A DNA stretch of 64,000 nt, from the NCBI GenBank assembly GCA_903907995.1, contig CAIVQH010000019.1, forward strand, positions 124,001-188,000, written 5' to 3'. Under the pieces are notes generated by a model. It saw only the letters and a program-made list of their open reading frames with translations. It ran no database searches and had not been told where the DNA came from. Shown piece by piece: positions 1 through 64,000 of this stretch (position 1 is the stretch's first letter; every line of letters begins with the position of its first letter). The position numbers and the translations under genes are program-made. Source of the DNA: an uncultured Verrucomicrobiota bacterium. GTDB taxonomy: Bacteria; Verrucomicrobiota; Verrucomicrobiia; Limisphaerales; UBA9464.

Positions 1-62
1 TGCTGAATTCGAACGTTCCCTTGTATAGGCTGCCTCGGCAGCCAATGCCGTCTCCTCGTTTT

Positions 63-1187
63 ATGCGGATCACCATACCTTCCTTCCACTTTCTGGCCGC
101 TGTTTGCGCGGCGCTGGTCACGCCGGCGAACGGTGCCAGCCTCGACGGCCCCCTCAAGGTCCTGAAATCCGTCGGCCCAGAAGGGCAGGGCAACGCGGCC
201 GCGAGCCAGGCATGGCCGACCGTGGCGGCGGCGGGCGGCTCAGAACTCACAACGATTCTAGGCGCGATGGATGGTGCCAATGATTACGCGCTGAACTGGC
301 TCCAAGCGGCAGTAGAGACCGTGGTGCAGCGCGAATCGGCGGCGGGCCGAAAGTTGCCGGTGTCGGAGCTCGAAGCGTTTATCCGCGACACCGGGCATCA
401 TCCACGGGCGCGTCGGGCGGCTTACGAACTGATCGTGCAGGCGGAGCCGGAACGGGCGCGGAAATTGGTGCCCGGTTTCGTGAACGATCCCGCCAATGAG
501 CTGCGCCGTGACGCCGTGCAGCTGCTGATGGACGCGGCCGCCAACCACGTGGCCAGTGACAAGCCGGCGGCCGTCGCCAGCTACCGGCAGGCCCTGCTGG
601 CGGCCCGCGAGGCCGACCAGATTGAAGCCATCGCCAAGACCCTGGGCGACCTGGGTGAAAAGGTGGACCTGGCGCAGACCTTTGGCTGGGTGACGAAATG
701 GAAGCTCATCGGCCCTTTCGACAACACCGGGAACGTCGGCTTTGGAAAGGCGTTTCCGCCGGAGCAGCAGATAGACCCGGCCGCAGAGTACGACGGCAAG
801 AACGGCCGCGTGAAGTGGGTCGGTTTCGAGAGCAAAGACGACTATGGCATCGTGGATTTCAACAAGCCTTTCGAGTCGCTCAAGGAGGTTGCCGGCTACG
901 CGATGGCCGAGTTCTGGTCCGCCACGGAGCGGCCGGCGGAGGTTCGATTGGTTTGCGGGAACGGCTGGAAGGTCTGGGTCAATGGAAAATACCTCTTCGG
1001 GCGTGACGAGTACCACACCGGGACGGAGATCGACCAGTTTCGCCTGCCAGTGGAACTTCAGGCCGGGCGGAACCTCATCCTGGTGAAATGCACCCAGAAC
1101 GAACAGAAGGAGGACTGGACCAAGGAATGGGAATTCGCGCTCCGCATCACCGATGCCCTGGGAACACCCATCCGCTCCGCCCAATGA
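63..1187 (+). CDS. Secreted protein with HEAT-like region and C-terminal jelly-roll-like domain
   Basis: A 374-residue protein from the ATG at 63, where a signal peptide begins (hydrophobic HFLAAVCAALV, then a small-residue cleavage site near PANGA). An upstream ATG at 21 only adds polar residues before the signal. Residues 30-200 are Ala/Arg-rich helices resembling HEAT-type repeats. Residues 215-365 (WKLIGPFDN, then CGNGWKVWVNG and GRNLILVKC) resemble the galactose-binding/PA14-like beta-sandwich found in secreted PVC proteins. The stop overlaps an upstream ATG of the next gene as ATGA, so the two are probably co-transcribed. Specific function unknown; extracytoplasmic carbohydrate-related binding is an inference. 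Confidence 0.7.
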   Translation: MRITIPSFHFLAAVCAALVTPANGASLDGPLKVLKSVGPEGQGNAAASQAWPTVAAAGGSELTTILGAMDGANDYALNWLQAAVETVVQRESAAGRKLPVSELEAFIRDTGHHPRARRAAYELIVQAEPERARKLVPGFVNDPANELRRDAVQLLMDAAANHVASDKPAAVASYRQALLAAREADQIEAIAKTLGDLGEKVDLAQTFGWVTKWKLIGPFDNTGNVGFGKAFPPEQQIDPAAEYDGKNGRVKWVGFESKDDYGIVDFNKPFESLKEVAGYAMAEFWSATERPAEVRLVCGNGWKVWVNGKYLFGRDEYHTGTEIDQFRLPVELQAGRNLILVKCTQNEQKEDWTKEWEFALRITDALGTPIRSAQ

Positions 1188-1219
1188 ACCTTTTCAAACC
1201 GACCCCGGCTTCCGCTGCG

Positions 1220-2425
1220 ATGAAACCCCTGCTGCTCGCCTCCGCCCTGTTCGCCGCCGTCAGCCTTCACGCCGAGGACTGGCCACAGTTCCGGGGCCCG
1301 CACGGCGACGGCATCGCGCCCGGGGCCAAGCTCCCCGCGAAGCTGGACGCGCAATCCGTCGCCTGGGCGGCCGACCTGCCTGGCCGCGGCGTGTCGTCCC
1401 CCATCGTCGTGGGCGACCGCGTGTTTGTGACGAGCGCGAGCGGGCCGAAGAACGAGCGGCTACGGGTGCTCTGCTTCCGGCTCAGTGACGGCACGTTGCG
1501 CTGGGAACGGCGCTTCTGGGCCACGGGCCGGACGATGACGCACCCCAAAATCAGCACCGCCACCCCGACCCCGGCCAGCGACGGGCGCAACGTCTATGCG
1601 CTCTTCTCCTCGAATGACTGCGTCGCGCTGGATCTCGACGGAAACCTGGTCTGGTACCGCGGGCTGGGCCGGGATTATCCCAACGCCAACAACTCGCTGG
1701 GCATGTCCTCGTCGCCGGTGGTGACGGCGGGCGCGCTGGTGGTGCAGGTGGAAAGCGAGAGCGAATCATTCACGGCGGGACTTGATCCCGCCACCGGGGG
1801 CAACCGCTGGAAAATCGAGCGACCGAAAAGGTCGAACTGGTCCTCGCCGGTCCTCACTCAGGGCCCGGACGGGCAGCCCGTCGTCCTGCTGCAGTCCGGC
1901 AAAGGGATGGTGGCGGTGGAACCGGCCACCGGAAAGATCCTCTGGCAGTACGACGGGCGGAGTTCCGAAGTTCCTTCGACGACCCCCAGCCACGGCCGCC
2001 TCTACGTTCCCTCCCAAGGACTTACCGTGCTCGAGCCTGTGACCGGTGGTCCGCCGAAACAGGTCTGGCACTCGGCGCAGTTGCGTCCCGGCACGGCCAG
2101 TCCGCTGGTCCTGGGCGAGCGCGTTTACGCCCTGAATGACAGCGGCATCCTGAGCTGTGGTGACATTGCTGACGGCAAGCGGCTCTGGCAGCTCCGGCTC
2201 AAGGGCCCTTTTAGCGCGACCCCGGTCGTGGCGGATGGATTGCTCTACTGCGTGAACGAGAAAGGGCTCGTCCAGGTCGTCGATCCGGCCAAGCCCGAAG
2301 GCGAAGTCGTCAGCGAACTGGACCTGGGTCAGACTGTGATCGGCTCGCCGGCCATCGCGGCGAACTCGCTGTTCATCCGGAGCGACGGCAAGCTCTGGCG
2401 CATCGTCCGGCCGAGCGCGCTGTGA
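1220..2425 (+). CDS. Secreted PQQ-like beta-propeller repeat protein
   Basis: A 401-residue exported protein. The chosen ATG at 1220 opens a clean signal peptide (MKPLLLASALFAAVSLHAED); an ATG at 1184 overlaps the stop of the preceding gene and would add 12 residues, so translational coupling is possible. The mature protein starts WPQFRGPHGDG, the usual entry of PQQ-like (YVTN/quinoprotein) propellers, and shows repeated blades with G-x-x-W/Y endings (GTLRWERRF, GNLVWYRG, GKILWQYDG, GKRLWQLRL). No heme motif is present. Such proteins are abundant in Verrucomicrobiota and Planctomycetes; the substrate cannot be read from sequence, and it may be a non-enzymatic propeller. Confidence 0.85.
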   Translation: MKPLLLASALFAAVSLHAEDWPQFRGPHGDGIAPGAKLPAKLDAQSVAWAADLPGRGVSSPIVVGDRVFVTSASGPKNERLRVLCFRLSDGTLRWERRFWATGRTMTHPKISTATPTPASDGRNVYALFSSNDCVALDLDGNLVWYRGLGRDYPNANNSLGMSSSPVVTAGALVVQVESESESFTAGLDPATGGNRWKIERPKRSNWSSPVLTQGPDGQPVVLLQSGKGMVAVEPATGKILWQYDGRSSEVPSTTPSHGRLYVPSQGLTVLEPVTGGPPKQVWHSAQLRPGTASPLVLGERVYALNDSGILSCGDIADGKRLWQLRLKGPFSATPVVADGLLYCVNEKGLVQVVDPAKPEGEVVSELDLGQTVIGSPAIAANSLFIRSDGKLWRIVRPSAL

Positions 2426-2468
2426 GGCGCGCCGGCCACCGTCGATTTGAAGAAATGAAGCGCGCGGC

Positions 2469-2648
2469 TCAGGCGAGCGCGTTGAGCAGGGTGCCGGCCG
2501 TTTCCGACGCCTCGCTGACAGGAGGGGTGGCGGTGGCCGCCTTCACGCCGCTGTCATCCGCATCGCCATCATGGTCCGGCTTGCGGACGGGCGCCTGCGG
2601 GGCGGTGGCATAGGAGGGGGCGGCGGAACTGGCGCTGGAGATGGTCAT
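2469..2648 (-). CDS. Small Asp/Ala-rich protein of 59 residues
   Basis: An open frame on the minus strand starting with ATG at 2648, preceded by a good ribosome-binding site (AAGGAAAAAAC just before ATG). The product begins MTISSASSAAPSYA, has a central DHDGDADD acidic patch and ends GTLLNALA. Similar small Ser/Ala proteins with a DGD-type patch are common uncharacterised proteins. The C-terminal GTLLNALA resembles the GALLNVTA end of the divergent neighbour at 2934. No signal peptide or membrane segment. Function unknown. Confidence 0.6.
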   Translation of the reverse strand: MTISSASSAAPSYATAPQAPVRKPDHDGDADDSGVKAATATPPVSEASETAGTLLNALA

Positions 2649-2933
2649 GTTTTTTCCTTAGTACTGCGGCTGCGATTGTTGCGGGTGATTTTGGCGACCG
2701 ACGCCCACCGGGGTATCGACGGTGCGGGAGACATACTTGAGGCGGTCGGCGATCCGGTGCCAACGAGTGCACCCATTCAAGTCCCGCCCGACGGCACCGA
2801 TACAAGGTCATGGGTCTCTGCGGATTGCCGATGGTCGGCAAACTGGTCCGGGACCAAGGTATCGAATTCGTCTGCTGCCGTGAATGCCGCCTACAACATC
2901 AGTGCAGCCAGTGCCCGGGTGGATCTGGGGCCG

Positions 2934-3416
2934 ATGCACGCCATGAGCGGAGCCAGCCCGTGGGCACCGACCGACGGTGCCAATGCTGGTGCAGGTGCGG
3001 GTGCCGCTGCGGGCGGTACCAGTGACCTCTCATCGGTGCTGGCCGGGCTGCGCAACACGATACGGCAGAACTCGCAGGATTTCCGGGCGCTGAAGGCGGC
3101 CTTGAATTCGAACGATCCGGCCGCCGCAAGCCAGGCCTTCGCCAAGGTGCAGACGGACATCCAAAGCGCCTCCCAAGCGGCGGGCGGTGTGAGCCCGTTC
3201 GACTCCACGAGCCCGGTCGGGAAAGATTTTCAGGCCGTGGGCGAAGCCCTGAAGTCAGGTGACCTCGCGGGGGCCAAACAGGCCTTGGCGGCCTTCCGGC
3301 AGGATATGCGGGCCGCCGGCCGGGCCGCCCGAAGTGAGGCGAATGGAACCGTTTCTACCACCCCGCCGCCACCGCCACCGGGCACGCCGGGCGCCCTGCT
3401 CAACGTCACCGCCTGA
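2934..3416 (+). CDS. Hypothetical Ala-rich protein with two helical repeats
   Basis: A 160-residue protein if started at the ATG at 2934; GTG at 2880 and ATG at 2943 are alternatives. Anything upstream of 2649 would run antisense to the small gene at 2469-2648 and is unlikely. An Ala/Gly linker is followed by two similar helical units: DFRALKAALNSNDPAAASQAFAKVQTDIQ and FQAVGEALKSGDLAGAKQALAAFRQDM share the pattern F-ALxxAL-SxDxxxAxQAxAxxxxD. A Pro tract then leads to the tail GALLNVTA. Uncharacterised proteins with such unit pairs occur in several phyla. Function unknown. Confidence 0.6.
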   Translation: MHAMSGASPWAPTDGANAGAGAGAAAGGTSDLSSVLAGLRNTIRQNSQDFRALKAALNSNDPAAASQAFAKVQTDIQSASQAAGGVSPFDSTSPVGKDFQAVGEALKSGDLAGAKQALAAFRQDMRAAGRAARSEANGTVSTTPPPPPPGTPGALLNVTA

Positions 3417-3442
3417 CCACGATTCCTCCCGGTCTGCTTGCC

Positions 3443-3925
3443 TCAGTGCCCCTGCGGTGACTGTTCGTGGCGCTCCTTTACTTCGCGGGTGAAGCGCGTC
3501 CAAGGCACCGCTTTCAGTCGGGCGGCGGAGATGCGCATCCCGGTCTCTTGGCACACCCCATACGTGCCATCCCGAATCCGGCCAAAGGCCTCCCTGATTT
3601 CATCGAGGGCATTCGCCTCCGCCGACAGCAGGTTCAGGGCGAGGGTGTGGTCGAATTCATCCGTGGCGGAGTCGCCCGCACCGGGACTGTGGGGTGCCAA
3701 CGGTTCCCCGGCGGCTTTCCGGAGATCTCCGCTTGCTTGGCTCAGCCGGTCTTCCAGCCCCAGAAGCACCTCATAATGCCACCGCCATTTTGCGGGCACC
3801 CGGCCGGAGAGGGTTGTCGGGACGGATTTCCGCCCCAGAATGTCGGTGGCAAGGGTGGCGTGAGCACTGTCACTGGCGACGGGTTTGACCGTCGGGTGGT
3901 TTTTCCGAGTCGTAGGATTCTTCAT
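3443..3925 (-). CDS. TraR/DksA-family protein
   Basis: A 160-residue protein with a basic, Thr/Pro-rich tail of about 45 residues, a helical middle (residues 46-118) and the TraR/DksA C-terminal signature GTYGVCQETGMRI followed by ARLKAVPWTRF. DksA-like proteins bind the RNA polymerase secondary channel and tune initiation with ppGpp. Only one cysteine (C125) of the usual four zinc ligands remains, as in many family variants, so zinc binding is doubtful. It lies downstream of the yqjD-like operon on the same strand, 112 bp away. The family is clear; the target promoters are unknown. Confidence 0.8.
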   Translation of the reverse strand: MKNPTTRKNHPTVKPVASDSAHATLATDILGRKSVPTTLSGRVPAKWRWHYEVLLGLEDRLSQASGDLRKAAGEPLAPHSPGAGDSATDEFDHTLALNLLSAEANALDEIREAFGRIRDGTYGVCQETGMRISAARLKAVPWTRFTREVKERHEQSPQGH

Positions 3926-4037
3926 GTTTGGCTGCGGTTGGTGTCTGGGTTTCGCCGTTTTTAGGGCGTACCTGTTGACGCGTCATTGCCCTGACTTGGC
4001 GGACGCATTCCCGGGCATCTCTCCGCGTCGGCCGCCC

Positions 4038-4334
4038 TCAGAACCACTGCTTCCAGAGCGCCGAGAGCGAGCGGGCGAGGGCGATGCCCTTGGTGAGCTT
4101 CCCGATCAGGCCGTCGGATTCCTGCCTCCGGGCCTGCCACAGTGACAGCAAGGGCGCCAGTGCCTGCCAGCCGGCGCGCACTTTCTGCGAGGCGGCAATG
4201 CCCAGATCCACCCAGGCGACGACCGGGCCTAGGTTCTGTGCCTCGGCCACCAGGGCGCTGCGATGGGCGGCGCTCTGCCGCAGCAACGCCGCCTTGCGCT
4301 GCCGGCAGCGGATCAGTTCTCCGTTTTCAAGCAT
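4038..4334 (-). CDS. YqjK-like small cytoplasmic protein
   Basis: A 98-residue helical, Arg/Ala-rich protein beginning MLENGELIRCRQRKAAL. Its ATG at 4334 lies inside the 3' end of the upstream holin-like gene (22-bp overlap), indicating translational coupling. Position and character match the third gene of yqjD-yqjE-yqjK clusters. No membrane segment is evident, though weakly hydrophobic helices occur around residues 55-68. Assignment rests mainly on context; the molecular role is unknown. Confidence 0.6.
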   Translation of the reverse strand: MLENGELIRCRQRKAALLRQSAAHRSALVAEAQNLGPVVAWVDLGIAASQKVRAGWQALAPLLSLWQARRQESDGLIGKLTKGIALARSLSALWKQWF

Positions 4335-4699
4335 GCGCGGTCCTTGTTGAGTTCCCCGAGGGTGTCGGCGAAGGGCTGGCGGGCCTTTAGGCGCTTCTGC
4401 AGGGCGCGCCAGGCCAGCGCGGTGCCTACGAGATACAGGCCGCAGAGGCCGCCCAGCACGGCCAGGCGGCCCTTTTCCCAGAAGAGGACGACGATGGTGA
4501 ACGTCGCCAGCGAAAGGGTCATCATGCCGCAGGCGGCCACGGCGGCGGTGCAGAGGATGGCCTCGACCAGCCGGCATTTCTCCTCCTGCAGTTCCACGGC
4601 GAAGAGCTCGACGCGGTTCTGCGCCGTGGCCAGCAGCGTGTCGAGGATGCGCCTGAGCGAGGCCCAGACGCCCGGTGTGGTCTCAGCGGCTTCGGCCAT
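4313..4699 (-). CDS. YqjE-like phage-holin-family membrane protein
   Basis: A 128-residue protein with an amphipathic N-terminus (ATAQNRVELFAVELQEEK) and two hydrophobic segments (about residues 47-72 and 80-98), the pattern of the YqjE/holin-3-6 family. A GAGGG ribosome-binding site precedes the ATG at 4699. It begins 6 bp after the yqjD-like gene and overlaps the next gene, so the three form one operon. YqjE proteins are inner-membrane proteins of stationary-phase or envelope-stress operons; there is no evidence of a lytic role here. Confidence 0.75.
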   Translation of the reverse strand: MAEAAETTPGVWASLRRILDTLLATAQNRVELFAVELQEEKCRLVEAILCTAAVAACGMMTLSLATFTIVVLFWEKGRLAVLGGLCGLYLVGTALAWRALQKRLKARQPFADTLGELNKDRACLKTEN

Positions 4700-4705
4700 A
4701 TGCCC

Positions 4706-5002
4706 TCACTTTTTTGCCACGAGCACGCCGATGACGAGGCCCACGCCCAACGCGATGCCGATCGACTGGTAGGGATGGTCCCGGATGGTGCGGTCGGCGG
4801 TCTTGGCACCCTCGATGGCCTTGTCCTCGAGCCGGCGGCAGCTCCGTTTGGCCGATTCCAAGGCGTCGGCCAGGCGCTCCCGCACCTCGTGGGCCTTGTC
4901 GCCGGCGGCATCCTTCGTCGCGTGCAGCAGCTCCTCGGAGTCACTCACGAGGCGTTTGAGGTCGGTGATCAGTTTGTCCGTGTTGAGTTCGGTGGCGCTC
5001 AT
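4706..5002 (-). CDS. YqjD/ElaB-like (DUF883) tail-anchored protein
   Basis: A 98-residue protein starting MSATELNTDKLITDLKRL after AAGGGAACTGAAC, a usable ribosome-binding site. Residues 1-72 form an acidic/basic amphipathic helix of the DUF883 type; residues 76-95 (YQSIGIALGVGLVIGVLV) are a glycine-zipper membrane anchor ending in KK. In Escherichia coli, YqjD and ElaB are tail-anchored proteins that bind ribosomes at the membrane in stationary phase; that role is inferred here by family. First gene of a three-gene operon. Confidence 0.8.
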   Translation of the reverse strand: MSATELNTDKLITDLKRLVSDSEELLHATKDAAGDKAHEVRERLADALESAKRSCRRLEDKAIEGAKTADRTIRDHPYQSIGIALGVGLVIGVLVAKK

Positions 5003-5432
5003 GTTCAGTTCCCTTGTGTTGGTGGTGTGCTTTGCGGCCCGAATCCATCGCGCCGCCGGATGTAAACTGCATCGCGCCCAAACGGCCTGCTCCACCGCAA
5101 TTGGCAATCACCAGTCCAAATTTGGAAACTGCCGGCGGCTTTGCCCAAGAATTTCCTCCTGACGGGCCGGGGCACCGCCCGGCCGAGAGCTCGGCCCGGT
5201 GACGTCGCCTCCAGTGGGAGCAAGAAACGGCCAGCCTTGCCCAAGTGACGCGTAGGCAGCAGCGCGACGGTGTCCCAAGTTGGGTCAGTGAAAGGCAGCC
5301 AGAAATGTCAGCAATAACACCGGCCAGGCAACTGGTGGTCAGCGCCCTGAGGCCTGTCCGGTGTTGGTGGTGCGTGCGCGCGGGCATGAAATTCTCACCC
5401 CCTGATCGCCCTCGGGTCGTCCGCTCGCCCTT
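5003..5432. other. 430-bp divergent intergenic region
   Basis: Separates the leftward yqjD-like operon from the rightward radical SAM gene. No convincing coding frame. A GC-rich inverted segment near 5164-5198 (GGGCCG against CGGCCC) has no T-run and does not look like a terminator. Promoters for both directions should lie here, but no strong -35/-10 pair was recognised. Confidence 0.4.
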
Positions 5433-6332
5433 ATGAATCCGCTTCCCGCAGAACTGTCCGGTGCTGATGACACGGCCAGCCCGAGGCCGGATTCCGGCAC
5501 GGCGGGCGGCTGTCCGCGCGAGTTCCACGGCAACCGGTTCGTCTACACCGTGATCTCCTCACGCGCCCGCGGCCTGTCCGTCGGCGTGAACATGAATCCG
5601 GACCGCCGGTGCAACTTTGACTGCGTCTATTGCGAGGTGGACCGCACCGCACCGCCCGGCGAATCGCGGCTCGATGTGCCGGTGATGCAGGAGGAGCTCG
5701 GGCGCACGCTGTCCCTGATCCGGTCCGGTGAAATTGGGCTGCACCCCTGCTACCGGCGGCTGCCGCCGGAGATGCTGGAGCTGCGCCATGTCGCCCTGAG
5801 CGGCGATGGTGAGCCCACGCTCAGTCCAGATTTTGCCGCAGCCGTGGCGGCGGCGGTCCACCTGCGGGCGGGCGGACGCTTCCCGTTCTTCAAGCTCGTG
5901 CTCCTCACCAATGCCAGCGGCCTGCCGCGGCCCGATGTCGTCCAGGCCCTGGCGCAGTTCAACTCGCGGGATGAAATCTGGGCCAAGCTGGAGGCCGGCA
6001 CGCAGGCTTACGTGAACCGGGTCAACCGCGCCGACCGCCCGCTGGAGACCATCCTTTCCGACATCCTCACGGTGGCGCGCCAGCGGCCGGTGGTCATCCA
6101 GAGCCTCTTCCCCTCGTTGGAGGGCGCGGGGCCGCCCGCCTCCGAGATCGAGGCCTTCGCCCGGCGGCTGCGGGACCTGCGGGAGGCCGGGGCGCAGATC
6201 CCGCTGGTCCAGATTTATTCCGCGACGCGACCGCCAACGCACGGCGAATGCGGCCACCTGCCGCTGCGGGTGCTCTCGGAGATCGCCCGGCGCGTGCGCG
6301 CCGTCAGCGGCCTGAAAGCGGAAGTCTTTTAA
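5433..6332 (+). CDS. Radical SAM protein (COG0731-like)
   Basis: A 299-residue protein with the radical SAM 4Fe-4S motif CX3CX2C at C60, C64 and C67 (RRCNFDCVYCEVD). Preceding it is VNMNPDRR, and the glycine-rich SAM-contact strand appears as HVALSGDGEPTLS. These features match the COG0731 family, related to TYW1-type wyosine enzymes but without the flavodoxin domain; in most bacteria the substrate is unknown. It ends 4 bp before the cyclic-nucleotide-binding protein and is likely co-transcribed with it. Start chosen at the first ATG; a later start is possible because residues 1-30 are low complexity. Confidence 0.8.
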   Translation: MNPLPAELSGADDTASPRPDSGTAGGCPREFHGNRFVYTVISSRARGLSVGVNMNPDRRCNFDCVYCEVDRTAPPGESRLDVPVMQEELGRTLSLIRSGEIGLHPCYRRLPPEMLELRHVALSGDGEPTLSPDFAAAVAAAVHLRAGGRFPFFKLVLLTNASGLPRPDVVQALAQFNSRDEIWAKLEAGTQAYVNRVNRADRPLETILSDILTVARQRPVVIQSLFPSLEGAGPPASEIEAFARRLRDLREAGAQIPLVQIYSATRPPTHGECGHLPLRVLSEIARRVRAVSGLKAEVF

Positions 6333-6336
6333 CCTT

Positions 6337-6831
6337 ATGAATGCCGAAACTGTTCCACCGGCCGCCTTGACGGCCACCACTGCCATCCTTGAACACAGCG
6401 TCGCGAGCCATCCGTTTTTGCATGGCCTCAAGCCCGGGCATCAGCACCTGCTGGTGGAAAGCGCCATCCGGATGGAGTATCCGGCCGGTAAGTTCATCTT
6501 TCATGAGGGTGAGCCGGCCAACCGCTTCTATCTGATCGAAAGCGGTCGCGTAGCATTGGAATCGCATCTGCGTGACGGGCCGCCGGTCGAGGTGCAGGTG
6601 ATCGGGCCGGGCGAGGCGCTGGGCTGGTCCTGGCTGTTCCCGCCCTGCCATTGGAATTTCGACGCCCGCGTGCTGGAACCGACGACAGTGATCTTCTTCT
6701 ACGGCAGCCGTCTGCGCGTGCAGTGTGAGCTGGACCACGAGCTCGGCTACGAACTGATGAAGCGGATGGCGCAGGTGGTGATCCAGCGCCTCCAGCATAC
6801 CCGTCGCCAGCTGCTTGAGGTGTCCCGCTGA
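6337..6831 (+). CDS. Cyclic nucleotide-binding domain protein without DNA-binding domain
   Basis: A 164-residue protein made almost entirely of one cNMP-binding beta-roll: FIFHEGEPANRFYLIESGRV, then GPGEALGWSWLFP in the place of the phosphate-binding cassette, followed by the C helix. The Crp/Fnr helix-turn-helix is absent; the protein ends about 25 residues after the C helix (VIQRLQHTRRQLLEVSR). It may signal through a partner protein. It follows the radical SAM gene by 4 bp. Ligand unknown: the cassette lacks the canonical Arg-Ser/Thr pair in readable form. Confidence 0.8.
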   Translation: MNAETVPPAALTATTAILEHSVASHPFLHGLKPGHQHLLVESAIRMEYPAGKFIFHEGEPANRFYLIESGRVALESHLRDGPPVEVQVIGPGEALGWSWLFPPCHWNFDARVLEPTTVIFFYGSRLRVQCELDHELGYELMKRMAQVVIQRLQHTRRQLLEVSR

Positions 6832-6923
6832 GCCCGACCCTGGTTGCCCCGTCTCCGAACTATCCAGAGCCGCTTCATGCCGATATAAACCTTCGGGCGC
6901 CGGCAAAAGCACTGGAGCCCCCT

Positions 6924-7976
6924 ATGACCGACGAAACACGACCGGATCCCGCCCTGTCGCCGAAGGGCCGCGCGGAACTGAAGCAGCTCGTCAACGAATT
7001 CCAGAAGCCCTCCACGGCGCGGGCTGTCTGGCAGCTGCTCAACACACTTGGGCCCTACGTGCTCCTCTGGTACCTGATGTACCTCAGCCGGGGTGTATCT
7101 TGGTGGCTCACCCTGCCGCTGGCGGTGCTCGCGGGTGCGTTTCTCGTGCGGGTGTTCATCATCTTCCATGACTGCGGGCACGGCTCGTTCTTCAAATCCC
7201 GCCGGGCCAACGATGCCGTGGGCTTCCTCACCGGCCTGCTGACCTTCACCCCGTACTCCCACTGGCGCTGGCAGCACGCGGTCCACCACTCGAGCTCGGG
7301 CGATCTCGACCGGCGTGGCACCGGGGACATCTGGACCATGACGGTGCAGGAGTATCTGGAGTCCTCCCGCTGGAAGCGTTTCGCATACCGGCTGGCGCGC
7401 AATCCGTTCGTCCTGTTCGTCATTGGACCGCTCTTCCTGTTCCTCGTCTGGCAACGCTTGCCCTCCCCCGGGGCGAACGCACGCGAGCGCCGGTCGGTCC
7501 AGGCGATGAACCTCGCGATCGCCGCGATGGTGGTCCTGCTCGCCTGGACGTACGGCCTCAAGGCGTACCTGCTCATCCAGCTGACGGTCACTGCCGTGGC
7601 CGGGGCTGCCGGGGTCTGGATGTTCTACGTGCAACACCAGTTCGAGGACGTGTATTGGGAACGCGGCGAGCAGTGGGATTCCGCCGCGGCGGCGCTGCAG
7701 GGCAGCTCCTTCTACCGGCTGCCGAAAATCCTCCAATGGTTCACCGGCAACATCGGGTTCCACCACATCCACCACCTGAGTGCGCGGATTCCGAACTACA
7801 ATCTCGAGCGGTGCCACCGCTCGCATCCGCTGTTCCGCGACGTGAAACCCATCACGCTGGTGACCAGCCTGCGCTGCCTCCCGCTCCGGCTATGGGATGA
7901 ACGGCAGAAGCGGCTGGTCGGCTACCGCCACCTCCGCCAGCTGCGCCGGGAACACCGGCGGGATGGCCGGTCCTGA
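6924..7976 (+). CDS. Membrane fatty acid desaturase
   Basis: A 350-residue integral membrane di-iron enzyme of the DesA/acyl-lipid desaturase type. The three histidine boxes are present: HDCGH (residues 82-86), HAVHH (118-122) and HHIHH (280-284). Hydrophobic spans surround them (about 42-80, 100-112, 160-176, 196-235). It inserts a double bond into membrane-lipid acyl chains using O2 and an electron donor; regiospecificity cannot be read. It stands alone, with a promoter presumably in the 92 bp upstream. The REP-like inverted repeat at 8052-8154 lies just downstream. Confidence 0.9.
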   Translation: MTDETRPDPALSPKGRAELKQLVNEFQKPSTARAVWQLLNTLGPYVLLWYLMYLSRGVSWWLTLPLAVLAGAFLVRVFIIFHDCGHGSFFKSRRANDAVGFLTGLLTFTPYSHWRWQHAVHHSSSGDLDRRGTGDIWTMTVQEYLESSRWKRFAYRLARNPFVLFVIGPLFLFLVWQRLPSPGANARERRSVQAMNLAIAAMVVLLAWTYGLKAYLLIQLTVTAVAGAAGVWMFYVQHQFEDVYWERGEQWDSAAAALQGSSFYRLPKILQWFTGNIGFHHIHHLSARIPNYNLERCHRSHPLFRDVKPITLVTSLRCLPLRLWDERQKRLVGYRHLRQLRREHRRDGRS

Positions 7977-8051
7977 GCCGGGGCATCGGTGGCTGATCAC
8001 GTGCCGATCGCCGGCTTTGGCCAATTTCCACTTCATCCTTCCCCACGCCCC

Positions 8052-8154
8052 TTGTAGCAGACGACGTGAGGAGGCTCTTTCTTTCAGTCTCCGTCCCAGG
8101 CGCAGCGTACTTCACCCCGGCCCAGATAGAGCCTCGTCACCTCGTCTGCTACAA
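8052..8154. repeat. REP-like inverted pair, 103 bp
   Basis: Left arm begins TTGTAGCAGACGACGTGAGG and the right arm is its near-perfect reverse complement, ending CTCGTCTGCTACAA. The arms (about 30 bp) differ at a few positions; the middle is about 40 bp. It fills the gap between two convergent genes. GTAG at each outer edge is shared with the other inverted pairs in this window. Confidence 0.7.
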
Positions 8155-8174
8155 TCCCGACGGGATTCAGCAGT

Positions 8175-11075
<2,901 letters not shown>

Positions 11076-11352
11076 ATTCGGGCCTTGAAGAAACCCGGAC
11101 GGCAGGCAGATGCGACACGGCATCCTCCTTCGCCTTCCGTGGCTCCGCTGAGGCTCCGGCAAATCATCGGCAGCTTAAGGCGCTCCCTTAAGCGGGGGCT
11201 GGACCTCACCAACGGCGCGCGGGCGGGGAAAAATCCTCGACTCAGGCAATTTAGGGAGGGAAGTCGGAATTGTTTGCGGCTGGGCTCACGAAATCCGTAA
11301 AGTTCGCTCGCCTTGCCTTGTGGTTCGGCTGGCGGCGGGCCAGCCATCGTCT

Positions 11353-11428
11353 GCCCCCGTAGCTCAAATGGATAGAGCGAGCGTTTCCTAAACGCCAGAT
11401 TCAGGTTCAATTCCTGACGGGGGCACCA
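11353..11428 (+). tRNA. tRNA-Arg (anticodon CCT)
   Basis: A 76-nt cloverleaf: acceptor GCCCCCG pairs with CGGGGGC, D stem GCTC/GAGC, anticodon loop TTCCTAA with anticodon CCT, T arm TCAGG-TTCAATT-CCTGA, and an encoded 3' CCA. The first anticodon-stem pair (A-C) is mismatched. It reads AGG codons. It stands alone between two hybrid kinase genes, with no integrase or att repeat seen beside it. Confidence 0.93.
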
Positions 11429-11760
11429 AGTTTGAAGAAAGTCGATGGGGATGCATCACGGAGATATGGAATCGGGGAGGCATGGTGAGTTTGGCCTAAA
11501 TTTCGGCCAGATTCTGCCGATTCAAGGACAGGCGTTTCGGCTGCATGGCGTTCGCCTGTTTGCGCGACTTTTCTGGCGACACATTCAGATCATGGAGCTT
11601 CCGAATTCCACTGTTCCGTTCATCGCTTCGTCAGGGCGTTTGCTGCCGTTTCCTTCATGTGGAGGCGGCTCGTTTGGCGACCCTTCGGCTATGATGCGGT
11701 TGCAGATGGGGTTGAAGGCGGCTCGCCGCATTTCGGTCGAATGGTAGTCCTGTCGAGCTG
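11429..11760. other. 332-bp intergenic region after tRNA-Arg
   Basis: No supportable gene. The open frame at 11445-11747 lacks a recognisable domain and has no clear ribosome-binding site. The stretch is somewhat less GC-rich than its surroundings. No direct repeat of the tRNA 3' end was found, so there is no sign of an integrated element. Confidence 0.4.
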
Positions 11761-15000
<3,240 letters not shown>

Positions 15001-16146
15001 ATTCGGCGATGCCCTCGCCAAAGGCGGCGGAGATCGGCAGCACCGGGACTTTGCGCACCTTGCGCTTGAACTGCTTCAGGTTCGCCTCGGCGGCGGGTTC
15101 GTCGATCTTGTTCGCCACGACCAGGCGCGGCTTCTCCAGCAGCGCGGGATCATAGAGCTCCAATTCCTGCAGCAGGCTGCGGTAATCGTCCCACGGGGCG
15201 CGGTTGTCCGTGCCGGCCATGTCGAGCAGGATGACCAGATACTTGCAGCGTGCGATATGGCGCAGGAAGGCGTGCCCCAGACCCACGTTGTTGTGCGCCC
15301 CGGCGATCAGGCCAGGAACGTCGCAGACGGTCAGGCGGAAGAAATCGGGATACTCCAGGATGCCGACCTGTGGCGTCAGCGTGGTGAAGGGGTAGGCCGC
15401 AATCTTCGGCCGGGCATGCGAAATCGCGGCCAGCAGCGTGGACTTGCCCGCGTTGGGATAGCCCACCAGGCCGACCTCGGCGACCATCCGCAGCTCGAAC
15501 AGGAATTCGCCCTCGGTGCCGTACTCGCCCGGCTGGGCGAACCGCGGCGCCTGCCGGACGCTGGTCGCAAAGTTCCGGTTGCCGAGTCCGCCCCGCCCAC
15601 CCTTGCAGAGGATGAACTGCTGGCCGTTCTCGGTGAGATCGCAGACCAGTTCACCTTTTTCGCGGATGCGGGCGACCGGGTCTTCGACGGGCTCGGTTTC
15701 CAGATTGATCTCCAGCGCCTTCGCCCGGTTCGCGGTGCGGATGACCGGCCGTTTCGCGGAGCTGACGGTGATTTTTTTCCCGTCGCCCGTTTCCTCGGTC
15801 TCTTCCACTTCGGCGTTCCGGTCGATGGCCTGGCCAATGCGCCACACGAGGGTGCCGCAGGGAACCCGGATGATGAGATCTTTGCCGGCGGGGCCATCCA
15901 TGCCCTTGCCCATGCCAGGATGACCATCATCGGCAATCAGGCGCGGGACATAGAACTGGTTGATCAGGTTGTTGAGGTCGTGATCGGCGATCAGGATGAC
16001 GTCGCCACCCCGGCCGCCATTGCCGCCGCTGGGGCCGCCCTTGGTGACATAGGCCTCCCGGTGGAACGCAACGCAGCCTTTGCCGCCGTGGCCGGCACGG
16101 GCCAGGACCTTGATCTCGTCGATGAACATGGCGGGAAGATAACCGT

Positions 16147-16181
16147 TAAAACAAAAAGGGCGAGGCTTGCGGCCCCGCCCT
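16147..16181 (-). terminator. Rho-independent terminator between rpmA and obgE
   Basis: Read leftward: stem AGGGCGGGG / CCTCGCCCT with one mismatched pair and a 7-nt loop, followed by TTTTTGTTTT. It would end the rplU-rpmA transcript, leaving obgE dependent on read-through or its own promoter. Confidence 0.75.
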
Positions 16182-16202
16182 GAAAAATAAATGCGGCTGG
16201 CG

Positions 16203-16484
16203 TCAGTTCGTCGCCACTTCCGCAGCGGCGGCCGTTTCCGGCACGGGCACGATATGGACGCGGCGGCGGTGCTTGTCGAACTTCACGTGGCCGCTCGCGA
16301 GGGCGAACAGGGTCCAGTCGCGGCCGATGCCGACGTTCTCGCCGGCGTGGAACTTGGAGCCACGCTGGCGGATGATGATGGTGCCGGCGTTGATCAGCTC
16401 ACCGCCGAAGCGCTTCACGCCGAGACGTTTTCCGTGGCTGTCACGTCCGTTGCGGACACTTCCTTGACCTTTCTTATGTGCCAT
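16203..16484 (-). CDS. rpmA: 50S ribosomal protein L27
   Basis: A 93-residue protein starting [20 protein letters not shown], the conserved N-terminus of L27 that reaches the peptidyl-transferase centre. The core [18 protein letters not shown] and [11 protein letters not shown]-like segment ([10 protein letters not shown]) are intact. There is no N-terminal propeptide of the Firmicute type. The last 15 residues are an Ala/Pro-rich tail. It sits 25 bp after rplU. Confidence 0.97.
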
Positions 16485-16509
16485 AGCTTCCTCCGTTCAG
16501 TTGAAATTG

Positions 16510-16821
16510 TTAGGCGGCGATCTCCTTGATCGTGATCTTGGTGAGCTTCTGGCGGTGGCCCTGCTTCTTGTGGTAGCCCTTGCGGCGCTTCATCTTGAAG
16601 ATGATCACCTTGTCGGCCTTCGTCTGTTCGACGATGTCGGCCGTTACCTTCGCGCCGGGAACCGTGGGGTTGCCCACGGTGATGACTCCGTCCTTGTTGA
16701 CCAGCAGCACCTGTTCAAAGGTGTGGGTCACGCCGGGAGCCAGCTCCAGCTTTTCGATTTCCAAAGTGTCGCCAGCGGCTACCCGATACTGCTTACCGCC
16801 TGTTTGAATCACTGCATACAT
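16510..16821 (-). CDS. rplU: 50S ribosomal protein L21
   Basis: A 103-residue protein of standard length, MYAVIQTGGKQYRV at the start and KRRKGYHKKQGHRQ near the end, both diagnostic for L21, which binds 23S rRNA. GAGG lies eight bases before the ATG. First gene of the rplU-rpmA unit. Confidence 0.97.
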   Translation of the reverse strand: MYAVIQTGGKQYRVAAGDTLEIEKLELAPGVTHTFEQVLLVNKDGVITVGNPTVPGAKVTADIVEQTKADKVIIFKMKRRKGYHKKQGHRQKLTKITIKEIAA

Positions 16822-16848
16822 AGTTGTCGCCTCGTAAAAAGAGCTGCG

Positions 16849-16877
16849 AAGTAATCAAACGGCAGGATTGGTGTCAA
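16849..16877 (-). promoter_or_regulatory. Candidate rplU promoter
   Basis: Leftward TTGACA (16872-16877), a 17-bp spacer and TTACTT (16849-16854), about 27 bp upstream of the rplU start. The -35 is perfect and the -10 weak. Confidence 0.45.
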
Positions 16878-16938
16878 CGTAACTTTGCCGGAAACTTGGG
16901 TTGATTAAACTGGGCCGTCGCGTAGTCCATGTGCCCGC

Positions 16939-18594
16939 ATGAAGTTCCCCGCAATCCTAGTTTCCTTGGGACTGTTGTCGCTGGCCGCCCACGGGCAGGC
17001 CACCCAGACCCCCACCACCGGCTCGGGCGCCCCTGGTTCTGGCGCCCCTTCCTGGATGCCTCCCGAATCCGATTTCCGCGAAGTGGTCCTCGATGAGGAC
17101 CAGGTCGTGAACGGCCAGCCCACCGACACCATCATCGACCCGATGGAAATCGCCGTCGCCAAGGATGGCCGCGTCTTCTGGGCCGAACGCAAGGGCGTCG
17201 TGAAGATGTGGTTGCCTGCCACCAAGACCACGTCCGTGATCGCCAATATCCCCGTGTTCGACGGCCTCGAAGAGGGCATGCTCGGCATCACACTGGACCC
17301 GAACTTCCTCAAGAACGGCTGGATCTACCTCAACCACTCGCTGGTGGAGACCACCAACGAAGGGCCCGAGCCGCACTACGCAAAGGGCACCAAGGGCAAG
17401 ACCGGCAAGATCCGCGTTTCCCGCTACACGCTCACGGGCGACACCCTCGATATCGCCAGCGAAAAGACCATCATCGAGGTTCCGGTGCAGCGCGAACAGT
17501 GCTGCCACGTCGGCGGCTCGCTGACGTTTGACGCCAAGGGCAACCTGTACATGTCCATCGGCGACAACTCCAACCCCTTCGATTCCGACGGCTATTCGCC
17601 CAGTGATCCGCGCCCTGGCCATTACCCGTGGGACGCGCAGCGTTCCGCCGCCAACTCCGACGCGCTGGCGGGAAAAATCCTCCGCATAAAGCCCCGGGCG
17701 GAGGGCGGCTACGACATCCCGGCGGGCAACCTCTTCAAGCCCGGCACCCCGAAAACACGTCCCGAGATCTACGTGATGGGCAACCGCAACTGCTTCCGCA
17801 TCGCCGTGGATCAGAAGACCGGCTACCTCTACTGGGGCGAGGTCGGCCCCGACGCCGGGAACACCGATCCCAAGCGCGGACCGGCCGGACACGACGAGAT
17901 CAACCAGGCACGCGCCGCCGGCTTCTTCGGCTGGCCCTATTTCGTGGGTGACAACAAGCCCTATGCGAAGACCGACTTCGTCGCCCGCCAGGTGCATCAG
18001 GATGCCGTGGCCGCCCGCGAGAAAGTGAAGAAGGAAAACGCGCAGGCGAAGAAGGAAGGGAAGCCTGAGGCGGAGCTGCCCCCCGCGCCCGCGCCGTGGC
18101 CCGCGGCTGATTTCACGCCCGAGTTCTACGATCCCGCGCATCCGGTGAACGACTCGCCGAACAACACCGGCATCCGTGACCTGCCGCCGGCCATGCCCGC
18201 GTTCATCTGGTATCCGCCGTCGCCCTCCGCGAAGTTCCCGGTGCTTGGCAGTGGTGGCCGCACCGCGATGGCCGGCCCGGTCTATTACTTCGACCCGAAC
18301 CTGAAGTCCGACCGCAAGCTGCCCAAGGAGTTTGACCACACGCTCTTCATCTACGAGTGGAGCCGCAACTGGATCATCGCCGTGAAGCTCGACGAGAAGG
18401 ACAACATCGCCAAGGACGCCAACGGCAAGCTGATGATGGCGCGCTTCATGCCCAACACGCTCATCAAGCGCCCCATGGACATGGAACTCGGCCCCGACGG
18501 CTGCCTCTACGTGATCGAGTACGGCAAGGAGTGGGGCAACAACAAGGACACCAAAATTCTCCGCCTCGAGCACACCCCCGGCGCGGTCAACTGA
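16939..18594 (+). CDS. Secreted PQQ-dependent sugar (sorbosone-type) dehydrogenase
   Basis: A 551-residue exported protein with a signal peptide (MKFPAILVSLGLLSLAAHGQ). The mature part is a glucose/sorbosone dehydrogenase-type six-bladed propeller: DPMEIAVAKDGRVFWAER, EEGMLGITLDPNF, CCHVGGSLTFD, GKILRI, PEIYVMGNRNCFRIAVD. These segments carry PQQ- and Ca-site residues in the family. A Lys/Glu/Ala-rich insertion (about 350-385) interrupts a loop. No CxxCH heme motif, so electrons must go to a separate acceptor. Followed by a strong terminator. Substrate unknown. Confidence 0.87.
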   Translation: MKFPAILVSLGLLSLAAHGQATQTPTTGSGAPGSGAPSWMPPESDFREVVLDEDQVVNGQPTDTIIDPMEIAVAKDGRVFWAERKGVVKMWLPATKTTSVIANIPVFDGLEEGMLGITLDPNFLKNGWIYLNHSLVETTNEGPEPHYAKGTKGKTGKIRVSRYTLTGDTLDIASEKTIIEVPVQREQCCHVGGSLTFDAKGNLYMSIGDNSNPFDSDGYSPSDPRPGHYPWDAQRSAANSDALAGKILRIKPRAEGGYDIPAGNLFKPGTPKTRPEIYVMGNRNCFRIAVDQKTGYLYWGEVGPDAGNTDPKRGPAGHDEINQARAAGFFGWPYFVGDNKPYAKTDFVARQVHQDAVAAREKVKKENAQAKKEGKPEAELPPAPAPWPAADFTPEFYDPAHPVNDSPNNTGIRDLPPAMPAFIWYPPSPSAKFPVLGSGGRTAMAGPVYYFDPNLKSDRKLPKEFDHTLFIYEWSRNWIIAVKLDEKDNIAKDANGKLMMARFMPNTLIKRPMDMELGPDGCLYVIEYGKEWGNNKDTKILRLEHTPGAVN

Positions 18595-18611
18595 CGTCCA
18601 TTTTTTCGAAG

Positions 18612-18649
18612 CCGCCCTCTACCTTTCACGGGTAGAGGGCGGTTTTTGT
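18612..18649 (+). terminator. Rho-independent terminator
   Basis: Perfect 12-bp stem (CCGCCCTCTACC with GGTAGAGGGCGG), 7-nt loop, then TTTTTGTTT, starting 18 bp after the stop of the sorbosone-type dehydrogenase. Confidence 0.92.
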
Positions 18650-18762
18650 TTGGGTGCTGAATTGGTGGTCAGCTGTGTGAACGTCATAGCGGGAGCAATT
18701 GGCCTTACGATGGTTGGACGAAGGTGCTCGCCGAACGCTAACCGGTTGCGGAAGAGCTTCGT

Positions 18763-18992
18763 GGTAGGGCTGAAAGCCCGCCATAATAATGCCTGGGGTG
18801 AAGCGAGCCAGGTGAGCGCAGCCCCAGGTTGCTGGCGCGAAGGAAGTCGAGCGCTGTAAACGCGTCCGAAAAGGTTGGCAGCCTTGGGTCGGGCCTTCAG
18901 CCCTCAGAGCCTTCGAACGGACCTGCCCCTGGGGCTGCGCTCACGATGTTCGCTCCACCCCAGGCTATATTCAGACGCGCTTTCAGCGCTGC
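18763..18992. repeat. Cluster of REP-like inverted repeats
   Basis: GTAGGGCTGAAAGCCC (18763-18778) faces GGGCCTTCAGCCC (18891-18903). A 38-bp block beginning GCCTGGGGTGAAGCGAGC (18791-18828) recurs inverted at 18928-18964, followed by another hairpin, GCGCTTTCAGCGC (from about 18975). The arms are strongly but not perfectly conserved. This fills most of the 500-bp gap between 18595 and 19094, which otherwise holds only the terminator. Confidence 0.7.
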
Positions 18993-19094
18993 AGCGGAAG
19001 CCTCCGCGCCCCCACTCCCTTTCTCCCTTGCATCGCCGCCCAACCGCTGATTTCCGCGCTGGCTTTCGCCCCTTCCGGCCGCTGAAATCGACCC

Positions 19095-22000
19095 ATGATT
19101 CACCTGCGGATGCCGTTCGTGCTGACCTGCCTGACGATAGGGCTGGTCGGCCCAAGCCTCGCCGGCACGTTTCCCGAGATTTACAACACGGACCCGCCGG
19201 ACCACATCCCCATGCCGGCAACGCAGGCGGTGGGGACCTTCAAGATGCCGCCGGGTTTTAAGGTGTTCCTGTTTGCCGCCGAGCCCGATGTCCAGCAGCC
19301 GATCGCAATGACCTTCGATGCGCGCGGCCGGCTCTGGGTGGCCGAGGATTACACCTACGCCGACGCCAAGGAGGGCTTCGCCACGAACCTAAACGACCGC
19401 ATCGTGATGTTCGAGGATGCGGACAACGACGGTCACTTCGACAAGCGCACGGTCTTCTGGGATCAGGGCAAGATACTCACCAGCATCGAGATTGGGCGCG
19501 GCGGCGTGTTTGCGCTGTGCGCGCCGAAGCTGCTCTTCATCCCCGACCGCGATGGCGACGGCGTGCCCGACGGGGAACCGCAGGTGCTGCTCGACGGCTT
19601 CGACACGACCACGGGCAGCCGCCACACCTTTGCCAATGGCCTGCGCTGGGGCCCGGATGGCTGGCTTTGGGGCCGGGTGGGCATTTCCAGCACGGCGCAC
19701 ATCGGTGTGCCGGGCACCCCGGCCAATCAGCGCCTGCTCATGGCCGGCGGCATCTGGCGCTATCACCCGGAACGTAAAATCGTGGAGGTGGTGGCCCAGG
19801 GCACGACCAACCCCTGGGGCATGGACTGGAACGAGGTCGGTGAACCGTTCTTCATCAACACCGTCATAGGCCATCTCTGGCACGCGATTCCCGGGGCGCA
19901 CTTTCGCCGCATGTATGGCGATGATCCGGACCCGCACAGCTACGGCCTGATCGAGCAGCACGCCGACCATTTTCACTTCGACACCGGCGCGGGCTGGACC
20001 AAATCGCGCGCCGCCTTCGACGGCAGCTCGTTCGCGGCAGGTAGTGACAACCTGGGCGGGGGTCACGCACATGCGGGCCTGATGATCTACCAGGCCGACA
20101 ACTGGCCGGCGCAGTACCGGGGCCGGCTGTTCACGCTGAACCTGCATGGGCGGCGGATCAACGAGGAGCGGCTGGAGCGAAGCGGCTCGGGCTACGTCGG
20201 CCGGCACGAACCAGATCTCATGAGCGTGGGCGACACGTGGTTCCGGGGCATCGACATCATTCAGGGGCCGGATGGCGGCGTCTTCATTTCCGACTGGTCC
20301 GACACCGGCGAATGCCATGACCAGGACGGCGTCCATCGCACCTCCGGACGCATTTACAAGGTGACCTACGGCGACACCAAGAAGCCGGTGTTTGGCGACC
20401 TGCAGAAACTTCCGCTCGAGCAACTGCTGCCGCTGCTGTTCGACCGTAACGAATGGTTGGCCCGGCACGCGCGCCAGACGCTTGCGGACCGACGGGTGGC
20501 CGGTCTGGCTGGGTCGGAGGTTGCTGAGCTGGTGAAGGCACTCCGCGAGCGCTTCGACAGTGAGAAAACCGTGGACGGCCAGTTGCACGCGCTCTGGGCC
20601 CTGCATGTGCTGGGCGCCCTGAACGCGGACCGGCTGTTCACTCTCACGGAAAATCCCGATGAACACATCCGGAGCTGGGCGATCCGCCTGCTGGTGGAAG
20701 ACCCCGACGACATCGCGCCTCTGACGGTTTCACGCCTGATCGAACTGGGGCGCAATGATCCTTCCGCTCTGGTGCGCCTCTACCTCGCTTCCGCATTGCA
20801 GCGCCTGCCGCTGGACTCACGTCGCGGACTCGCGGACGCGCTGGTCCGCCATACCGAGGACGTGAACGACCACAATCTCGGCCTGATGATCTGGTATGGC
20901 ATCGAGCCACTCGTGGCTGCGAAGCCGGATGCGGGCGTGGCTTTGGCGCTGGCCAGCCGTTACCCGGTGCTGCGGGAGTACATCGCGCGCCGTTATGCCG
21001 AGGATTTGGAAAAGAATCCCGCACCACTGGACGGCCTGCTGGCGCTGTCGCTCGGCGCCGACGCCAGTTTTCAGGCGGACCTCGTGCGCGGGATGACCGA
21101 TGCGGTGCGCGGCTGGCACAAGGCGAAGTCACCCAAGATCTGGGCGGCTTTTGCCGCCAAAGCTTCGGGGAACCCTGATCCCGCCACCACGGACCGCGTA
21201 CGCGACCTCGGCATCCTCTTTGGCGACGGGCGGGCGCTGGAGGAACTGCGTGGGGTGGTCACCAATGCCAACGCCGTCGCAACCGTGCGCCTGACGGCGT
21301 TGAAGAGCCTGCTCGATAGCCGCGCCGATAATCTTGCGCCGCTCCTGAAGCAGATCGTCAATGACACGGTCCTGCGTGACGCCGCACTCATCGGTCTGGT
21401 GCAGTTGGGCGATCCGGAGGGGCCATCCCTGGCCACCGGCCGTTATTCCACGGTTCCGACAGAGAGCCGGCCGGCGTTGCTGGCGGCGCTGGTGGCGCGG
21501 GCGGCTTCCGCCCGGGCGTTGCTGGAGGCCGTGGCCGATGGAAAAATCCCGCGCCCTGAGCTGACCCCGTTCCTGGGCCGGCAGATTGCCAGCCTGAACG
21601 ACGCGGCCCTGACGAAACGGCTCACTGAGGTGTGGGGCGTGGTGCGCCCCACGGCGGCGGACAAGCGGACGGCCATTGAGCGTTTTCGCGGGCAATTAAC
21701 GCCGGCCAACCTCCAGACGGCCGATCTGTCGCACGGTCGCCAGACCTTCACCCAGCTCTGCGCCCCGTGTCACCGGCTCTACGGCGAGGGCGGTCAGGTT
21801 GGTCCCGACCTGACCGGTTCAGGGAGGGCGAATCTCGACTACCTGCTCGACAACGTGATCGATCCCAGCGCGGTGGTGCCCGCGGATTTCCGCATGGCCA
21901 TCGTCACCCTGAAGGATGGCCGGGTGCTCAACGGCGTCCTGCGCGAGCCGAATGCGCGTACGATTACGGTCCAGACCCAGACGGAGCGCGTGGTGGTGGA

Positions 22001-22145
22001 GCGCAGCGAGATCACGACGCTGGAGACATCCGAACAATCCATGATGCCGGAAGGCCTGCTGGAATCGCTCAAGCCCGGCGAGGCGCGGGACCTGATCGGG
22101 TACCTCATGCACCAAGGGCAGGTGGCGTTGCCGCCAGCAAAGTAG
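19095..22145 (+). CDS. PVC-type heme-binding CxxCH protein
   Basis: A 1016-residue secreted protein with a signal peptide in the first 24 residues. Residues 35-430 form an NHL/sorbosone-like propeller (MPPGFKVFLFAAEPDVQQPIAMTFDARGRLWVAEDYTY); residues 430-880 are HEAT-like helical repeats. A C-terminal cytochrome c module has CAPCH followed by GEGGQVGPDLTG, then the typical C-terminal tail (DGRVLNGVLRE, MMPEGLLESL). This architecture is a hallmark of Planctomycetes and Verrucomicrobia, where it is annotated as membrane-bound dehydrogenase; substrates are mostly unproven. It stands alone between the REP cluster and a short-period repeat array. Confidence 0.93.
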   Translation: MIHLRMPFVLTCLTIGLVGPSLAGTFPEIYNTDPPDHIPMPATQAVGTFKMPPGFKVFLFAAEPDVQQPIAMTFDARGRLWVAEDYTYADAKEGFATNLNDRIVMFEDADNDGHFDKRTVFWDQGKILTSIEIGRGGVFALCAPKLLFIPDRDGDGVPDGEPQVLLDGFDTTTGSRHTFANGLRWGPDGWLWGRVGISSTAHIGVPGTPANQRLLMAGGIWRYHPERKIVEVVAQGTTNPWGMDWNEVGEPFFINTVIGHLWHAIPGAHFRRMYGDDPDPHSYGLIEQHADHFHFDTGAGWTKSRAAFDGSSFAAGSDNLGGGHAHAGLMIYQADNWPAQYRGRLFTLNLHGRRINEERLERSGSGYVGRHEPDLMSVGDTWFRGIDIIQGPDGGVFISDWSDTGECHDQDGVHRTSGRIYKVTYGDTKKPVFGDLQKLPLEQLLPLLFDRNEWLARHARQTLADRRVAGLAGSEVAELVKALRERFDSEKTVDGQLHALWALHVLGALNADRLFTLTENPDEHIRSWAIRLLVEDPDDIAPLTVSRLIELGRNDPSALVRLYLASALQRLPLDSRRGLADALVRHTEDVNDHNLGLMIWYGIEPLVAAKPDAGVALALASRYPVLREYIARRYAEDLEKNPAPLDGLLALSLGADASFQADLVRGMTDAVRGWHKAKSPKIWAAFAAKASGNPDPATTDRVRDLGILFGDGRALEELRGVVTNANAVATVRLTALKSLLDSRADNLAPLLKQIVNDTVLRDAALIGLVQLGDPEGPSLATGRYSTVPTESRPALLAALVARAASARALLEAVADGKIPRPELTPFLGRQIASLNDAALTKRLTEVWGVVRPTAADKRTAIERFRGQLTPANLQTADLSHGRQTFTQLCAPCHRLYGEGGQVGPDLTGSGRANLDYLLDNVIDPSAVVPADFRMAIVTLKDGRVLNGVLREPNARTITVQTQTERVVVERSEITTLETSEQSMMPEGLLESLKPGEARDLIGYLMHQGQVALPPAK

Positions 22146-22206
22146 TCGTTCATGGTCCCGGGCCCAAGGTCTCAAGTCCCGAGTCGGACAGGGCGCTGCT
22201 TCTCTC

Positions 22207-22256
22207 TGGTGACTGATCACTGTTTCACTGTTAACTGATTACTGCTCACTGCTCAG
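22207..22256. repeat. Heptamer-type tandem array (TGNNNAC)
   Basis: Seven consecutive units of the form TGnnnAC (one of them 8 bp): TGGTGAC, TGATCAC, TGTTTCAC, TGTTAAC, TGATTAC, TGCTCAC, TGCTCAG. Lies between the CxxCH protein and glucokinase. Confidence 0.75.
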
Positions 22257-22317
22257 GACACTCATTTCCGGCCGCAGCTTTTGACCGTCCGCGCCGCCCG
22301 TGTTTCACTCGCGCCGC

Positions 22318-23322
22318 ATGATTCTTGCTGGCGACATTGGTGGCACGGGTTCCCGTCTCGGACTGTTCGACATCCGGGACGACCGGCCATTTGCGGTGGC
22401 CATCGCGAAGTATTCCAGCCGGTCGCATCCGCAGCTGGAGGATATCGTCGCCCAATTTCTGCAGGAGCATCCGGGGCAGGTGACCGCCGCGTGCTTTGGG
22501 ATTGCGGGCCCGGTTCTCGGCGGCGAGGTCATCACGCCCAACCTGCCGTGGCATATCCGGGCTACCTCGTTGGCGCAGCTGCTTGGCCTTCCCCACGTCT
22601 CACTGATCAACGACCTGGAGGCCAATGCCTACGGCGCGGCGGCGCTGCCGGAATCGGATTTCGAGGCGCTGCAAAAAGGAGTGTCCGATGACAAGGGCAA
22701 TGCCGGCATCATTTCCGCCGGAACGGGGCTGGGGCAGGCCGGCTTCTATTACGACGGCGCCCGGCTGCGTCCCTTTGCGAGCGAGGGCGGGCACGTGGAT
22801 TTTGCACCGCAGAGCGATCTGGAGATCGAGTTGCTCGTGTTCCTGCGGGGGAAGTTCGGGCACGTCAGCTATGAGCGCGTGCTCTCGGGACCGGGCCTTG
22901 TGAACATCTTTGATTTTCTGCGGGCCACGGGGCGGGGCGAAGAGCCGGCGGCCTTCGCCGCCGAAGTGTCATCGGGCGTTTCCGCCTCGGTTATTTCCCA
23001 GGCGGGGCTGGCGGGCACCTCGTCGCGGGCGGCGCAGGCGCTGGACATTTTCACCAGCCTCTACGGGGCGGAGGCGGGCAACCTCGCCCTGAAAATGAAG
23101 GCCACGCGCGACGTGCTCATCGGCGGCGGCATTGCTCCGAAAATTATCGCGAAGCTGCGTGAGCCGCGTTTCCTAGAGGCCTTCCTCGACAAGGGCCGGA
23201 TGCGGCCGCTGCTGGAGAAGATTCCCGTGCGTGTGATCCTGAATGACCAGTGCGCGCTGCTCGGGGCGGCGCTCTATGCCGGCCTGGAAAGCGGCGAGGT
23301 GAAGAACGCGGCGGTGGCCTGA
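22318..23322 (+). CDS. glk: Glucokinase (Glk family)
   Basis: A 334-residue cytoplasmic ATP-dependent glucokinase of the proteobacterial Glk type. The ATG at 22318 opens MILAGDIGGTGSRLGLF, the phosphate-1 motif; an earlier ATG at 22300 only adds six residues. AACFGIAGPV, LINDLEANAYG (catalytic Asp region) and SAGTGLGQAG (phosphate-2) follow, then FASEGGHVDFAP and a late GGIAPKI adenosine motif. It phosphorylates glucose to glucose-6-phosphate. cdsA begins 62 bp downstream. Confidence 0.92.
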   Translation: MILAGDIGGTGSRLGLFDIRDDRPFAVAIAKYSSRSHPQLEDIVAQFLQEHPGQVTAACFGIAGPVLGGEVITPNLPWHIRATSLAQLLGLPHVSLINDLEANAYGAAALPESDFEALQKGVSDDKGNAGIISAGTGLGQAGFYYDGARLRPFASEGGHVDFAPQSDLEIELLVFLRGKFGHVSYERVLSGPGLVNIFDFLRATGRGEEPAAFAAEVSSGVSASVISQAGLAGTSSRAAQALDIFTSLYGAEAGNLALKMKATRDVLIGGGIAPKIIAKLREPRFLEAFLDKGRMRPLLEKIPVRVILNDQCALLGAALYAGLESGEVKNAAVA

Positions 23323-23384
23323 GTCGGGTATCCCCCCACTTTTCATTCGTCCTTCCCGATGCTTCTTTCGCACTCTCCGAGACA

Positions 23385-24326
23385 ATGTCAGCCAGTCCGA
23401 CCACTCCAGCCGCACCTGCGCCCGTCACTCCGGCGCTGACCAAGGGACAGATTTTCCTGCGTCGCCTCGGCAGCACGGTCGTGCTGTGGACGATCGTGCT
23501 GACAGCCATTTTCTCGACGAACGTCCTGGTCGCGAACTACGTCTTTCTGCTGCTCATGCTGCTGCTGGCGGGCACGGGACTGTTGGAGTTTTACGGGCTG
23601 GTCGAGAAGCGCAGCCTCGTGTGTTTCAAGGCGTGGGGCGTCTTTGGCGGGCTGCTGCTGATGACGAGCACCTTCTTTTACATCACCTCGTATCTGCCGA
23701 CCGTGGGCAAGTCCGCCCTGCCGTCGAAGACCGGTGACTTCGAGTCGGTCGTGCTGATCCTGTTTGTGCTGGGCCTGTGTGTGCGGCAGTTCGTGTCGAA
23801 GACCAACACGGCCGGCATCCTCGCGATTTCGACGACGCTCTTCGGCCTGATGTACGTCCCGTGGCTGCTGAATTTCATCCAGAAGATCAATTTCTTCCCC
23901 GGCGTGGATGGCCGCTATTACGTGCTCTATTTCATCCTCGTCACCAAGTTCAGCGACGTGGGCGCATACTGCGTGGGCTCGCTCATCGGGCGCCACAAGA
24001 TGATCCCGCGCATCAGCCCGGGCAAAACGTGGGAGGGTTTCGGGGGGGCGATCGCAGTCTCGACGGCCGCCAGCGTGGCCTTTGCGCACTTCTGTCACGG
24101 GCACCTCAAGGAGGTTTCGGTGGTGGATGCGGTGATCCTCGGGGTCGTGCTGAGCATCTCGGCGGTGATCGGCGACCTGATCGAATCGCTCTTCAAGCGG
24201 GAGGCGGGCGTGAAGGATTCCGGCAAATTCTTCCCCGGCATCGGCGGTATTCTGGACCTGCTCGACAGCCTGCTGTTCAACGCACCGCTGATGTACCTCT
24301 ACCTCCGCCACGTGTTGACCCGTTGA
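23385..24326 (+). CDS. cdsA: Phosphatidate cytidylyltransferase
   Basis: A 313-residue membrane enzyme making CDP-diacylglycerol from phosphatidate and CTP. Start at the ATG at 23385; the preceding reading overlaps glk. About eight hydrophobic segments are present. The C-terminal CdsA signature is recognisable as SLFKREAGVKDSGKFFPGIGGILDLLDS, with Ile in place of the usual His and Leu in place of the Arg of the PGHGGxxDRxDS consensus. KFSDVGAYCVG and ISPGKTWEGFGG are also typical. A proline/alanine-rich tail precedes the first helix. Confidence 0.92.
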   Translation: MSASPTTPAAPAPVTPALTKGQIFLRRLGSTVVLWTIVLTAIFSTNVLVANYVFLLLMLLLAGTGLLEFYGLVEKRSLVCFKAWGVFGGLLLMTSTFFYITSYLPTVGKSALPSKTGDFESVVLILFVLGLCVRQFVSKTNTAGILAISTTLFGLMYVPWLLNFIQKINFFPGVDGRYYVLYFILVTKFSDVGAYCVGSLIGRHKMIPRISPGKTWEGFGGAIAVSTAASVAFAHFCHGHLKEVSVVDAVILGVVLSISAVIGDLIESLFKREAGVKDSGKFFPGIGGILDLLDSLLFNAPLMYLYLRHVLTR

Positions 24327-24367
24327 GGGCGGCCGGGCGGGCCGCCCGTGGTTGACGGCCTCCGGGA

Positions 24368-24502
24368 GTAGCGCAGAATTGCGTTCTGCCGTATCGCCGA
24401 TTTGCAACCGGCTGAGGGTCGGATTTCCGGACGCACGTTGGAGTGGCTGACGCCGGTGCAGGTTAGAAACCTGCGATACAGCAGATTACAAATCTGCGCT
24501 AC
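24368..24502. repeat. REP-like inverted pair with two hairpins per arm, 135 bp
   Basis: Both 45-bp arms start at GTAG and carry two small hairpins. Left arm: GCAGAATTGCGTTCTGC and GCCGATTTGCAACCGGC. Right arm: GCAGATTACAAATCTGC and GCAGGTTAGAAACCTGC. The arms are about 78% identical as reverse complements, and several differences keep the hairpin pairing. It lies between cdsA and the SET-domain gene. Confidence 0.8.
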
Positions 24503-24614
24503 CTGGCGGCGCGGCGCCGTTCTGAAATCCGCCGCCACCAGCCACGATGAAACGAGGCGGACATGCCCTGCCTGCGCGCTTGGCGGCCTGTGGCTTTCGT
24601 GTTACACCAACCCC

Positions 24615-25124
24615 ATGCCGGACCTCAGTCCGTCAGCCGAGCCGACGTCGCATGTCGCACGTTTCGCCGTTCTGGATTCTTCCATCCAGGGCCATGGAGC
24701 TTTCGCCATGCAATCCTTTGAAGCGGGCGAACGGATCGTCAACTACGGCGGCGAACGTATCTCCAAGGCGGAATCCCTGCGGCGTTGCGAGGCTGGCAAC
24801 CCTTATATTTTCGCCCTCGACGACCGCTGGGACCTCGATGGCAACCGCCCCGACAACCCCGCCCGCTTTTTCAACCACTCCTGCCAGCCCAATTGCGAGG
24901 CGCAGCTGGAGGATGGCGAAATTTGGATCGTCGCACTGCGCGACATCCGGCCAGGGGAGGAGCTGAGTTTCGATTACGGCTACAGCTTGGAGGAGTATCA
25001 GGGGCATCCCTGCCGCTGCGGGGCGCCGGGCTGCTGCGGCTACATCGTGGCGGAACGATTTCGCGAGGCCGTGGCACAACAGGAGGCCGGTTTCCCCTCG
25101 GATTGCATGCTGCGGCCGGCGTGA
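24615..25124 (+). CDS. SET domain protein (putative lysine methyltransferase)
   Basis: A 169-residue protein consisting of one SET domain: GHGAFAMQSFEAGERIVNYGGE at the N-terminus, the knot motif RFFNHSCQPNCEAQ, DIRPGEELSFDYGY with the catalytic Tyr, and a post-SET cysteine cluster CRCGAPGCC. Bacterial SET proteins of this size transfer methyl groups from SAM to lysines; the best-studied are chlamydial and act on histone-like or secreted targets. The substrate here is unknown. Start chosen at ATG 24615, where SET homology begins; upstream codons lie partly in a repeat. Confidence 0.88.
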   Translation: MPDLSPSAEPTSHVARFAVLDSSIQGHGAFAMQSFEAGERIVNYGGERISKAESLRRCEAGNPYIFALDDRWDLDGNRPDNPARFFNHSCQPNCEAQLEDGEIWIVALRDIRPGEELSFDYGYSLEEYQGHPCRCGAPGCCGYIVAERFREAVAQQEAGFPSDCMLRPA

Positions 25125-25155
25125 AGCGCTGCGCTGATTCCCGATTGGAACTGCC

Positions 25156-26124
25156 TCACCCTCCAGTGGGCTTGCCCTTTCGCCACTCCGTCTTGGGCGG
25201 TTCTTCCAGCCCGAGCACGCGGTAGCTAGTGCGAAAGTGCATCTTGGCGACCTTGGGCAGCGCTTCCGCCCCGTGCTTGGCCACAAATTCCTTGGCCGCC
25301 GTCTCCACCGCGGCTGAGGCCCCTTTCGGCAGCTTCACGCCGAACTGCTTCTCCAGCGCCTTCAGCCGGGTGACAAACTCGTGCCGGGCCAGGATCGAGG
25401 CCGCGGCGACCGCGATGTCCTCTTCGGCCTTGTGGCGCTGCACCAGCTCGATTTCGCGCCCGAGGCTCATCAGCGCCTTGGCGACCGTCGCCTTGTCCTG
25501 CGCGAACTGGTCGCTGATCGCGCGGATTGGCGGCGGGTTCATCCGGTCGCGCTGGAGCATCAGGTTCTCGATCACACGGGCGTGGCCCCACGCGAGCACG
25601 CGGTTCACCGAGCCGGTGGTCTTGTGCATCCGGTTATAGGCCTCGCAGCCGATGGGCACGACCGAGGTCACGCAGCCCGGCGTGCCGCGGATCAGCTCCG
25701 CAAACTTGGCGATCTGCGCGTCGCTGCCGATGCTTTTCGAGTCGCGGATGCCGCTGTCCTGCCAGGCCCGGATTACCGCCGCATTCACATAGACGCCCGC
25801 GACGCAGAGCGGGCCGAAAAAGTCGCCCTTGCCCGATTCGTCGACGCCGAGGCGGGGATGCAGCAGCTCGGGATTCAGCACGGCCTCGTAGCCCAGCTTG
25901 GCGATCCCGACGACTTCCGGCTCCAGCGTGAACCCCACGAACTCCTGGGTGCCCTTGCCCTGAACCACCAGCTTGCCGGACTCATAGAACGTCACGTTGT
26001 GATCCGGCTTCACGCCGCTGAAACGCGCGTAGGGGACTTCCCGTAGCGCGTAGCCGCGGTCGCGCACGATGGCTTCGAGCGTGACGGCCTGTTCCGGCGT
26101 TAGTTTGGCGGTATAACTGGTCAA
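25156..26124 (-). CDS. rnhC: Ribonuclease HIII
   Basis: About 322 residues, cutting RNA in RNA/DNA hybrids. An N-terminal TBP-like substrate-binding domain (residues 1-90, ending FVGFTLEPE) distinguishes HIII from HII. The catalytic motif is GVDESGKGDFFGPL, with further acidic residues in IRDSKSI and the RAISDQF strand. Start set at TTG 26124, giving MTSYTAKLTPEQ; a TTG at 26160 would make the N-terminus out of a heptamer repeat, and no ATG is available. It is divergent from mutY. Confidence 0.9.
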   Translation of the reverse strand: MTSYTAKLTPEQAVTLEAIVRDRGYALREVPYARFSGVKPDHNVTFYESGKLVVQGKGTQEFVGFTLEPEVVGIAKLGYEAVLNPELLHPRLGVDESGKGDFFGPLCVAGVYVNAAVIRAWQDSGIRDSKSIGSDAQIAKFAELIRGTPGCVTSVVPIGCEAYNRMHKTTGSVNRVLAWGHARVIENLMLQRDRMNPPPIRAISDQFAQDKATVAKALMSLGREIELVQRHKAEEDIAVAAASILARHEFVTRLKALEKQFGVKLPKGASAAVETAAKEFVAKHGAEALPKVAKMHFRTSYRVLGLEEPPKTEWRKGKPTGG

Positions 26125-26143
26125 GAAGGGGAGAATCGGGGCG

Positions 26144-26171
26144 CAAAGCTCAAAGTTCAAAGTTCAAAATC
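26144..26171. repeat. Heptamer array (CAAAGTT)
   Basis: Four 7-bp units, CAAAGCT, CAAAGTT, CAAAGTT and CAAAATC, at the 5' edge of rnhC in the gap towards mutY. Confidence 0.65.
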
Positions 26172-26296
26172 CGTCAATGGGGTCGGAGTTTGAATTTGGA
26201 AAACAGGAAAGCAGGAATGAGCCGTTTTCCTTCCCGCTTTGTGTCTTTGCGCCTTTGTTGTTCACCCCCTGGCTTCACAGCGTTTACGTTGGTCGC

Positions 26297-27427
26297 GTGA
26301 CCCGCGTCAAAGCCGTGCCAACTGTTCCGGATCCCGTTCCCGAGGAGCTGGTGCCGTTGCTGCTCGCGTGGTTTGCCACGAACGCGCGCGACCTGCCGTG
26401 GCGGCGGACGCGTGATCCCTACGCGATCTGGATCTCGGAGATCATGCTCCAGCAGACGCAGGTGAAGACCGTCATCCCATACTGGGAGCGCTGGCTGCGG
26501 GCGCTGCCCGACGTGCGCGCTCTCGCGGAGGCTCCGGAGGACCGCGTGCTCAAGCTCTGGGAAGGACTGGGCTACTACACGCGAGCCCGCAATCTCCAGC
26601 GTGCTGCCCGCGTCGTGCTCGCGGAACACGGTGGGAAATTCCCGAACGACCATACCGCGCTCCTGGCGTTGCCCGGCATCGGCCGCTATACCGCCGGCGC
26701 CATCGCCAGCATCGCCTTCAACCAACCGGCCCCGATTCTCGACGGCAACCTCATCCGCGTGCTCACACGCGTCTTTGCCCTGCCGGGCGACCCGAAGGAG
26801 AAGCCGCTCAATACCCGTCTCTGGCAATTGGCTGAAGAATTGGTGGCAGCTGCATCCGCCACGAAACTCGTAAATCGTAAATCGCAAATCGTAAATTACT
26901 CCGGTCCTTGCTCCACGCTGAACCAGTCGCTCATGGAACTCGGGGCGACTGTCTGCACGCCACGCGCGCCGACCTGTCTTGTCTGTCCGCTGGCGGTCCA
27001 TTGCGTCGCCTGCCGCACCGGCCGCGCCGCGGAGTTCCCACAGTTGGCCGCGCGCGCCGCCGCGACAGAGCGCCGTTTCGTGGTCGCCGTGTTGGAGCGA
27101 GGCGGCAAGGTGCTCGTCCGCCAGCGCCCGGCGAAGGTCGTCAACGGCGGTCTCTGGGAGTTTCCCAATGAGGAACTGACCGGTCTCGGAGCCGACGCGC
27201 GTGCTGCCGCTGCGAGATGGCTTGGCCTACCCGCCGCCACGCTGAAGCCGCTCAAGCCGGTGAAGCACACCATCACCCGTTACCGGATCACGCTGGATAC
27301 TTTTCGCGCGGCCGCAGGGAAGAAGCCCTTGCCGGTGGAATCCGGCGCGATCTGGAGCGACCTTGCCGACTTGGAACACCTGGCATTCACCAGCGCTCAT
27401 CGGCGGATTTCGAAACAGCTCGGATAA
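26297..27427 (+). CDS. mutY: A/G-specific adenine glycosylase
   Basis: A 376-residue base-excision repair enzyme removing adenine opposite 8-oxoguanine. From GTG 26297: catalytic Glu48 in ISEIMLQQTQV, helix-hairpin-helix LPGIGRYTAGAI, catalytic Asp149 in ILDGNLIRVL, 4Fe-4S cluster CX6CX2CX5C (C220, C227, C230, C236), and a C-terminal NUDIX-like domain that recognises 8-oxoG (VRQRPAKVVNGGLWEFPNEEL). Residues about 186-206 (SATKLVNRKSQIVNYSGP) form an insertion just before the conserved NQSLMELGATVC and are encoded by a heptamer array (26869-26896). Confidence 0.95.
   Translation: MTRVKAVPTVPDPVPEELVPLLLAWFATNARDLPWRRTRDPYAIWISEIMLQQTQVKTVIPYWERWLRALPDVRALAEAPEDRVLKLWEGLGYYTRARNLQRAARVVLAEHGGKFPNDHTALLALPGIGRYTAGAIASIAFNQPAPILDGNLIRVLTRVFALPGDPKEKPLNTRLWQLAEELVAAASATKLVNRKSQIVNYSGPCSTLNQSLMELGATVCTPRAPTCLVCPLAVHCVACRTGRAAEFPQLAARAAATERRFVVAVLERGGKVLVRQRPAKVVNGGLWEFPNEELTGLGADARAAAARWLGLPAATLKPLKPVKHTITRYRITLDTFRAAAGKKPLPVESGAIWSDLADLEHLAFTSAHRRISKQLG
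26869..26896 (+). repeat. Heptamer array inside mutY
   Basis: Four 7-bp units CGTAAAT, CGTAAAT, CGCAAAT, CGTAAAT inside the mutY reading frame, without a stop in that frame. The flanking GAAACTCGTAA also occurs before the intergenic array at 39682, suggesting a common source. Confidence 0.8.
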
Positions 27428-27467
27428 GGCTTCAACCTGTCTGACTGTTACTGAAGCACCTGGCATC

Positions 27468-27749
27468 ATGCCGAAGATTCAACAGCAATCCGGAGGATTG
27501 GCGCGGGCTTGCTTCCGCTCGTTGACGGCGGCCTGCCTGGCGTTGTCGGTGGCGATTCTCTGGGGCGAGACCCGTCGGCAGAGCGTTCAGGACGTTATGC
27601 ACGGTTTGCCTGTCATTGCGGGACTTGGTTGCAGCGGCGTGCTGCTCATCGCTTCGCTTGTCCTACGCCGGCGGCTTGGCCGTGTGACGCTTGTCGGTCT
27701 TGCAGTCAGCATTTGGACGGCATTTGTCTGCCTGTTGCCGACAATTTGA
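27468..27749 (+). CDS. Small membrane protein
   Basis: A 93-residue protein starting MPKIQQQSGGLARACF, with three predicted hydrophobic stretches (about 18-33, 45-60, 70-88) separated by short Arg-rich loops (ETRRQ, RRRLGR). No family was recognised. It begins 40 bp after mutY and is followed by a CCGGGG-TTT-CCCCGG hairpin. Codon use and GC content look lower than in neighbouring housekeeping genes. Function unknown. Confidence 0.5.
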   Translation: MPKIQQQSGGLARACFRSLTAACLALSVAILWGETRRQSVQDVMHGLPVIAGLGCSGVLLIASLVLRRRLGRVTLVGLAVSIWTAFVCLLPTI

Positions 27750-27775
27750 CCGGGGTTTCCCCGGAACGCGTCTTT
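27750..27775 (+). terminator. Possible terminator after small membrane protein
   Basis: Hairpin CCGGGG-TTT-CCCCGG (27750-27764) overlapping the stop codon, followed only after several bases by CTTTTG; a weak candidate. Confidence 0.35.
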
Positions 27776-27886
27776 TGTCTGTTTCTCCGCATCCACAGGC
27801 GATGCCGCAAGCGCAGAACTTCGGTTGCATATTGGCATTCTTGAGGTCCGAATCGCTGGAGATCGGGATTAACACGAGCATGCAGA

Positions 27887-28174
27887 TTGTTCACGGCGGA
27901 GGATGGGGCGAGCGGAAGACCATGGGCCGCCCGAAGGCGCGTTCCTTCGCGCTTCCTTTCAGTCGTGTGGATTTTGGCGAGCTTTATCGGGTCTTTTCCT
28001 TTTTGAGATGGCTGGCCCAAGTCGTTCGGATATTTGGAATGGGTGGGCGCGTTGCTGCTTGCCCTGCATCCGATTTTTATTTTGCTCGCCATTGTCTTCC
28101 TGGGGACCGAGCGGCCGCGTCTCATCATCACGGAGAAGGAAGGCCCGGATTGCGATCCGGGGAAGCTGTATTGA
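27887..28174 (+). pseudogene. Possible broken small membrane protein gene
   Basis: One frame encodes a hydrophobic segment ending in FLSVVWILASFIGSFPF, then a TGA at 28004-28006, then DGWPKSFGYLEWVGALLLALHP and IFILLAIVFLGTERPRLIITEKE, a second membrane span, to the stop at 28172. Read with Trp in place of the TGA this would be a two-span protein of about 95 residues. The downstream part could instead be expressed alone from TTG 28034 or GTG 28043. No homologue was recognised. The remainder of 27776-28209 shows nothing else. Confidence 0.25.
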
Positions 28175-28209
28175 TCAGAACGGCCTGAATTACCGATTGC
28201 CGGGGACTT

Positions 28210-28725
28210 ATGCTCAAAGAGAAGCGTCAGCCATGGCTGAGTCTGCTCCTGTTCCTCGCATTGCTGCTCCTGTTGCCGCCGTTGTTGCAGCAGATCTCCT
28301 TGGACAGGAACCATTCGCGCTATCCCAGGCTGGTGGCCAGTTATCTTGGGCGTACCAATGTTCTAGGGCAGCAGATTGTCCGGATCGGGGTGACCAATGT
28401 GGGAAGTGTCACTGTAGTCCGTTTATCCTACTACAACCTATATTGGAGGAATACAAAGACCGCGATAAGCGGTGGAATTCGTATCGGGGCACACCGTCTT
28501 TTGCCTGGTCAGGGTGATGTGATCGAAGTGGTGGCGCCGCCGGCCGTCGAAGCGCCTCCTTGGCAGATCACCTTTTGCTATGCGCGTGCTGGGTTGGGGA
28601 CCCGGCTCTATGAATGGCAGCGCGACTCTGTTCCGCCCGGGTCGTGGATTAGGCACTTAATTCCTGAGTATTTTGCCAAGCCGCCCGTCCCTTTCGAGGC
28701 GACGACCGGCTGGATTGAGGAATGA
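28210..28725 (+). CDS. Membrane-anchored hypothetical protein
   Basis: A 171-residue protein with one N-terminal hydrophobic segment (about residues 10-27, LSLLLFLALLLLLPPLL) acting as an anchor or uncleaved signal, then a beta-rich domain (RLVASYLGRTNV, RIGVTNVGSVTVVRLSYYNLYW). The gene is visibly less GC-rich than its neighbours and groups with the small membrane-protein genes to its left. No family recognised. Function unknown. Confidence 0.6.
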   Translation: MLKEKRQPWLSLLLFLALLLLLPPLLQQISLDRNHSRYPRLVASYLGRTNVLGQQIVRIGVTNVGSVTVVRLSYYNLYWRNTKTAISGGIRIGAHRLLPGQGDVIEVVAPPAVEAPPWQITFCYARAGLGTRLYEWQRDSVPPGSWIRHLIPEYFAKPPVPFEATTGWIEE

Positions 28726-28777
28726 GGCGAGCAGCAAACCGGTTGCACTTTTGGCCGGGCTAAGACAGGAAGTCTGC

Positions 28778-29206
28778 ATGCACTCCCAACCCCTGATCTG
28801 TGTTCACGACGTCGAAGCCTGCAGCCGTTGGTATCAACAGTTGCTGGGGCTGAAAAGCGCGCATGGCGGGGGCGATTATGAGCGGCTGGAACTGGCCGGT
28901 CGGCTGATCCTGCAACTGCACCGGTGGGAGGTTTCGCATGACCACGGGCCAATTGGCGATCCTGCCCGCAAGCCTTACGGCAATGGCGTGCTCCTCTGGT
29001 TTGAGGTTGAGGACTTCGACGCGGCGGTGGCACGAAGCGTCGAACTGAAGGCCGAGGTCGTCATGCCGCGCCACTGCAACCCGCCGGATCGCAACGGCGG
29101 CCCGAACCACTGGGAAATCTGGCTACGTGATCCGGAGGGTTACAAGGTCGTGCTCGCCAGCCCGGATGGCACGGCGGATGGGAATTGGAAGCCGGGGATG
29201 GAGTAG
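28778..29206 (+). CDS. VOC (glyoxalase/bleomycin-resistance) family protein
   Basis: A 142-residue protein with the beta-alpha-beta-beta-beta vicinal-oxygen-chelate fold: ICVHDVEACSRWYQQLLGL, LILQLHRWEV, WFEVEDFDAAVARSVEL and the C-terminal WEIWLRDPEGYKVVLASP. The start at ATG 28778 is supported by AGGAAG. Metal ligands are plausibly the His in QLHRW and the Glu in WEIW. Members include glyoxalase I, dioxygenases and resistance proteins; the substrate is not predictable here. Confidence 0.85.
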   Translation: MHSQPLICVHDVEACSRWYQQLLGLKSAHGGGDYERLELAGRLILQLHRWEVSHDHGPIGDPARKPYGNGVLLWFEVEDFDAAVARSVELKAEVVMPRHCNPPDRNGGPNHWEIWLRDPEGYKVVLASPDGTADGNWKPGME

Positions 29207-29211
29207 GGGGG

Positions 29212-29251
29212 CAGTGGGCCAGTGAGCCAGCAGGTCAGTGAGTCAGTGATT
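29212..29251. repeat. Octamer-type tandem array (CAGTGAGC)
   Basis: Five 8-bp units: CAGTGGGC, CAGTGAGC, CAGCAGGT, CAGTGAGT, CAGTGATT. It overlaps the last codons and the stop of the leftward MFS gene. On the other strand it reads as repeated YCACTG, like the array at 22207. Confidence 0.7.
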
Positions 29252-30527
29252 GGTCAGCCGAAGCGGCTGGGCCAATCACGGGTTTTTTGACGAAAGTTGC
29301 CCAGATGGCGACGGCGGCCACGATGAGTGCGAGGGTGCGGAAGGCCATGGCGTAGGAGCCGGTGGCCTTGACCACTTCCGCAAGGAGCAGGGGGCCGACG
29401 GCGGAGGCGACCACGGTCAGCGTCTGGGCCGCGCCCTGGATCAGGCCGAGATGGGCGCGCCCATAGAGCCGGACCCAGACGGCGAAAAAGAGGACGGTCA
29501 CAAATCCGCCGGCGAGCCCCATCACGACGGCTTGCGCCAGAAGACCGGCCATCGAGCTCAGGTGGGGCAGGGCGATGAGGCCGCCCGCCAAGAGCGCAAG
29601 TGCGAGCGCCATGAGTCGGTTGAGCGGCCAGCGGTCCGACAGCCAGCCGCCGAGGAAGTTTCCCAGCAGGGCGGTCAGGGCAGTGACGGCCAGCGTGGTA
29701 TGGTAGGCGGAGGCGGCGAAGCCACGTTCGGCGAGGATGGATTCGTTGAACAGCCCGACACCCGAAGCCACCAGGCCGTACAACGCCGAGCCGAGGCCAA
29801 ACGCCCAAAATGCCGGAGTGCGCAAAGTTTCACCCAGCGTGAACGAGACGTTTGCCGCTTCTGTCGCCGTGGACGACGCGGGCCCATCCACCTCCAGGCC
29901 GCAGGATTCGGGGCTGCGCCGGACGAAGATCCAGGCCAGCGGCGCCAGACCCAGCAGAAGCGCCCAACCGATGCCATTCCAGGCCACTCGCCAACCCTGC
30001 TGTTCCACGACGTAGCCCAACCACGGAAAGGCCGCCATGAAACCCATGCTGAGCACGACAGTGTAGAGTGCCATGGCCAGCGGCAGGCGGCGACTGAACC
30101 ACTGCGGTACCACGCTCAGGCTGGCGACCGACAGGGCGCTTTGTCCCAGGGCGCGGGTCAGGGTGATCGCCACAATAAGCCAGGCGACCGTGCTGACGCG
30201 GGCCATGCCCAGCACCACGCCACCCAATCCCAGCGCAAGGGCGGTGAGCACCGCGCGCGAGCCAAAACGGTCAATCAGGCGGCCAAAACCCAGGCAGGCC
30301 AAGGCGCCCAGCAGCGTGGCGACGAGATTGATCTGGGCGAAGGCGACGCGGTCGAGCTTCAGGTCGCCCAGAAGGGATTCGGTGATGAGGCCGAGTCCCT
30401 GCGTCCGGCCCGGCAAGGTGCCGACCATGGCCAGCGCGGCCACGACGAGATTCACCCAGCCGTAATAGAACGGCAGCCGCGCGGCGAACGCGGGTGGCTT
30501 CGGGATGGGTGAGGCGAAAGCGGTCAT
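29235..30527 (-). CDS. MFS transporter
   Basis: A 430-residue protein with 12 hydrophobic segments in two halves. The A motif between TM2 and TM3 reads GRLIDRFGSRAV and the second-half equivalent GGWLSDRWPLNRL. Start set at ATG 30527 (MTAFASPIPKPP); TTG 30539 is an alternative. The N-terminus FYYGWVNLVVAALAM resembles oxalate/formate-antiporter-like or monocarboxylate-like MFS proteins. The final residues (SLTH) are encoded by the octamer array. Substrate unknown. Confidence 0.88.
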   Translation of the reverse strand: MTAFASPIPKPPAFAARLPFYYGWVNLVVAALAMVGTLPGRTQGLGLITESLLGDLKLDRVAFAQINLVATLLGALACLGFGRLIDRFGSRAVLTALALGLGGVVLGMARVSTVAWLIVAITLTRALGQSALSVASLSVVPQWFSRRLPLAMALYTVVLSMGFMAAFPWLGYVVEQQGWRVAWNGIGWALLLGLAPLAWIFVRRSPESCGLEVDGPASSTATEAANVSFTLGETLRTPAFWAFGLGSALYGLVASGVGLFNESILAERGFAASAYHTTLAVTALTALLGNFLGGWLSDRWPLNRLMALALALLAGGLIALPHLSSMAGLLAQAVVMGLAGGFVTVLFFAVWVRLYGRAHLGLIQGAAQTLTVVASAVGPLLLAEVVKATGSYAMAFRTLALIVAAVAIWATFVKKPVIGPAASADQSLTH

Positions 30528-30599
30528 GCCGGCTGACAATAACGCGAGGAGGTTCGGAGGCGAACGGTTTCAGCCTGCGGGCGGGAGGGCCGTTCGTCG

Positions 30600-31151
30600 T
30601 CAAGATGCGGCTGGTACCCCGCCTTTGAGGAACCGGGCATGCATCTGGGCGGTAAGGGATTCTACCCGCTCGGTGAGTTCCTTGGTGGCGGTGGTCAGCT
30701 GCGTGTTTTGCTGCATCAGTTCAACCAGCAGCGCGGTCTGTCGAGCCGCGTCTGTCTGCCGTTGTTCGTTGGCCTTGGCGAGGTCTTCGCGATGCAGGGC
30801 GTCGGCCTCGGCGTGCGCCTTGTCGCGGTCGGCCTGCCGGGTCTGCGCCAGCAGGATGAGCGGCGCGGCATAGGCGGCCTGGAGGCTGAAGGCCAGATTG
30901 AGCAGGATGAAGGGGTACAGGTCGAATTTCGTGACCCCTGTCACGTTCAGTCCGATCCAGATCGCCACGATGGCCGATTGGCCGACCAGAAACACGGGCG
31001 TGCCGAAGAAACGTGCGAAGGCCTCGGCCTTCAGCGCGAACCAGTCCTGCCCGAAGGCCGATGCCAGATGCTGGTGGGGTTGGTGAAAGCGAAAGTGATG
31101 GCCCGCGGTCGTTTTTTCGGCCGGGCCGTGGTTGGGGGGAGGCGTGTTCAT
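30600..31151 (-). CDS. DUF1003 membrane protein
   Basis: A 183-residue protein starting MNTPPPNHGPAEKTT. Residues 38-100 hold the DUF1003 core: RFFGTPVFLVGQSAIVAIWIGLN (first span) and DLYPFILLNLAFSLQAAYAAPLIL (second span). Then comes a long charged coiled coil (102-175: QADRDKAHAEADALH, LTERVESL). Such cyclic-bis-like two-span proteins are common and unassigned. It is divergent from the GDSL hydrolase, 78 bp away. Confidence 0.82.
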   Translation of the reverse strand: MNTPPPNHGPAEKTTAGHHFRFHQPHQHLASAFGQDWFALKAEAFARFFGTPVFLVGQSAIVAIWIGLNVTGVTKFDLYPFILLNLAFSLQAAYAAPLILLAQTRQADRDKAHAEADALHREDLAKANEQRQTDAARQTALLVELMQQNTQLTTATKELTERVESLTAQMHARFLKGGVPAAS

Positions 31152-31229
31152 GGTGGTAGATTGAGATTGGAATCCCGGTCGGAACGCCGTGCGGCTTGCG
31201 CTGCCGCCCAGCTGCCGCACAATGCGCCC

Positions 31230-31910
31230 ATGTCGTTCCGTTGGCCCGTCCTTTTCCTTACCATGCTCGTCTGGATGTCCGATGCCCATGCCGATCAGCC
31301 GCACGAACCGACGGTGTTCGAGCCGGAAATCCGCAAGTTCGAGGTGGTGGACCGGCGCACGCCGCCGCCGACCAATGCGATCCTGTTCACGGGCAGCTCC
31401 AGCATCCGCCTTTGGACCAACCTCACCGCCGATTTTCCGAATCGGGTGGTGCTGAACCGGGGCTTTGGTGGTTCGCACATGAGCGACCTGCTGCACTACT
31501 TCGACCGGGTCGTGGTGCCCTACCAGCCCCAGCGCATCGTGGTGTACGAGGGCGACAACGATCTCGCGGCCGGCAAGACCCCGGAAGCGGTGCTGAAGGA
31601 CTACGAGGAATTCGTGCGTCTCGTAGAAACACAGCTGCCTGGCACACCGATCGTCTTTCTCGCGGTGAAACCCAGCCGGGCGCGCCTGGCCCTGATGACC
31701 GCGCAGCGCCAGTTCAATGCCAGCCTGAAGGCCTATGTGGCGGGGCATCCCCGGCTTTCGTTCGTGGACACCTTCACCCCGATTCTTGATGCGGCGGGAC
31801 AGCCGCGCGCCGACCTGCTGCGCGAGGATGGCCTCCATCTGAATGCGAGCGGCTATGCGGTCTGGCGCGGGGTTGTGGAAAAGTTTTTCGTGGTGCATCC
31901 GATGAAGTAG
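31230..31910 (+). CDS. Secreted GDSL/SGNH-family hydrolase
   Basis: A 226-residue protein with a signal peptide (residues 1-20). SGNH blocks: nucleophile Ser56 in LFTGSSSIRLW, Gly in NRGFGGSH, Asn110 in YEGDNDLAAG, and Asp200/His203 in EDGLHLNASGY. These hydrolases deacylate lipids or carbohydrate esters in the periplasm or outside the cell. The TlpA-like gene begins 18 bp later, then recO, suggesting a transcript of three. Confidence 0.88.
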   Translation: MSFRWPVLFLTMLVWMSDAHADQPHEPTVFEPEIRKFEVVDRRTPPPTNAILFTGSSSIRLWTNLTADFPNRVVLNRGFGGSHMSDLLHYFDRVVVPYQPQRIVVYEGDNDLAAGKTPEAVLKDYEEFVRLVETQLPGTPIVFLAVKPSRARLALMTAQRQFNASLKAYVAGHPRLSFVDTFTPILDAAGQPRADLLREDGLHLNASGYAVWRGVVEKFFVVHPMK

Positions 31911-31928
31911 GTTCAGGCCGTGGTGGAA

Positions 31929-32480
31929 ATGAAAAAATTCCGGGCCCGCTGGCTCATCCCCCTTCTGCTTGCCGTCGTGCTGGTGGCTCTGGGATCGCGT
32001 GGAAGGGGTGGTCCGCCGTTCATGCGGGTGCCGGGCGCCACGGGGCCGGCTCCGGCCTGGTCCCTGAAGGATCTGGAAGGCCGCATGGTGTCCTCGACGA
32101 ACTTTGCCGGAAAAGTCGTGCTGCTGAATTTCTGGGCGACCTTTTGCCCTCCCTGCCTGGAGGAGATTCCTGACCTGGTCGCCTTTCAGGCTGCAAACGC
32201 CACCAACGGGTTCACGGTGGTGGGTGTAGCGATGGATGAGAACGGGGTGGAGGCGGTGAAACCGTTCGTACAGGCCCACAAGCTCAACTATCCCGTGCTG
32301 CTCGTCTCACCCGAAGTGCTGCTGCAGTATGGCGGCGCGGTGATTGATCCCACGGCGAGCATGCCGCTGCCGACGACTTATGTCATCGGGCGCGACGGCC
32401 AATTTGTCGCGCACTACATTGGCGCGCTGACGCCGGCGGAACTCGACAAGGTCGTGCTGCCGTTGCTCACGACCCACTGA
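31929..32480 (+). CDS. TlpA-like membrane-anchored thioredoxin
   Basis: A 183-residue protein with an N-terminal hydrophobic anchor (WLIPLLLAVVLVALG) and a thioredoxin fold with the redox motif WATFCPPCLEE (C73, C76) and cis-Pro region LPTTYVIGRDG. TlpA/ResA-type proteins reduce disulfides outside the cytoplasmic membrane, often for cytochrome c maturation, which would suit the many CxxCH proteins here; that link is an inference. ATG 31929 was chosen over GTG 31920. Confidence 0.85.
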   Translation: MKKFRARWLIPLLLAVVLVALGSRGRGGPPFMRVPGATGPAPAWSLKDLEGRMVSSTNFAGKVVLLNFWATFCPPCLEEIPDLVAFQAANATNGFTVVGVAMDENGVEAVKPFVQAHKLNYPVLLVSPEVLLQYGGAVIDPTASMPLPTTYVIGRDGQFVAHYIGALTPAELDKVVLPLLTTH

Positions 32481-32481
32481 C

Positions 32482-33132
32482 ATGACCGAGACGACGTCCG
32501 GCCTGATCCTCCGCACGCGTCCGCTCACCGACACGAGCCTGATCGTCCACTGGCTGACTCCCGATCTCGGCCGGCTGGCCACGGTGGCGCGCGGTGCGCG
32601 GCAGTCCAAGTCGGCCTTCGCGGGCAAGCTGGACTTCGGATATGAGGCGGGCTTCAGCTTCCAGCGCAGCCGACGGTCCGAGCTGCATGCCCTGCGCGAG
32701 GTCAGTGTCAGCAATCCTCGCAGCGGGCTGCGGACGGACTACGGCTATCTGGCGCAGGCCGCCTACGCGGTGGCGTTCATCGAGCAGGCGACGGAGACCG
32801 AGACCCCCCTACCGGAAGTTCACGAACTCATGGCCGGCTTCCTCGATCATCTGCCGCAACAGCCGGCACAGGCCCGCAGTGTGTTTGCTTTCGAGCTGAA
32901 ACTGCTTTCGACGCTTGGGCTCGAACCCGAGGCGGAGGAGTCCACCCTGAAGCCCGCTGTGCATGCCCTCTTGGGCGAGTTGCTGGCGGCAACGTGGACA
33001 GAGCTCGCACAGTTGAATCCCGCACCGGAAGACGTGCGGGCACTGCGCCATTTCCTGCACCGTTTCATCATCTGGCACTGCCAAAAACTGCCGAAGGGAC
33101 GCGAGGAGGCGCTGAAGGCGGGCGGGAAGTGA
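32482..33132 (+). CDS. recO: DNA repair protein RecO
   Basis: A 216-residue recombination mediator of the RecFOR pathway that loads RecA on SSB-coated DNA. The N-terminal OB fold is clear: SGLILRTRPLTDTSLIVHWLTPDLGRLATVARGARQ, then a helical domain (AAYAVAFIEQATE, FAFELKLLSTLGLEPE). The Cys4 zinc finger of some RecO proteins is absent. It starts one base after the stop of the TlpA-like gene. Confidence 0.88.
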   Translation: MTETTSGLILRTRPLTDTSLIVHWLTPDLGRLATVARGARQSKSAFAGKLDFGYEAGFSFQRSRRSELHALREVSVSNPRSGLRTDYGYLAQAAYAVAFIEQATETETPLPEVHELMAGFLDHLPQQPAQARSVFAFELKLLSTLGLEPEAEESTLKPAVHALLGELLAATWTELAQLNPAPEDVRALRHFLHRFIIWHCQKLPKGREEALKAGGK

Positions 33133-33221
33133 GAGATGCGCTTGGGCCCGTAATCAGTCCACAGGCGCTCGGATCTCTCCGGCTCTGTGTTCCACACTCC
33201 CATGCTGTACCCTCACGGCTT

Positions 33222-33803
33222 TTATCTGGCTTCAACCGGCTGCGTTGCAAAGCCGGTACAGTTGGCGGCGGCAAGGGCCATTGCCAGCCGGTCAGACAGG
33301 AACCATGGGGTATAATAGCGTTTGCACCTGAAGGCGTCGAATCCGGTAACCGCTGACTTTTTTAGCACCAGCTTTTTAAAGGAGGCGGCGCAGGGCATCC
33401 CAGTCTCATCATTGAGAATGGACATGAGTTTGGCATCTGAGGCTGCAAAATCGACCGCATCCAGCTTGGCCAGCAGATTGACAAGATCATAGGTGGCAAC
33501 GCTCCTGCCGGAGGAGTCCAGCACGGAAATTGGCAGATATTGCACGTGTTCCGGGTTGATCACCCCATCGAATATGCCGCGGGCCTTATGGGAGATCAGA
33601 AGAGTGGCATTGCTGGTCCATAGCAGGTCGTAAAGTTCGCCTTCTTGCGCTGTGGAACTGGCCTGACACCAGGTGGGCTCCGACCAGTCCACCGGTGATC
33701 CGATTTTAAGCCAGTTCGACTCCGCAAACGAAAAGCTGAACCGGTCCGCTTCAAAGCAGCTTCTTTTTGACGCTCCCCTGAGTGAAACTTGGTGGCAGAT
33801 CAT
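33222..33803 (-). CDS. Imm11-like (DUF1629) protein
   Basis: A 193-residue protein from the ATG at 33803 (preceded by CCGGAAAA). The C-terminal two thirds match the Imm11/DUF1629 pattern: TLLISHKARGIFDG, VQYLPISVLDSSGR, YDLVNLLAKLDAVDF, then FKKLVLKK, FDAFRCKRYY and LSDRLAMALAAANCTGF. Imm11 proteins are predicted immunity partners of polymorphic or contact-dependent toxins. No toxin gene is adjacent, and the gene is lower in GC than its surroundings, which suggests transfer. It follows a secreted beta-barrel gene. Confidence 0.62.
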   Translation of the reverse strand: MICHQVSLRGASKRSCFEADRFSFSFAESNWLKIGSPVDWSEPTWCQASSTAQEGELYDLLWTSNATLLISHKARGIFDGVINPEHVQYLPISVLDSSGRSVATYDLVNLLAKLDAVDFAASDAKLMSILNDETGMPCAASFKKLVLKKSAVTGFDAFRCKRYYTPWFLSDRLAMALAAANCTGFATQPVEAR

Positions 33804-33873
33804 TTTTCCGGCTTTTTTCCGTACCCGCACACTTGGCCACCGACAGATGGTCGGCGGTCGCCCCGCTCCGCGC

Positions 33874-34911
33874 TCAAAACGGCCAGTTGAAGCCGGCCAT
33901 GAAATACAGCGTGCCATCCAGCCGCAGTTCGGCCTCCCGGCCGCGGGTGCCGAAGCGGCTGTTGCCCAGCGGGGAATACTGCACCCCCAGGTACACGTCG
34001 GCATTTTCGTCGGTGTGGAAGTAGAGCATCGCGTTCACATAGCCGCCGTAGAGCAGGTCGGAGTGCCCGACGCGTCCGGAGGAGTAGGCGGTGCTGCCAT
34101 CGGCGAAATGGACCGCCTCGTCGAACCGGTACTCGCCATCCAGGATGCCCAGGGAAAACCCGCCGCTGGCGCTCCACGCCCAGCGCTCGGCGATGGGCCA
34201 GTAAAACGTCGGGCCGAGCCGGATGTTATAGAGCGTCACCTCGAGGCGACGGTCGCCGGTGATGGTGCCAGAAGTGATGGTGTCGGGCAGCGCCCCGGCG
34301 AGGTCAGGGATCACCGGCCCGATTCCCCCGGAGGTGCCGTTGTAAGGAGCCTGCGGCAGGGCGATCGAACCGGTGGCGAACTGGTGCGCCTGACGGACGA
34401 ACGACGCCGTCAACGGTCGCTGATCCCGGATGCTGATGGGCAGCCAGCCGAAGCCGAGTTCCCAGCCAATGCGGGTGCTCATCCAATCCGTAATGTGCCC
34501 GCCGTAGGCCAGGTCGAGCCCGGCATAGAACGTGTCGGACTGGGTCGTCTGGTCTTCCAGCGAGTAGCTCTGGGCACTGTGAAAGGTCAGCTTGTGGGTG
34601 GTCGGGTCGTACTGGCTGCTGTTCTGGTAACCCCAATACGACGTGACGCCCTGGGCATTGCCGGTGTCGTCCACGCGCACATACCCATCGTCATAGATGT
34701 GATCGACGCCGTGGACTCCCGTGGCTCCGGTCGGGGAACCGGAAACCCCGAAGGTTCCGGTCTGGGAAAAACGGGCGTCGATGCCATAGGCCATCAGTGC
34801 CCCCAAACGGAAGTTCCGCGTCCAGTCAGTGTCGCCGAGCGCGGCTTTCGGCGCGATGGCCAGGGCCAGGCTCGCGAGCGCGAAGGGGATCGATGGAGAA
34901 CGGCGGTTCAT
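33874..34911 (-). CDS. Outer-membrane beta-barrel protein, hypothetical
   Basis: A 345-residue exported protein from ATG 34911 (MNRRSPSIPFALASLALAIAPKAALGDTDW signal region). The mature sequence alternates short aromatic strands and polar loops (FRLGALMAYGIDARF, YLGVQYSPLG, FYWPIAERWAWSASGGFSLG) and ends in Phe (GFNWPF), as expected for an outer-membrane barrel inserted by BamA. It starts 13 bp after the DUF11 repeat gene and is probably co-transcribed. Role unknown. Confidence 0.75.
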   Translation of the reverse strand: MNRRSPSIPFALASLALAIAPKAALGDTDWTRNFRLGALMAYGIDARFSQTGTFGVSGSPTGATGVHGVDHIYDDGYVRVDDTGNAQGVTSYWGYQNSSQYDPTTHKLTFHSAQSYSLEDQTTQSDTFYAGLDLAYGGHITDWMSTRIGWELGFGWLPISIRDQRPLTASFVRQAHQFATGSIALPQAPYNGTSGGIGPVIPDLAGALPDTITSGTITGDRRLEVTLYNIRLGPTFYWPIAERWAWSASGGFSLGILDGEYRFDEAVHFADGSTAYSSGRVGHSDLLYGGYVNAMLYFHTDENADVYLGVQYSPLGNSRFGTRGREAELRLDGTLYFMAGFNWPF

Positions 34912-34923
34912 GGCGGGCGGCAA

Positions 34924-36372
34924 TCAGGGGAGCTCCAGCACCCGATAATAACGAACCGGAGCGTTGCTGGGAGCGGCGACGGTCTTGGGCGGGCCGTAGT
35001 CGAGCCATTGCGTGAGATCGGCCGGGGCAACGATGGAAGGACGGACGGCCACGGCATTGGTGAAGCCGGCGTTGTCGCTGTAGAGCACCGCATAGGTGTG
35101 ACCGGCGACCGAAGGGAATTCCACCAGCATGCGTCCGGAGGCGAGGAGCTGGATGATGCGGTTCGTGCCGAGCGGCGTGCCGGTCGGCAGGGGCAGGACG
35201 TTGGCGGTGGTGCCCTGGGCGCTCAGGCCGGGATCGGCCACCGGCTGCCGCTGGGGCACGTACAGTTCGAGCACCACATCGACGCTGTCCCCGGCGTCGA
35301 GGGCCGTGCCGAGCGTTACAAAAGGGCTGGTGTCATTGGTGCCGACCGCGTTGGCGAGCCGGTTGGTCAGGCCGCTTATCACCAGGCGGGCGTCCGGGGC
35401 GTCGTTGGTCCCGGTGTTCGTCACCCGCACGACCTGTTCCATCAGGCCCGTCTGGGGATTGAACCGCTGCGGGGTGAGGATGGTGGCCGTCAGTTGGGTG
35501 GGCAGGGAAGTGCCCACCACGATCACGAGCGTGAACGTGTTGTCGTTGAAGAGATCCTCGATGTAGCCGTCGGCGTTCGCCACGGCGGTCAGCGACAGCG
35601 CTCCGGAATTGGTGGGCTGCAGGTCCAGTGCCAGCTGCTGGAAAGCCCCGGCGACCAGCGGGCCGAGCTGCACGGAAACGGTCTGCCCATTCGTGGTCGC
35701 CTGGGTGGTGGCGGGTGTGATGCCTTGCAGGATCGTGCCGGTGGGCAGAGTAATGGTCAGCACCGCGCCGCTGACAGGGTCGGGACCGGCATTGGTGACC
35801 GCGAGCTGGTACTGCGCCCGGTCATTGGGCAGCAGGCCGCCGGTCGGACCGGAGACCGAGGTTTTGAGGTCGATGTGACCGGCGTAGGCGGCGGTGATGT
35901 TCGTGAGCGGCGGCGGGTTCGTGCCGAAGAAGACGAGGGTCTGACCCACCGCGGTGATGTTCGTGATCGGCCCGATCGACGTGGGTTGGACGATCACCGC
36001 GAGGGTCACAACCTGCTGGTTGGTCAGCGAAGCGAGCAGAAAAATGACGTCATTGCCGTTGGTTTCGACATTGCCGAGGCTGTTGGTGGCAGAAACCAAC
36101 GTGACGTTCGTGGGCAGGGTGTTGGTGACCGTCGTCCCGGTGAGCAGGTTCGGGTAGAAATTGGTGACGCTCAGCGTGTAGGTAAGCGTTTGCAGCAGCG
36201 TCACCGGACTGGGAGCCGCCGTGACACCCAGGGTCATGGTGTTCGTGATGACGATGTTGGTCGTTTGGGCGAGGGCCAGGGGGCCGCCCCCGAGCAGGGC
36301 GAGCCACAGCGCCCACAGGCCGGTGCACAACCGGCACCGGCGGGCAAAGGCATTGAGAATTCTCCCGGTCAC
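34924..36372 (-). CDS. Secreted DUF11-repeat protein
   Basis: A 482-residue protein with a signal peptide (LWALWLALLGGGPLALAQ). The mature part is Thr/Asn/Val-rich and built of Ig-like DUF11 units: VTLLQTLTYTLSVTNFYPN, DRAQYQLAVTNAGPDPVSG, MEQVVRVTNTGTNDAPD. A C-terminal segment (MLVEFPSVAGHTYAVLYSDN) resembles the anchoring or recognition domain found after such repeats in Verrucomicrobia. It is probably surface-attached or secreted; the adjacent barrel gene could be a partner (inference). Confidence 0.82.
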   Translation of the reverse strand: MTGRILNAFARRCRLCTGLWALWLALLGGGPLALAQTTNIVITNTMTLGVTAAPSPVTLLQTLTYTLSVTNFYPNLLTGTTVTNTLPTNVTLVSATNSLGNVETNGNDVIFLLASLTNQQVVTLAVIVQPTSIGPITNITAVGQTLVFFGTNPPPLTNITAAYAGHIDLKTSVSGPTGGLLPNDRAQYQLAVTNAGPDPVSGAVLTITLPTGTILQGITPATTQATTNGQTVSVQLGPLVAGAFQQLALDLQPTNSGALSLTAVANADGYIEDLFNDNTFTLVIVVGTSLPTQLTATILTPQRFNPQTGLMEQVVRVTNTGTNDAPDARLVISGLTNRLANAVGTNDTSPFVTLGTALDAGDSVDVVLELYVPQRQPVADPGLSAQGTTANVLPLPTGTPLGTNRIIQLLASGRMLVEFPSVAGHTYAVLYSDNAGFTNAVAVRPSIVAPADLTQWLDYGPPKTVAAPSNAPVRYYRVLELP

Positions 36373-36513
36373 GATGGGCGGCGATGGCAGCGGTTCGGGG
36401 CCGTACTGGCAATCCCTTAATGCCAGTCAAACACCGGTGCTCCCGTCTGGTTGCGCTGGGATTTGGACGCCGGAAGTTCCGGCTGCCATTTTTCCTCCCT
36501 GATCACTCGCAAC

Positions 36514-36541
36514 CCGTAATTCGAAAATCGTAATTCGAAAT
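36514..36541. repeat. Heptamer array (CGTAATT/CGAAAAT)
   Basis: Four 7-bp units CGTAATT, CGAAAAT, CGTAATT, CGAAATT in the 196-bp gap between the DUF11 gene and mqnD; same family as the arrays at 26869 and 39682. Confidence 0.7.
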
Positions 36542-36568
36542 TCCAACCCCGCCCGTTACCGTCGGCGC

Positions 36569-37423
36569 ATGTCGCAACCATTGACGCTGACGCTTGGCCA
36601 TTCGCCCGATCCGGACGATGCCTTCATGTTCTACGGGCTGGCCAAGGAGCTGATCCCCACGCCGGGGTTCCGTTTTGAGCATATCTTGCAGGATATCCAG
36701 ACGCTCAACGAGCGGGCGACGCGGGGCGAGCTCGACATCTCGGCCATCAGCATCCACGCCTACGCGCACGTCAGCGAGACGTATGCCCTGCTGCCGAGCG
36801 GCGCGAGCATGGGCGACGGTTATGGCCCGATGCTGGTCGCCCGGGAAAAATTCACGTGCGAACAGGTGGCAAAAAAACGCATTGCCGTGCCGGGCAAGAT
36901 GACGAGCGCCTTCCTGGCGCTGCAGCTCTGGCTGGGCCGGCGTGCGGCGGAGTTTGACTACGTGGTTGTGCCCTTCGATGAGATTTTCGCGGCGGTGAAG
37001 TCGGGGCAGGCTGACGTGGGTCTGATCATCCACGAAGGCCAGCTCACCTACGCCAACGAGGGGCTGGTGCTCTGCGAGGATCTCGGCGTGTGGTGGGGTC
37101 AGGAGAATGACGGCCTGCCGCTGCCGTTGGGGGGGAATGTGATCCACAAGCGCCATGCCCCCGCGCTCCGCAAGCAGGTGAGCGACATCCTGACGGCCAG
37201 CATCCAGTTCAGCCTCGACCACCGGCCCGAGGCGGTGGCGCACGCACTGCAATGGGCCCGCGACATGGGGCACGACTTGGCGGACCGCTTCGTGGGGATG
37301 TACGTGAACCACTGGACACTCGACTACGGGGAGCGCGGCCGCGAAAGCATCCGCCGCTTCCTCGCGCGTGGTCAGGCGATGGGGGTGATTCCACATGCGC
37401 CCCCGCTGGAATTTGTGAGCTAG
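36569..37423 (+). CDS. mqnD: 1,4-dihydroxy-6-naphthoate synthase (MqnD family)
   Basis: A 284-residue protein with the MqnD signature GHSPDPDDAFMFYGLAKE near the N-terminus, then ERATRGELDISAISIHAYAH and a two-lobed periplasmic-binding-type fold (VPGKMTSAFLALQLWLG, ADVGLIIHEGQLTYA). MqnD converts cyclic de-hypoxanthine futalosine to 1,4-dihydroxy-6-naphthoate in the futalosine route to menaquinone. Other mqn genes are not in the window. Confidence 0.85.
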   Translation: MSQPLTLTLGHSPDPDDAFMFYGLAKELIPTPGFRFEHILQDIQTLNERATRGELDISAISIHAYAHVSETYALLPSGASMGDGYGPMLVAREKFTCEQVAKKRIAVPGKMTSAFLALQLWLGRRAAEFDYVVVPFDEIFAAVKSGQADVGLIIHEGQLTYANEGLVLCEDLGVWWGQENDGLPLPLGGNVIHKRHAPALRKQVSDILTASIQFSLDHRPEAVAHALQWARDMGHDLADRFVGMYVNHWTLDYGERGRESIRRFLARGQAMGVIPHAPPLEFVS

Positions 37424-37434
37424 CTGGGGCGGGG

Positions 37435-38316
37435 CTATTGCTTCGGGCACTTGCCACCGGCCAGCAGGCGTTTCCGGATTTTCTTCAGCTCCTTCCGGTG
37501 GTCGTCGGTTGCCTCGGGATACTGCGGGTCGATGTCCTTCAGCGTCTCCAGCAGGACGGCGCCCACGGCCACGCGGGTGAACCACTTCCGGTCCGCCGGG
37601 ATGATGTACCACGGCGCCTCATCGGTGCTCGTGTGGCGGATCATCTCCTCAAAAGCTTCCTGATACCGGGGCCAGAACTCGCGCTCCACCACATCACCGG
37701 TTTCGAACTTCCAGTTCTTCGCCGGGTCGTCGATGCGCTGCAGGAAGCGGTCGAGCTGCTCCTCAGGAGACATGTGGAGGAAGCACTTCACGATGCGGGT
37801 GCCGTTGTCGTGGAGCTGGCGCTCGAAGTCGCGGATCTCCTGGTAGCGGCGTTTCCAGATTTCGGGCTGCTTCAGCGATTGGGGCGGCAGGTGCTGCTTC
37901 TGGAGGATTTCCGGATGCACACGCACGACCAGCACCTCCTCGTAATGCGAACGGTTGAAAATGCCGATGCGCCCGCGTTCCGGCGCCCGCTGGTGGCAGC
38001 GCCACAGGTAGTCATGGCCCAGCTCCAGGGTGCTCGGGGCCTTGAAAGAATGGATATCGCAGCCGGCGGGATTGACCCCGCTCATGACGTGCTTGATGAC
38101 GCCATCTTTGCCGGAGGCATCCATGCCCTGCAGGATCATGAGCACCGACTCGCTGTTGGCGGCATACAGGCGGTCCTGCAGCTCCTGCAGGTCGAGCAGC
38201 TGCCGGGGGCGCAGTTCTTCGGCGGTCTCGCGGCTCAGGTCGCCGTGGTATTTCGGGTCGTGGTCATCGAGGCGGAAATGTTTCCCCTGCGCGCGCAGCT
38301 TTTTGACGAAGTTCAT
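37435..38316 (-). CDS. ppk2: PPK2-family polyphosphate kinase
   Basis: A 293-residue enzyme with Walker A GMDASGKDG (64-72) and the family's FNRSHYEEVLVVRVHP and lid region; the C-terminal half has WKRRYQEIRDFERQL and FLHMSPEEQLDRFLQRIDDPAKNWKF. Class I PPK2 enzymes phosphorylate nucleoside mono- or diphosphates from polyphosphate; the exact nucleotide cannot be read. The ATG at 38316 matches the conserved N-terminus. 3' end to 3' end with mqnD. Confidence 0.9.
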   Translation of the reverse strand: MNFVKKLRAQGKHFRLDDHDPKYHGDLSRETAEELRPRQLLDLQELQDRLYAANSESVLMILQGMDASGKDGVIKHVMSGVNPAGCDIHSFKAPSTLELGHDYLWRCHQRAPERGRIGIFNRSHYEEVLVVRVHPEILQKQHLPPQSLKQPEIWKRRYQEIRDFERQLHDNGTRIVKCFLHMSPEEQLDRFLQRIDDPAKNWKFETGDVVEREFWPRYQEAFEEMIRHTSTDEAPWYIIPADRKWFTRVAVGAVLLETLKDIDPQYPEATDDHRKELKKIRKRLLAGGKCPKQ

Positions 38317-38356
38317 GGCGAGGCGGACGCAGCTATGGGGCCGCGCCCGCCGCCAT

Positions 38357-39289
38357 TCAAGCCTTCGCTCGCGCGGGTTTCGGGAGCGTGATGATGGCCA
38401 CGCCCGCGATGATGATGAGGGAGGCCCACAGCACACGGCTGGTGACCGGCTCACCCAGCATCTGCCATCCCAGCAGCACCGCGATCACGGGGTTGACGTA
38501 GGCATACGTCGAGACCTTGGCGGGGCTGCTGACCTTGAGCAGGTAAATGTAGGCGCTGAAGCCGATCCACGAGCCGAAAACGATGAGGTAGCAGAACGCG
38601 AACAGCGACGCCGTGGAGACCTGCGACCAGTGAAAGCGGGCGAATTCCCCCTGCGTGCTCGCGACCAGGCAGAGCGAAACCCCGCCGCAGAGCATCTGCA
38701 TCGCCGCGCCAATGAACGGCGATTCGGGCTTCGCGTTGTATTTGCTGAAGACCGAGCCGGCCGCCCACGAGGCGCAGGCGATGATGAGCGCGACCAGTCC
38801 CGAAACAGTGACGCTGGAACCGGCGAAGTTGCCCCGGCGTCCGCCGACGAGCAGGGCGACGCCGCAGAATCCGATGAAGATGCCCAGCCAGGTGGCCGCG
38901 ACCGGCCGCCGGCCGCCGGGCCGCCACCAGTCAAACAGCGCGAACCACACGGGCGAGAGGCAGATGACAAGGGCGGCTATGCCGGAAGCGACCGTCTGTT
39001 CCGCCCAGACGACCAGCCCGTTGCCGCCGAGGAGCAATAATGTTCCCACGATGGCAGAGTTGCGCCAGTGGATGGGTTTCGGGGCGGCAACCCCGCGAAA
39101 GCGCAGCCCGGCATATAGCAGCCCGCCGGCGATCAGGAAACGCACGCCGGCCATGAGGAAGGGCGGCAGCGTTTCGACGCCGACCCGGATGGCCAGGTAG
39201 GTCGAGCCCCACACGACATACACGATCGCAAAGGCGACCAGCACCAGCGTGCGGGATGGGGGATGGTCGGGACTTGTCTCAGGCTTCAT
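38357..39289 (-). CDS. EamA/DMT-family transporter
   Basis: A 310-residue protein with ten hydrophobic segments and two EamA repeats. The first repeat opens AFAIVYVVWGSTYLAIRVGVETLPP, typical of the YedA/RhaT-like branch; the second has ASWAAGSVFSKY and ends STYAYVNPVIAVLLGWQMLGE. It exports or imports small metabolites; the substrate is unknown. A hairpin with a T-rich tail and a REP-like hairpin lie in its 5' leader. Confidence 0.88.
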   Translation of the reverse strand: MKPETSPDHPPSRTLVLVAFAIVYVVWGSTYLAIRVGVETLPPFLMAGVRFLIAGGLLYAGLRFRGVAAPKPIHWRNSAIVGTLLLLGGNGLVVWAEQTVASGIAALVICLSPVWFALFDWWRPGGRRPVAATWLGIFIGFCGVALLVGGRRGNFAGSSVTVSGLVALIIACASWAAGSVFSKYNAKPESPFIGAAMQMLCGGVSLCLVASTQGEFARFHWSQVSTASLFAFCYLIVFGSWIGFSAYIYLLKVSSPAKVSTYAYVNPVIAVLLGWQMLGEPVTSRVLWASLIIIAGVAIITLPKPARAKA

Positions 39290-39323
39290 TGCGCTTGGTT
39301 CTTCCGCGTTTCATTTCATTCGC

Positions 39324-39341
39324 GCGGGAACCCGCTGCTAC
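39324..39341 (-). repeat. Single REP-like hairpin with GTAG
   Basis: Read leftward: GTAG, two bases, then GCGGG-TT-CCCGC. Located in the leader of the EamA gene. No inverted partner is visible. Confidence 0.5.
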
Positions 39342-39352
39342 GAACCGGTCGG

Positions 39353-39389
39353 GAAACAGAAAACCCGCCGGTGCGATTTGCGGCGGGTT
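39353..39389 (-). terminator. Leftward terminator-like hairpin in the EamA leader
   Basis: Read leftward: AACCCGCC, 12-nt loop, GGCGGGTT, then TTCTGTTT. It lies about 65 bp before the EamA start codon with no gene upstream on that strand, so it may be a leader attenuator or the end of an unseen small RNA. Confidence 0.45.
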
Positions 39390-39497
39390 CCGTGACGAGG
39401 TTGGGTTCGTTAATGGGTCATCCTCGGAAACTGCCGCCGATCGGGGCGTGATTAGCCCACTTCGATTTCATGACCGGCCATGCGGCCACGACCATGG

Positions 39498-39519
39498 CCG
39501 CGCATTTCGGCGCGGCTAC
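39498..39519 (-). repeat. Single REP-like hairpin with GTAG
   Basis: Read leftward: GTAG immediately followed by the perfect 6-bp hairpin CCGCGC-CGAAAT-GCGCGG. Confidence 0.55.
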
Positions 39520-39681
39520 AGGAAGGACGGCATGACGGTTTCCAAACAAGACCTACGGACGTTGCGGGCGGGCGGAACGAACGTCAACGCTGGAGTCAGA
39601 AGTGGTAGTGGTAAGCACGAGCACGAGCATGAGCATGAGCATGACGCGATCCCTCAAACCCGGGGCTTGGCACTGGAAACT

Positions 39682-39702
39682 CGTAATTCGGAATTCGGAA
39701 TT
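39682..39702. repeat. Heptamer array (CGGAATT)
   Basis: Three 7-bp units CGTAATT, CGGAATT, CGGAATT followed by CGAAACTT; preceded by GAAACT, as in the mutY array. Confidence 0.65.
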
Positions 39703-39770
39703 CGAAACTTCCGGATTCCATGTCGCATTTTCGGTGGAGAAGGTCTGGACTGGTTTCCTAAGCTGCGAAC

Positions 39771-40829
39771 ATGAATTTGCTGCCATCACGCCCGGCCATG
39801 GAACGCGCCTTTCTTGAGGGCGATGTGAGTTTTGACGGGCTGTTCTTCACGGGTGTGCGTACCACCGGAATTTTCTGCCGCCCGAGCTGCCCGGCGCGGA
39901 AACCCAAGCCGGAGAACTGCGAATACTTCGGGACGGTGAAGGAGGCGATGTTCGCCGGCTACCGGGCGTGCAGGCGATGCGATCCGCTGGGGGCCAATGG
40001 CCGTCCGCCGGAATGGGTGGCAAAGCTGATCGCCCAGCTGGACGCAAATCCCGAGGCCCGCCTGCAGGCGGCCGACCTGCTGGCGCTGGGAGTCGAGCCG
40101 GCCCGGGCGCGGCGGTGGTTTCAGCAGCATCATGGGATGACGTTCGCCGCCTTTTGCCGGGCCCGACGGCTGGGACGCGCGCTGGGAGAATTGCGGGCCG
40201 GCGGCAGTCTCGACGATGCGGCGCTGGGGCACGGCTTTGATTCGCATAGCGGCTTTCGCGAAGCCTTCGCCAAGCAATTTGGCGCGCCGCCCGGCCAGGC
40301 GCGCGAGGGGGACTGTGTGACCACGGCGCTCATCGAGTCGCCGGTCGGGCCACTCCTGTGCGGCGCGGTTGGGAAGGGGATCTGCCTGCTGGAATTCACC
40401 GACCGCCGGCGCATCGAGAAGCAGATGGAGGCGGTCACCCGGAGGCTCGGCTTGGCCCTGGTGCCGGGAGACCACCCGTTGCTCGACACGCTGCGCCGGG
40501 AGTTGGCGGAGTATTTTGAGGGCAAACGGCGTGAGTTCACCCTGCCGTTGGTGGCGCCGGGCACGGAATTTCAGGAGCGCGTCTGGGCGGAGCTATGCCG
40601 TATCCCGTATGGGATCACGATTTCATACGAGGAATTGGCCAACCGGTCGGGCCGGGCCGGAGCCCAGCGCGCCGTGGGCACGGCCAATGGGATGAACCGC
40701 ATCGCCATCGTCATCCCCTGCCACCGCGTCGTGAACAAGAGTGGCGAGCTGGGTGGCTATGGCGGCGGGCTCTGGCGCAAACAATTGCTGCTGGAGCTGG
40801 AGCGCACGGGCAAGCCGATGGTGCGGTAA
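39771..40829 (+). CDS. ada: Ada: methylphosphotriester and O6-methylguanine repair protein/regulator
   Basis: A 352-residue three-part protein. Residues 1-75 are the Ada zinc domain with Cys ligands C36, C40, C67 and C70 (GIFCRPSCPARKP, ACRRCDP), which accept methyl groups from phosphotriesters. Residues 80-180 form an AraC-type helix-turn-helix region (ARARRWFQQHHGMTFAAFCRARRL). Residues 185-350 are the O6-alkylguanine transferase with active-site motif IPCHRV and PYGITISYEELA. In Escherichia coli Ada, methylation of the zinc domain turns it into an activator of alkylation repair; probably the same here. Confidence 0.93.
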   Translation: MNLLPSRPAMERAFLEGDVSFDGLFFTGVRTTGIFCRPSCPARKPKPENCEYFGTVKEAMFAGYRACRRCDPLGANGRPPEWVAKLIAQLDANPEARLQAADLLALGVEPARARRWFQQHHGMTFAAFCRARRLGRALGELRAGGSLDDAALGHGFDSHSGFREAFAKQFGAPPGQAREGDCVTTALIESPVGPLLCGAVGKGICLLEFTDRRRIEKQMEAVTRRLGLALVPGDHPLLDTLRRELAEYFEGKRREFTLPLVAPGTEFQERVWAELCRIPYGITISYEELANRSGRAGAQRAVGTANGMNRIAIVIPCHRVVNKSGELGGYGGGLWRKQLLLELERTGKPMVR

Positions 40830-40846
40830 CTGCAAACCGAGTTATA

Positions 40847-41085
40847 AACGTTCAACGTCCAACGCTGAACGTCCAACGTCCAAAGCCGGAACCCTTCCGG
40901 CTGGCCTTCGCCTGGTCGTCCTTCCGTCATTCGCAACATCCGAATCGTGCCGATGCGCTGGCAAAGCAGAACTGCCGCTTTGTCCGTGATTCCGCCCCGA
41001 CGAACAGCATCTTCCGCACAGACGGGTCCGGTCTGATACGTCTTCCTTCGAACGTTGGATGTTCAGCGTTGGACGTTGGACGTTC
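40847..41085. repeat. Long inverted pair made of heptamers
   Basis: Left arm 40847-40881: AACGTTC, AACGTCC, AACGCTG, AACGTCC, AACGTCC. Right arm 41051-41085 is its near-perfect reverse complement. The 170 bp between include a perfect hairpin AGCCGGAA-CCC-TTCCGGCT (about 40885-40903). No gene is seen in the gap 40830-41139. Confidence 0.8.
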
Positions 41086-41139
41086 TTTCTCCGTCCCTCC
41101 TGATCCCGTTTGCCCTCGGCGGCTCTCCGTGCAAATCCT

Positions 41140-42327
41140 ATGGCCATGCGTTATCGCCGCTTCGGTCGCACCAACCTCCAGATGCCCGTCTTCTCCTGCG
41201 GCGGGATGCGTTATCAGCAGGCTTGGTCAGATGTGACCTGGGACCAGGTGGACAAGGCCGGGCAGGCGAATCTGGAGGCGACCATCCATCGCAGCGTCGA
41301 GGTGGGCATCAACCACATCGAGACCGCGCGCGGCTACGGCTCGTCGGAGATGCAGCTCGGACCGGTACTGGCGCAGTTCCCGCGCGAAAAACTGATCGTG
41401 CAGACCAAGGTGATGCCGAAGCCGACCGCGAAGGAGTTCCGGGAGACCTTCGAGACCTCGATGGCCTATCTGAAGCTCGGGCACGTCGATCTGCTCTCCA
41501 TCCACGGCATCAACAACCGTGAGCATCTCGACCAGACGCTGCGGAAAGGGGGCTGCCTGGACGAGGCCCGCAAGATTCAGCGCGAGGGACGAGCCCGCTT
41601 CGTCGGCTTCAGCACGCACGCCACGCCGGATGTGATTTCGGCGGCCATCCGCAGCGACGAGTTCGATTACGTGAACCTGCACTGGTACTTCGTGAACGAC
41701 CTCAACCGCGCGTGCATCGCCGAGGCCGCCCAACGCGACATGGGCATGTTCATCATCAGTCCGAACGACAAGGGCGGTAAGCTCTACCTCGGCCTGCCGA
41801 AGCTGCGCGCGCTCACCGCGCCACTGACGCCCATGCAGTTCAACGATCTCTACTGCCTCGCGCGGCCTGAAATCCACACGCTCTCCCTCGGTGCGGCGAA
41901 GCCTTCCGACTTTGATGAACACATCGTCGGGCTGGCGCACTACGACCGCGCGGCGGAGGTGGTCGCGCCCATCGAGCGGCTGCTGCGTGATGAGCTCGAG
42001 AGCACGCACGGTGGCGAATGGATGCGCCGCTGGTTCACGAATCTCCCTGAGTTCTACGACGTGCCGGGCGAGGTCAACATCCTGGAGATTCTCCGTCTCT
42101 ACACTTACGCCAAGCCGCTGGAGCTGACGGAATGGGCGAAATTCCGCTACAACATGCTGGGCAACGCCGACCACTGGTTCCCCGGTGAGCACGTCGCGAA
42201 GCTCGACTGGAGCCGCGTTCGTGCTGCCGTGGCCAAGAGCCCCTTTGCGGACCGCATCCCGGCCATCCTGGAGGAGGCACATGAGCTGTACCATGACGCG
42301 CCAGTGAAGCGGCTCAGCCAGAGCTGA
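41140..42327 (+). CDS. Aldo/keto reductase family oxidoreductase
   Basis: A 395-residue protein starting [29 protein letters not shown] elements: [18 protein letters not shown] with the catalytic-region Asp replaced by Glu-Thr-Ala-Arg-Gly-Tyr context, [11 protein letters not shown] (Lys), and [11 protein letters not shown] (His). Residues 310-395 form the C-terminal helical domain often seen in ferredoxin-linked AKRs, but no 4Fe-4S cysteine set is present. Substrate unknown. It is tail to tail with the zinc-ribbon membrane protein. Confidence 0.85.
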
Positions 42328-42333
42328 GAACAA

Positions 42334-42861
42334 TCACGGCTTGTCTTCAGAACCGACCATTCTGTCCGCATCTGGCAGATGGATAGGTTTGGACCTCATC
42401 GCTTTGCCCATGAGCCAACCGATCATGCCGTAAAACAGGCACGAAGGCAGCGTGATGATCGTTAGCATCGAGACTTCAAAGGCACCGTCATCACCTGCAG
42501 GCATGGGTAAGGCCGGGAACAGTGCGACAACGGCAAAAATAGCCGGAAAATGAATGATCAGCGCGAGATCGATAAAGGACATTCCGGGGGAATTGACCTT
42601 GTTGGTGCCCTCAATTACGCCGGCAAATCCCCAGAGGAGGCTCCACAGAAAAGGAACGAAAAAGAAAATCAGGACGCATCGTGTCGTCACGCTCTGGTTC
42701 CGTAACCACTTCCAGATGAACACCAGATCATTCAGCCCTTTGAAGAGGCCCAGGCGAAGAACCTTTGCCGACGTTTCAACCTGAACCAATGGCGTTGAGT
42801 CCGATTCACAATGAGTCCACCCCTCGGGGTATTCTCGGATACAGCGGGGGCATCTCTTCAT
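42334..42861 (-). CDS. Zinc-ribbon membrane protein, hypothetical
   Basis: A 175-residue protein from ATG 42861. The N-terminus has a short zinc-ribbon-like motif (CPRC, then HC 12 residues later: MKRCPRCIREYPEGWTHCE). Three hydrophobic spans follow (VLIFFFVPFLWSLLWGFAG, ALIIHFPAIFAVVALFPAL, LTIITLPSCLFYGMIGWLMG). No family recognised. It is less GC-rich than its neighbours. Cytoplasmic zinc-ribbon heads on membrane proteins are frequent in this phylum but unassigned. Confidence 0.65.
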   Translation of the reverse strand: MKRCPRCIREYPEGWTHCESDSTPLVQVETSAKVLRLGLFKGLNDLVFIWKWLRNQSVTTRCVLIFFFVPFLWSLLWGFAGVIEGTNKVNSPGMSFIDLALIIHFPAIFAVVALFPALPMPAGDDGAFEVSMLTIITLPSCLFYGMIGWLMGKAMRSKPIHLPDADRMVGSEDKP

Positions 42862-43040
42862 GTTCAACAGACGAGGAATCATTGGTAAGGTCGGGGAAAA
42901 GCGCCGCACTCCTAACCTTTGCCACTGACCGTTGCCGTCCGGCGACGTTCAAACTGAGTTTTGGGGTGACCGACAGCCACTCAGCAAGCGGCCTCGAAAC
43001 CCGCTCGCTCCCGGCGCGGACCCACGGCAGACTCCTTTCC

Positions 43041-46000
43041 GTGAACCGCGTCTCCATTTTCGTCGCCGCCCTGTTTTGCTGGGGGGCCACCGCGTTGGCC
43101 GCCGAGGCCGCGCCGGTCAAACCGCTCCGGGTACTGCTCATCACCGGCGGCTGTTGCCATGATTATCCGGCGCAGAAAGACATTCTCGCCGAGGGGCTGC
43201 GCGAGCGGGCCAACGTCGAGGTCACCGTCGTGTTGCAGGGCGGGGACCGCACCGATTCGCGGATCGCGCTCTACGAGAATCCCGACTGGGCCAAGGGCTA
43301 CGACGTGGTGATCCACGACGAGTGCTTTGCTGACGTGAAAGATCCCGCGTGGCTCGACGGCATTCTTAAGCCGCATCGTGCCGGCGTGCCGGCGGTGGTG
43401 CTGCATTGCGCGATGCACTGCTACCGCACGGGTTCGGACGAGTGGTTCAAGTTCTGCGGCGTCACCTCGCGGCAGCACGGGGCGCAATATCCTCACAGCG
43501 TCTTCAACCGCGACGGGGCGAATCCGATCATGCAGGGCTTTGGCGCAGCGTGGGCGAATCCGGCCGGCGAACTCTACTGGATCGAAAAGGTCTGGCCCAC
43601 GGCGCACGTGCTCGGCTCGGCGAAGAACCAGGAGAACGGTCACGACGAGCCGTGCATCTGGGTAAACGATTATCAGGGCACGCGGGTGTTTGGCACGACG
43701 TTGGGCCACCACAACGAGACGGTTTCCTCGCCCACCTATCTCGATTTCGTAACGCGTGGCACACTCTGGGCCGCGGGCCATCTGGAGCCGGCGTATCTCA
43801 AGCCCATCAAACCCAAGCTCGTGCCGGTGAACCTGGCGCAAGGCAAGCCGGCGACCGCTTCGACCACCCAGGAAGGCCATCCCGCCGGCCACGCGGTGGA
43901 TGGCGACAGCAGCAGCCGCTGGTGCGCCTCGGATGGCTCACCGAACCAATGGTGGCAGGTCGATCTCGGTTCAGCGCAGAAGACCACGGGCATCCTGCTC
44001 GACTGGGAGCAGGGCGGGGCGGTCTATCGCTACCGCGTGGAGGGCGCCACGGACGGCCAGACGTGGCATGTGTTGGTTGATGGGAGCAACAATACCAAGC
44101 CCAGTGCCAATGAGCATCGCTGGGCCGCGAGCGAGGTCCGGCAGGTGCGCGTCCACTTCCTGGGTGCGGCGACGGGCGTATGGGGCAGCCTCAAGGAGGT
44201 GAAGGTCTTCGGCGAGCAGATGCAGGAGATCAATCCGGCCAAGGCGAGCCAGGCGGAACAGGACGCTTTGCTCGGCGACGTGAAGGTTCCCGAGGGGTTT
44301 GAAAAGACCATCTTCGCCGCGCCGCCCGCCGTGAATTATCCGGTGTTCGTCTCGGCTTCGCCGGATGGCACGGTCTATGTCTCCTCCGACAAGAATGGCT
44401 CGCTCGACCGCGCGCCGCATCGCGGCTCGATCATCCGCCTGCGTGATCTCGATGGCGATGGTCGTGCCGACGAATCGAAGCTCTTCGTGGCGGACGTGGA
44501 CTCGCCCCGCGGCCTGGTCTGGGATCGCGACCGGCTCTACGTGCTGCATCCACCGCACCTGAGCGTGTACATCGACAAGGACGGCGACGGCATCGCCGAC
44601 GAGGAAAAGATCCTCGTGAAGAACATGGGCTTCACTTTCAAGGACCGCCCCGCCGATCACACCTCGAACGGCCTCGAACTCGGCGTGGACGGCTGGATCT
44701 ACTGCGCGATGGGCGACTTCGGTTTCATGGAGGCCGAAGGCACCGATGGCCGGAAGATGCAACTGCGCGGCGGCGCGATCCTGCGCGTGCGGACTGACGG
44801 TACCGGACTGGAATTCTATTCGCGCGGCACCCGCAATATCCTCGAAGCCGAAGTCACACCCACGCTGGACGTCTTCGCGCGCGACAACACGAACGATGGA
44901 GACGGTTGGGACGTGCGGCTGCATCACAGCACCGCGCTGGTGAACCACGGCTATCCGTCGCTCTACCAGCACTTCAGCGACGAGCTTATGGCCCCGCTGG
45001 CGGATTACGGTGGCGGTTCCGGCTGCGGCGGTCTTTTCCTCGATGAACCTGGTTTTCCCGAGGGCTACGGTTACGCGCTCTACACCGCGGACTGGGGCCG
45101 CGAATGGATTTACCGCCACCGGCTCACCCCCAAGGGCGCCTCCTTCACGATCGACCAGAACGAGTTCGTGCATGTGCCCCGCGCGACGGACCTGGATGTG
45201 GATGGTTCGAGCCATCTCTACATTTCCAGCTGGAAAGACGCGGTCTTCACCTACGCTGGCGAGAAGGCCGGCTTCCTTGCCCGTGTCACGCCGAAGGGCT
45301 ACGTCGCCGAGCCAATCCCGAACTTTGCAAAGGCCTCGGATGCTGAGCTGGTGAAGCTGCTGCTGTCGCCCAGCCACCGTCGCCGGCTCGAAGCCCAGCG
45401 CACGCTGATCGCGCGCGGCCTGAATGACGCCTCGGTGAAAGGGCTCTCCGCCGTGACGATGAATCCCGGCAATCCGATCGCCTCGCGCGTGGCCGCGATC
45501 TTCGCGTTGAAGCAGGGTCTGCACGCGGCGGCCGTCCCACTGCTCCTGTCGTTCGTGAAGAACGATTCGATCCGCGAGTTTGCGCTGCGGGCGCTGACCG
45601 ACCGGCTGGAGGAACTGGCCGGCGTGCCGGCTGAACCGATCCTGGCCGGGCTCAAGGATGCCAATCCGCGCGTTCGTCGGGAGGCGATCAACAGCGTCGC
45701 CCGCCTTGGCAAATTGGAGAATGCCGCCGCGCTGGTGCCGCTGCTGGATGATGCCGATCCGCGCCTGAGCCACATGACCGTCCACGGTCTGGCGCAGCTC
45801 AAGGCGGCCGACGTGCTCTTCTCCGTGGTGGATGCCAACGGTGACAACGCCACCGCCACAGCGCGCACGCATGCGTTCTATGCGCTCTACCTACTGCATG
45901 AACCGGCGGTGATTGACGGCTTAATCAGCCGATTGGGGCGCGAGACCTCGGCCTTGCGCCGCCGGGACCTGCTGACCGCGCTTTGCCGCCTCTACTTTAC

Positions 46001-47297
46001 GGAGGGTGAATGGAAGGGCGAGAGCTGGGGCACGCGTCCCGACACGTCCGGGCCGTATTACCAGACCGCCAGCTGGTCAGAGACGACGCGCATCGATGCA
46101 GCCCTGAAAGCGGAACTGGCCAAGGCCACGCCGGCGGACGCCAGCTTCCTGCTGGGCGAATTCAACCGGCACAAGATTCCGGTGGGAGACGCGCTTGACA
46201 GCGTGGTCGCGCTGGCGGCGAAGGATTCCACGCTGGCCACTGCCGCCGTGGCCCAGCTTTCGCGGGCGGAACGGATTCCTCCGGCGGCAGTGCCGATCCT
46301 GATCCCGGTTGCGACCGCGGCGGATACCGAGGCGGTCACGCGTGCGCAGGCGGTGATCGCTCTGGCGAAGTCCGACAGTGCCGAGGCGCTGCCGGCGCTG
46401 CTGCTGGCGCTGCCGCGTTTGCAGGCGCAAAAGGATGCGGCGCGCGAAGTTGGTCAGGCACGTGAGGCCTTCCTCAACTCGCCCAGGCTGGAAGCGCAGC
46501 ACACGCAGCTCGAACAGATCGCCGCGCAGCATTCCGGTGATGGCTCGCTGTGGGCCGACGCGGTGCTCCTCCGCATTTCCGACCGCAAGAACGCCGCGCC
46601 GGAAACCAAGGCGTTGGTGACCAAGGCGCTGAATGACGGATGGGCTGAGCCCGTCCGGCGCACCCAGATTCTCCGCGCCGTCGCGCTGGCGAATCACCGG
46701 GCTTATCGCGACTTGGTGATCGCCGCGCTCGACGACCACGACGCCAGCGTACTGGCTGCCGCGCACGACGCGGCGGTGGCGCTCCGGCTGCTGGAGGCTA
46801 CGAAGAAGGCCGCGGCTACAGGGCCGCTGATCGGTGCGCTGAAAACCGAGCAGGTGATCGCCGCTGTGGTGCAGCAGCACGGTGATGTTGCTCTGGGCGA
46901 GCAGCTGTTCACCCGTCAGGCCTGCGTGACCTGCCACACGGTGAAATCCGACCAGCCGCTGAAGGGCCCGTTCCTCGGCAACATCGCGACAACCTATCCG
47001 CGCCCCGCGCTGGCGGAGGCGATCCTGCTGCCGAACAAGACCATCGCGCAGGGCTTCGTCACGCATCACTTCGAGCTGAAGGATGGCACCGAACTGGAAG
47101 GCTTCGTGACGCAGGAGGCGGCCGATAAGGTCACGATCCGCAACGCCGCCGCGCAGGAAGTCGTGATCGTCGTCGCCGACATCGCCAAGCGGGAGAAGCT
47201 CGACCGCTCGATCATGCCCGAGGGGATCGTCGCGAACCTGACCGTGAAGGAATTCGCCTCGCTGCTGGATTACCTCGAGGCGCTCGCCAAGAAATGA
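43041..47297 (+). CDS. Giant ThuA / F5-8C / propeller / HEAT / cytochrome c protein
   Basis: A 1418-residue secreted protein from GTG 43041, where a signal peptide begins (VNRVSIFVAALFCWGATALA). Order: ThuA-like domain (25-250; RVLLITGGCCHDYP, VVLHCAMHCYR), F5/8-type-C-like carbohydrate-binding domain (255-390; ASTTQEGHPAGHAVDGD, WWQVDLGSA), PVC-type propeller (410-770), HEAT-like repeats (770-1270), then a cytochrome c module with CVTCH (QLFTRQACVTCHTVK) and the family tail. It probably oxidises a carbohydrate-type substrate outside the cell and passes electrons to the heme; this is inference. Earlier in-frame codons (from 42765) run antisense to the neighbouring gene. Confidence 0.92.
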   Translation: MNRVSIFVAALFCWGATALAAEAAPVKPLRVLLITGGCCHDYPAQKDILAEGLRERANVEVTVVLQGGDRTDSRIALYENPDWAKGYDVVIHDECFADVKDPAWLDGILKPHRAGVPAVVLHCAMHCYRTGSDEWFKFCGVTSRQHGAQYPHSVFNRDGANPIMQGFGAAWANPAGELYWIEKVWPTAHVLGSAKNQENGHDEPCIWVNDYQGTRVFGTTLGHHNETVSSPTYLDFVTRGTLWAAGHLEPAYLKPIKPKLVPVNLAQGKPATASTTQEGHPAGHAVDGDSSSRWCASDGSPNQWWQVDLGSAQKTTGILLDWEQGGAVYRYRVEGATDGQTWHVLVDGSNNTKPSANEHRWAASEVRQVRVHFLGAATGVWGSLKEVKVFGEQMQEINPAKASQAEQDALLGDVKVPEGFEKTIFAAPPAVNYPVFVSASPDGTVYVSSDKNGSLDRAPHRGSIIRLRDLDGDGRADESKLFVADVDSPRGLVWDRDRLYVLHPPHLSVYIDKDGDGIADEEKILVKNMGFTFKDRPADHTSNGLELGVDGWIYCAMGDFGFMEAEGTDGRKMQLRGGAILRVRTDGTGLEFYSRGTRNILEAEVTPTLDVFARDNTNDGDGWDVRLHHSTALVNHGYPSLYQHFSDELMAPLADYGGGSGCGGLFLDEPGFPEGYGYALYTADWGREWIYRHRLTPKGASFTIDQNEFVHVPRATDLDVDGSSHLYISSWKDAVFTYAGEKAGFLARVTPKGYVAEPIPNFAKASDAELVKLLLSPSHRRRLEAQRTLIARGLNDASVKGLSAVTMNPGNPIASRVAAIFALKQGLHAAAVPLLLSFVKNDSIREFALRALTDRLEELAGVPAEPILAGLKDANPRVRREAINSVARLGKLENAAALVPLLDDADPRLSHMTVHGLAQLKAADVLFSVVDANGDNATATARTHAFYALYLLHEPAVIDGLISRLGRETSALRRRDLLTALCRLYFTEGEWKGESWGTRPDTSGPYYQTASWSETTRIDAALKAELAKATPADASFLLGEFNRHKIPVGDALDSVVALAAKDSTLATAAVAQLSRAERIPPAAVPILIPVATAADTEAVTRAQAVIALAKSDSAEALPALLLALPRLQAQKDAAREVGQAREAFLNSPRLEAQHTQLEQIAAQHSGDGSLWADAVLLRISDRKNAAPETKALVTKALNDGWAEPVRRTQILRAVALANHRAYRDLVIAALDDHDASVLAAAHDAAVALRLLEATKKAAATGPLIGALKTEQVIAAVVQQHGDVALGEQLFTRQACVTCHTVKSDQPLKGPFLGNIATTYPRPALAEAILLPNKTIAQGFVTHHFELKDGTELEGFVTQEAADKVTIRNAAAQEVVIVVADIAKREKLDRSIMPEGIVANLTVKEFASLLDYLEALAKK

Positions 47298-47497
47298 ATC
47301 CTACAGCCGGCACCACGGAAACGCCGCAACCTGGACCGCTCCGGCGCAACGATGCGCTCACCTGCGAGGAGTGCGGGGCGGAAGGCGCGTACGCAATTGC
47401 CGAGCGCCACCTGTGCGAGTCGTGCTACCAGCTTTGCGGCGCCTGCTGCCAAGGGGGCGATTGTGCGGACGACCGAACTGAAGGCCGCCCGGCATGA
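47294..47497 (+). CDS. Cys-rich mini-protein (zinc-ribbon-like)
   Basis: A 67-residue protein with eight cysteines: CX2C at 24/27, CX2C at 41/44, and further Cys at 48, 51, 52 and 57 (ECGAEGAYAIAERHLCESCYQLCGACC). The two CX2C pairs 13 residues apart suggest a zinc ribbon. Its ATG overlaps the stop of the giant cytochrome (ATGA), and its stop overlaps the ATG of the methyltransferase (ATGA), so it is translated as the middle gene of a tight operon. No signal peptide. Function unknown. Confidence 0.7.
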   Translation: MNPTAGTTETPQPGPLRRNDALTCEECGAEGAYAIAERHLCESCYQLCGACCQGGDCADDRTEGRPA

Positions 47498-48345
47498 GCG
47501 AACCCACGATAGAAACGCACTTCAAGGGCTGGGCCAAACCTGGTCCCGTGCCGCCCGGTCTGGCGTCCGGTGTGGTGGTCGAACCGAACGAGACGCTGGA
47601 TTCCGTGGGCGGCCATTTTCGCCTGTTCCAGTTGCGCGACGGGCACCGGTTTTCCACGGACGACGTGCTGACGGCCTGGTACGGCACGAGCTGGTGTCCC
47701 TCGGCCCGCACCGCCCTCGATCTCGGCAGTGGCATCGGCACAGTGGGCATGGTCGTGGCGTGGCGGCTGCCGGGCGTGAGGCTGGTGACGGTCGAGGCCC
47801 AGGAGGTGAGCGTGGGATTGGCCCGGAAGTCGGCCCGGGTTAACGGCGTTACCGACCGCTACGAGATCCGTCAGGGCGATTTCCGTGATCCCGGTGTGCT
47901 GCGTGAGGACGAGCGTTTTGACCTGGTGACCGGCAGCCCGCCCTATTTTCCGCCCGGCACCGGGGTGGAGAGCGAGCATCCGCAGAAATTGGCGTGCCGC
48001 TTTGAACTGCGGGGTACGGTGGCCGATTACTGCGCCACAGCCGCCCGACATCTTGCTTCCGGCGGCTTCTTCGCCTGCGTGTTCCCGTATGAGCCGCCCC
48101 AACTGGCCAGGGTGCAGGCGGGGGCACGGGAGGCCGGGCTCGTCATCGTCCGGCAGCGCCCCGTGGTGTTCCGCGAGGGCGACCGGCCGCTGATCGGGCT
48201 GTTCGGTCTGATGCGGGCGACCGATCTGCCGGAATGGTTCCGGGGCGGCACCTGGGTGGAGCCGGAGCTGATCATCCGGGCGCGCGACGGCAAGATTCAC
48301 CGGGAATACTCGGCGGTGAAACTGGCCATCGGGTTTCCGCCGTAA
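47494..48345 (+). CDS. tRNA1(Val) (adenine-N6)-methyltransferase-like protein
   Basis: A 283-residue Rossmann methyltransferase. The SAM site is ALDLGSGIGTVGMVVAWRLPG; the catalytic N6-amine motif reads SPPYFPPG instead of NPPY. TLDSVGGHFRLFQLRDGHRFSTDDVLTAWY at the N-terminus is typical of the TrmN6/YfiC (COG4123) family, which methylates A37 of tRNA1(Val). The Ser in place of the motif Asn, and the length, leave another substrate possible. Translationally coupled to the Cys-rich mini-protein. Confidence 0.8.
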   Translation: MSEPTIETHFKGWAKPGPVPPGLASGVVVEPNETLDSVGGHFRLFQLRDGHRFSTDDVLTAWYGTSWCPSARTALDLGSGIGTVGMVVAWRLPGVRLVTVEAQEVSVGLARKSARVNGVTDRYEIRQGDFRDPGVLREDERFDLVTGSPPYFPPGTGVESEHPQKLACRFELRGTVADYCATAARHLASGGFFACVFPYEPPQLARVQAGAREAGLVIVRQRPVVFREGDRPLIGLFGLMRATDLPEWFRGGTWVEPELIIRARDGKIHREYSAVKLAIGFPP

Positions 48346-48353
48346 CGATCTGG

Positions 48354-48686
48354 TCAGCTCACCGCCAGCAGCTCGACTTCGAAGATGAGCGTGGCATTGG
48401 GCGGGATGGCACCCGGATAACCGGCGCGTCCATAGGCAAGATCGGGCCCGATGGTCAGCTTCACCTTGTCGCCCACGCGCATGGTGGCGACGCCGATGTC
48501 CCAGCCGGCGATCACCTGACCCATCCCCAGCGCAAACTGGAAGGGCTCCTTGCGATCTACCGAGCTGTCGAACTTCTTCCCATCGGTGAACCGACCGGTG
48601 TAGTGGACGGTGACGGTCTTCCCGCGTTTCGCCTCGGGGCCGGTACCGGTGACGAGTTTCTCGATCTTCAGGTCTTCGCTTTCCAT
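48354..48686 (-). CDS. FKBP-type peptidyl-prolyl isomerase
   Basis: A 110-residue single FKBP domain: [39 protein letters not shown], then [36 protein letters not shown]. Active-site residues (Tyr, Asp, Phe, Trp, Tyr) are in place. No signal peptide, so it is cytoplasmic. It catalyses cis-trans isomerisation of prolyl bonds. It is convergent with the methyltransferase. Confidence 0.93.
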
Positions 48687-48824
48687 CCGCGAGTTTCAGC
48701 ATGGGGGCATTCGGCGGTCAATTCGGACGGCGTTGTGTGGCGAATCTGGAGCCGGAAGCGAACATTACTTTTCACCCCTATGGTATTTGCGCCCAGTGGC
48801 TTGGCCGGTAACTTCCGAAGCATC

Positions 48825-49736
48825 ATGAAATTGATCCTGTGGGCCGGATTGCTGGCCTTGGCGGTCTGGTCCGGAGGCTGTTCGCCGGCCAGCGAGCCGG
48901 AAAACTCCGGAGCATCGTCTGCCGAGGCCGTCACGAACTACCCTGCGCGTGGCATCGTGCAGGCGTTGCGGCCGGATGGGCGCACCGTCGTGATCAAGCA
49001 CGAGGACATTACCAATTACATGGTCGCGATGACGATGCCCTTCGTTGCCCGGGACACCAATGAGCTGAAGGGATTGAAGCCTGGCGAGCAGATTGAATTC
49101 CGCCTCTGTGTGACGGAGAAGGACAGTTGGATCGACCAGCTCAAGATCGTGGCGGCGGCCACCAACACGCCGCCGCCGACCAATGCCGCCTCCATGATCC
49201 GTATCCTGCCCAATGTGCTCGAACTGAAGGCGGGTGACCTGCTGCCGGATTACGCCTTCACCAACGAGGTCGGACGGGTGGTACATCTGGCCGATTACCG
49301 CGGCAGCGCCCTCGCCTTCACCTTCATTTTCACACGCTGTCCGCTGCCCAATTTCTGCCCGCGCATCAGCGACAATTTCGCCACGGCGCAGCGCCGGCTG
49401 ATGAACACGCCGGGAGCGCCGGCCAACTGGCGGCTGCTCTCGATCTCGTTTGATCCGGAATACGACACGACGGAACGGCTCGCGCAGTACGGGCGGCGGT
49501 TCGGCCAGGATGCCACGCACTGGAATCTGGCCAACGGGTCCTTCGACCAGATCGAGCGACTGAGCGGACATTTCGGACTCTATTTTGCGCGCGATGTCGG
49601 CGTGGGCGATCAGAACCACAACCTGCGTACCGTGGTCGTGGATGCCTCTGGCCACGTTCAGGATATTTTCATCGGCAACGAGTGGACGGTGGATGAACTG
49701 GCGACGGCCATCACCAAGGCAGCGCAGGTGAAGTGA
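48825..49736 (+). CDS. CusF-like/SCO fusion lipoprotein
   Basis: A 303-residue lipoprotein with lipobox WSGGC (Cys19). Residues 38-112 resemble the copper-binding CusF/CopA-N-like OB fold (GIVQALRPDGRTVVIKHEDITNYMVAMTMPF, with His and Met ligand candidates). Residues 135-300 are an SCO1/SenC thioredoxin-like domain with cysteines C172 and C178 (FTRCPLPNFCPR) and the conserved His265 (DQNHNLRT). SCO proteins deliver copper to the CuA site of cytochrome c oxidase. The cysteine spacing is CX5C rather than the usual CX3C. Confidence 0.87.
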   Translation: MKLILWAGLLALAVWSGGCSPASEPENSGASSAEAVTNYPARGIVQALRPDGRTVVIKHEDITNYMVAMTMPFVARDTNELKGLKPGEQIEFRLCVTEKDSWIDQLKIVAAATNTPPPTNAASMIRILPNVLELKAGDLLPDYAFTNEVGRVVHLADYRGSALAFTFIFTRCPLPNFCPRISDNFATAQRRLMNTPGAPANWRLLSISFDPEYDTTERLAQYGRRFGQDATHWNLANGSFDQIERLSGHFGLYFARDVGVGDQNHNLRTVVVDASGHVQDIFIGNEWTVDELATAITKAAQVK

Positions 49737-49748
49737 GCACCGACCGGT

Positions 49749-50837
49749 TTAGTCGGCGGCGTTACGTACTGCGTTGGCGTCGGCCCGGTCGGGCATGAAG
49801 AGGTAGACCAATCCGCCGAACGCGCTCCAGACGAGGTTGAGCGTGTAGCCGAGAAGCGAGAGCGAAAGGGCCGCCCCGGGTTTCACCCCGAGGGCAGGGA
49901 CGGCCAGCAGCCAGACAAACAGGTTCTCGCGCACACCGAGTCCGCTGGGCGTCACCGGCAGGGCGGCCACGCACACGACCGCCGAGGTCACATAGGCCAG
50001 TGTCACGTAAGGGAGATTGATGCCGATGCCCCGGGCGAGGACGCAGTAGGCCAGCGCCATGGCGAGATTCTGCAACAGCGACCAGAAGCCGACCCGAATC
50101 ATGAAGCCCGGCTCGTGACCGAACCGTCGGCAGACCGCCAATCCGCGCGCGAACGATTCGCCCCGGGGCAGGCGTCGCACCCAATGCGCCAGCCAGCCCT
50201 CATGCTGCAGCGCGTTGGTGTAAAAACCGACGAAGACCAGTCCACCCGCCACGATGAGCATGGCGAGCACCGCGAGCGCCAAGGCGAGGTGTCGGCGATA
50301 GTCGGTGAGTAGCGGGAGGCAGAACAACATCAGCACCGCGGTGAAGAGCAGCAGGGCTAGGGTTCCCAGCAGCCGGTCTGCGAAAACGGTCAAGGCCGCC
50401 TCGGCCTTTTTATCTGGGGTCGTGCGGGCGGCATACCAGGCCTTTACGACATCGCCGCCGGCGGTTCCGAGCAGGAAAGCGTTGAAGAAATGCGCGACCA
50501 AAGAGATGCGCATCACCTGGGTGGCCGGCAGTTCAAAACCCTGGGCACGCAGCACCTGCCGCCAGCGAAGCCCGCCCAGCACAATGAGCGAGCCTACCGC
50601 CGCAAAGGCGAGGCCCAGGCTGGCAGCGTCGAGCCGATGCACCGTCTCCCAGAGCGCTGCCGGCCCGCGGGTCCACGCCAGGTGGCGCTTTTCCCATTTG
50701 GTGAAGGTGTTCCAGTCATGTCCCTCTGCGGCGAGCTGCAGCTGCACCTCGTTGCAGAAGATGACGTGAAAGATGATCGCCAGCAGCAGGGCACACACGG
50801 CGAAGCGCGCTAGGCTGATGAGTCGGGCGCGGTTCAC
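49749..50837 (-). CDS. Lysylphosphatidylglycerol synthase-type membrane protein
   Basis: A 362-residue protein from GTG 50837, which has GAGGAG nine bases upstream, inside the end of the preceding gene. About eight membrane spans; the LPG_synthase_TM signature is present as VAHFFNAFLLGTAGGDVVKAWYA and VTPSGLGVRENLFVWLL. The catalytic GNAT-like domain of MprF is missing, so it is one of the flippase-like UPF0104 proteins. Translationally coupled to the upstream TIM-barrel gene. Substrate unknown, presumably a lipid. Confidence 0.85.
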   Translation of the reverse strand: MNRARLISLARFAVCALLLAIIFHVIFCNEVQLQLAAEGHDWNTFTKWEKRHLAWTRGPAALWETVHRLDAASLGLAFAAVGSLIVLGGLRWRQVLRAQGFELPATQVMRISLVAHFFNAFLLGTAGGDVVKAWYAARTTPDKKAEAALTVFADRLLGTLALLLFTAVLMLFCLPLLTDYRRHLALALAVLAMLIVAGGLVFVGFYTNALQHEGWLAHWVRRLPRGESFARGLAVCRRFGHEPGFMIRVGFWSLLQNLAMALAYCVLARGIGINLPYVTLAYVTSAVVCVAALPVTPSGLGVRENLFVWLLAVPALGVKPGAALSLSLLGYTLNLVWSAFGGLVYLFMPDRADANAVRNAAD

Positions 50838-50844
50838 ACGGCGC

Positions 50845-51765
50845 TCACTCCTCGCCCCAGACGGACTTGATGTGCGCAAAGCCGCGCTGCACGTCCTCGG
50901 GCGGCACGCCGGGACTGAGTTCGATGACCTTGATGTGCTCGGGCTTCACCAGCGGCTGCAGGGCGGCGTAATCGATCTCGCCGGAGCCCGGCGGACAGTG
51001 GTCATGGATGCCCTCGGCATTGGAGACCACATCATGGATGTGGAAACCGGCCAGGCGCGGCGCGAGGCTTTCCAGATGCTCGCGGTGATTGAGGAATCCC
51101 AGGTCCTGTTTGATCTGCGCGTGCCCGCAATCGTGCCAGTAGCGGACGTTGTCCGGCAGGGAGGCGATAAAGAACGCCAGGTCATGGTCAAACGGGATTT
51201 CCGCGACGGACTCGCGGTTTTCCACACCGAGCAGAAGGCCGCGTTCGGCCGCGTGCTGGGCAAGGCCGCCGATTATCTCCAAGGAGAGCCGGAGGGCCTC
51301 GTCCTTCTTCTTCTCGCGCTTGGATTCGACTTCCTCGACCAGCTTGCGGTACTTCGGCGTGTCTTTCTGGCCGTTTATGACCATCTCCTCCAGCTTGTCC
51401 TGGTAGTCCTTGATGTCCACCTGGCCGGAATGCAGCACAACCAGCTTCGCGCCCAGGCGCTGGGCGGTCTCAAGGGTCTTGAGGGAGTGCTTCCAGGCAT
51501 ATTCGCGCTCGCGCCGGTCGGTGGCCGTGAACTTGAAGATGTTCGGCGCGGGGTAGTTGATGCCGATCGGCAGCGGGCAGAAGTTGTGCAGCGTCGAGAT
51601 CTTGATCTCGCCCGCCTCCACCGCCTCGATTATGCCGGGCACCAGGCTGATGCGGATGCCGTGGCTGAGCTCGGCATACTCGAAGCCCAGGCTGCGAATC
51701 TCGCGGAGCATTTGCCGGCCATCGGTGTGGCGGCCCGAATTCCAACAGGATGATAGCGAATACAT
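50845..51765 (-). CDS. Sugar phosphate isomerase/epimerase-like TIM barrel
   Basis: A 306-residue xylose-isomerase-like TIM barrel. ATG 51765 gives MYSLSSCWNSGRHTDGRQML. Barrel strands and metal-site residues: LVVLHSGQVDI, LLLGVENRESV (Glu), VRYWHDCGHAQ (Asp/His), GFHIHDVV (His) and KVIELSPG (Glu). Enzymes of this family interconvert sugars or sugar phosphates; the substrate is unknown. A perfect terminator hairpin ends directly in front of this ATG; starting further upstream (TTG 51807) would put the hairpin inside the coding region. Confidence 0.85.
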   Translation of the reverse strand: MYSLSSCWNSGRHTDGRQMLREIRSLGFEYAELSHGIRISLVPGIIEAVEAGEIKISTLHNFCPLPIGINYPAPNIFKFTATDRREREYAWKHSLKTLETAQRLGAKLVVLHSGQVDIKDYQDKLEEMVINGQKDTPKYRKLVEEVESKREKKKDEALRLSLEIIGGLAQHAAERGLLLGVENRESVAEIPFDHDLAFFIASLPDNVRYWHDCGHAQIKQDLGFLNHREHLESLAPRLAGFHIHDVVSNAEGIHDHCPPGSGEIDYAALQPLVKPEHIKVIELSPGVPPEDVQRGFAHIKSVWGEE

Positions 51766-51766
51766 G

Positions 51767-51802
51767 AAAAAAACCGGATGCGCCCGTAAGGACAGCATCC
51801 GG
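51767..51802 (-). terminator. Rho-independent terminator after rpsU
   Basis: Read leftward: CCGGATGC, 13-nt loop, GCATCCGG, then seven T. It ends one base before the ATG of the TIM-barrel gene and would terminate the rpsU transcript. Confidence 0.85.
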
Positions 51803-51841
51803 CACAATCGGGTTCAATCCCGCAGCGCGGAATTGTAAGAA

Positions 51842-52039
51842 TCAGACGTCCGCATAGCGGGCTGACAGCATGGCGGAAAACTTCGCCACCTTCAGCTTAC
51901 GGCGCCGCCGTTCGCTGGGTTTCTCGAAATGCCGCTTGGCACGGACATCCTTGATGATGTTCTCGCGGTCCACCTTCTTTTTAAGGCGGCGCAGGGCACG
52001 ATCGATAGGTTCGCCCTTCTTCAGTTTGACTTCGCTCAA
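51842..52039 (-). CDS. rpsU: 30S ribosomal protein S21
   Basis: A 65-residue protein, the usual S21 length, reading SEVKLKKGEPIDRALRRLKKKVDRENI, then KDVRAKRHFEKPSERRRRK. The start is a TTG at 52039 in the position of the family Met; AGGAAGGA lies about 12 bases upstream. No ATG is available; GTG 52066 is an alternative. S21 helps mRNA binding on the 30S subunit. Followed by a terminator. Confidence 0.92.
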   Translation of the reverse strand: MSEVKLKKGEPIDRALRRLKKKVDRENIIKDVRAKRHFEKPSERRRRKLKVAKFSAMLSARYADV

Positions 52040-52141
52040 ATCACGTTCACGTCCTTCCTCAGGCACGGTTCCGCACGGCGGACTCCGCGTCCGACGCCAT
52101 CCTTGAGGACGGGCCGGATGAAAAACCGGCCTTGTCACCAA

Positions 52142-52340
52142 GGCCGGGTCGGTTGAAATACCGGAATCCCAGCCGGTTGCAAGCCTGTGTTTGGAAAAGA
52201 TGGGTCAGCGGGGAGGCATATCAACCATCGGTAAAAATATTTAAACCGCTGACCTGCAATTATTTGCACTGGTGAATGGGCTTTTGTTGCCGTTTTTATC
52301 AGTGCCTTTGAATGCGGATTAGCGGTTCAGTCCGCAATTA
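52142..52340. other. AT-rich region between rpsU and the TetR operon
   Basis: No gene. Contains an AT-rich stretch (GGTAAAAATATTTAAACC near 52230) and a 14-bp palindrome TGCAA-TTAT-TTGCA (52255-52268). It probably holds the leftward rpsU promoter. Confidence 0.4.
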
Positions 52341-52383
52341 TTTCAAACGCGTGTTTGACATTTCAAACACGCGTTTGAAATAT
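52341..52383 (+). promoter_or_regulatory. TetR promoter with double operator
   Basis: -35 TTGACA (52355-52360), 17-bp spacer, -10 AAATAT (52378-52383). Operator 1 TTTCAAACGCGTGTTTGA (52341-52358) overlaps the -35; operator 2 TTTCAAACACGCGTTTGAAA (52361-52380) fills the spacer and touches the -10. The two are reverse complements of each other over 18 bp. A repressor bound here would block RNA polymerase. Predicted transcription start is about 52390, four bases before the GTG start. Confidence 0.75.
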
Positions 52384-52393
52384 CTGGGCCGCC

Positions 52394-53116
52394 GTGCGAC
52401 ACGCTGTCTCCCAGACTGATCCCGCCCACCAGGCCGCCACCCGGCGCGCCCTGCTGGACGCGGCGGCGGACGTGTTCGCCGAGGTCGGCTTCCGCAATGC
52501 CACGGTGCGCGACATCTGCCGGCGGGCCGGCGCGAACGTCGCGGCGGTCAACTACCACTTCGGCGACAAGGGTGCGCTTTACACCGAAGTGCTCACGGAG
52601 CAGAGCCGGCTCGCCTACGTGAAATATCCGAACCCGGTGCCGGTTCCGGGCCTGACGCCGGAGCAGCGGTTCCAGGCGTTTGTGCGCTCCTTTCTCCAAC
52701 GGGTTCTGTCCGCCGAGCTGCATGCGCGGCACGGCCGCATCATGGCCCGTGAAATGGTCGAACCCACAGCCGCGCTCGACCGGCTGGTGGCCGAGGCCAT
52801 CCGGCCGCAGGCCGAACTGCTGCGGGGCATCATCACCGACCTGCTGAAGGGCCGCGCCGATGCGGAGACGACGCGTCTCTGTGGCATGAGCGTGGTCGGG
52901 CAGATTCTCTTCTACTGCCACTGCCAGCCGGTGCTCACCCGGCTGTTCCCGGGCGCGAGGTTTGACGACGGCGAACTCGACCGCCTGACGGCCCATATCA
53001 CGGCCTTCAGCCTGGCGGCAATCCACGGCCTGGCCGGCCAGCGGCAGCCGGCCGACCACGCCCCGACCACCCTGCCACCAACGGCTCCGCAGCGCCGACG
53101 ACCCCGCTCCCACTGA
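52394..53116 (+). CDS. TetR-family regulator (CecR-like)
   Basis: A 240-residue protein from GTG 52394. The N-terminal helix-turn-helix reads ALLDAAADVFAEVGFRNATVRDICRRAGANVAAVNYHFGDKGALYTEVL; the ANVAAVNYHFG form is typical of the CecR/CerR group. The C-terminal ligand domain (about 80-215) has EMVEPTAALDRLV and GMSVVGQILFYCHC. CecR in Escherichia coli controls an HlyD/ABC efflux operon, as the gene order suggests here. Its own promoter carries paired palindromes, so it is probably autoregulated. A basic, Pro-rich tail follows. Confidence 0.87.
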   Translation: MRHAVSQTDPAHQAATRRALLDAAADVFAEVGFRNATVRDICRRAGANVAAVNYHFGDKGALYTEVLTEQSRLAYVKYPNPVPVPGLTPEQRFQAFVRSFLQRVLSAELHARHGRIMAREMVEPTAALDRLVAEAIRPQAELLRGIITDLLKGRADAETTRLCGMSVVGQILFYCHCQPVLTRLFPGARFDDGELDRLTAHITAFSLAAIHGLAGQRQPADHAPTTLPPTAPQRRRPRSH

Positions 53117-53123
53117 TTTTCCC

Positions 53124-54263
53124 ATGTTCCACCTCGCGCTCAAAATGCTGATGGGCGACCGCGCCAAGTACATCATGCTGGTCGGCGGCCTGACCTTCTC
53201 CGCGCTGCTGATGACCCAGCAGACGGCCGTGTTTCAGGGGCTGCTCTCGTGGACGACCAGCCACCTTCGCAACATGCGGGCCCCGCTGTGGGTCGTGGAG
53301 GCGCATGTGGACTACGCCAACGAGACCAAGCCGTTGCGCGACACCGATGTGAACCGCGTCCGCAGCGTGAAGGGCGTGGACTTTGCGGTGCCGATGTATC
53401 AGGGCATCCTCAAGGCCCGGGCTTTTGACGGTTCCGACAAGCAGGTGATGATCATCGGCCTGCACGGCGCGACCCTCTTTGGCCGCCCCCCCCAGATGCT
53501 GGCGGGCAATCTGGAAACCCTGCGGCTGCCCAATACCGTCGTGATCGACGAACTGGGCGTCCAGCGATTGAGCGCCGGCCGCAAAAAACCGATCGGCCTC
53601 GGAGACACCTTCGAGATCAATGACCGCGAGGCCCGGGTTGTGGGCATCTGCCGGACCGAACGCCATTTCTTTGGCTATCCCTACGTCTTCACCAGCTACG
53701 ACCAGGCGCTGCAATACGCGCCGCGCCAGCGCAAGATGCTGTCGCTGATCCTGGCGTCGCCCAAGCCGGGGGTCACCCCGGCGGAAGCCGCGCGGCGCAT
53801 CTCGGCCGAGACCGGTCTGAAGGCCTATACTTCCGACGAGTTCGCCAAGGTCACCGTGGCCTACATCTGGAAGAACACGGGCATTCCGATGTCCTTCATG
53901 ACCACGATCATCCTCGGTTTCATCGTCGGCGTCGCGGTGTCCGGGCAGACCTTTTACTCGTTCGTGCTGGAAAACCTCCGCCACCTGGGCGCCCTCAAGG
54001 CGATGGGAGCAAGCACCTGGACGCTCGCCCGGATGCTGCTGCTGCAGGCGTTCACCGCCGGCTTCATCGGCTACGGCATGGGCGTCGGGATTACCGCCGC
54101 GTTTGGCTACGCGGTATTGCCCGGAGGCCAGCCCCCTTTCGTGCTCGAAGCCTCCTCGCTGATCCGGACGGCCGTCGCGATCGTGGTCATCTGCTTCTTC
54201 GCCGCGCTGCTGGGCATTCGCAAGGTTGCCAAGCTCGAACCGGCCGTCGTCTTCCGTGGCTGA
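53124..54263 (+). CDS. ABC transporter permease (MacB/DevC-type)
   Basis: A 379-residue FtsX/MacB-type permease: one N-terminal span (YIMLVGGLTFSALLMTQQ), a periplasmic domain of about 210 residues, and three C-terminal spans (MTTIILGFIVGVAVSGQTFY, AFTAGFIGYGMGVGI, AVAIVVICFFAALLGI). The FtsX motif LRHLGALKAMGAS is present. It starts 7 bp after the regulator gene. With the next two genes it forms an ABC exporter resembling DevBCA or MacAB. Confidence 0.9.
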   Translation: MFHLALKMLMGDRAKYIMLVGGLTFSALLMTQQTAVFQGLLSWTTSHLRNMRAPLWVVEAHVDYANETKPLRDTDVNRVRSVKGVDFAVPMYQGILKARAFDGSDKQVMIIGLHGATLFGRPPQMLAGNLETLRLPNTVVIDELGVQRLSAGRKKPIGLGDTFEINDREARVVGICRTERHFFGYPYVFTSYDQALQYAPRQRKMLSLILASPKPGVTPAEAARRISAETGLKAYTSDEFAKVTVAYIWKNTGIPMSFMTTIILGFIVGVAVSGQTFYSFVLENLRHLGALKAMGASTWTLARMLLLQAFTAGFIGYGMGVGITAAFGYAVLPGGQPPFVLEASSLIRTAVAIVVICFFAALLGIRKVAKLEPAVVFRG

Positions 54264-54286
54264 ACCGCTTTTCTGAAAGTCCACCT

Positions 54287-55018
54287 TTGAAACCTGAAAG
54301 CAAATCGGCCGTCACCGCGAGCGGTGTCACCAAGTCCTTCGGCGTCGGTGACAGCCGCACCGTGGCGCTGAAAGGCACCGACTTCCACGCGGCCGAAGGC
54401 GAGCTGCATCTCGTCGTCGGGCCGAGCGGCTGCGGCAAGACCACCCTGTTGAGCGTCGTCGCCGGTACCCTGAAATGGGACGCGGGTGATATCCAGGTGC
54501 TGGGCACGAAGCTCAACGGCCTCAGCCCGTCGGAGATCACCGCCTTCCGGGGGGAACACATCGGCTTCATCTTCCAGCAGTTCAACCTCATCCCCACGCT
54601 GTCCTGCGTGGAGAACGTGAGCGTTCCCCTGCTGCTCAACGGGACGAAGCGCGCCGCCGCTGAGCGTAAGGCGGCCGAGCTGCTCGAGTTGGTCGGCCTG
54701 GGTGACAAGGGTCGCAAACGTCCTACCGAGCTTTCCGGCGGCCAGCAGCAGCGGGTCGCCATCGCCCGCGCCCTGAGCCATGAACCGCGCCTCCTCATCT
54801 GCGATGAGCCGACCAGCGCGCTCGATTCCGAGACCGGCCACCAGATCATGGACCTGCTCTCGACCGCCGCGCGTTCTCCGGGCCGCTGCGTCATCATCGT
54901 CACCCACGACCCGCGCATCTACGGCTACGCCGACCGCATCACCGCGATGGAGGATGGCCGGCTCAAACACGTCCTCGCCGGAGATCCGCTCAAACAATTC
55001 GTCCAATCCCACCGCTAA
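54287..55018 (+). CDS. ABC transporter ATP-binding protein
   Basis: A 243-residue LolD/MacB-type ATPase: Walker A GPSGCGKTT, Q-loop FIFQQFNLIPTL, signature LSGGQQQRVAIARAL, Walker B LLICDEPTSALD, and the His switch IIVTHDPR. A short N-terminal extension follows the TTG start at 54287. Energises the exporter with the preceding permease. Confidence 0.92.
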   Translation: MKPESKSAVTASGVTKSFGVGDSRTVALKGTDFHAAEGELHLVVGPSGCGKTTLLSVVAGTLKWDAGDIQVLGTKLNGLSPSEITAFRGEHIGFIFQQFNLIPTLSCVENVSVPLLLNGTKRAAAERKAAELLELVGLGDKGRKRPTELSGGQQQRVAIARALSHEPRLLICDEPTSALDSETGHQIMDLLSTAARSPGRCVIIVTHDPRIYGYADRITAMEDGRLKHVLAGDPLKQFVQSHR

Positions 55019-55026
55019 ATCCCGTT

Positions 55027-55986
55027 ATGCTCTTCCGCAAAGCCTCTTTCTATTTCGCCATCATCGGCGTTGTCGCCGCCTTGCTGCTGGTAAAACGCAT
55101 GCAGCAGAAGCCCAAGGATCCCGGTCCGGTTTCGGCCCCGGCCCGGTCGCCCTATGATGACACCGTCGCGGCCACCGGCATTGTCGAGGCGGTACGGGAG
55201 AACGTGAAAATCGCCTCACCGAAGGCCGCGCTGATCACGAAGGTGTTCGTGAAGGTGGGCGACCAGGTGAAATCCGGCGATCCGCTCTTCCAGCTCGACG
55301 ACCGCGAGGCCGCCGCCCGCACCGTGTCGATGGAGGCTCAATTGACGTCCATGACCGCCACGCTGGCCGCCGAGGAGGTCCAGGTCGCGGATTGGACCGA
55401 CCAGTTCGAACGCACCAGCCGGCTCCGGCGCGACAATGTGGCGACGGATGACGAACTGATGCGCCGCCAGTTCAGCCTGGAAACGGCCAAGGCGAGAGTT
55501 GCGGCCACCAAGGCCGGCATTGCCGCAACGGCCCGGCAGCTGGACCAGTCCAAGGTCGAGCTCGGCGTGCTCACGGTCCGCGCTCCCCGCGACGGCCAGC
55601 TGTTGCAGGTGAACATCCGGGAAGGGGAGTTCGCCCCTGCCGCCGCCATCTCGGGTGACCCGCTGCTGCTGCTCGGCGACGTGGACAAGCTGCAGGTGCG
55701 GGCCGAGGTGGATGAACAGAATGCCGTGCTCGTGGACGCCAAGCAGCCGGCCGAAGCCTCGCTCAAGGGGCATGCCGACATGGTGATGCCGCTGCGCTTC
55801 CTGCGGATCGAGCCCTATGTGGTGCCCAAGCGCAGCCTGACCGGCGACAGCCTGGAACGCGTGGACACCCGCGTCCTGCAGATCATCTTCGAATTCGACC
55901 GGCCCAAGTTCCCCGTGTACGTCGGCCAGCAGGTCGATGTGTTCATCAAACGCACGGCCGGCTCGGTGGGCACCGCGACCAACTGA
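55027..55986 (+). CDS. HlyD-family membrane-fusion protein
   Basis: A 319-residue periplasmic adaptor with one N-terminal span (FYFAIIGVVAALLLVK). Lipoyl half-motifs are ATGIVEAVRENVKIASPKAALITKVFVKVGDQVKSGDPLFQLD and LTVRAPRDGQLLQVNIREGEF; between them is a helical hairpin of about 100 residues. The C-terminal barrel (VDKLQVRAEVDEQNA) links the ABC pair to TolC. It begins 8 bp after the ATPase gene. Confidence 0.9.
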   Translation: MLFRKASFYFAIIGVVAALLLVKRMQQKPKDPGPVSAPARSPYDDTVAATGIVEAVRENVKIASPKAALITKVFVKVGDQVKSGDPLFQLDDREAAARTVSMEAQLTSMTATLAAEEVQVADWTDQFERTSRLRRDNVATDDELMRRQFSLETAKARVAATKAGIAATARQLDQSKVELGVLTVRAPRDGQLLQVNIREGEFAPAAAISGDPLLLLGDVDKLQVRAEVDEQNAVLVDAKQPAEASLKGHADMVMPLRFLRIEPYVVPKRSLTGDSLERVDTRVLQIIFEFDRPKFPVYVGQQVDVFIKRTAGSVGTATN

Positions 55987-56031
55987 GACCGGTTTGACGA
56001 ACCGCAAACGCAACTTAACCTGCCCGCGCAA

Positions 56032-57399
56032 ATGAAATTGCTCCGTCCGTTTCTAACCCTGACCACCGCGTTTGCCCTCGTCACCGCTGTCCTTGCGGCC
56101 GACGCCCCCGCCGGTTGGCCGACCGCTCCGCTGGCGCTCAAGGATGCCCTTGAGCTCACGCTGACGCGGAATCCCACCATCCTGAAGGGCAAGCAGGACA
56201 TCGAGGAAGCCTACGGGCTCGCCATCCAGTTGCGCGGCGTCGTCACGCCGAAGCTCAACGCATCCGGTGCCTACAACATCATTGACGAGGGCAAGATCGA
56301 GAAGGTGCCCTTTGGCGGTGTGGGCGGTCCCGCGATCGCCTTCCAGAAGGACCAGAACTGGAACGCGGGCATCAATGTCAGCCAGCCGCTCTATGCCGGC
56401 GGCAAGTTGAGCTCCTCGCTCCGCAGCGCCCGGCTCACGAAGGAGGCCGCGCTCGCCAATTATGAGGCGCTGGTCGCCGACACGCTGCTGGAAGTTCGCA
56501 CCGCCTATCAGGATGTGCTGCTGGCCGCCGAGCAGATCGTGACGCAGGAGGCCTCGACCGAGCTGTTGGGCAAGGAGCTGGCGGACACCAAGCGCCGCTA
56601 CGATGCCGGCACGGTGCCGCGCTTCAACGTGCTCCGCGCCGAGGTCGAGCTGGCCAACGCCAAGCCCAAACTCTTCCGCGCCCGCAGCGCCCACCGGATT
56701 GCCAAGAACAATCTCGCGACTCTGCTCGGCTGGAATATCCCGACCAATACCGGCGTGGACATTCCGCTGACGCTGGCCGGCAAACTGGCTTCCGAGCCCT
56801 ACGAGACAGACCTGGCGAGCGCCATTGCCAAGGCGCTCCAGCACCGTCCCGAGATCACCGCTCGTCGCCTCAATGAAAAGCTCCGCAAGGAAGACGTTAC
56901 GCAGGCGAAGTCCGGCTATCTGCCCGCCGTGAACGCGGTCGCCGGCTACGGCTGGGTGAGCCGCAACTTCAGCCCGAGCCTCGCCGATGAGGTTCACGGC
57001 TGGAGCGCCGGCGTGCAGCTGAACTGGGACATCTGGGATTTCGGCGTGACGCAGGGCAAAGTCGCCGTGGCCAAGGCCCGGCAGGAATCGGCCCGCATCG
57101 ACACCGACGACACTTTCTGCCGGATCGAGCAGGAGGTCCGCACCGCCCACTCCAATTTCCTCGAGGCTAAGGAAGTCCTTGAATCGCAGGCCAAGGTCAT
57201 CGAAGAAGGGGAGGAAGCCCTCCGCCTCGCCAATGCCCGGGCCGAAGCCGGCAGCGGCACCCAGCTCGATGTGCTCAGCGCCCAGACCGCTCTGACGGAC
57301 TCGCGCACCACCTACAGCCAGGCGCTGCGCGACTACACGGTCGCCCGCGCCCGCCTCGACCGCGCGACGGGCGAGGGCACGAAGATTCAGCTGAACTGA
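56032..57399 (+). CDS. TolC-family outer-membrane protein
   Basis: A 455-residue exported protein with signal (LLRPFLTLTTAFALVTAVLA). Two outer-membrane efflux repeats are visible: LALKDALELTLTRNPTILKGKQDIEEAYG, LEVRTAYQDVLLAAEQ with RYDAGTVPRFNVLRAEVELANA, then ALQHRPEITARRLNEKL and VRTAHSNFLEAKEVLESQ, and AGSGTQLDVLSAQTALTDSR. It forms the outer-membrane channel of the exporter. Last gene of the operon, 45 bp after hlyD. Confidence 0.93.
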   Translation: MKLLRPFLTLTTAFALVTAVLAADAPAGWPTAPLALKDALELTLTRNPTILKGKQDIEEAYGLAIQLRGVVTPKLNASGAYNIIDEGKIEKVPFGGVGGPAIAFQKDQNWNAGINVSQPLYAGGKLSSSLRSARLTKEAALANYEALVADTLLEVRTAYQDVLLAAEQIVTQEASTELLGKELADTKRRYDAGTVPRFNVLRAEVELANAKPKLFRARSAHRIAKNNLATLLGWNIPTNTGVDIPLTLAGKLASEPYETDLASAIAKALQHRPEITARRLNEKLRKEDVTQAKSGYLPAVNAVAGYGWVSRNFSPSLADEVHGWSAGVQLNWDIWDFGVTQGKVAVAKARQESARIDTDDTFCRIEQEVRTAHSNFLEAKEVLESQAKVIEEGEEALRLANARAEAGSGTQLDVLSAQTALTDSRTTYSQALRDYTVARARLDRATGEGTKIQLN

Positions 57400-57488
57400 C
57401 GGCCGTTGGGAGGGTGTGAGCGTGGTCCGATGCGGTCGGGCCATGCCGCTTGCGCTGAAAGCCTTCCGGCGGCAGTTTCCGAACGCCC

Positions 57489-58763
57489 ATGAGCAAATCG
57501 TCGAAGTCCCCGCTGCTGATCATTTTCCTGACGGTCTTCATTGATCTGATCGGGTTCGGCATCGTCCTGCCGCTGCTGCCGACGTACGCCCACAGCTTTC
57601 ATGCCACCGGTCTCATCGTCGGCACGATCATGGCCGCGTACTCGGCGATGCAGTTTCTCTTCGCCCCGGCTTGGGGGGCGTGGAGTGACCGGGTGGGCCG
57701 GCGTCCGGCCCTGCTGATCAGCACTGCGGGCGCATCGCTGAGCTACCTGATCTTTGCCTATGGCTCGACTCTGGCGGGGACAACCGCCCTCTGGGTGATC
57801 TTCGTCTCGCGGATTTTCGCGGGCATCTGCGGGGCCAACATCACGGTGGCACAGGCCTACATCGCGGACATCACACCACCGGAGGAGAGCGGCAAGCGGA
57901 TGGGGCTCATCGGCATGGCATTTGGGCTGGGATTCATCATTGGTCCGCTGGTCGCCATCGCCGGCCTGCATTGGCTGGGCAAGAGCGGGCCGGGCTGGCT
58001 TGCCGCCGGCATTTGCGCGGCCAATTTCATCTTTGCCTTCACCAGCCTGCCGGAAAGCTGGAAGCCGGGGCTCAAGCCCCCCACGGAGCGGACCCGGCTC
58101 GGGGCGGTCGGCCATGTCATGGGCAAGCCGGTGCTCGGTTTTCTCGTCGTGGTATTCTTTCTCGCGACCTTTGGCTTCACGTGTTTCGAGAGCAACCTGG
58201 CCATTTTGGTGACGGACAATTTCCGGCTGGATGAGCACGGTACACAGAAAGTCGGTGCGGTCCTGTTCTCGTTTGCGGGCATCATCGGGGCCTTCGTGCA
58301 GGGCGGCCCGATTGGCAAGCTGATCAAGGGCTTTGGCGAACCCAAGCTGGTGGCGGCCAGCCTGATGATTTTTGCGGTTGGACTGCTGCCCATGCCCTGG
58401 GTGCATGGCTCGGAACCGCTGGCCTGGGCAACACTCTTCTCCTCTCATGGAGGGGCATGGTGGCTGTTGCTGTTGTTCGTCGCGTTGATTGCCATCGGAT
58501 CGGGTTTGACCCGCCCGCCGCTGTTTGCGCTGCTCCAGAAACTGGCCCCGGACAACGAGCGCGGGCTCACCTTCGGCGTGGCGCAATCAGGCGCGAGCCT
58601 GGCCCGGATCATCGGGCCGCTGTTCGCAGGCTGGATGTATGACCGCCACCCGAGCTGGCCGTACATTTCCTGTGCCGGCCTAGCTTTGGTGACCGGGCTG
58701 CTGGCGTGGGGCAAGCTGGTCCGCGGCGATGCGCTGCCGCATACGGCTCCTTCGCCGGCCTGA
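57489..58763 (+). CDS. TetA-like MFS multidrug transporter
   Basis: A 424-residue, 12-span MFS protein. LLIIFLTVFIDLIGFGIVLPLLPTYA and motif A GAWSDRVGRRPALL are typical of the TetA/tetracycline-type drug:H+ antiporter branch, with motif C GFIIGPLVA. It lies 90 bp downstream of the TolC gene in the same direction and may belong to the same efflux regulon. Substrate unknown. Confidence 0.88.
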   Translation: MSKSSKSPLLIIFLTVFIDLIGFGIVLPLLPTYAHSFHATGLIVGTIMAAYSAMQFLFAPAWGAWSDRVGRRPALLISTAGASLSYLIFAYGSTLAGTTALWVIFVSRIFAGICGANITVAQAYIADITPPEESGKRMGLIGMAFGLGFIIGPLVAIAGLHWLGKSGPGWLAAGICAANFIFAFTSLPESWKPGLKPPTERTRLGAVGHVMGKPVLGFLVVVFFLATFGFTCFESNLAILVTDNFRLDEHGTQKVGAVLFSFAGIIGAFVQGGPIGKLIKGFGEPKLVAASLMIFAVGLLPMPWVHGSEPLAWATLFSSHGGAWWLLLLFVALIAIGSGLTRPPLFALLQKLAPDNERGLTFGVAQSGASLARIIGPLFAGWMYDRHPSWPYISCAGLALVTGLLAWGKLVRGDALPHTAPSPA

Positions 58764-59043
58764 GTTTGGGGCAGGATACGGGAGACAGGAGGGATTGCAT
58801 CCGGAGTCAGGAGGGTCCCCGCGAAGGGCAGGGGAGAAAGGGGGAAAGGGAGCAGGGGGGAGCGGTAGCGGCGAGATGCAGTTGGCTCTCCCCCTATTGG
58901 ACGACTCTTTCCGGAGATGTCTTTCGGCTTCGTTTGGGCACCCGATCTGGCATGCTGGGCGTAGGCGGATCGGCTGTGTGAGTGACCCCTGATCGGGAGC
59001 GCTGTTCGGCTGATTTCGGCCCTGGTTAACGACCTGACTTTCC
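58764..59043. other. Purine-rich intergenic stretch
   Basis: The + strand is strongly G/A-rich over about 58775-58865 (runs such as GGGGAGAAAGGGGGAAAGGGAG). No gene or clear promoter was recognised. Confidence 0.4.
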
Positions 59044-61248
59044 ATGCAATTTCACCGCCTTGGCCTGCTTCTGTTCGCGCTCGGCACCGTGGCCTTTGGG
59101 CAAGATGCCGAAGAGAGCCAGCTAAAATTCTTCCGCGACCTGGCGGAGACCCGCAATTACACGCTGGGCCGTCCTGTCGCGCCCCGGCTCACGCCGGATG
59201 GCCAGACCGTCATCTATCTGCGGGGCGGCCCGCGCGATCCGGTGTTGCGGCTTTACGAATTTGCCCTGCCGTCCGGGCCGGAGCGCGAGCTGCTGACTCC
59301 GGCGCAGCTTTTGGGAGGCACGGAGGAAAAACTCACCGCCGAGGAAAAGGCCCGCCGCGAGCGGGCCCGGGTCACCTTGCGGGGTTTCACCCGCTTCGAC
59401 CTGTCGGCGGATGGCTCGCGGCTGCTGGTCACGCTGGCGGGACGGCTCTATGTCGTAAATCGGGCCGACCAAAAGGTCACGGCGTTGCCCGGCAGCAACT
59501 GGATTGATCCGCGTTTCTCTCCTGATGGCACCGCCGTCTCCGCTGTCTCCGGCGGGGAGCTGCATGTCATTGACCTGACGGGCAAAGCGCCGGTGGATCA
59601 CGTGCTGACGCGGGGTGCCACAGCGACGCTTTCCCATGCCACGGCGGAATTCGTCGCGCAGGAGGAGATGAACCGCAGCGAAGGTTACTGGTGGTCGCCC
59701 GACTCCCGCTTCCTCGCCTATCAGGAGACCGACGAATCGGCCGTCGAGGTGCGCTACATCGCCGACCCGCTCCATCCCGAGGCGGCCCCCGCGAAATTCT
59801 TTTACCCCCATGCGGGTTCGACCAATGCGACGGTGCGGCTCGGCGTCATCGCTCGCGCCGGTGGCCGCACGCGCTGGGTGAACTGGGACCGGACGAATTT
59901 TCCCTATCTGACCCGCGTCGTCTGGCGCGGCCAGGATGCACCGCTCTGCCTTCTGGTCATGGACCGGATGCAGCAAAACTCGCGATTGCTCCGGGCCGAT
60001 CCGGCCAGCGGCGCGACCACCGAGCTCCTGCGGGAACACGATGACGCGTGGCTCAATCTGGATGACGCGGCAGTTTTGCCCCGCTGGCTGCCGGACGGTA
60101 AGGGATTCCTCTGGACCACCGAGAGCCGGGGTGCCTGGGAGGTCGAACTGCGCTCCGCCGAGGGCAAACTGGTCCGGGTGCTGACGCCGCCTGATTTTGT
60201 GTACAAGGGCGTGGTGAAAGTGGACGCCGCGCACGACGCGCTCTTTATCAGCGGCGGCCCCGATCCAAGGGAGACGCAGCTCTGGCGCTTTCCGCTTTCG
60301 GGCGGTGGCGGTTTGGCCCTGACCACCGGTGCGGGTCAGCATTCCGCGAGTTTTTCGGAGAACGCGAACGCCTTCATCCACTCCTTTGACCTGCTGGATG
60401 GAACTTCCGGCAACGAAGTGCTCGCTGCCGATGGTCACCGTTTGGCGGTGATGCCTTCCCAGGCCGAACTGATCCCGACACTTCCATTGGTGGAGCTGAC
60501 CCGTACCGCAGGTGTCCCCTCGTTCTACGCCGCGCTGGTGCGGCCACGCTCCTTTCAGCCGGGCAAGAAATACCCCGTCATCCTCAGCGTCTATGCCGGT
60601 CCGACCGTCACGGTCGTCCAGGCGAATGCGCGGGCCTATCTTACGGATCAGTGGATGGCCGATCACGGTTACGTCGTTGTACGGCTGGACGGGCGAGGAA
60701 CACCGTTGCGCGGCCGCGACTGGGAACGCGCCGTGCGCGGCAATCTCATCGACGTCGCGCTGGCCGATCAGATCGCCGGCCTGCGGGCGCTGGGTGAAAA
60801 GTATCCCGAGCTGGACCTGGCTCGCGTGGGTGTGAGCGGGTGGTCATTCGGGGGCTATTTTTCGGCGATGGCCACGATGCGGCGGCCGGATGTTTTCGCG
60901 TGCGGTATCGCCGGGGCACCGGTGGTGACGTGGGAGAATTACGACACGTTTTACACCGAGCGCTATCTGGGGCTGCCGCAGAGCGATCCCGCCGCCTATC
61001 ACGTCAGCAGCGTGCTCACGTACGCGCCGCAGCTCGCCCGTCCGCTGCTGCTCATCCACGGGCTGACCGATGACAACGTCTATGCCCAGCACTCACTGCA
61101 ACTGGCGGATGCGCTGTTCATGGCCGGCAAGCCCTATGAATTCATGCCCATGCTGGGCACGCACCTGGCGGGCAGCAGCGATCCGGCGGTGAAGCTCCAC
61201 CAGCAGCAGCGCGTGATGGAGTTCTTTGCGCGCTCGCTGCATCCGTGA
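59044..61248 (+). CDS. S9-family prolyl oligopeptidase-like peptidase (DPP IV type)
   Basis: A 734-residue secreted peptidase with signal (FHRLGLLLFALGTVAFGQ). Residues 40-460 form the DPP IV-type propeller (SPDGTAVSAVSGGELHVIDL, EGYWWSPDSRFLAYQETDES). The C-terminal alpha/beta hydrolase has Ser601 in GWSFGGY, Asp about 676 in HGLTDDNVY, and a His candidate H707 (LGTHLAG). The double-Glu motif QEEMNRSEGYWWSPD supports dipeptidyl-peptidase activity. A REP-like pair begins 7 bp after the stop. Confidence 0.92.
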   Translation: MQFHRLGLLLFALGTVAFGQDAEESQLKFFRDLAETRNYTLGRPVAPRLTPDGQTVIYLRGGPRDPVLRLYEFALPSGPERELLTPAQLLGGTEEKLTAEEKARRERARVTLRGFTRFDLSADGSRLLVTLAGRLYVVNRADQKVTALPGSNWIDPRFSPDGTAVSAVSGGELHVIDLTGKAPVDHVLTRGATATLSHATAEFVAQEEMNRSEGYWWSPDSRFLAYQETDESAVEVRYIADPLHPEAAPAKFFYPHAGSTNATVRLGVIARAGGRTRWVNWDRTNFPYLTRVVWRGQDAPLCLLVMDRMQQNSRLLRADPASGATTELLREHDDAWLNLDDAAVLPRWLPDGKGFLWTTESRGAWEVELRSAEGKLVRVLTPPDFVYKGVVKVDAAHDALFISGGPDPRETQLWRFPLSGGGGLALTTGAGQHSASFSENANAFIHSFDLLDGTSGNEVLAADGHRLAVMPSQAELIPTLPLVELTRTAGVPSFYAALVRPRSFQPGKKYPVILSVYAGPTVTVVQANARAYLTDQWMADHGYVVVRLDGRGTPLRGRDWERAVRGNLIDVALADQIAGLRALGEKYPELDLARVGVSGWSFGGYFSAMATMRRPDVFACGIAGAPVVTWENYDTFYTERYLGLPQSDPAAYHVSSVLTYAPQLARPLLLIHGLTDDNVYAQHSLQLADALFMAGKPYEFMPMLGTHLAGSSDPAVKLHQQQRVMEFFARSLHP

Positions 61249-61254
61249 GCACCA

Positions 61255-61357
61255 AAGTAGGACGCGCGTCCCGCCCGTCTTCCATATTTGTGTTGGTGGG
61301 TCATCCGAATGCCGCAAGGGGAAATGATAGAAGACGGGCGGGACGCCCGTCCTACTT
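61255..61357. repeat. REP-like inverted pair, 103 bp
   Basis: Left arm AAGTAGGACGCGCGTCCCGC and right arm ending GGGACGCCCGTCCTACTT are reverse complements over about 28 bp with one mismatch. Each has GTAG and a hairpin (GGACG-CGTCC). It sits between two convergent genes. Confidence 0.8.
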
Positions 61358-61380
61358 GGGGTGTCCGCGCTGCCACGATC

Positions 61381-62301
61381 TCACCGAGACAGCGCGATCA
61401 GGTAGCGCTGCAGCCGCTCGGCTTCCTCGCGCTGCTTCCGTTCCTTATGGATGAGGTGCAGGTTGGCGATCATGCGCTGGAGCATCCGGCGGCTGCTCAC
61501 GGGGGCGAGATGGCTGTCGTCGTAATCGACCGCGAGGTTGGCGATGCGCCGCTTGCAGTCGATGCGGCTGAGCAGTTTCCCGCCGTGGAAGGGGTCGATG
61601 TAGAACTCCTCGCGCGGCGTCTGGTAGCGGCAGAGGAAATGTCCTGGCATGCCCACGCCCACAACCGGCAGTTGCAGTCGCCGGGCAACGCACAGATACA
61701 CCACGCTGAGCGACGTCGGCACGCCCCGGCGGCGGTCCATGACGCGGTTGAGGTAGCTGTTGGCGGGATCGTAGTAGTCCGCCTGGTTGCCGACAAAGCC
61801 GAGTTCGTCAAAGAGCAGGCGGTTGATCGCCTGCAGGGCAGTTTCGCCGGTCGCGCCTTCCGGCAGGCTTAACCGCACGCGGTCCGCCCACTCGTCGAGC
61901 TGGGCCCGGAAGGCGTCCACGTTGATGCCCGGATATCGCGTCAGGGTGAAGCGCCAGACACCGTCCTCGAGGTCGAACTGTTCGCCCTGGCTGAGGATGA
62001 ACCCCATGAACGCGCCGTCGTAACGGTCGGCGGCGCGTTGTTCGAGCAGTTCGAGCACGCGGCGACGGATGGCCGGCACCCGGTGCAGGCGATGGGTCTC
62101 CAGAAACTTGAACACCGGTTCGCCGCCAGCGAGCAGGCGGCCCCGGATATTGAGGCGAACAGCGTCGTCGTCATCCGCGAGCAGCGTGAGCATCGCGGTG
62201 AGTTGGGTGTCGGTGAACGTCGCGGAGGGGGCGGGCTTGGTGGTATTCGGTTCCACGTTCACGGAGGCGACACTAGCACAGCCTTGGACCCTTTGCAGCA
62301 T
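61381..62301 (-). CDS. SirB1-like transglutaminase-family protein
   Basis: A 306-residue protein with an N-terminal HEAT-like region (residues 25-110) and the SirB1/transglutaminase-like core: NRLLFDELGFVGNQADYYDP, NSYLNRVMDRRRGVPTSLSVVYLCVARRL, GVGMPGHFLCRY and FYIDPFHGGKLLS. The canonical catalytic Cys position is Ser (PTSLS), as in SirB1 proteins, so it is probably non-catalytic. ATG 62301 is supported by AGAGG. It starts 8 bp after the dehydrogenase gene; likely co-transcribed. Confidence 0.82.
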   Translation of the reverse strand: MLQRVQGCASVASVNVEPNTTKPAPSATFTDTQLTAMLTLLADDDDAVRLNIRGRLLAGGEPVFKFLETHRLHRVPAIRRRVLELLEQRAADRYDGAFMGFILSQGEQFDLEDGVWRFTLTRYPGINVDAFRAQLDEWADRVRLSLPEGATGETALQAINRLLFDELGFVGNQADYYDPANSYLNRVMDRRRGVPTSLSVVYLCVARRLQLPVVGVGMPGHFLCRYQTPREEFYIDPFHGGKLLSRIDCKRRIANLAVDYDDSHLAPVSSRRMLQRMIANLHLIHKERKQREEAERLQRYLIALSR

Positions 62302-62309
62302 TTAACCTC

Positions 62310-63989
62310 TCATCGGCTGGCTGGCTTGGGAGTTAAGGCCAGAATTCGTCCCGGCAGCCAGCCGAGCTTGCCTTTGAAATCCGTTGGACGGGTGTATTCG
62401 AGCACGTAGATCTGGTGGCCGGCGAGATGGACGTCAATGGGGCGGGCCAGGGGCGCGAGAAAGGTGGTCGCGGTCGTGGTCCAATGTCCCTGCGCGTCCT
62501 GCGCCATTTTCAGGTTCAGCACGTCGAAGCCAGTATCGTCGTTGTTCACGCCGGGGATCAGGTTGCCAAAGCGCCCCATCAGGAAACTGTTGCGGACGGA
62601 TTCCGGCCATGTGTCATCCAGCCAGACCAAACCGGCGGGTGAACTGTGAGGCGTGAACGTGCCGGTCGGTTTGCCTTCCAGCAGGGCGGCGGGACCGGTG
62701 TTGATCACGGGCAGCACGAAGTGCAGCCCCGCCGGAGCCAGCGGGGTGTAGGGGTACCATTTCTTATCTGCTGGCGCGTCGGTAAACTGATAGGGAAAGC
62801 CATGGTGCTCAGGCGCTTCGCCCGGCTTCGGGGGGGTGATGGCGTCCATCTCTTCCGGCGCATGGGCATCAGGGCCGTTGGCCACGGTGAACAGCTGGCC
62901 GGAGCCGTTCCAGCCGAGGCTGTAGGGATTGCGGATGCCCCGGGCGACGACTTCCAGTTTCGGTTCCGTCGCCTGCGGATCGAAGCGCCAGACGCCGGCA
63001 GTGATGCCCACTTCGCCCATCTTGCCCAGGTTCGGCACGTCGCCGGTTCCGCCGCCATCGGTGCGGGAACCGCTGCTCACATACAGCAGCCCATCGGGGC
63101 CGAAACGGATGTCGGAGATACCGTGGTTGTAAGGCCCGATGCCATAGGGGTAGTTCGTGCGGAACCACAGTTGTGGCGCTATGGGATCGCCCTCCGCATC
63201 GAAGGCGCTGGTGCGGAAGATGCCGACCTCGTTGGTCACGAGCGGACGGCTTTCCACGCGGTGGTTGAAGGTGATCCACAGCCGGCGCTGGGCGTCGAGG
63301 GTCATTCCCAGCGTTCCGAAGTCGGCACCTTTCAATCCGGGATAATTGGTGGGCCAGAGGATCTGCTTGAGCTTCTTTGTGCCCAGATCCAGCCGCCACG
63401 CCGAGCCGTTCTGGCCCAGCACGAAGAGCTTGGAGCCCTTGCCATCGCTGGCGAGGCGGGTGGCGAACTCCGGGAGGCGCGCCACTTCGGCCAGGTCAAA
63501 GCCCGCCGGGGCCGGCGGCAGGGGGCGGAAGTCGCTCGCCTGTTTCAGTGCCTCGAAGGTTTTGAAATCCGTCGTTGCCCGCACTTCACCCACTTCGGTG
63601 GCGGCGAACTTTCCGCCTGGATTGCCCCAGGAATTCATCACGAACGTCAGCACATCCGCCACCTGCACGTCGGTCAGCACCTGGGCGGGCATCGCCCCCT
63701 GATAGGCCTCACCCTTGACCGTGATCGGCTGGTTCAACCCGCCCACGACCGCGCGGATGGCCTCGTGCGGATTGGCCGCCAGCCAGTCGGAACCGGCGAG
63801 CGGGGGATAGGTGCCCTTGGTGCCGCGCCCGGTGATCTGGTGGCAGATGGAACAATTGGCCGCGTAAAGCATCCGGCCCCGGTTCACCGAGGCGGTCACT
63901 TCGGGCGGCAGTCCGGCCGCATTCTCCGCTTGGGCCGCGAGTGCCAGGCCGAACCAGGCCAGAACAACATGGATACCGGGGAAACGCAT
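62310..63989 (-). CDS. Secreted cytochrome c / sorbosone-type dehydrogenase fusion
   Basis: A 559-residue exported protein with a signal peptide (residues 1-21). Residues 30-120 form a cytochrome c module with CSICH (Cys46/Cys49/His50) and Met ligand candidate in YQGAMPAQ. Residues 160-555 are a PQQ/sorbosone-type propeller (LPEFATRLASDGKGSKLFVLGQ, GISDIRFGPDGLLYVSSG, RGIRNPYSLGWNGSGQLF). Fusion of heme domain and propeller lets electrons leave through the cytochrome. Substrate unknown. First gene of a pair with the SirB1-like gene. Confidence 0.88.
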   Translation of the reverse strand: MRFPGIHVVLAWFGLALAAQAENAAGLPPEVTASVNRGRMLYAANCSICHQITGRGTKGTYPPLAGSDWLAANPHEAIRAVVGGLNQPITVKGEAYQGAMPAQVLTDVQVADVLTFVMNSWGNPGGKFAATEVGEVRATTDFKTFEALKQASDFRPLPPAPAGFDLAEVARLPEFATRLASDGKGSKLFVLGQNGSAWRLDLGTKKLKQILWPTNYPGLKGADFGTLGMTLDAQRRLWITFNHRVESRPLVTNEVGIFRTSAFDAEGDPIAPQLWFRTNYPYGIGPYNHGISDIRFGPDGLLYVSSGSRTDGGGTGDVPNLGKMGEVGITAGVWRFDPQATEPKLEVVARGIRNPYSLGWNGSGQLFTVANGPDAHAPEEMDAITPPKPGEAPEHHGFPYQFTDAPADKKWYPYTPLAPAGLHFVLPVINTGPAALLEGKPTGTFTPHSSPAGLVWLDDTWPESVRNSFLMGRFGNLIPGVNNDDTGFDVLNLKMAQDAQGHWTTTATTFLAPLARPIDVHLAGHQIYVLEYTRPTDFKGKLGWLPGRILALTPKPASR

Positions 63990-64000
63990 GGGCGGGACGT

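Follow-up and report, generated by a model that had tools for sequence, protein, structure and literature searches.

According to the accessible parts of the papers cited in this paragraph, heptameric simple sequence repeats occur in Xanthomonas (GGGAATC), Nostoc (GGGGA(C/T)T) and Calothrix (PMC4692102), while in marine Beggiatoaceae direct repeats of TAACTGA lie mostly just upstream of start codons and, inside genes, are usually deleterious owing to the stops they contain (PMC4679880). Rickettsia palindromic elements (RPEs) are a dispersed repeat found in frame within unrelated metabolic genes (PMC10969869), and the tandem repeats of Borgs evolve fast and make disordered protein segments (PMC9879509). 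For one verrucomicrobial genome, 54 short tandem repeats were reported, and the word heptamer is absent from the accessible portion of that report (PMC4210602). Of the titles and opening lines of abstracts listed by our search of the open-access literature, with subscription journals mostly outside its scope, none dealt with heptamer arrays of MutY or of Verrucomicrobiota.

The array described here lies in frame within an intact mutY gene of an uncultured member of the order Limisphaerales, in a window (the whole stretch of DNA that was analysed) of 64,000 nucleotides. Named relatives place the genome in the phylum Verrucomicrobiota, and it probably belongs to subdivision 3. Coordinates are collected in Table 1, where the RNase HIII-like ORF was named from its translation and not by family search. 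The product matches the family model TIGR01084 over its full length (317.2 bits, above the cut-off of 286.5) and the E. coli-type model NF008132 below its cut-off (271.9 vs 427); of its three Pfam domains, the C-terminal one is NUDIX-like. An AlphaFold2 model based on a 48-row alignment had a mean pLDDT of 94.6, and its best PDB matches were MutY-DNA complexes. The array occupies an interhelical loop just ahead of four cysteines that presumably bind the [4Fe-4S] cluster. In the model, the block of residues 191-200 scored 71, other blocks scoring 92-98 except for the first (65), and the loop is best read from this model as disordered. With the array acting as a passive spacer, the enzyme should still work.

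Table 1. Features in and around mutY, numbered from the first nucleotide of the window.
Feature	Position	Strand	Remarks
Different heptamer array (CAAAGTT)	26140..26172	+	Between divergent RNase HIII-like ORF and mutY, just upstream of mutY
mutY, A/G-specific adenine glycosylase, 376 aa	26297..27427	+	Putative GTG start; TIGR01084; HhH-GPD, HHH, NUDIX_4
Interhelical loop, residues 188-203	26858..26905	+	DSSP on model; helices 169-187 and 204-218 either side
Heptamer array	26863..26897	+	Five units, GTAAATC (rotation of TCGTAAA), in frame; identical in G003
Codon CAA (Q197), variant unit	26885..26887	+	Plain unit would give TAA stop
[4Fe-4S] cysteines C220, C227, C230, C236	26954..27004	+	Invariant columns in 48-row alignment
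Intergenic array, same family as mutY array	39676..39709	+	TCGTAAT/TCGGAAT units

The in-phase units of this 35-nt array read GAAACTC GTAAATC GTAAATC GCAAATC GTAAATT and code for about 12 residues (K190-Y201). A preliminary description had placed a heptamer repeat at 26869-26896, and the array is indeed there: Tandem Repeats Finder delimits it at 26868-26896 (period 7, 4.1 copies, 90% matches), and GAAACTC, earlier taken as flank, proves to be a fifth, degenerate unit. With up to two mismatches, TCGTAAATCGTAAA has four matches in the window, three of them inside the mutY array, vs 0.09 expected. The same description held that the repeat has no stop in this frame, which is right in that the gene is open, but open only thanks to one unit. 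Because 7 = 1 mod 3, in fact, all frames of a heptamer array pass through the same seven codons, and a perfect TCGTAAA array therefore meets a TAA once per 21 nt, whichever of the three sense frames is read. The mutY frame stays open because the fourth of the five units reads GCAAATC (a rotation of TCGCAAA) and gives CAA instead of TAA. In reverse orientation the TCGTAAA unit is stop-free.

An identical array is present in a second genome of the genus (G003), whose MutY is 90% identical. Since G003 carries the same array, an assembly accident is unlikely. The preliminary description had suggested looking for variation in unit number, and none was seen between these two species: the array is unchanged while the mutY genes are 87.7% identical. 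This conservation of the array does not exceed background, as 46 of the 1089 39-nt windows compared are also identical.

The main point of our observations is not a single tolerated insertion but recurrence at one loop. We searched 320 genomes of the order, of which 273 matched MutY at 1e-60 and 47 gave no match; the gene was examined in 152 genomes (the nearest relatives, then the best-scoring) and in 26 low-scoring ones, with 95 matching genomes left out. An array was counted as internal if, from residue 20 onward, 17 or more of 21 positions matched at lag 7. On this criterion, 30 of the 152 genes contain period-7 arrays: the pre-cluster loop holds 27 and a second loop (residues ~110-114) the other 3, with none elsewhere; 17 N-terminal arrays in the same genes were kept out of this count because the start codon was uncertain. 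Control lags of 4, 5, 8, 10 and 11 gave no array in the 152 genes, and of 3040 codon-shuffled genes one had an array. Three further arrays, all in the pre-cluster loop (L324, L325, L329), were found among the low-scoring genomes. Outside the order, none of 29 MutYs from other Verrucomicrobiota had an internal array, nor was an insert of the same kind but lacking the heptamer pattern found conserved across the phylum, the loop being short in those MutYs in which it was measurable; among 72 MutYs of other phyla, the sole array flagged lay at or past the C-terminal end of a cyanobacterial gene (L109) and was not counted. Chance or an assembly artefact is scarcely credible as an explanation: the assembly is still in draft form, with 60 contigs, but the array recurs in a second species and the control lags were empty.

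Unit sequences in the MutY loop vary between lineages of the order. On a FastTree phylogeny from which the loop columns had been removed, parsimony (gains plus losses) required 20 changes for array presence and 29 for the unit label, labels being assigned by eye. In one close pair, G184 and G176, separated by a tree distance of 0.062, the units are TCAACTT-like and TCACTCT-like, respectively, and the loops differ by one residue. The sense unit is stop-free in 27 of the 30 MutY arrays (antisense, 16/30) and contains a stop in 3, including the one described here. Filtering of arrays by reading frame is thus only weakly shown, and the 27/30 is given little weight because it is hardly above the 31 of 38 stop-free strands of 19 non-coding arrays.

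The array in mutY belongs to a family dispersed through its own genome. Across the whole genome, the pattern TCRNRAW matches 61 times, partly with overlap, and its reversal not once, and 41 of 45 distinct arrays of the family are intergenic by a simple gene finder, the heptamer repeats being dispersed and mainly intergenic. In 164 kb of this genome, intergenic DNA (28.6 kb) held 9 arrays and called genes (135 kb) held 2, namely the mutY array and another that overlaps the start called for the RNase HIII-like gene. Sequence GAAACTCGTAA occurs both at 26863-26873 and at 39676-39686, in agreement with the match between flank and intergenic array noted earlier, and another intergenic array (L040) has 29 nt exactly in common with the mutY array. 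The 45 arrays (L033-L072, L153-L167) are oriented toward genes and lie at gene edges, at both ends: next after 29 of them comes the start of a co-directional gene, no more than 122 nt away in 25 cases, and next after 12 the end of a convergent gene, no more than 16 nt away in 11 cases. Inverted partners of at least 11 nt within 250 nt were found upstream of 7 of the 45 and downstream of none. By eye, inverted pairs of heptamer arrays were also seen in some intergenic regions (L033, L039, L159, L164, L171).

Other units are common elsewhere in the order: GCATCAC in G122 and G123, GCATCCA in G178 and GCATTCC in several relatives, G177 being mixed. In pattern searches for one unit family, all 12 rows of G122 and 15 of the 16 rows of G123 had GCATCAC, and 10 of the 12 rows of G178 had GCATCCA, MutY itself accounting for two of these. 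In these three genomes the units thus match those of MutY. Genome G177 breaks this matching, its MutY carrying GCATTAC and the genome mostly other units; there the reversed control gave 35 matches vs 13 for the pattern, and this reversed pattern can itself match another heptamer family. Over 21 genomes with few arrays each, 413 of 10,000 permutations shared units as well as the data did (817 of 10,000 once the genome described here was removed), a weak and underpowered signal; the pattern searches are clearer for the three genomes above.

These data bear on the possibility that slippage was purely local, each array growing from 7 nt of the loop that happened to be duplicated and being unrelated to the other arrays of its genome. 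The accessible text of PMC4692102 and PMC4679880 puts forward polymerase slippage for heptamers of bacteria, and such an origin would suit the many different unit sequences, the weak sharing by permutation and the second-loop arrays, which resemble the local sequence of array-free relatives. We nevertheless regard it as less likely than not, as the mutY array belongs to the intergenic family of its own genome, down to the 29 nt in common with one member, and the unit repertoires of G178, G122 and G123 match their MutY.

MutY is far richer in arrays than other coding DNA. The 30 arrays in 160 kb of mutY correspond to 0.187 per kb, whereas twenty stretches of 16-20 kb from related genomes, divided by a simple gene finder, contained 4 internal genic arrays in 293 kb and 12 other (non-coding) arrays in 103 kb (0.117 per kb). 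The density in MutY is thus about 14 times that of the other coding DNA of these genomes (binomial p 2.4e-10, sequences treated as unrelated). Only 8 of the 20 stretches have any array and 12 have none. Period seven prevails: 51 loci of the order yielded 35 arrays for lag 7, 19 for lag 14, which is its harmonic, and 0-1 for each remaining lag between 4 and 15, with a smaller contrast in the twenty stretches (16 at lag 7, 5 at lag 6 and 4 at lag 8). MutY is a hot site for arrays, though not the sole one. In the 30 genomes with a MutY array, a set biased through having been chosen for it, MurG had arrays in 8 of 29 genes, Nth in none of 29 and TrmU in none of 28. The MurG arrays (among L345-L373) lie at three different places, five of them, in family f55, sharing one site near residue 231. 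In G177 and G180, two species of one family, the DUF58 genes have arrays at the same place. In G266 (L430), trmU is in two frames at a locus without a heptamer array.

The preliminary description had credited the array with about 20 extra residues. Measured between the motifs LPGIG and NQxLMELG, the loop is 84 residues long in this MutY, 68-177 in the order (commonest 76; 154 of 178 genes measurable). Verrucomicrobiota that do not belong to the order have only 67-68 residues there (measurable in 11 of 29 genes), and other phyla 62-74, mostly 67 (measurable in 24 of 72). Against outsiders the excess is 17 residues, close to that figure; by another measure, against the nearest array-free relatives (G002, G004, G020), it is 2, and the array itself encodes about 12. 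The array did not, then, lengthen a short-looped MutY by 20 residues, since array-free relatives are already long-looped, and from these sequences a long loop seems to characterise the order. Array-free loops show a slight excess at lag 7: the value is 0.319, the remaining lags between 2 and 22 giving 0.263-0.301. Decayed arrays would be expected to leave such an excess. In two genomes (G071, L326; G068, L328), the pre-cluster stretch is 177 and 172 residues long, with no heptamer array detected.

The greater length inside the order might suggest that the loop peptide was selected for a function such as DNA or partner binding, heptamers merely supplying the sequence. Such selection seems to us quite improbable, given that the length ranges so widely within the order (68-177 residues) and that the close pair at tree distance 0.062 has different units in loops of nearly equal length.

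MutY is a non-essential enzyme, so its earlier characterization as essential-type did not hold, and its loss leads to a mutator phenotype. A contingency locus could accordingly be imagined, in which a unit added or dropped would put the gene out of frame and turn MutY off reversibly as a heritable mutator switch, and both a unit length that is not a multiple of 3 and the higher density in MutY than in other coding DNA would be in keeping with it. We found no support here for such a role, which we consider very improbable: no array-linked frameshift appeared in 178 MutY genes (one genome per species, several of the low-scoring genes ending at contig ends), the array is the same in two species whose mutY genes have diverged, the arrays are short and often imperfect, and MurG has them too. 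Candidates for a gene switched off were rejected individually. Among the 26 low-scoring genomes, the splits of which both halves were seen are long in-frame loops; an apparent frame change in G188 is a run of N, that is, an assembly gap; and the single internal stop in G297 falls past the loop. The latter gene (L321) has its internal TAA just after the third cluster cysteine and is possibly a pseudogene or an assembly error.

Taking these results together, we consider it probable that dispersed heptamer arrays persist in a disordered MutY loop where they are nearly neutral for the enzyme. Genomes of the order carry short, dispersed arrays, common in some and sparse in others, with genome-specific units; new sites might arise by 7-nt slippage together with copying between sites, which is a guess; selection would presumably clear arrays from most coding DNA and leave them chiefly in intergenic positions and in a small number of protein loops, among them the loop of MutY ahead of the [4Fe-4S] cysteines. 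In the genome described here, the frame through the GTAAATC array in that loop is kept open by its one CAA-carrying unit. The array thus appears to be tolerated rather than useful. The earlier idea of a tolerated, spreading repeat was largely right about the spreading, as the family is dispersed and mostly intergenic and the gene remains open, but the event is no one-off, the same loop being hit across the order.

Tolerance alone, however, does not predict that arrays should be denser in MutY than in the non-coding DNA of the sampled related genomes, although in the genome described here the non-coding density is higher (9 in 28.6 kb). An unlikely but more far-reaching alternative is a process that, throughout the order, would place 7-nt units at the edges of genes and in exposed coding loops, by writing or by copying them, and would be quick enough to replace one unit with another with next to no change in loop length. 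Compatible with it are the period of 7 shared by many unit sequences, the differences in unit repertoire from genome to genome, the orientation of arrays toward genes at both gene ends and the G184/G176 pair with its different units. If such a process exists, the MutY loop would be its natural recorder.

Compared with the systems described so far, the present arrays resemble the heptameric repeats of Xanthomonas, Nostoc and Calothrix in their seven-base units, few copies, dispersal, over-representation in non-coding DNA and variability, as given in the accessible text of PMC4692102; they differ in that many genome-specific units are found within one order and one conserved enzyme's loop is used recurrently, in frame. 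They share the heptameric unit length with the TAACTGA repeats of Beggiatoaceae, which have another unit and for which no recurrent colonisation of one enzyme loop is described in the accessible part of PMC4679880. Like the RPEs, the mutY array is a dispersed repeat inserted in frame, but RPEs are palindromic elements of ~150 bp, whereas this is a 35-nt direct array with no inverted match of at least 8 nt within 600 nt on either side, and thus not an RPE by that measure. The in-gene units of Borgs are, in the accessible text of PMC9879509, all divisible by three, in contrast to the 7 nt seen here. The 30 in-frame arrays in 152 genes provide a natural, countable set for studying the origin of arrays, the reason for a period of seven and the way in which dispersed DNA turns into protein. 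Heptamer repeats between bacterial genes were known; what these genomes add is the repeated occupation of one loop of a repair enzyme, even though gain or loss of a single 7-nt unit there breaks the frame.
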